Assembly (NCBI GenBank): GCA_030591795.1
Contig: JAUVAJ010000029.1
Coordinates: 1 to 10,151, forward strand
DNA length: 10,151 nt
Direction of reading: 5' to 3'
Source: Desulfuromonadales bacterium
GTDB lineage: Bacteria > Desulfobacterota > Desulfuromonadia > Desulfuromonadales > UBA2294
In this document: in pieces, positions 1 to 10,151 of the stretch
Numbering within the stretch: position 1 is the first letter of the stretch
Layout of the letters: every line of letters starts with the position of its first letter
Position numbers and translations under genes: made by a program
The notes under the pieces: model-generated
The model's input: only the letters and a program-made list of their open reading frames with translations
Databases searched by the model: none
What the model was told of the DNA's origin: nothing

Positions 1-872
1 CCGATTGAAGCCAGGGTGTCGGCATGCTTCTCAAGAGCAGCCTTGAAGTAAACTTTGACACAGTGACCGAACATGATCGGATCAGAGATCTTCATCATGG
101 TGGCTTTGAGGTGCAGGGAGAGCAGTACGCCTTTCTCTTTGGCCTCAATAGCAGTCTTGGCATAGAACGCTTGCAGAGCAGCAACCTTCATAACCGAGCT
201 GTCGAGAATTTCGCCAGCCTGCAGGGCCAAACCCTCTTTTTTCACGGTTACATTGCCAGCCGCATCAACGAACTGGATTTTGACGGTATCAGCTTTGTCC
301 ATGGTGACCGATTTTTCGGTCTCGTAGAAGTCGCCACCGTCCATGTGGGCAACGCGACACTTTGATGTGCCTGGAGCCGGCCAGTCCTGCATCATGCGAT
401 GCGGGTTCTTCTGGGCGAATTTCTTGACTGAAGCCGCAGCGCGACGATCAGAGTTGCCTTCGCGCAGAACCGGGTTAACCGCTGAACCGAGGCATTTGGC
501 AAAACGAGCTTGCAGCTCTTTCTCCGCGTCGGTGTTTGCTTCTTCCGGGTAGCTCGGGATATCGTAACCTTTTTCCTGCAGCTCGGCGATAGCGTCTTGC
601 AGTTGCGGGATCGAAGCACTGATGTTCGGCAGCTTGATAACGTTAGCTTCCGGCTTTACAACCAGTTCGCCCAGCTGTGACAGGTAGTCAGCAATCTTCT
701 GCTCTGCGGTCAGGTTCTCCGGGAAGTTTGCAATGATACGACCGGACAGGGAAATGTCCATGGTCTCGACGTCAACGCCGGTACCTTTGCAGAATGCCTG
801 CACGATCGGCAGAAAAGCATAGGTAGCTAATGCCGGTGCTTCGTCAATTTCGGACCAGATAATTTTTGCCAT
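1..872 (-). CDS. icd: Monomeric NADP-dependent isocitrate dehydrogenase (N-terminal 290 residues; gene runs off the left edge)
   Basis: This is the large single-chain isocitrate dehydrogenase, which oxidatively decarboxylates isocitrate to 2-oxoglutarate with NADP in the cytoplasmic TCA cycle. The visible protein starts [18 protein letters not shown] and stays open to the edge. The family is usually about 740 residues, so roughly 40% is seen. The family signature is [16 protein letters not shown] at residues 129-144. Its Ser130, Asn133, Arg137 and Arg143 match, with a constant offset of two, the isocitrate-binding Ser132/Asn135/Arg139/Arg145 that I recall for the Azotobacter enzyme. A second family block, [10 protein letters not shown], lies near residues 252-261 and contains the likely catalytic lysine. 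The ATG has an AAGGAG Shine-Dalgarno 8 nt upstream. The gene is monocistronic at its 5' end, with its own promoter just after a terminator. It is unrelated in sequence to the homodimeric Icd of E. coli. Confidence 0.95.
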
Positions 873-880
873 TTTTATTT

Positions 881-886
881 CTCCTT
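881..886 (-). promoter_or_regulatory. Ribosome binding site of icd
   Basis: The minus strand reads AAGGAG followed by an 8-nt A-rich spacer before the ATG at 872. This is a near-consensus Shine-Dalgarno and fixes the start codon of the partial isocitrate dehydrogenase. Confidence 0.85.
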
Positions 887-941
887 GGTTTTTCTGTCAA
901 CATGAATGCTGAATTGTATTCTTGAAACCAGTTGTATATAA

Positions 942-955
942 GTGCTCGAAAGCAC
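942..955 (-). other. Leader hairpin 2 of icd (UUCG loop)
   Basis: On the minus strand this is GTGCT-TTCG-AGCAC, a perfect 5-bp stem closed by a UUCG tetraloop. It lies in the predicted 5' untranslated region, about 70 nt before the start codon. No T-run follows, so it is not a terminator. It may stabilise the mRNA or form part of a larger leader fold; no function can be assigned. Confidence 0.4.
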
Positions 956-979
956 GCAAAAAGACGCACAGAAACAAAT

Positions 980-1000
980 ACCCACACGATAAGTATGGGT
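980..1000 (-). other. Leader hairpin 1 of icd
   Basis: The minus strand reads ACCCATAC-TTATC-GTGTGGGT. This is an 8-bp stem with one G-U pair and a 5-nt loop, starting a few nucleotides after the predicted transcription start. The closeness to the 5' end suggests mRNA protection or a regulatory role. It does not match a riboswitch consensus that I recognise. Confidence 0.4.
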
Positions 1001-1006
1001 GAAACG

Positions 1007-1021
1007 TGTATACAGTATACA
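1007..1021. promoter_or_regulatory. Perfect 15-bp palindromic operator over the icd promoter
   Basis: TGTATACAGTATACA is a perfect inverted repeat around a single central A. Because GTATAC is itself a palindrome, the site can also be read as two GTATACA units 7 bp apart. It covers the predicted -10 element and the likely start of icd transcription, so a bound dimeric protein would block RNA polymerase. Odd-length palindromes of this kind are typical of GntR-family and similar dimeric repressors. The actual regulator is not in the window and cannot be named. Confidence 0.7.
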
Positions 1022-1040
1022 AAGAGATTTGGGCTGTCAA
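1014..1040 (-). promoter_or_regulatory. Sigma70-like promoter of icd
   Basis: The minus strand carries a consensus -35 TTGACA (1040-1035) and a near-consensus -10 TATACT (1019-1014). The spacer is 15 bp, shorter than the ideal 17. The start of transcription would fall near 1006, giving a leader of about 130 nt. The -10 is inside the perfect palindrome at 1007-1021. A short spacer with perfect hexamers and an overlapping operator fits a strong but repressed promoter. Confidence 0.65.
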
Positions 1041-1041
1041 G

Positions 1042-1075
1042 AAAAAATCCGAACCCTGTTTTAGGCTCGGATTTT
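1042..1075 (-). terminator. Intrinsic terminator after the LysM lipoprotein gene
   Basis: On the minus strand a 12-bp stem pairs 1075-1064 with 1055-1044, with one G-U pair and an 8-nt loop of TAAAACAG. The stem runs into six T residues at 1047-1042. It lies about 30 nt after the stop codon of the LysM lipoprotein gene and ends the hisS-aspS-lipoprotein transcript. The A-run on the other side could allow weak function in the opposite direction, but no plus-strand gene needs it. Confidence 0.9.
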
Positions 1076-1106
1076 GAGATTTATATGTTTTTAAGCAGGG
1101 TCAGTA

Positions 1107-1790
1107 TTACTTGGAGCCAGACTGTCCGGATTGAAATATCGTCGATTCGCGGGCCGTTTTTCTAGCCTCTTCCATCTCCTGTTCGGAGACGTCGCGTGGG
1201 ATCGTCAGGCGTTGCCCTGGATAGATTTGTTGCGGATCTTTGATCTGGTCGCGGTTAGCCTTGTAGATCAGTGGCCAGAGGAGGGCATCACGGTACACTT
1301 TTCGTCGACCGGCAATAGCAAAAAGGTTTTCGCCATCAGTGACGGTGTAACTGGTCAGTTCGGTCGGCTGTAACTCTTCCTTGTCGCTGAAGTCGATAGT
1401 CGCTTCATGATCAGCAATCGCTTCACGCCAGGCTTGGAGTAAAGTTGCTTTTTGAACTTCGAGCTGTCGAATGCGGTTTTCGGCCAGATTCAGAGAACGG
1501 ACATAGGAGGTCGATTCCGCCCGGTGCGCTTGCAATATGGCGGCAATGAGTGTTTCTCTGGCGGCTTCTTGCTCACCAGCTTCAAGTTGTGCTTCACCTT
1601 GTTCAAGTATTAAATGCGCGGCATTGTACTCTTCAATCGCCATTTTTTCAGCACCGGCTTGCTCAGCATCCTGAACCGCCGCGCGGGCCAGATCATATTC
1701 AATCGGGGGCGGTGTTGTTGAGCACCCCCCGGCAATGAATAATATTGCCAGGTATAAAGCTATCGGGCTATGTCGAATTGAAATCGGCAT
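1107..1790 (-). CDS. LysM-domain lipoprotein with N-terminal DUF4398-like helical region
   Basis: This 227-residue envelope protein has a hydrophobic signal sequence at residues 8-22 ending in AGGC, so Cys23 is the likely lipidation site. A Pro-rich linker follows, then an Ala/Glu-rich helical region (about 33-125) of the DUF4398 type. A single LysM domain follows at about 148-198, recognisable from YTVTDGENLFAIA and IYPGQRLTIP. LysM domains bind the glycan part of peptidoglycan, so the protein probably tethers the outer membrane to the cell wall or scaffolds there. The C-terminal tail is short and charged. The ATG follows the aspS TGA by 2 nt, so translation is probably coupled to aspS. The gene is followed by a strong terminator. 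The exact function is unknown; lipid modification and LysM are well supported, the DUF4398 assignment less so. Confidence 0.85.
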   Translation of the reverse strand: MPISIRHSPIALYLAILFIAGGCSTTPPPIEYDLARAAVQDAEQAGAEKMAIEEYNAAHLILEQGEAQLEAGEQEAARETLIAAILQAHRAESTSYVRSLNLAENRIRQLEVQKATLLQAWREAIADHEATIDFSDKEELQPTELTSYTVTDGENLFAIAGRRKVYRDALLWPLIYKANRDQIKDPQQIYPGQRLTIPRDVSEQEMEEARKTARESTIFQSGQSGSK

Positions 1791-1792
1791 GA

Positions 1793-3592
1793 TCAGTTTT
1801 TATCACCAGCTGTTTTGCGAATACGAATAGCCAGTTCCGTCAATTGCTTCTCGTCGACGACTCCCGGGGCCTCAGACATCAGGCAAGAAGCTTTCTGGGT
1901 CTTCGGGAAGGCGATGACGTCGCGAATAGAATCGGAGTTGGTCAGTATCATCATAATGCGATCGAGGCCGAAGGCGAGGCCGCCATGTGGTGGCGCACCG
2001 AACTCGAGTGCATCAAGGAGGAAACCGAATTTTTGCCGGGCTTCTTCTTCTCCGATTCCGAGCAGGCGGAACATCTTGGACTGGATCGACTGGTCATGAA
2101 TACGGATCGAACCACCACCGATTTCTGTACCATTCAATACCAGATCGTAAGCATCGGAACGTACTTTGCCCGGATCGGAGTCGAGCAGTTCAATGTCCTC
2201 ATCGAGCGGTGCGGTGAACGGATGGTGGACAGCGACGTGGCGCTTAGCCTCTTCGTCCCACTCAAGCAGAGGGAATTTGGTGACCCAGATAAACTTGAAA
2301 TTATTCGGGTCGGTCAGGCCGAGTTTATGGCCGATGTGGCCACGGAGGCGACCTAGCGCCTCATTGGTGACTTTTGCCGTATCGGCAACGAACAGCAGCA
2401 GATCGCCCGGCTCTGCTTTGAGGGTAGTACCGATAGCTTCGAGTTCCGGTTCAGTGAAGAATTTGGCAATCGGCGACTGCCAGTTGCCATCTTCCTGAAT
2501 TTTGACCCAGGCGAGTCCTTTAGCTCCATAGATGCCGGCAAAATCGGTCAGGTCGTCAAGCACCTTGCGGGAGAAGTTTGATCCGCCTTTGACGTTGAGC
2601 GCCTTGACCAGACCGTCATTCTTCGCGACGCTGGCAAAGACCTTGAATCCACAACCTTTGACCAGATTGGTGATGTTGGTTAACTCCATTTCAAAGCGCA
2701 GGTCCGGGTTGTCAACACCATAACGATTCAGAACCTCGTCATAAGTCATGCGCGGCATCGGCAGTGAAAGCTCGATGTTGAGTGTCTCTTTGAAAATTTT
2801 AGCGATCATCCCTTCCATGATTGTCATGACATCATCGCTGTCGACGAAGGATAGCTCGCAGTCGATCTGGGTAAACTCAGGCTGACGGTCGGCACGCAGA
2901 TCTTCGTCGCGGAAACATTTAACGATCTGGAAGTAGCGGTCAAAGCCGGAGACCATCAATAACTGTTTAAACAATTGTGGTGACTGGGGCAGGGCAAAGA
3001 AGTTGCCTGGGTGGACTCGACTCGGTACCAGATAGTCGCGAGCACCTTCCGGGGTGCTCTTGGTCAAAACTGGTGTCTCGATTTCGAGGAAGCGATTTTC
3101 GGTCAGATAGTTACGAACTGTCTGAGCAACTTTGTGGCGCATCATCAGGTTCTTCTGAATCGATTCGCGACGCAGATCAAGGTATCGGTACTTCAGGCGC
3201 AGGTTCTCGGCGACTTCAGTAAATTCATTCAGCATGAACGGTGGTGTTTTGGCCTCGTTGAGAATGCGGAGTTCGCGGATCTCGATCTCGACTTCTCCGG
3301 TTGGCATCTTCGGATTGATCGTTCCGTCGGGGCGCGGCGAAACTTTACCGAGAGCGGCTATGACGAATTCGTTGCGGACATCTTCGGCCTTGGCGTGTGC
3401 TTGAGGGTCACGATCCGGGTCGAGTGCCAGTTGGACAATGCCGGTGCGGTCGCGCAGGTCGATAAAGATCAAGCCACCGTGGTCGCGGCGACGATGTGCC
3501 CAGCCCATTACACAGACTTCCTGGCCGATATGTTCGCTGCGCAGTTCCCCGCAGTAGTGGGTTCTTTTCCAGTTGCCGAGTATGTCGTTCAC
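1793..3592 (-). CDS. aspS: Aspartyl-tRNA synthetase, probably non-discriminating (Asp/Asn)
   Basis: This is a class II synthetase of bacterial type, 599 residues, close to the usual length. It has an N-terminal OB-fold anticodon domain (about 8-115), motif 2 as [18 protein letters not shown] at 227-244, a GAD insertion at about 305-410, and motif 3 with [10 protein letters not shown] at 541-550. The C-terminal block [16 protein letters not shown] is typical of the bacterial family. His38 (in RRRDHGG) and Gly90 (in RPDGTIN) line up with His31 and Gly83 of the Pseudomonas aeruginosa enzyme, residues linked to charging tRNA-Asn as well as tRNA-Asp. That implies a GatCAB amidotransferase elsewhere in the genome. 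The start is GTG with AAGGAG 5 nt upstream. The gene has its own promoter at 3662-3689 and shares a transcript with the downstream lipoprotein gene. Confidence 0.98.
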
Positions 3593-3597
3593 AGTAT

Positions 3598-3603
3598 CTC
3601 CTT
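3598..3603 (-). promoter_or_regulatory. Ribosome binding site deciding the aspS GTG start
   Basis: The minus strand reads AAGGAG, then 5 nt (ATACT), then GTG. No upstream in-frame ATG with a comparable site was seen. The N-terminus it gives ([17 protein letters not shown]) begins just before the conserved anticodon-binding domain, which supports GTG as the true start. Confidence 0.8.
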
Positions 3604-3631
3604 AGGGCTGTTCTTGTCTAAATCGTTTGTC

Positions 3632-3650
3632 CAGTTGCCAACTGCGCAAC
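3632..3650 (-). other. Alternative hairpins in the aspS leader
   Basis: In the roughly 60-nt leader two mutually exclusive small stems can form. One pairs 3632-3636 with 3640-3644 (CAGTT-GGC-AACTG on the minus strand). The other pairs 3634-3638 with 3646-3650 (GTTGC...GCAAC). Neither is followed by a T-run. The leader is far too short for a T-box. The feature may be accidental. Confidence 0.25.
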
Positions 3651-3661
3651 GGTAGCCGCAC

Positions 3662-3689
3662 AGTATAGTCGTCCTGTAGTTAACGTCAA
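3662..3689 (-). promoter_or_regulatory. Sigma70-like promoter of aspS
   Basis: The minus strand has -35 TTGACG (3689-3684), a 16-bp spacer and -10 TATACT (3667-3662). It begins 8 nt after the hisS stop codon and lies wholly in the 105-nt hisS-aspS gap. Transcription would start near 3655. It allows aspS and the lipoprotein gene to be expressed apart from the upstream genes. Confidence 0.75.
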
Positions 3690-3697
3690 GCGGTAAT

Positions 3698-4963
3698 TCA
3701 GGCTGTTTCAACAGACTTGACAGTCGACATAATTGTGTCTGGATTGTTGATGTCTACTTCGGTCTGTTCGCCACCGGACATGTTGCGTAACGGAGCGACC
3801 TTATTTGCCAGCTCGTCTTCACCGAGAATCAGCGAATAACGGGCGCCCAATTTGTCTGCCCGGCGCATTTGTGATTTCAGGCTTTTGCCGGTGTAATCCA
3901 TTTCGGCCCGCAGGCCCTGACGCTGCAGAGTGGTCAACAGCGAAAATGCAAATTGTTGTGCTTCTTTACCGAGCGCGGCAATGAACAGATCCGGACAGGA
4001 GTTGGAGATCTCACGCTCAGACAGTAGCAAAACCAGACGCTCAACACCCATCGCAAAACCGATGCCCGGGGCTTCGGGGCCGCCGAGGTTGCGGATCAAA
4101 CCATCATAGCGGCCACCGGCAGCGACCGCATTTTGTGAACCGAGATTGTTGGTGATCATTTCAAAGGTGGTTTTAGTATAGTAATCCAGACCTCTAACCA
4201 TGCGCGGGTTGATGCTGAATTTGACATCGACCGCTTGCAGGTGATTGCGAACCTGACTGAAGTGATCGTCACAACCGGCGCAAAGATGCTCGAGAACCGT
4301 CGGAGCTTCCGTAGTTGCTTCTTTGCAACCCGGTACCTTGCAGTCCAGAACTCGTAGCGGGTTTTGCCGAAAGCGACGTTGACAATCACTGCAGAGCGAT
4401 TCGAGACGTTGTTCGAGAAAGTCGATCAGGACATCGCGGTAGCCGGGGCGACATTCCGGGCAACCTAATGAGTTGATCTCCAGGGTAACATCCGTAATCC
4501 CGACCTGTTTAAAGAAATGGTCGAGCATGGTCATGACCTGCGCATCAATCAATGGGTCATCGACACCGACAACCTCGGCCCCTATCTGGTGGAATTGGCG
4601 ATAACGGCCTTTTTGCGGGCGCTCATAGCGAAACATCGGCCCGGTATAGTAAAGTTTCTGGATCGGGCTATGATTGAGGAGCTTATGCTGGATCAGTGCG
4701 CGCATGACCGGCGCCGTCCCTTCCGGACGCAGGGTCAGAGAGTTGTCGCTACGGTCGGAAAAGGTGTACATCTCTTTTTCGACAATATCGGTGGTCTCGC
4801 CGATGGAGCGACTGAACAGCTCGGTTTTTTCGACAACCGGCACGCGGATTTCATCAAAGCCGAAAGCGTTGAAGATGCTGCGGGCAGTTGCCTCGACAAA
4901 TTGCCAGGTTGCAACTTCACTCGGCAGGATGTCATTCATCCCTTTGATTCCAGTAATGCTCAC
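3698..4963 (-). CDS. hisS: Histidyl-tRNA synthetase
   Basis: This class II synthetase charges tRNA-His with histidine in the cytoplasm. At 421 residues it is normal length. It begins with the conserved ITGIKGMNDILPSE. Motif 2 surrounds GPMFRYERPQKGRYRQFHQ (108-126). The histidine-specific motif is RGLDYYTKTTFE (257-268), and motif 3 includes GIGFAMGVERLVLL (300-313). The C-terminal anticodon domain covers about 325-415. The insertion domain carries eight cysteines: C168/C171, C191/C194, C208/C213 and C228/C231. This pattern occurs in many Gram-positive and deltaproteobacterial HisRS proteins but is absent from E. coli, and it may bind zinc. The start is GTG with an AAGGG site 7 nt upstream. 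It lies 61 nt after the cyclase gene with no terminator between, so read-through from the signalling genes is likely. Confidence 0.98.
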   Translation of the reverse strand: MSITGIKGMNDILPSEVATWQFVEATARSIFNAFGFDEIRVPVVEKTELFSRSIGETTDIVEKEMYTFSDRSDNSLTLRPEGTAPVMRALIQHKLLNHSPIQKLYYTGPMFRYERPQKGRYRQFHQIGAEVVGVDDPLIDAQVMTMLDHFFKQVGITDVTLEINSLGCPECRPGYRDVLIDFLEQRLESLCSDCQRRFRQNPLRVLDCKVPGCKEATTEAPTVLEHLCAGCDDHFSQVRNHLQAVDVKFSINPRMVRGLDYYTKTTFEMITNNLGSQNAVAAGGRYDGLIRNLGGPEAPGIGFAMGVERLVLLLSEREISNSCPDLFIAALGKEAQQFAFSLLTTLQRQGLRAEMDYTGKSLKSQMRRADKLGARYSLILGEDELANKVAPLRNMSGGEQTEVDINNPDTIMSTVKSVETA

Positions 4964-4970
4964 AATATTT

Positions 4971-4975
4971 CCCTT
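4971..4975 (-). promoter_or_regulatory. Ribosome binding site deciding the hisS GTG start
   Basis: The minus strand reads AAGGG, then 7 nt, then GTG at 4963. The next in-frame ATG is codon 9, inside the conserved GMNDILP block. That start would remove conserved N-terminal residues, so GTG is preferred. Confidence 0.7.
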
Positions 4976-5024
4976 GCTCTCATATATATAGTTGGTAGGT
5001 CAGCGGATGCGGCGCAGAATCTTG

Positions 5025-6422
5025 TCAGATTTCACGCATACTGTCAATGCGATAGACGCCTACCGGGATACGCTTCCCCTTTAAAGCCGTCGACTCAAGA
5101 TGGGTTGCCAGAACCGTGTCTTGCACTTGATTGTAGGTGGCTTCGGAGACCAGTACCTGGCCTGGTGCGGCGATCCCTTGCAACCTTGCCGCGATGTTGA
5201 CATTGTCACCGATGACCGTGTACTCCATCCGTTCGGCTGAGCCGATGTTGCCAGCAATGACCTTACCGGTGTTGATGCCGATCCCCATTTCCAGTACCGG
5301 CAGGTCTTGACCTTTTCGCTCACGATTAAACTGGATGACTTCCCTTTGCATGTCAACGGCGCATTTCACGGCATTAAGTGGATCATTCTCTGTAGCAAAC
5401 GGAACTCCGAACAGAGCCATGACTGAATCGCCCATAAGCTTGTCGACGATCCCGCCATTTTTGTTGACAACCGCAATCATGCGCGTGAAATATGTATTCA
5501 GAAGATCGACGACTTGTGCCGGTGGCAAGCGTTCTGCCAGCGTTGTGAAACGTCGGATATCGGAGAACAGAATAGTAACAGTAACCTCATCGCCACCCAG
5601 CTTTATTTCATCCTTACGTTTCAACAGGTTTTCTGCCAGCTCTTTACTTACATAGCGTTCGAAGGTGCTCTTGATAAACTCCTTCTCGCGCAGGTTAACG
5701 GCCATATCGTTAAAAGCGTCGGCCAATACGGCAAATTCATCTTTGCGCTTGAGCTTGATATTCTGATTGAAGTCGCCGGCACCGATGGCGCGGACGCCTT
5801 TTACCAACACCCGAAACGGGCGCATGGACACGCCGGCCAGCAGGTAAGCGATGATGACTCCGGGGAGCAGGGTTGCCAGGGAAATCAGCGCCAGGAGATT
5901 GCGCATATTGGCAATTTCCTGGGCAATCATGGTTTCAGAAAGGCCGAGATGGATCGCGCCGAGACGGAGCGGTGTGTCAGCGACCGTCATGATTGGCACT
6001 TCGAGGTCGAGCACTGTTTCAGCGCCTGACTCGAAGCGACGTACCTGATAGCCTGGTTGGGTTTCGACCGCGACAGAGTTGTTCAGTTCGAAGCTCTGGC
6101 CAACAAGATTAATGTCTTCTGCGGCGCGGATTTGTTGCTGATTGTCAACGATAAATGCATACCGGATACCGGGCGACCGGGTGGCGTTTTTGATAGCAGA
6201 GAACAGATAGATGTCATCACCGGTCAGAAGTGGATCCTCGGCATTAAACGCCACGCCACGGGCAACGCCCATCCCTTTTTCGATGCTCTCACGGATCAGG
6301 GTCTGGCGGAAACTGTTTTCCAGAAAGATAAGTACCGACAGGGTCAACAACCCGCCGAACAGGGCAATAGTGAGGGCAAACTTGAAACGGAGGCTGGCAA
6401 AAAAGCTGATTTTTTTAGCCAC
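5025..6422 (-). CDS. Membrane-bound class III adenylate cyclase with extracytoplasmic sensor and HAMP domain
   Basis: This 465-residue protein probably makes cAMP from ATP. Order of domains: TM1 at about 14-34; an extracytoplasmic sensor region at about 35-175, perhaps of dCache/PAS-like type; TM2 at about 177-199; HAMP at about 200-250; a short linker; and a class III cyclase domain at about 278-460. Metal-binding Asp288 (FSDIR) and Asp332 (MGDSVM) are present. Purine-recognition Lys328 and Thr402 (EYTVIGD) form the Lys-Thr pair of class IIIb adenylate cyclases. Transition-state Asn409 and Arg413 (VNIAARL) are also intact, so the enzyme should be active. I chose GTG at 6422 because AGGGAG lies 7 nt upstream and the start overlaps the TPR stop by 8 nt. 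An ATG at 6467 would add 15 polar residues and overlap by 53 nt. Guanylate cyclase activity is unlikely given the Lys-Thr pair. Confidence 0.92.
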   Translation of the reverse strand: MAKKISFFASLRFKFALTIALFGGLLTLSVLIFLENSFRQTLIRESIEKGMGVARGVAFNAEDPLLTGDDIYLFSAIKNATRSPGIRYAFIVDNQQQIRAAEDINLVGQSFELNNSVAVETQPGYQVRRFESGAETVLDLEVPIMTVADTPLRLGAIHLGLSETMIAQEIANMRNLLALISLATLLPGVIIAYLLAGVSMRPFRVLVKGVRAIGAGDFNQNIKLKRKDEFAVLADAFNDMAVNLREKEFIKSTFERYVSKELAENLLKRKDEIKLGGDEVTVTILFSDIRRFTTLAERLPPAQVVDLLNTYFTRMIAVVNKNGGIVDKLMGDSVMALFGVPFATENDPLNAVKCAVDMQREVIQFNRERKGQDLPVLEMGIGINTGKVIAGNIGSAERMEYTVIGDNVNIAARLQGIAAPGQVLVSEATYNQVQDTVLATHLESTALKGKRIPVGVYRIDSMREI

Positions 6423-8886
6423 TCTGGAACTCCCTGATGCTCTGTAGTTTACGTTTTGCTTTCTCAATATTCATTCTGGCTTTTTTGTGCTCCGGCGCAA
6501 GTTGCAACACCTTTTCCCAGGTTTGAATCGCATCTGAGTATTTACCCTGGGTGTAAAGTTCGATCCCTTGCAGGTAGAGTCTGTTTTCATCACCGGGGCG
6601 GACGCCGGTTTGTTCGAGACTGGCAATTTTGTTTATGGCAGCTTTGGCCTCTGCCTGATAGGGATCGAGCACTAATACTTTATTGTAAGCGTCTGCGGCT
6701 GTCCCGAGATCAGCTTGGGCAAAGGCGGTGCGTCCTGCCTGCAAATGCCCGGCAAGTTCAGTTTTGATTTGTTTGCGCCCTGCCTGCAAGCCTTGCAGCG
6801 CCTCTTTGTTGGTCGGCTCAAGCTCAAGCGCCTGCCGATAGAACACCAGCGCGTCCTGATGCTGCCCAGCTGCGGCCATTTTGCTGGCACTTGCCAATCG
6901 TGAACTCAGGGCTGCGGCAATTTCCGCATTGAGTGCATATAGTTCAGCTGCCGCTGGATGTTGCGGGTTGGCACTTAAAATGCGCTGGTAAACAGTACGG
7001 GCTGTTTTGTAGTCTTTTTTCTTGCGGGCAGTTCGGGCCGCGGTCAGCAACTCTTCTGCATGAGTGTTGCGGGCTTGTCTGATTGATTTGAGCTCACGCC
7101 TGGTCTCCGGGGTGTCGCTCAATTTGAGAGCGTTGTTGAAATGCGTCTCAGCTCGATCCAGATTGCCGGCGCTGCGAGCTTGTCTGCCGAATTGTAGTTC
7201 CTGCGATACAATGGAAGCTACCAGCGCATCGAGACGAGTGCGACCTTCGATCGCTGCAGGGAAATCGGGCACAAGCTGCTCAGCCTGGGTGAAATGTTTG
7301 TCGGCTGTTTTAAGCTTGCCTTCATCGAGGGCGTTATTCCCTTTGGCCGTTTCTGCAAGCGCTGCTGTCTGGCGATGCTGTGCACTTTGTGTCAGCCCGA
7401 TTAGGGCTTTTTTGTTTGCCGGGTCGATCTGGAGCACCTTATTGAATTGAGCTTCAGCGGCTGAAAAGTCGGATCGCTGTAACAGGGCAAATCCATTTTC
7501 CAGCAGATTGCTGACATCCATAGCCAAAGCTTGCAGCGCTTCACGTCTGAGGCGTAGACCTCCGGCATCGTTCGGGGCCAAGACCAGTCCACTGTTTGCC
7601 AGGATAACTGCTTGCAGGTAATCTTTGTCATTGATGGCTTTACGGCCATTTTTGAATTGAACCGCTGCTTCTGACTCTATGTGCTTGATGGTCTTTTTTT
7701 TGTAGCCGGTGCTTCGGTGCTCATCCGGTTGGATGGCCAAAACCTCATCGAAACGAGTCAGCGCTTCAATATACTGACCACCTTTATACGAAGTAAGGCC
7801 AGCCTGAAAGATTTCTTCGACCGCTTTTTCTTCGGCGACGGCGAGATTGATGGTGGCCTGTGAATGTGTCGGGTCGTTTTTCAGGACACGGCTGAACATC
7901 TCCCTGGCGGTCAGGAATTCCTGCCGCTGAAGATAAACGGTTCCGGATAACATTAGATCCTTATCCCGGGCATTTTGCGGCTGGATCAAGGGCTTTATGC
8001 CGGCAACGGCCTGGTCCAGTTTCTGGGCATCGATTGAACGGAGCACACTGTTGTAGAGCATCGATCGTGTGCTTTCTTGTAACTCATCAGGGATGGTCGG
8101 ATATACCGGCGTAAGGTGGCGAATGGTCGATTCTGTGTCGCCGGAATTGTAAGCGAGAGAGCCGAGGTAGTAACTGACCAGTGGGCTTTCCGGAGCCACG
8201 GTGCGAGCGGCTTCGAAAGAGGCCTGCGCAGCTTTGTTGTCGCCACTTTCCATCTGCTTAAGCGCCCGGTTAAAGTGCAGGGCATACAGGTATTCACGAG
8301 CGGGCTGATCGTCCGGGTAGTGCTCAAGATAGGTTGAAAACAGTTTGATGGCTTCTTGGCTGCGGCCGCTTCGAGCGGCAATATCACCGAGTAGACGATA
8401 GATCTCCACCCGATCCGGGTCGAGTGCCAGTACCCTTTTAAATACCTCGGCGGCTTCATTCAGGGCTTCCTGCTCCAGATAGATCAGCCCCACATTATAG
8501 TAGGCGTTTACCAGTGGAAACAGTTCTGCTGCTTTCAGCGCACCGAGAGCTTCAGCCTGTTCGAGGTAGAGCAGAGCGCTGTCTGCATCGCCTGCTTGCG
8601 AATACGCCAGGCCGATATTGTAATGCATTTCAATCGAATCAGTATAGGCCGGGTAGGCAGTTCGGAACGATGCAATCGCCTCATCAGTATGTCCGCTTTT
8701 CAGTTGAGCCAGACCGAGAATGTAGTGCAGGGTCGGGTTGTCAGGGTCGACCTGGAGCGCTTGCTGGTAACGGTCAATTGCTGAAGTGTTGTTAGTTTCA
8801 ATTGTAATAGCAGGCGTGACAAAAAGCGTACAAGATAGAAAGACGATAAGAAAGGATTGGGCTAAAAGTTTAAGCAATATTGACAT
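6415..8886 (-). CDS. Large exported TPR-repeat protein
   Basis: This 823-residue protein consists almost only of tetratricopeptide-type helical repeats. A hydrophobic N-terminus (residues 3-27, MSILLKLLAQSFLIVFLSC...) looks like a signal peptide or anchor, so the repeats probably lie outside the cytoplasm. Cys19 sits in the hydrophobic stretch without a proper lipobox. Residues 36-350 hold ordinary 34-residue TPRs with the usual A..YY.LG.....G pattern and DPD/APES ends. Residues 360-823 instead form about nine units of 48-55 residues, each a TPR pair plus an extra charged helix, ending in YTQGKYSDAIQTWEKVLQL. No catalytic motif is seen; a scaffold or sensor-partner role is inferred. The ATG at 8886 overlaps the TGA of the GGDEF gene by one base (TGATG), so translation is coupled; a GGAG lies 13 nt upstream. 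A TTG at 8913 would add nine unlikely residues. The end overlaps the cyclase start. Confidence 0.9.
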   Translation of the reverse strand: MSILLKLLAQSFLIVFLSCTLFVTPAITIETNNTSAIDRYQQALQVDPDNPTLHYILGLAQLKSGHTDEAIASFRTAYPAYTDSIEMHYNIGLAYSQAGDADSALLYLEQAEALGALKAAELFPLVNAYYNVGLIYLEQEALNEAAEVFKRVLALDPDRVEIYRLLGDIAARSGRSQEAIKLFSTYLEHYPDDQPAREYLYALHFNRALKQMESGDNKAAQASFEAARTVAPESPLVSYYLGSLAYNSGDTESTIRHLTPVYPTIPDELQESTRSMLYNSVLRSIDAQKLDQAVAGIKPLIQPQNARDKDLMLSGTVYLQRQEFLTAREMFSRVLKNDPTHSQATINLAVAEEKAVEEIFQAGLTSYKGGQYIEALTRFDEVLAIQPDEHRSTGYKKKTIKHIESEAAVQFKNGRKAINDKDYLQAVILANSGLVLAPNDAGGLRLRREALQALAMDVSNLLENGFALLQRSDFSAAEAQFNKVLQIDPANKKALIGLTQSAQHRQTAALAETAKGNNALDEGKLKTADKHFTQAEQLVPDFPAAIEGRTRLDALVASIVSQELQFGRQARSAGNLDRAETHFNNALKLSDTPETRRELKSIRQARNTHAEELLTAARTARKKKDYKTARTVYQRILSANPQHPAAAELYALNAEIAAALSSRLASASKMAAAGQHQDALVFYRQALELEPTNKEALQGLQAGRKQIKTELAGHLQAGRTAFAQADLGTAADAYNKVLVLDPYQAEAKAAINKIASLEQTGVRPGDENRLYLQGIELYTQGKYSDAIQTWEKVLQLAPEHKKARMNIEKAKRKLQSIREFQSG
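6430..6435 (-). promoter_or_regulatory. Ribosome binding site deciding the cyclase GTG start
   Basis: AGGGAG on the minus strand lies 7 nt before the GTG at 6422, inside the last codons of the TPR gene. It supports the shorter cyclase start over the ATG at 6467. Confidence 0.65.
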
Positions 8887-10151
8887 CAGTCGGCATTTTC
8901 TCCAGCAGCACAACTGGTGTTGCGATTTTTTTTGCCATGGAACATTGCCTGGTCGGCCATGTCGATCAGGCTGAACTTGTTGTCAGCATGGTCCGGATAG
9001 GTGGCAAAGCCGATTGTTGTCGTGACTTTGGCATTGATCCCCTCCTCTTTGAGGAAGACTGTCTGTTCTACGGCAGTACGCATCCGTTCGGCAACAACTC
9101 TGGCGCCCTCAAGGTCGGTTTCGACCAACAGTGCGGTAAATTCGTCACCACCATAACGGAATAGAGTGTCGACTTCGCGGACACTCTCCATCAGAATCTG
9201 CGCAACTTCGGATAGCGCCTTGCTGCCAGCCAGATGACCATGGGTGTCGTTGATATTTTTGAAATAATCCAGATCGAGAAAAATCAGTGAGAATTTCAAC
9301 CCATAGCGTGAAGAACGACTGATCTCTTTCTCAATAGCGAGATGCAGATAACGGTGGTTAAACAGGCCGCTCAGATCATCGGTGTACATTAGCTCCCGGG
9401 CATCGGTGAACCGGAAAGCATTTTCGAAGCCGAGATTGATCTGGTCAGCCAGAAATGAAAGGTGCTCAGAGTACGGATCCTCGGGAAATGCGCCGGCCGC
9501 CGGATTAAACAAGATCAGGCCACCTTTTGTCGAGCCCTGGCATTTAAGAGGCAGTATACCGATGGTCTCAACCGCTTCTGGCCAGCCGTCTTTAGCAGAC
9601 CAGGCTTTTTTGTCTGTAAAATAAAAACCGGTTTCACCTTCACTTATATTTGAGAGATCCCGGGCCATTGCCTGGGCTTGATCTTCTTCCAGTCCGAAGA
9701 TCGACTTCAGAACTGGTCGTTCTTTTTTATCGAAAACAAAAGCGATACCGCGACCATCGCCGAACAGTTGCAAGAGTGAATTGATCGATTGTGGCAAGAG
9801 TCGATCCAGGTCAATCAAAGAAGCGAGGATCTGTCCCCGTTGAAAAAGCTGGATCTGGGTTTTGAGCAGATAGTTCTCATTCAGAAGGCGACGCTGCTCA
9901 ACACAGGTATGTAGAAGGTGTAAGAGCTCATCCGGGTCGAACGGTTTGGTCAGGTAGTCGCGGGCGCCATCTTTCAGAGCCTGGATGGCACTTTCGGTTG
10001 AGGCATGACCGGTCACCAGAATAACGTCAGGCGGGTTGCTTTGTGCCTTGGCAACGCGCAGGACTTCAAGGCCGTCGACGTCCGGCATGACCATATCGGT
10101 TAAGACGACATCGATGCCACCCTGCTTAATACGTTTAATCGCAGCTTCGCC
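8886..10151 (-). CDS. Response regulator with GAF-like and GGDEF domains; predicted Hypr (cGAMP) synthase (5' end outside window)
   Basis: The visible 421 residues lack only the first part of the receiver domain. The receiver shows the phospho-acceptor Asp19 (LTDMVMPDVDG), the Thr of ILVTGHAS and the Lys of YLTKPFD. A coiled segment and a GAF-like domain (fragment residues about 110-250) follow. The GGDEF domain covers about 255-405, with LDLDYFKNINDTHGH, an intact RYGGDEF and an REVD inhibitory site five residues before it. At the guanine-contacting position where canonical enzymes have GD (PleD Asp344), this protein has Gly-Ser (GHLAGSKAL, Ser at 9222-9224). That Ser marks hybrid promiscuous GGDEFs such as Geobacter GacA (GSU1658, from memory), which make 3',3'-cGAMP. 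Otherwise it is a c-di-GMP synthase. Phosphorylation of the receiver probably activates it. It overlaps the TPR gene by one base and leads the signalling cluster in this window. Confidence 0.93.
   Translation of the reverse strand, partial: GEAAIKRIKQGGIDVVLTDMVMPDVDGLEVLRVAKAQSNPPDVILVTGHASTESAIQALKDGARDYLTKPFDPDELLHLLHTCVEQRRLLNENYLLKTQIQLFQRGQILASLIDLDRLLPQSINSLLQLFGDGRGIAFVFDKKERPVLKSIFGLEEDQAQAMARDLSNISEGETGFYFTDKKAWSAKDGWPEAVETIGILPLKCQGSTKGGLILFNPAAGAFPEDPYSEHLSFLADQINLGFENAFRFTDARELMYTDDLSGLFNHRYLHLAIEKEISRSSRYGLKFSLIFLDLDYFKNINDTHGHLAGSKALSEVAQILMESVREVDTLFRYGGDEFTALLVETDLEGARVVAERMRTAVEQTVFLKEEGINAKVTTTIGFATYPDHADNKFSLIDMADQAMFHGKKNRNTSCAAGENAD

Follow-up and report, generated by a model that had tools for sequence, protein, structure and literature searches.

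The Hypr family of GGDEF enzymes, whose founding paper reportedly dates from 2016, includes the receiver-linked GacA of Geobacter, a producer of mainly cGAMP, and Bd0367 of Bdellovibrio bacteriovorus. Its members are recognized by a Ser or Thr in place of the Asp with which canonical diguanylate cyclases read guanine (position 347/348 of GacA, 344 of PleD), and by a residue other than Arg at a cross-dimer position, Tyr304 in GacA. To these features the available passages of PMC6456294 add a GGDE[F/Y] rather than a GGEEF motif, Ser348 being described as working only with GGDEF and not with GGEEF (the 'Goldilocks' model). The same passages report Arg at position 304 in 94% of predicted diguanylate cyclases, and Tyr, Ser, Ala and Gln there as accompanying cGAMP. 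They also describe a shift of GacA towards c-di-GMP upon replacement of Tyr304 by Arg, and two Arg-bearing Hypr enzymes that make more c-di-GMP. Bd0367, which has been shown to make cGAMP, carries Met at the cross-dimer position according to excerpts of PMC9140294.

We analyzed a 10,151-nucleotide stretch of DNA (the window), at the edge of which lies a gene that, judged from its sequence, is very probably an orthologue of Geobacter gacA. It would thus encode a response-regulator Hypr GGDEF enzyme with cGAMP as its main product. The gene and its key residues are located as follows:

8886..10151, minus strand: gacA-like gene, an open frame of 421 amino acids whose 5' end lies beyond the window edge
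9354..9356, minus strand: His266, the cross-dimer position (from alignment and the survey of homologues)
9219..9248, minus strand: NDTHGHLAGS, a segment that includes Asn301 and the signature Ser310 (position from the ORF end, and alignment)
9141..9155, minus strand: the GGDEF motif, residues 334-338 (from the ORF translation)

A 95%-identical homologue recovered in the homologue search (P0001) has 456 amino acids against the 421 seen here, from which we infer that the window protein is short of about 35 N-terminal residues. Pfam recognizes a Response_reg domain at residues 1-80, starting at model position 31, and a GGDEF domain at residues 256-410, these being the only matching models. In an AlphaFold model based on 47 sequences (mean pLDDT 86.3, pTM 0.48), an extra alpha/beta domain at about residues 115-250 stands between the receiver and the GGDEF domain, and a long helix leads into the latter. 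We take this middle domain as GAF-like, because one of the 120 listed homologues (P0107) has a precomputed GAF model (PF13185) and the PDB name of 6d9m, the GacA of Geobacter metallireducens (GmGacA), refers to GAF; Pfam gave no GAF match on the window protein itself. The best PDB sequence match is 6d9m (E 6.9e-52), with PleD at 1.1e-36, and a Foldseek search with the model, ranked by E-value, placed 5llw first and 6d9m second. An earlier note on this DNA had likened the receiver-linked architecture to that of GacA, and the Pfam domains together with the top PDB sequence match bear this out.

Both motif strings quoted in that note, INDTHGHLAGSKAL and REVDTLFRYGGDEF, are present in the frame. 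Upon alignment with 6d9m, Asn301 corresponds to Asn339, Ser310 to Ser348 (PleD Asp344) and Asp336 of the GGDEF motif to Asp374, Arg325 and Asp328 form the RxxD site, and His266 falls at the cross-dimer Tyr304. Accordingly, the claim that Ser occupies the place of the diguanylate cyclase Asp, with Asn, GGDEF and RxxD intact, holds. The protein departs from canonical diguanylate cyclases at the guanine-reading position, and agrees with the Hypr enzymes in Ser310, in having GGDEF at residues 334-338 and in the presence of His rather than Arg at residue 266. A dead or degenerate GGDEF domain acting as a receptor, whose RxxD site could bind a dinucleotide, has next to no probability: we found no other support for it, and the window protein retains the GGDEF motif, the Asn and the catalytic Glu, all of them invariant in the 47 aligned homologues. 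The earlier note made no mention of this His, which occupies the place of Tyr304 and is relevant to the product ratio. It does not figure among the residues with described enzymes (Tyr, Ser, Ala and Gln; Arg; Met) in the excerpts of PMC6456294 and PMC9140294.

A survey of the best 120 of 3289 homologues showed Ser, GGDEF and RxxD in all 120 and Asn in 119, whereas a control set of 30 GGDEF domains (of 76 matches) from the related genomes G001, G004, G005 and G007 had Asp in 28 and Ser in two, both of them the gacA genes; hence, the Ser signature is not a matter of chance. Residue 304 is more varied in these 120 homologues, being His in 57, Tyr in 45, Gln in 16, and Leu and Met in one each. Ser, Asn and GGDEF are likewise all present in L001-L019 of the 79 loci. 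At residue 304, L001-L005 have His, L006 and L007 have Ile, and the twelve Nitrospirota loci (L008-L019) have Thr in eight cases, Ser in three and Gln in one. We also constructed a tree of 149 GGDEF domains, which comprised the window protein, GmGacA as the sole proven Hypr enzyme, PleD as the canonical reference, L001-L079, L110-L139, a third of L140-L169 and a fifth of P0001-P0120. A single branch parts the Ser rows from the Asp rows with support of 100/95 (bootstrap unsettled, correlation 0.917), and the window protein, GmGacA and 40 others make up a 42-row branch (99/82). The Ser/Asp split stays when the columns of positions 304, 348 and GG[D/E]EF are deleted (quick method, SH-aLRT 95). 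Thus, in the alignment and tree that the earlier note had called for, the domain falls with GmGacA and apart from the canonical enzymes, with or without the signature columns.

That note had also predicted that automatic annotation would call the protein a diguanylate cyclase, and it does so: the 'diguanylate cyclase' model TIGR00254 matches with a score of 149.7 (cut-off 37.4), no model named for cGAMP occurs among the 25 listed of 106 matching NCBIfam models, and the named homologues among the 120 listed are labelled diguanylate cyclase or two-component response regulator. The names of these database models are in line with a canonical diguanylate cyclase in which the Ser is a harmless variant, as is the case of GSU3350, which in the available passages of PMC6456294 stayed a pure diguanylate cyclase with the Ser substitution. 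However, the placement with GmGacA even in the absence of the signature columns, and a residue other than Arg at position 304, make this reading very unlikely. A Hypr-type enzyme of this lineage might also make mostly c-di-GMP, if His266 were to act like Arg, as a charged and guanine-favouring residue, and not like Tyr. Position 304 tunes the ratio in the Tyr304Arg form of GacA and the two Arg-bearing Hypr enzymes (PMC6456294, in part), and His at 304 is shared with some Asp348 enzymes (L023, L028, L029, L068, L124 and L125). On the other hand, Ser is kept in all 57 His-bearing proteins among the 120 listed homologues, and the nearest genomes with a His304 gacA (G004, 77% identical) have cGAMP-type riboswitches, so that we hold a mostly c-di-GMP output to be improbable. 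As known Hypr enzymes are described as promiscuous in the accessible parts of PMC6456294 and PMC9140294, 'mainly cGAMP with some c-di-GMP' is a safer wording than the earlier 'cGAMP rather than c-di-GMP'.

Riboswitches of the GEMM-I type were sought in the window, where Rfam gave no match, and in the three nearest genomes. RF01051 has 14 matches in G004, 26 in G136 (24 of them above the cut-off) and 16 in G137, and none in 14 control genomes. The ligand choice of these aptamers lies at Vc2 position 20, with G for c-di-GMP and A for cGAMP. A G20A mutant is reported to bind cGAMP in an excerpt of PMC6274999. Aptamers of the A20 type, the cGAMP class of riboswitch that the earlier note had proposed to search for, were found in all three genomes: four in G004, with hairpin (L080, L103, L104 and L107, from the model alignments listed, which leave out L109; L107 by eye), ten of 11 matches with both the pattern and the hairpin in G136, and six of six in G137. 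Cytochrome genes had been named as one place to look, and one A20 riboswitch stands directly ahead of a tetrahaem cytochrome (L201). The other genes that follow A20 riboswitches code for a phosphate-type binding protein (L080), family 2 glycosyltransferases in G004 and G136 (L104, L216), FG-GAP, DUF11 and TPR proteins, response regulators (L204, L211) and an oxidoreductase (L214), along with several proteins without a family. The gene after each riboswitch was taken as the first ORF chosen by length, and some of these assignments may be wrong.

We then compared 136 genomes of the order, 118 of which bear gacA, defined as a match to the window protein better than 1e-70, and 18 do not; Ser348 was read in 30 of the 118. 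Without the hairpin test, the A20 pattern occurs in 77 genomes (72 of the 118 with gacA and five of the 18 without it), a reversed control pattern gives 11 matches in 10 genomes, and the G20 pattern is seen in 99 of the 136. With the hairpin checked, an A20 riboswitch is present in at least 61 of the 118 gacA-bearing genomes versus two of the 18 gacA-less ones (Fisher p 0.0016, with kinship ignored). Among the matches listed, none is hairpin-checked in at most 57 of the 118, including G001, G002, G003 and G005; the first of these contains a single, unusual A20-like aptamer (L081). Aptamers with the first P2 pair flipped to C-G are missed by this first pattern, and a second one yielded a few more, real by eye in G018, G023, G054, G117 and G118, leaving the overall picture unchanged. 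Its matches in the gacA-less G035, G045 and G046 were rejected, as no such hairpin was visible by eye. Of the two gacA-less genomes with a hairpin-checked A20 riboswitch, G021 encodes another Ser348 GGDEF protein (L273), and its assembly is without the hisS region. The other, G099, has one A20 riboswitch and no gacA match, and none of the 18 examined of its 31 GGDEF matches has Ser348. The gacA-less genomes seem mostly to belong to a single group. Ten of them were examined, and in seven the ORF ahead of hisS is unrelated to the window proteins and ComEC-like by eye.

Downstream of the gacA-like gene, the window contains:

6415..8886, minus strand: TPR-repeat protein with an N-terminal hydrophobic stretch (Pfam TPR models)
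5025..6422, minus strand: membrane class III cyclase with sCache_3_2, HAMP and Guanylate_cyc domains (Pfam)
3698..4963, minus strand: presumed hisS, next downstream, a conserved gacA neighbour (synteny)
1793..3592, minus strand: presumed aspS, after hisS, a conserved neighbour (synteny)

We take the last two to be hisS and aspS from their sequences. The gacA stop and the ATG of the TPR gene have one base in common (TGATG). The TPR and cyclase genes overlap by eight bases, the GTG of the latter falling within the final part of the former. The cyclase is probably an adenylate cyclase by sequence, its best PDB matches being bacterial adenylate cyclases, and its sCache and HAMP domains suggest that it is probably a membrane sensor. 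The residues that we take to be those of class III catalysis, namely the two metal Asp, the adenine Lys and Asp, and the transition-state Asn and Arg, are present in it and in all 12 of the linked relatives. This probable adenylate cyclase two genes downstream of gacA is a further addition to the earlier note.

In all seven loci L001-L007, hisS directly follows gacA. The TPR and cyclase genes are absent from these loci, but wider sampling ruled out that they are an insertion specific to the window: in the best 30 loci of the 136-genome search, the next gene after gacA is the TPR gene in 16 and hisS in 14. Of 16 longer stretches chosen (13 with the TPR gene and three without it), 12 show the order gacA-TPR-cyclase-hisS, one is without the cyclase and three are without both genes. 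A close cyclase (E <= 1e-100) occurs in 22 of the 136 genomes. In 17 of these it lies on the gacA contig, no more than about 5 kb away, and in the remaining five on another contig; the match in G128 has an internal TGA. We tentatively suggest, as a possibility on the doubtful side, that gacA makes up a single signalling unit with the TPR gene and the class III cyclase gene, their translation being coupled. In such a unit, cAMP from the membrane cyclase and cGAMP from GacA would be set together under shared control, and the His304 branch would separately tune the ratio of cGAMP to c-di-GMP. A search of the open-licence literature found no statement on a linkage of gacA to an adenylate cyclase or on cGAMP riboswitches in Desulfuromonas. 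PMC7157779 was rejected as a source on the Geobacter adenylate cyclase, since the part available concerns an unrelated transporter.

Those checks named in the earlier note that were run all agreed with its reading. For the GacA-type enzyme that we favor, phosphorylation of the receiver would be expected to bring two GGDEF domains face to face. With Ser in place of the Asp that reads guanine, and with GGDEF rather than GGEEF holding the metal, each half-site could accept ATP or GTP. The main product of the dimer would then be 3',3'-cGAMP, accompanied by c-di-GMP and perhaps c-di-AMP as side products. In the relatives, this signal is likely to be read by A20 GEMM-I riboswitches ahead of genes for surface and envelope proteins, and the regulon of the source organism may be similar. 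The immediate consequence would be a corrected database label, since under the name diguanylate cyclase the enzyme would probably be assigned to the wrong pathway. The signature is conserved across a large set of Desulfuromonadales-like proteins and extends to Nitrospirota. Should the operon with the adenylate cyclase prove functional, the regulation of envelope and electron-transfer genes by cGAMP would be coupled to another messenger derived from ATP. The His branch, in turn, supplies naturally occurring variants (His, Tyr, Gln) with which the determinants of the product ratio could be measured.

Among the known systems, GacA (GSU1658 of Geobacter sulfurreducens; Gmet_1914 of G. metallireducens, PDB 6d9m) shares with the window protein the receiver-linked GGDEF domain, Ser348, Asn339, GGDEF, RxxD and a common tree branch, but has Tyr at the cross-dimer position where the window protein has His. 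Bd0367, by its published description as excerpted, also has Ser at the selectivity position and differs in its cross-dimer Met. PleD, the canonical receiver-GGDEF diguanylate cyclase, resembles the window protein in its domains and general fold; in contrast, it has Asp344, GGEEF and a cross-dimer Arg, and is a weaker PDB sequence match. The DncV and cGAS-type cGAMP synthases would have the product in common, while their fold is unrelated to GGDEF. As the family has reportedly been known since 2016, the novelty is modest: the window protein appears to be one more member of the known GacA-type Hypr family, in which two features are worth following, the His branch and the adenylate cyclase to which the gene is coupled.

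In the window, gacA, the orthologue of Geobacter GacA, lies in an overlapping run with a TPR gene and a class III cyclase gene:

5025-6422, minus strand: probable class III adenylate cyclase with sCache and HAMP domains

Close relatives of this cyclase lie near gacA in 17 of the 22 genomes that have one. L003, from an assembly labelled as a Chloroflexi MAG, has a gacA-hisS-aspS run resembling those of the Desulfuromonadaceae loci L001 and L002, and its contig was probably mis-binned.

Among the GEMM-I riboswitch aptamers, in which A at Vc2 position 20 is read as the cGAMP type and G as the c-di-GMP type, nine (L083, L084, L085, L088, L090, L091, L092, L094 and L097) combine G20 with a first P2 pair flipped to C-G. 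These nine lie in the gacA-bearing genomes G001, G002, G003 and G005, in which neither GEMM-I matches nor a pattern search recovered a standard A20 aptamer. The Rfam variant families c-di-GMP-I-UAU and -GGC take in four further aptamers, and since the pocket letters under these names are A20/A47 (L080) or G20/A47 (L087, L093 and L096), the family name does not tell their ligand. By eye, the position matching C92 is seemingly other than C in the G004 aptamers L098, L102 and L105.

GGDEF proteins with the Hypr signature Ser348 (GmGacA numbering) are also encoded elsewhere:

L273:1486-2559, minus strand: Ser348 protein of G021 with Gly at cross-dimer position 304, distinct from the hisS-linked gacA
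L070:9509-10588, plus strand: Thermoanaerobaculum MAG protein with Ser348, GGDEF and Arg at 304
L008-L019, about 10001-11200 in most: Ser348 proteins at twelve Nitrospirota loci

Ser was likewise read in the weak partial domains L281 and L283, at a badly aligned position. The L070 protein is placed within the Ser side of the GGDEF tree. The Nitrospirota proteins have Thr, Ser or Gln at 304 in the residue survey, and in the tree they form a group separate from the Desulfuromonadales ones.
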